A stretch of DNA of 9,849 nucleotides from Actinomycetota bacterium. Lineage in GTDB: Bacteria; Actinomycetota; Actinomycetes; Mycobacteriales; Mycobacteriaceae. The notes below the pieces were generated by a model. It worked only from the letters and a program-made list of their open reading frames with translations, had not been told where the DNA came from and searched no databases. This document shows, one piece after another, positions 1 to 9,849 of the stretch. The translations under genes and the position numbers were made by a program. The stretch spans positions 1 through 9,849 of the forward strand of contig SYAB01000210.1 of the NCBI GenBank assembly GCA_005787665.1, given 5' to 3'. The stretch's first letter is position 1. Each line of letters starts with the position of its first letter.

Positions 1-46
1 CCGACGAACGCCTCAGTACCGACGAACGCCTCAGTACCGACGAACG
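1..46. repeat. 18-bp tandem repeat covering the 3' end and stop codon of ripC
   Basis: The unit CCGACGAACGCCTCAGTA occurs at 1-18 and 19-36, and its first ten bases recur at 37-46. On the minus strand each unit reads Val-Arg-Arg-Tyr-stop-Gly in the ripC frame. The final codons of the hydrolase and its TGA stop are therefore duplicated in frame. The unit length is six codons. The array touches the window edge, so its true copy number cannot be seen. An assembly artefact at this edge is also possible. Confidence 0.9.
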
Positions 47-1140
47 TTGTAGATCGGGGCGCTATGGACCGACTCAACCCGCACCGGAATGCCGTAGGTG
101 GAGGCGTGCACCATCATCCCGTCGCCGATGTAGATCCCAACATGTGAGGCATCGGAGTATTGGGTGACGACATCGCCGGGCTGCATCTGGTCGACGGAGA
201 CCGGCTGGCCGCCGGCAGCGAGCGCGTAGCTGGAGTGCGGCAGGAAAACCCCGGCCCGTTGGAAGGACCACATCACCAGGCCGGAGCAGTCGAATCCACC
301 CGGCGCGCCGCCGCCCCAAACGTAGGGGTCTCCGAGGCGGCTCAGGGCTGCCTGTACCGCGATGGCGCCGGCTCCACTGCCCCCACCGCCGGGCATCGGC
401 CGCGCGGCGAGTGCAGCGATGTCGCTGGAGGGCGCCGCCTCGGGTGCGGGCGCACCCGGGAGAGCGGCCGCCGGCGGCGCGGCGGGTGCGGCCAGGATGG
501 CCTGCTGGGCCGGTGTGAGCAGGGCGTAACGGGCTTTCACCACAGCGATCTGCGCCTGCAGTTCGGATTGTTTCCGCTGCAGGTCGGCCCGGACGGCGGC
601 GGCCTCGTCGGCGGCGGCCTTGGCGTCGGCGGCGGACTTGGCCGAGGCGGCTTCCACGACCACGGCCTCCTGGCCGACCCGGCGGAAGTTCGCCATCTGG
701 GCGGCCATCTCGATCCCCATCACCCGCTGTACCGACATCTTGTCGATCAGGCCCTGCGGTGACGCGGCGGTCAGGATGGCGTTGACACCGTCGGTGCGCC
801 CGCCCATGTAGACCGATGCGGCCAGCTTGTCCACGGAGAGCTGGTAGCCGGCCAGCTGAGCCCTGGCGGCCTCCAGCGCCGCGGTGTCGTCGGCATGCTT
901 CTGATCTGCCGCAGCCTGGAGCTGGACCTTCTGATCAAGGTCGAGTTGCGCGGAATGCATGGACTCGGTGAGCTGCTCGGCCTGCCGGGACAATTCGGTG
1001 ATCTTGGCCAACGCGTCCTCGGCCGGATCGGCGATCGCGGCGGTGGTCAAGAGGCTGGTGATCGCGGTGATGGCGGCGACGACGCCGATGAGCGACTTTC
1101 GAGTGACCAACTGAGCGAGAGAAGTGCGGTCAAACTTCAA
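31..1140 (-). CDS. ripC: RipC-like secreted NlpC/P60 peptidoglycan endopeptidase
   Basis: This is a predicted cell-wall hydrolase that cuts stem-peptide bonds in peptidoglycan outside the membrane. Starting at TTG 1140 it has 369 residues. Residues 16-37 are hydrophobic and end in an Ala-Ile-Ala signal-peptidase-like site before DPAED. Residues about 38-214 are Ala/Gln/Glu-rich helices that look like a coiled coil. An Ala/Pro/Gly linker follows, and the NlpC/P60 domain covers about 258-369. The catalytic Cys is C285 (in DCSGL), with His residues at H333 (SHVGIYIG) and H345 (VHAST). Gene order and sequence match M. tuberculosis Rv2190c (RipC), a family reported to be activated by FtsEX through the coiled coil. 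The frame is open up to 1284, but I prefer TTG 1140. AAAGGA lies 9 nt before it, it gives a clean signal peptide, and a good promoter lies inside the longer ORF. The 3' end is tandemly duplicated. Confidence 0.9.
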   Translation of the reverse strand: MKFDRTSLAQLVTRKSLIGVVAAITAITSLLTTAAIADPAEDALAKITELSRQAEQLTESMHSAQLDLDQKVQLQAAADQKHADDTAALEAARAQLAGYQLSVDKLAASVYMGGRTDGVNAILTAASPQGLIDKMSVQRVMGIEMAAQMANFRRVGQEAVVVEAASAKSAADAKAAADEAAAVRADLQRKQSELQAQIAVVKARYALLTPAQQAILAAPAAPPAAALPGAPAPEAAPSSDIAALAARPMPGGGGSGAGAIAVQAALSRLGDPYVWGGGAPGGFDCSGLVMWSFQRAGVFLPHSSYALAAGGQPVSVDQMQPGDVVTQYSDASHVGIYIGDGMMVHASTYGIPVRVESVHSAPIYNVRRY

Positions 1141-1149
1141 GATTTCGCA

Positions 1150-1155
1150 TCCTTT
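1150..1155 (-). promoter_or_regulatory. Ribosome binding site that sets the ripC start
   Basis: AAAGGA on the minus strand lies 9 nt before TTG 1140. No comparable site precedes the upstream in-frame starts between 1141 and 1284, so this site favours the 369-residue form. Confidence 0.6.
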
Positions 1156-1210
1156 GACTGCTGCCGACTCAACCCGTCGATCTGCTTTCGATGTGCCGTA
1201 GGTCTCAAAT

Positions 1211-1239
1211 AGGTTACGAAACGGCATCGGCTTTGTCCA
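1211..1239 (-). promoter_or_regulatory. SigA-type promoter for ripC
   Basis: On the minus strand, TGGACA (1239-1234, one mismatch to TTGACA) is followed after 17 nt by TAACCT (1216-1211, fitting TAnnnT). Transcription would begin near 1204, giving a leader of about 64 nt before TTG 1140. A GTAAC pentamer (minus strand 1217-1213) overlaps the -10 box. It resembles one half of the GTAAC-type sites described for the regulator MtrA, but no second half-site is obvious. The rest of the 174-bp gap between ripC and the small gene shows only short GC-rich hairpins. Confidence 0.5.
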
Positions 1240-1314
1240 ACGGGGGGCGAAGGAAAAGCGAGAAACTTGCGCCCCTCTGGTCACACCGAGACCGGCTCGG
1301 CCGGGCCGTCCAAC

Positions 1315-1545
1315 TCAGCCGGCCAGCCCGGACGTCCCGTCCCGGCGAATCGGAACCAGCCGTAGCCGTGGCGCGAGACCCACATCCGCAAGCACCTCCA
1401 GCGCTGCCCGTTCATCCTGCAGCAACGTCTCGGGAACGCCCAGCAGCACGCTGACCACACAGTCCCGGCAACCCGGACCACGTACCGCGCATTCGTCGCA
1501 GTCGATCGTGACCGGCTCACCCGCCGTCGAGTCGAGATCTCCCAT
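1315..1545 (-). CDS. Small CxxC-x6-CxxC protein of unknown function
   Basis: The product has 76 residues. The start at ATG 1545 is well supported, because AAGGAGG lies 8 nt upstream, whereas the in-frame extension to 1656 has no such site. Residues 16-29 hold two CxxC pairs (C16/C19 and C26/C29) separated by six residues, a spacing typical of a small zinc- or iron-sulphur-binding knuckle. The C-terminal half (about 33-65) looks helical, with an acidic stretch followed by a basic, Leu/Arg-rich end. There is no signal peptide or membrane segment, so it is probably cytoplasmic. I recall similar short proteins annotated as hypothetical in actinobacteria, but I know no function. Its promoter matches the RecA-independent DNA-damage motif, and it diverges from a repair-type nuclease, so a role in the damage response is a reasonable inference. 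Nothing in the protein itself shows this. Confidence 0.8.
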   Translation of the reverse strand: MGDLDSTAGEPVTIDCDECAVRGPGCRDCVVSVLLGVPETLLQDERAALEVLADVGLAPRLRLVPIRRDGTSGLAG

Positions 1546-1553
1546 AACGCTCT

Positions 1554-1560
1554 CCTCCTT
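1554..1560 (-). promoter_or_regulatory. Strong Shine-Dalgarno site of the small CxxC gene
   Basis: AAGGAGG on the minus strand lies 8 nt before ATG 1545. It is a near-perfect anti-16S match and fixes the start of the 76-residue protein. Confidence 0.85.
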
Positions 1561-1591
1561 GCACCCACCCGGCTCCGGGTGACTGGAGCGA

Positions 1592-1614
1592 ACCCTAGAA
1601 GGACCCACCGACAA
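1592..1614 (-). promoter_or_regulatory. RecA-NDp / PafBC-type DNA-damage promoter for the small CxxC gene
   Basis: On the minus strand TTGTCGGTG (1614-1606) is followed after exactly 8 nt by TAGGGT (1597-1592). This is a full match to TTGTCRGTG-N8-TANNNT, the motif of RecA-independent DNA-damage promoters in mycobacteria, later assigned to the PafBC activator. Transcription would begin near 1585, giving a leader of about 40 nt with a strong Shine-Dalgarno site. The upstream half lies partly within a perfect inverted repeat, CCGACA-ACC-TGTCGG (1608-1622). Confidence 0.75.
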
Positions 1615-1657
1615 CCTGTCGGGCACGAACGAACACATCCGGCGCGGCGAACGCACC

Positions 1658-1680
1658 GTGTCGGTGGGGGTGCCTAGCGT
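1658..1680 (+). promoter_or_regulatory. RecA-NDp / PafBC-type DNA-damage promoter for the DnaQ-GIY-YIG nuclease
   Basis: GTGTCGGTG (1658-1666, eight of nine matches to TTGTCRGTG) is followed after exactly 8 nt by TAGCGT (1675-1680, fitting TANNNT). The -10 box ends 8 nt before the GTG start at 1689, so the transcript should begin at or within about two bases of the start codon. That implies a leaderless mRNA. The same motif lies on the opposite strand at 1592-1614, which makes this a divergent damage-promoter pair. Confidence 0.7.
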
Positions 1681-1688
1681 CGGTCACC

Positions 1689-3596
1689 GTGGACGGCCCC
1701 GGCAGTGAACCGCAACTGAGCTTCTCGTTCCGCGACGCCGACCTCTCCGAAGCAACCGCACTGGGGGCCGCCGCCGACACCGCACTGCGCCAGACCACCT
1801 TCGTCGTCGTCGACCTCGAGACCACCGGCGGTCGTGCCCGGCCCGGCGCCGACGGCCTCGGGGATGCCATCACCGAGATCGGCGCGGTCAAGGTGCGGGG
1901 CGGCGAGATCATCGGGGAGTTCGCCACCCTGGTCGACCCCGGCCGTGCCATCCCGCCCAAGATCGTGGAACTCACCGGCATCACCACCGCCATGGTGCGC
2001 GACGCTCCTCCGATCACCACGGTGCTTCCGATGTTCCTCGAATTCGCCCACGGGTCGGTGCTGGTCGCCCACAACGCCGGCTTCGACATCGGGTTCCTCG
2101 CCGCCGCCGCCGCGCAGTGCCGGATCGACTGGCCCCGTCCGCCGGTGGTGTGCACGGTCCGGTTGGCCCGCCGGGTGCTCAGCCGCGAGGAGGCGCCCAG
2201 CGTGCGGCTGTCCGCCCTGGCACGGCTGATCGGCGCCGCGACACAGCCCACCCACCGCGCGCTCGATGACGCCCGGGCCACCGTCGAGGTGCTGCACGCC
2301 CTCATCGAACGGGTCGGCAACCAAGGGGTGCGAACACTCGGGGACCTGATGTCCTACCGACTCAGCGGCGGCCGCAATACCGGCCCCAACGGCGGTCAGG
2401 GCATTCGCGCGAAGCGTTCCCTGGCCCGTGGGCTGCCGCACCGGCCCGGGGTCTATCTCTTCCGCGGGCCGTCGTCCGAGGTCCTCTACGTGGGAACCAC
2501 CGGCAACCTGCACCGGAGGGTCGGCCAGTACTTCACCGGCGGCGATCCCCGGGGCCGGATCAACGAGATGGTCGCCCTGGCCACCGGGGTCGACCACGTC
2601 GAGTGCGCCCACCCACTGGAGGCCGGCGTGCGCGAGCTACGCCTGCTGGCCGCCCACGCCCCGCCCTACAACCGGCGGTCCCGCTTCCCGCACCGGTGGT
2701 GGTGGGTGGTGCTCACCGACGAACCCTTCCCACGGCTGTCGGTGGTTCGCGAACCGCGCCGCCCGCGCGCCGTCGGCCCGTTCCGGTCGCGGGCAGACGC
2801 GGTCGACGCCGCCGGGGTGATCGCCCAGTTCACCGGGGTGCGAACCTGCACCAGCCGGATCGGCAAGGGGGGCGAACACGGCCCGGCGTGCCCAGCGCGG
2901 GAGGTTTCGCCGTGCCCGGCCGGGCGCGGCCTCGACGCCGCACGGTACGCCGAGGCGCCGAACCGGGCCGCGGACCTGATCGACGGGCTCGACGACGCCG
3001 CACTGTCGGCAGCCGTCCAGCGGGTCGCCGACCTGGCCGGGCGCACCCGGTACGAGAGCGCGGCCCGGTTGCGAGACCTGACCGCCTCGACCGTGGAGGT
3101 GCTCTGGCGCGGCCAACGGCTGGGTGCCCTGGCCGCGGTCGAGGAACTGGTCGCGGCCGCGCCCGACGACGCCGGCGGCTGGCACCTGACGGTGGTGCGC
3201 TACGGACAACTCGCCGCCGCCGGCCGTGCCCGCCAAGGGGTACCGCCGATGCCGGTGGTCGACGCTCTCCGCGGCGGCGCTCAGGTAGTGCTGCCGCGAC
3301 CCGCCCCGCTGGGCGGCGCACTGGTCGAGGAAACCTCGCTGATCGCCCGTTGGCTCAACCAAACCGGAGTCCGGATCGTTTGCAGTACAGGAGTTTTCGC
3401 TTCGCCGCACCGCTCCGCCGGCCGTTGGCTGCACTGGGCGGCCGCCGCGCGTTCAGCGCGGCACGCCGCCTCAGAGTTGTTGGGTGAAGCGCACCCAGCG
3501 GTCCAGGAGACGTTGCGCGGCCCCGGAGTCGATCGCCTCGGCGGCCCGGCTCAGCCCGTCCTCCCAGGACGGCAGCCATTCGGCATGACTGGATAA
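1689..3596 (+). CDS. DnaQ-type exonuclease fused to a UvrC/Cho-like GIY-YIG nuclease
   Basis: This 635-residue fusion is probably a DNA repair nuclease and corresponds to M. tuberculosis Rv2191 by position and length. Residues about 36-210 form a DEDDh 3'-5' exonuclease with D42, E44, D133, H189 and D194 (the HRALDD box). Residues about 248-330 form a GIY-YIG domain: GVYLF 254-258, LYVGT 266-270, R276/R277, acidic candidates E311 and E316, and a terminal YN at 327-328. C387, C401 and C409 match three of the four UvrC iron-sulphur ligands. A UVR-like helix pair follows at about 443-473. The RNase H-like nuclease and helix-hairpin-helix of full UvrC are absent, so it should make one of the two UvrC incisions at most, as Cho does. 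Its GTG start has no Shine-Dalgarno site and lies just downstream of a damage-type -10 box. Its last 126 bp overlap trpD tail to tail. Confidence 0.9.
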
Positions 3597-4589
3597 CCCC
3601 GCATGGGCGACCATCGCCCCCGCCGCGTTGAGCACGACCGCATCGCGCACCGCCCCGGTCGAACCGGCGAAGACCTCGCGGGCCTCGGTGGCGTTGGTCT
3701 CGGCATCCCCGCCGACGAGCTCGTCGATGCGGGCCCGGGGGAATCCGAACCCCAGCGGATCGAAGGTCAGCGTGTCGACGGTGCCGGCCTGCACCCGCCA
3801 GATGGTGCTGGTCGTCGTCGTCGTCAGCTCGTCGAGACCGTCGTCCCCGTGCACCACCAGGACGCTGGATCGCCGGGCCGCGAACACCCCGGCCATCACT
3901 TCGGCCAGGTCGGCGAAGGCGCAACCGATCAGACCGGCCCGCGGGCGCGCCGGATTGGTCAGGGGCCCGAGCACATTGAAGACCGTCGGAACGCCGATCT
4001 CGCGGCGGGGCGGCCCGGCGTATCTGAACGACGGGTGGAACACCGGCGCGAAGCAGAACCCGATACCCACCTCGGCCACACACCGGGCCACATCCGCGGG
4101 ACCCAGGTCGATCCGCAACCCCAGGGCCTCGAGCATGTCCGCGCCACCGCTGCGCGAGGAGGCCGCCCGGTTACCGTGCTTGACCACCGGCACACCGGCG
4201 GCCGCCACCACGATCGCGGCCATAGTCGAGAGGTTCACCGTGTTCGACCGGTCACCGCCGGTGCCGACGATATCGACGGTGTCGGTGCCGATCACCTCGG
4301 TCGGCACCCGCAGCGCGTAGCTCAGCATCGTGTCGGCCAGTTCCCGCACCTCGGCGGCCGTCGGGCGTTTCATCTTCATCGACACGCCGAAGGCGGCGAT
4401 CTGGGCCGGCGTCGCGGCCCCCGCCATGATCTGGTCCATCGCCCACGCGGCCTCCCCCGGCGCCAGTTCCGTTCCAGCCGTCAAACGGCCCAGGACCTGC
4501 GGCCATGATGGGCCAGGGGTTACTTCGGAAGGGTCGTTACCGGGGGTTGTCACACCCCCGATCGTCGCATGGGAGGAGCCGGCCACCAA
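3471..4589 (-). CDS. trpD: Anthranilate phosphoribosyltransferase
   Basis: TrpD transfers phosphoribose from PRPP to anthranilate, the second committed step of tryptophan synthesis, in the cytoplasm. The 372-residue reading matches the mycobacterial family length (about 370). Visible motifs are the PRPP loop GTGGD at 109-113, NTVNLST at 116-122, KHGNR at 137-141, [18 protein letters not shown] from 196 and the metal-binding D253/E254. The residue after GTGGD is Arg, where E. coli has Gly; I believe Arg occurs in other actinobacterial TrpD proteins. A poly-Thr run (256-260) comes from a (GTC)5 tract at 3811-3825 on the plus strand. The start is uncertain. TTG 4589 is the longest reading and GTG 4586 follows directly. 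GTG 4553 would give 360 residues. None has a convincing Shine-Dalgarno site, and the first 25 or so residues are variable in the family. The 3' end overlaps the nuclease gene. No other trp gene is nearby. Confidence 0.95.
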
Positions 4590-4664
4590 CGGCGGTCAAC
4601 ACCCGGGGAAAAACTTGTTGTGACCAATTCGGCCCCTGGCTGTACCTCAACAACTACAAAGCGT

Positions 4665-4670
4665 CATACT
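4665..4670 (+). promoter_or_regulatory. Possible -10 box for a leaderless ctaE-qcrCAB transcript
   Basis: CATACT (four of six matches to TATAAT) ends 8 nt before the GTG start of ctaE, and no Shine-Dalgarno site precedes that GTG. Both facts fit a leaderless mRNA. The -35 region is poor (TGTACC at 4641-4646). An alternative, TTGTGA at 4618-4623 with a weak -10 at 4641-4646, would give a leader of about 25 nt. The 88-bp divergent gap also has to hold any trpD promoter, and I see no clear one. Confidence 0.35.
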
Positions 4671-4677
4671 TCTCCCT

Positions 4678-5289
4678 GTGACGAGTGCTGTAGGTACCTC
4701 CGGAACCGCCATAACGTCGCGGGTGCATTCGCTGAACCGGCCGAATATGGTCAGTGTCGGCACCATCGTGTGGCTTTCCAGCGAGCTGATGTTCTTTGCT
4801 GGGCTGTTCGCGATGTACTTCACCGCGAGAGCCCAGGCCGGCGGGGTCTGGCCCCCGCCCCCGACCGAACTGAACCTCTACCAGGCCGTGCCGGTGACGC
4901 TGGTGCTCATCGCATCGTCCTTCACCTGCCAGATGGGCGTCTTCGCGGCCGAGCGCGGTGACGTGTTCGGCCTGCGCCGGTGGTACACCGTCACCCTGCT
5001 CATGGGCCTGTTCTTCGTGCTCGGTCAGGGCTACGAGTACTACCACCTGGTCAAGGAGGGCACGACCATCGCCTCCAGCGCCTACGGCAGCGTTTTCTAC
5101 ATGACCACCGGCTTCCACGGGCTGCACGTCGTCGGTGGACTGATCGCCTTCGTGCTCCTGCTGCTGCGCACCAAGATGAGCAAGTTCACCCCGGCCCAGG
5201 CGACCGCGGCGATCGTGGTGTCCTACTACTGGCACTTCGTCGACATCGTCTTGATCGCCCTGTTCGCGACGATCTACGTCATCCGTTGA
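4678..5289 (+). CDS. ctaE: Cytochrome c oxidase (aa3-type) subunit III
   Basis: Subunit III of the haem-copper oxidase lies in the cytoplasmic membrane and supports the catalytic core formed by CtaD and CtaC. The 203-residue length and sequence match mycobacterial CtaE over the whole protein, including the N-terminus, which supports GTG 4678 as the start. Hydrophobic segments lie near residues 25-46, 65-87, 100-120, 138-162 and 180-201, giving the five-helix actinobacterial form that lacks the first two helices of larger subunit III proteins. GFHGLHV (about 142-148) and YYWHFVDIV (near 182-190) are family motifs. It is the first gene of the operon, and its TGA overlaps the qcrC ATG by one base (TGATG), so the two are probably translationally coupled. 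The catalytic subunits are not in the window. Confidence 0.97.
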
Positions 5290-6161
5290 TGAGAAGGGGT
5301 TCGAGGTTCAGCGGTTCGGTGTTCAAGAACTCGATGTTCAAGAAGCGCTCCGGCCTGAGCGACAAGTCGCGGCGGCGACTGCATCGCCGGGTCACCGGGG
5401 CCTTCCTGCTGCTGTTCGGTCTGGCAGTGGCCGGCATCCTGGCCGCCACGCTCACCCCGAAGCCGCAGGTCGCGGTCGCCGACGAGTCCCAGTCGGCGCT
5501 GCTCCGCACCGGCCAGCAGTTGTATGAGACGGCGTGTGTCACCTGCCACGGGATCAACCTGCAGGGTGTCCAGGGCCGTGGACCCAGCCTGATCGGTGTC
5601 GGCGAGGCGGCAGTGTTCTTCCAGGTCAATACCGGCCGGATGCCGATGATGCGCAATGAGGCCCAAGCCATGCGCAAGGCACCCAACTTCGACCTGGCCC
5701 AGACCGACGCACTGGGCGCGTACGTGCAGAGCATGGGCGGCGGACCCCTGGTTCCCCGTGACGCCAACGGCCAGATCGCTGACAAGTCGTTGATCGGCAG
5801 TGATGTCGCCCGCGGTGGCGACCTGTTCCGGTTGAATTGCGCGTCCTGCCACAACTTCACCGGACGCGGCGGCGCGCTGTCGTCGGGCAAGTACGCACCC
5901 GGACTGGATCCGGCCACCCCGGCCCAGATCTACACCGCGATGGTCTCCGGACCGCAGAACATGCCGAAGTTCTCCGACCGGCAGCTCGGCCCGGAGGAGA
6001 AGAAGGACATCATCGCCTATGTCCGTTCGGCCTCGGACACGATGAACCCGGGTGGCTACGGCCTGGGTGGCTTCGGTCCCGCGCCGGAGGGCATGGTGAT
6101 CTTCATCATTGGAATGGTGGCCGCGATCGCGGTCGCGATGTGGATCGGGGCACGGTCATGA
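5289..6161 (+). CDS. qcrC: Cytochrome bcc complex dihaem cytochrome c subunit
   Basis: QcrC carries electrons from the Rieske protein directly to the aa3 oxidase, replacing a soluble cytochrome c in actinobacteria. The 290-residue form starts at ATG 5289, overlapping the ctaE stop. Residues about 37-56 form an N-terminal membrane anchor. Haem c sites are C83-V-T-C86-H87 and C184-A-S-C187-H188, and likely axial Met residues are M118 (GRMP) and M225 (NMP). A C-terminal membrane helix covers about 268-288. The N-terminus is a few residues longer than I recall for M. tuberculosis. It contains a short repeat ([10 protein letters not shown]) with in-frame GTG 5319 and ATG 5334, so ATG 5334 (275 residues) is an alternative start. 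Reading frames further upstream, within ctaE, are not part of the gene. A 4-bp ATGA overlap joins it to qcrA. Confidence 0.95.
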
Positions 6162-7318
6162 CCGAATCGAGTAATCCGCAGGGCGAGAACCTCTCGGCCA
6201 TGTCCGAGTCGGAGCTGGCTGCGCTCGGCGGCCGCATGGACGGCGTCGAGACCGTCTTCAGAGAAGACCGCTGGCCGGTCCCGGGGACCCGCGCCGAGAA
6301 GCGCTCCGAGCGCCTGGTCGCGTTCTGGCTGATGTTCGGCGGCCTGATGGGCCTGCTGCTGCTGCTGGTGTTCCTGTTCTGGCCGTGGGAGTACAAGCCG
6401 ACCGGAGTCAAGGGCAACCTGCTGTATTCCTGGGCGACCCCGATGTACGGGATCACCTTCGGGCTGTCGATCCTGGCCATCGGTATCGGCGCGGTGCTCT
6501 TCCAGAAGCGTTTCATCCCCGAGGAGATCTCCATCCAGGACCGTCACGACGGGCGTTCCTCGGAGTTGGACCGCAAGACCTCGGCGGCCACCCTGGTCGA
6601 CGCGTTCGAAAGCTCGACGATCAAGCGACGCAAGCTGATCGGGACGGCCGCCGGAATCGGTCTGGGCGCGTTCGGTGTCGGAACCCTGGTGGCCGCCCTC
6701 GGCGGGATCATCAAGAACCCGTGGAAGCCGGTCGTCCCCACCGCCGACGGACCCAAGGCCGTGCTGTGGACCTCGGACTGGACCCCCAGATTCACCGGCG
6801 AGACCATCTACCTGGGGCGGGCCACCGGCCGGCCGGGCGAGTCGCCGTTCATCAAGATGCGCCCCGAGGATATCGACGCGGGCGGTATGGAAACGGTGTT
6901 CCCCTGGCGCGAGGAGGATGGCGACGGCACCAGCGTCGAGTCCCACGAGCGGCTGACCCACATCGCCTACGGAGTGCGCAACCCGGTCATGCTGATCCGC
7001 ATCAAGCCGGTCGACATGCCGCGGGTGGTCAAACGCCAGGGCCAGGAGAGTTTCAACTTCGGCGAACTCTTCGCCTACACCAAGGTCTGCTCGCACCTGG
7101 GCTGCCCGTCCTCGCTCTACGAGCAGCAGACCTATCGCATCCTGTGTCCGTGCCACCAGTCGCAGTTCGACGCACTGCACTTCGCACGGCCGATCTTCGG
7201 ACCGGCGGCCCGCGCCTTGGCGCAACTTCCTATTACTATCGATAAGGACGGGTACCTGGTCGCCAACGGCGACTTCATCGAACCTGTTGGACCGGCATTC
7301 TGGGAGCGCAGATCATGA
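6158..7318 (+). CDS. qcrA: Cytochrome bcc complex Rieske iron-sulphur subunit
   Basis: QcrA takes one electron from menaquinol at the QcrB Qo site and passes it to QcrC. The protein has 386 residues. Membrane segments lie near 53-76, 94-115 and 161-186, the three-helix actinobacterial arrangement. A KRRK cluster (157-159 region) just before the third helix fits the twin-arginine signal known for this family, in which Sec inserts the first two helices and Tat exports the folded Rieske domain. The [2Fe-2S] ligands are C311, H313, C330 and H333, and C316 and C332 form the usual disulphide. The start is ATG 6158 in the ATGA overlap with qcrC, weakly preceded by GGGG. The stop overlaps the qcrB start by 4 bp. 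An unusual cluster of AT-ending codons lies near 7223-7246. Confidence 0.97.
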
Positions 7319-8985
7319 GCATGACCGTCGCCGACCGCCTAGACAAGGCAGCCGACAACATCGACTCGCGATACCACCCGTCGGCAGCGCTGCGACGCCA
7401 GCTGAACAAAGTCTTCCCCACGCACTGGTCGTTCCTGCTGGGCGAGGTCGCTCTGTACAGCTTCATCGTCCTTCTGCTCACCGGCGTCTATCTCACCCTT
7501 TTCTTCGACCCCTCGATGGCGCACGTCACCTACGAGGGCGTGTACCAACCGCTTCGCGGCATTCAGATGTCACGGGCCTACGAGACTGCCCTGGATATCA
7601 GCTTCGAGGTCCGCGGCGGTCTGTTCGTCCGCCAGGTCCACCACTGGGCGGCCCTGCTGTTCGCAGCCTCGATCATGGTGCACCTCGCCCGCGTCTTCTT
7701 CACCGGCGCGTTCCGCCGGCCCCGCGAGGCAAACTGGGTGATCGGCGCTCTGCTGCTGATCCTCGCGATGTTCGAGGGGTTCTTCGGGTACTCGCTGCCC
7801 GACGACCTGCTCTCCGGAACGGGTGTTCGCGCCGCACTGTCCTCGATCACCCTGGGATTGCCCCTGATCGGCACCTGGATGCACTGGGCGCTGTTCGGCG
7901 GCGACTTCCCCGGCGACATCATCATCCCCCGGCTCTACGCCATCCACATCCTGGTGTTCCCGGGCATCATGCTGGCCCTCATCGGCGTCCACCTGGCGCT
8001 GGTGTGGTTCCAGAAGCACACCCAGTTCCCCGGACCCGGCCGAACCGAGAACAACGTCGTCGGCGTGCGGGTGATGCCGGTGTTCGCGGTCAAGTCGGGC
8101 GCCTTCTTCGCGATGATCGTGGGCATCCTGGGCCTGATGGGTGGTCTACTGCAGATCAACCCGATCTGGCAGCTCGGCCCCTACAAGCCCTCCCAGGTGT
8201 CGGCCGGTTCGCAGCCCGACTTCTACATGATGTGGACCGACGGCCTGATCCGGCTGTTCCCGCCGTGGGAGATCTACATCGGCAACCACACCATCCCGGC
8301 AGCTGTCTGGGTGGCAGTGATCATGGGCGTGGTGTTCCTGCTGCTGATCGCTTACCCGTTCCTGGAGAGGCGCTTCACCGGCGACGACGCTCACCACAAC
8401 CTGCTGCAGCGCCCGCGTGACGTTCCGGTCCGCACCGGGATCGGCGCGATGGCGATCGCGTTCTACATGGTGCTGACCTTCAGCGCGATGAATGACATCC
8501 TCGCCTTCAAGTTCCACATCTCGTTGAACGCGATGACGTGGATCGGGCGTATCGGCATGCTGGTCCTGCCGCCGTTCGTGTTCTTCATCACCTACCGCTG
8601 GGCGGTCGGCCTGCAACGCAGCGACCGGGAGGTGCTCGAGCACGGCGTCGAGACAGGCATCATCAAGCGTCTGCCGCACGGTGCCTACATCGAGCTGCAC
8701 CAGCCGCTGGGACCGGTCGATGACCACGGGCACCCGATTCCGCTGGAGTACGAGGGTGCGGCATTGCCCAAGCGGATGAACAAGCTCGGTGCGGCCGGCA
8801 GGCCGGGCCGTGGCAGCTTCCTGACGGCCGACCCCGCCTCCGAGGACGCGGCGCTCAACGAGGCGGCACATGCCTCCGAGGTACGGGCTCTCACCGCGCT
8901 CAAGGAGTACCAGGACGACGAGCCCCGCAACGGTCTGTCCAATGGCAACGGCAGTTCCAACGGGAACGGCTCCCGAGGCCACTGA
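7315..8985 (+). CDS. qcrB: Cytochrome bcc complex cytochrome b subunit
   Basis: QcrB is the membrane core of the menaquinol:cytochrome c oxidoreductase. It carries haems bL and bH and the Qo and Qi quinone sites, and its Qo site is the target of telacebec (Q203). The protein has 556 residues. Probable haem ligands are H109 and H123 in one helix and H211 and H226 in another. The PPWEIY segment (316-321) stands where other cytochromes b have PEWY. T308, in MMWTDG, appears to match the threonine (T313 in M. tuberculosis) whose change gives Q203 resistance. The C-terminal extension from about 440 is soluble and ends in an Asn/Gly/Ser tail (539-556). The start is ATG 7315 in an ATGA overlap with qcrA, preceded by GGGAG at 8-nt spacing. 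It is the last gene of the operon and is followed by a hairpin. Confidence 0.97.
8938..8973 (+). repeat. Tandem SNGNGS repeat in the qcrB tail
   Basis: Two 18-bp units encode Ser-Asn-Gly-Asn-Gly-Ser twice in succession (residues 542-553). The two copies differ at several third positions, so they are related but diverged. The segment is probably a disordered cytoplasmic tail. Confidence 0.7.
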
Positions 8986-8998
8986 GCGACGCTGGTAT

Positions 8999-9037
8999 CG
9001 ACAGGGGCCTCAGCCGCACAGGCTGGGGCCTCTGTCG
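8999..9037 (+). terminator. Intrinsic-type hairpin after qcrB
   Basis: The arms CGACAGGGGCCTCAGCC (8999-9015) and GGCTGGGGCCTCTGTCG (9021-9037) pair over 17 bp with two G-U wobbles and a 5-nt loop. Only TTT follows, which is common for mycobacterial terminators that lack a long U tract. The stem begins 14 nt after the qcrB stop. It lies between convergent genes, so it may also stop transcription of the amidohydrolase gene. Confidence 0.8.
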
Positions 9038-9047
9038 TTTGCTCCTC

Positions 9048-9803
9048 TCACCCAAGTCGGTACAGGTCGGCGGCGTTGCGCCACAAGACATTCTCCTGTT
9101 CACGCTCATTCATCCAGGCCCCGAGTGAGGTGAGGTCGGAATCGGCGAACGGCCGTCGGGCGCGGGTGGAGGGCAGATCGGTACCGAAGACCAGGGCATG
9201 CGGATTCGCGTCGAGGATCTGCCGCATGACCGGCTCGGGGTCGAACTCGATCCGCCCGAAACCGGTGGCCTTGACGAACGCGCCGGCGTCCACCATCGCC
9301 AGCAGGGCCGGCAGGCCGTCACGGCTCAGCCCGAGATGATCGACGCTGACGGCTGGGAGCCTGGACAACACGGGATACAACTCCGGCAGACCTGCGGCGT
9401 CGATGTAGAGTTCGACATGCCAGTCGGCGATCTCGTGAACCCTGCGTGCCAGACGGTCGAGATCCCGTAGATCAGCTGATCCCCCGCGTGCCACGTTGAA
9501 GCGCACCGCCCGCACCCCGATCGCGTCGAGCGCGAGAATCTCCGCATCGGCGCTCGTCGCGGGGATCTGGGTCACCCCGACGAAGCTGGGTCCCAGCTCC
9601 TGCAGGGCGGCGCGAAGATAGCGTTGGTCGAATCCCTGAAACGAGCCGGAGACCACCGCGCCGCCGGTGACTCCAAGGCCCGCGACCCGGTCTCGGTAGT
9701 CCGCCACGGTGAACGGCGGCGGCAAGTAGCCGTTGTTCGCCTGCAGTCCGAACCGGGGATCGATGATGTGCAGGTGCGCGTCGAACACGCGGGCCTCAGG
9801 CAA
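9048..9803 (-). CDS. Amidohydrolase-2 family TIM-barrel hydrolase
   Basis: This is a 251-residue metal-dependent hydrolase of the amidohydrolase superfamily, in the group that includes 2-pyrone-4,6-dicarboxylate lactonase (LigI). The substrate cannot be told from sequence, but a small dicarboxylate lactone or related ring-cleavage product is plausible. Visible landmarks are the N-terminal H10-x-H12 (FDAHLHI), R101 (VRFN), E131 (VELYID), H156 (VDHLG), K178 (VKATG), D209 (FGTDLPS) and a terminal RNAADLY. There is no signal peptide. The start is not settled. TTG 9803 overlaps the stop of the upstream gene by 8 bp and has no clear Shine-Dalgarno site. GTG 9788 (246 residues, beginning just before FDAHLHI) has GAGG at 5-nt spacing and may be the better choice. 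It converges on qcrB and is probably co-transcribed with the gene upstream of it. It is not part of the Rv2190c-Rv2196 block. Confidence 0.85.
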   Translation of the reverse strand: MPEARVFDAHLHIIDPRFGLQANNGYLPPPFTVADYRDRVAGLGVTGGAVVSGSFQGFDQRYLRAALQELGPSFVGVTQIPATSADAEILALDAIGVRAVRFNVARGGSADLRDLDRLARRVHEIADWHVELYIDAAGLPELYPVLSRLPAVSVDHLGLSRDGLPALLAMVDAGAFVKATGFGRIEFDPEPVMRQILDANPHALVFGTDLPSTRARRPFADSDLTSLGAWMNEREQENVLWRNAADLYRLG

Positions 9804-9849
9804 GGGCGTGTTCGGCCGCCTCGTCAGCGGCCGTGGCCACCTTTCGCCC
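9796..9849 (-). CDS. 3' end of an unidentified upstream gene (partial)
   Basis: The last 17 codons and the TGA of a minus-strand reading frame are visible. The end of the protein reads GRKVATAADEAAEHALA, an Ala/Glu-rich stretch that looks like a helical C-terminus. The stop at 9798-9796 falls just inside the 5' end of the amidohydrolase frame, with an 8-bp overlap if that gene starts at TTG 9803. This is the usual spacing of genes in one operon. The rest lies outside the window and the family cannot be recognised. Confidence 0.5.
   Translation of the reverse strand, partial: GRKVATAADEAAEHALA

Follow-up and report, generated by a model that had tools for sequence, protein, structure and literature searches.

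For the 9,849-nt stretch of actinobacterial DNA analysed here (the window), we found that the gap between a small four-cysteine (Cys4) gene and the nuclease gene dnaQ-uvrC is best read as two back-to-back PafBC-dependent sigma-A promoters, separate modules answering to a shared regulator, with the Cys4 gene as an old member of the regulon; we put the probability of this reading at about 0.9. The original prediction, which had seen in this gap one damage promoter of the mycobacterial RecA-NDp type per strand, is right on the sequence and very probably right on the regulation too. The promoter type is already known, and it is the Cys4 gene that most deserves further attention.

From left to right, the mycobacterial gene content consists of a RipC-like NlpC/P60 peptidoglycan hydrolase (31..1284, minus strand), the small Cys4 gene (1315..1545, minus strand) and a DEDD exonuclease/GIY-YIG (UvrC/Cho-like) fusion of 635 aa that opens with GTG (1689..3596, plus strand). 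Beyond the nuclease lies a minus-strand ORF that we read as trpD (Glycos_transf_3 match), followed, as judged by eye, by a cytochrome oxidase/bc1 cluster. The small gene encodes 76 aa with a CxxC-x6-CxxC core, its ATG at 1545-1543 and its stop at 1317-1315, and has a Shine-Dalgarno sequence, AAGGAGGAG, at 1552..1560 on the minus strand. It stands directly upstream of the hydrolase, a match to which occurs in most order-level loci, and read-through from the small gene could possibly render the hydrolase damage-responsive as well. An Rfam scan of the window gave no match.

The promoter assigned to the small gene occupies 1592..1614 on the minus strand and reads, from 1614 to 1592, TTGTCGGTG-GGTCCTTC-TAGGGT, with zero mismatches to the consensus; its -26 element TTGTCGGTG lies at 1614-1606 and its -10 element TAGGGT at 1597-1592. 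The promoter assigned to dnaQ-uvrC occupies 1658..1680 on the plus strand and reads GTGTCGGTG-GGGGTGCC-TAGCGT, with the -26 element GTGTCGGTG at 1658-1666, the -10 element TAGCGT at 1675-1680 and a single mismatch, in the first letter. This mismatch carries little weight, because that letter is variable across 78 mycobacterial dnaQ-side sites (C 43, G 15, T 13, A 7). The spacer is 8 nt in both sites, counted from TTGTCRGTG to TANNNT (as a core, TGTC-N12-TANNNT), and the sites stand back to back, their -26 elements 43 bp apart. Positions, mismatch counts, spacing and the outward orientation towards the small CxxC gene and the DnaQ-GIY-YIG nuclease all agree with what had been predicted. As an alternative, SOS (LexA) boxes were sought with the pattern TCGAAC-N4-GTTCGA at up to two mismatches; the gap held no match, and two weak ones lie at 9400 and 9748.

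That such sites are chance matches in GC-rich DNA finds its one foothold in the window scan, where allowing two mismatches gave three matches, the shuffles averaging 1.00; this count is only mildly above the shuffles and a weak result, with 12 of 200 shuffles reaching three. A matrix built from other loci, window excluded, gave the two sites the two highest scores in the window (29.4 and 20.9, the next being 4.4), a result that is partly circular because the training sites had been picked by consensus; the lower score sits at the 5th percentile of those sites. Conservation at one fixed spacing refutes the chance reading, to which we give next to no credence. Our near set comprised 81 loci, namely the window plus the 80 best-ranked of 410 related loci, these 80 having 63-78% identity to the window over the best nuclease segment. 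In this set the core TGTC-N12-TANNNT precedes dnaQ-uvrC in 81/81 loci (one of them also having it with N8) and the small gene in all 80 that could be tested, L077 being cut by a contig end, against 1/396 shifted control windows; these loci are kin, so the counts are not independent, a point that the distant sets described below answer in part. A scan of the gap at up to two mismatches found both sites in 75 of the 81 loci, and among random 320-bp windows 0/7519 held both. With the 8-nt spacing, the same loci gave 45 zero-mismatch sites in 25.7 kb of gap against one in 735.6 kb elsewhere, 132 against 2 at up to one mismatch, and 157 against 31 at up to two; at other spacings (5-7 and 9-11 nt), matches with up to one mismatch numbered 3 in the gap and 22 elsewhere. 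For the two outside matches at up to one mismatch, the displaced small-gene sites in loci L052 and L074 account, since those sites fit the pattern and fall outside the gap. Loss of both motifs in relatives, which the original prediction had named as counting against it, was not seen: the sites recur with a constant spacing and the correct orientation, and their distance to the start codons is suitable.

This distance is most telling for the nuclease, whose GTG lies 8 nt after TAGCGT in the window. Throughout the near set, window included, the dnaQ side has a single core site per region (81/81), and an in-frame ATG or GTG follows its -10 element by 6-9 nt in 81/81 loci (6 nt in 19, 7 nt in 29, 8 nt in 31 and 9 nt in 2), against 53/1620 in the shifted control. 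A stricter count, which took the first in-frame start including TTG and sites with up to two mismatches, gave 76/79 in the same set; the exceptions, L001, L004 and L074, have one start at 1-2 nt and another at 7-8 nt after the -10 element. Among 33 distant order-level loci with a dnaQ match, the dnaQ core site is present in 27 and absent in six, and it is followed at 6-8 nt by a start codon in 27/27, the distance nearest 7 having been taken where a locus had several sites. Since the 81/81 near loci have an in-frame start 6-9 nt after the -10 element, the nuclease mRNA is probably leaderless and would begin at about 1689. The small gene, by contrast, has a leader, with its Shine-Dalgarno sequence and a 46-nt stretch from the -10 element to the ATG, and the claim that both sites are well placed for their genes fits these distances. 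The nuclease itself matches PF00929 (E 6e-37) and GIY-YIG at 20.5 bits, below Pfam's 22.6; for NCBIfam, PRK07883.1-3 scores 844 bits, above its cut-off of 508, and PRK07883.1-1 scores 1015, below 1038. It carries a DEDD exonuclease and a GIY-YIG domain in one chain and so belongs with the Cho-like+Exo/PRK07883 proteins. Excerpts of PMC1564403 describe the Cho-like+Exo family of GIY-YIG nucleases as Actinobacteria-specific exonuclease-GIY-YIG fusions, and the window nuclease is like them in its N-terminal DEDD exonuclease, its GIY-YIG domain and its UvrC-type similarity; against those excerpts we noticed no difference in the protein.

For the small gene, we followed the site into more distant genomes. 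The gene was found in 190/249 genomes of the order (E 0.001, the weakest hits being partial) and in at least 62/296 genomes of the phylum (E 0.001), the latter a lower bound with up to 20 candidates scored per genome. The order set consisted of 61 loci (L110-L170), drawn from 30 loci listed for the 190 genomes and 60 picked from the listed matches; the phylum set consisted of 20 loci, namely the 30 listed for the 62 genomes with a match, minus 7 that were Mycobacteriales or repeats and 3 in which the gene was not placed. The core site stands upstream of the small gene in 59/61 order and 16/20 phylum loci and is missing from two and four, respectively, against 1/301 and 0/100 shifted controls; with N8-N11 or N13-N16 in place of N12, no match was found in these 61 and 20 loci. 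The core had been chosen after viewing the mycobacterial sites, and shifted, opposite-strand and other-spacing controls were applied to it. On the opposite strand the core pattern occurs in 9/61 order and 2/20 phylum loci, and the strict consensus with up to one mismatch in 4/61 order loci; a plus site at up to one mismatch stands in as many, L138, L149, L162 and L163, with dnaQ adjoining in all. Counting mismatches to the strict TTGTCRGTG gave 40/61 order loci at up to one and 46/61 at up to two, against 0/298 and 3/298 shifted windows. We dropped this count as a measure, as it understates distant sites, which include the variants TGTCGGACCCC, TGTCGTACCCC and TGTCACACCCC; variants like these recur upstream of recA.

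As a yardstick we used recA itself, in 40 genomes picked from those with the small gene, of which 39 had a hit and 38 were used, the partial G515 being left out. Within up to 515 bp upstream of recA the core pattern is present in 19/20 order and 16/18 phylum genomes, with similar lineage variants, and these 38 stretches showed no opposite-strand match and none at N9-N11 or N13-N15. By this comparison of sequences, the small-gene site, where the gene is present, appears to be kept about as often as recA's. In relative G001 we found 10 strict matches and followed up 9, determining ORF starts for part of the sites; 7 precede ORFs with a Pfam match, which are RecA, UvrB, LysM, a glyoxalase and DUF222 three times (once with HNH). 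No Pfam match was obtained for the remaining two: behind one is an ORF, broken off early, that to the eye begins like UvrA, and the other (L212) is without a convincing gene. At G001:C1:1319862 (L204), the glyoxalase-family ORF has its ATG 6 nt after the strict site. Among strict matches in six genomes, the sole divergent pairs within 200 bp were at the window-type locus, in two genomes. That the motif is of the mycobacterial RecA-NDp type, as first proposed, is supported by its -26 core TGTC, its 8-nt spacing and the presence of the same site class before recA and uvrB in relatives.

Each promoter is a unit of its own that goes with its gene, as seen where inserted genes part the two in L074 (2272-3741) and L052 (2048-3631) and each gene retains its own site. 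By eye, the insert is an IS110-type transposase in L074 and a lyase-like gene in L052. We had considered a coupled loss of small gene and site in these two loci and rejected it, both being present and merely displaced by the inserted gene. Of the distant loci that match dnaQ, 33 in all, dnaQ is adjacent to the small gene in 11 and lies 0.9-1.8 kb away in 22, and its site is present in 9/11 and 18/22, respectively; in six distant loci the spacer held, by eye, an NYN-like ORF in five (one confirmed, PF05991), and L137 showed none. These layouts bear on the idea that the nuclease promoter alone matters and that the small-gene site is carried along through the shared gap, an idea to which the failure to find a known family or function for the small protein lends some colour. 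We regard it as very unlikely, since the small-gene site is found in most order loci with the nuclease about 0.9-1.8 kb away, is kept on the far side of the inserted genes of L052 and L074, and stands in 16/20 phylum loci whose scanned neighbours differ. The phrase "co-regulated damage-response pair" fits in the sense of a shared regulator, though the two promoters are distinct and each remains beside its gene where the genes are parted. The divergent pair recurs in a distant actinobacterium, at L174 (1752-1837), where one 23-bp promoter sequence is present in two outward-facing copies that form a perfect inverted repeat; an ATG lies 7 nt after the right-hand -10 element, and on that side there is a DEDD/GIY-YIG ORF.

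We take MSMEG_4259 and Rv2191 to be the orthologs of the window nuclease. A damage response of the nuclease agrees, weakly, with two literature excerpts, namely an M. smegmatis table in PMC9416677, which has MSMEG_4259 as "DNA polymerase III, epsilon subunit" beside recA and ruvC, and a line in PMC10178195 that puts Rv2191 among H2O2-activated genes. PafBC is described in part of PMC11804915 as a case of sigma adaptation activated by ssDNA, and the M. tuberculosis motif is given in a portion of PMC8151990 as TGTCGG-N10-TA-N3-T; taken together, excerpts of these two papers and of PMC6789036 and PMC8223512 link the motif with PafBC, and the activation of PafBC with ssDNA. The sites could instead be read mainly by another factor, ClgR for example, or by constitutive sigma-A in a manner that is not damage-specific, and PMC5656591 discusses earlier work in which ClgR recognised the same P1 motif. 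We consider this improbable: the sequence is of the same site class as that upstream of recA in small-gene genomes, excerpts of PMC8151990, PMC6789036 and PMC8223512 tie the motif to PafBC, and a crude scan of 1400-1800 found no sigma-70-type -35/-10 pair. In G001, we read two ORFs downstream of a Pup-ligase gene as pafB and pafC. PafC hits (one-protein query, E 1e-20) occurred in 56/62 small-gene genomes against 106/234 others, an association (Fisher p 2.5e-11) that is confounded by kinship and genome completeness; 6/62 small-gene genomes had no PafC hit, and these may be incomplete.

The sequence of events we propose begins with DNA damage, upon which ssDNA would activate PafBC, and PafBC would dock the housekeeping RNA polymerase at each promoter, on its -26 element with the TGTC core and its TANNNT -10 element. 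The rightward mRNA, probably leaderless, would encode a 3'-5' exonuclease/GIY-YIG incision nuclease; the leftward mRNA, with a leader and a Shine-Dalgarno sequence, would encode the 76-aa Cys4 protein, which may bind zinc or an Fe-S cluster and whose gene would be an old member of the PafBC regulon in Actinobacteria. The window sites share with known PafBC/RecA-NDp promoters the -26 element, the spacing to TANNNT and the site class found before recA and uvrB in relatives; they differ in standing two back to back, in the probably leaderless rightward mRNA and in having an uncharacterised Cys4 protein as the leftward target.

Small Cys4 proteins are, as a class, zinc or Fe-S micro-proteins, with which the window protein has the CxxC-x6-CxxC core in common; unlike them generally, it has no Pfam or NCBIfam model, searches of both having matched no family, and no assigned fold, its AlphaFold model being poor (mean pLDDT 53). 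Its relatives number 1740 at E 0.01 or better and at least 5344 at 1e-5 with a broader profile. Among the papers listed in our literature searches, we saw none on the small gene. Flanking ORFs in deep lineages (20 of 36 scanned, 13 loci) include DEDD/GIY-YIG, NYN_YacP, DUF3071, CNNM, a kinase, a transposase and others, and such varied neighbours do not settle the function of the small gene. In two deep-lineage loci, L187 and L201, the ORF adjoining the small Cys4 gene is a DUF3071 ORF, presumably the cell-division protein SepH.

From the fixed 6-9 nt between -10 and start codon one would predict that a repair nuclease is made, upon damage, from a leaderless message. For the leftward gene, a known promoter type leads to a conserved, unnamed four-cysteine protein. 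We lean, by a small margin over even odds, towards the view that this micro-protein is an ancient core part of the actinobacterial PafBC response, with a promoter kept, where the gene occurs, about as faithfully as that of recA and a role in DNA repair or damage signalling, such as that of a partner or switch that binds metal, and that it has been overlooked because it is small and without a family model. Its damage-type promoter is kept, across the sampled genomes, much like recA's, and the Cys4 protein is therefore a strong candidate for an overlooked part of the main mycobacterial DNA damage response.
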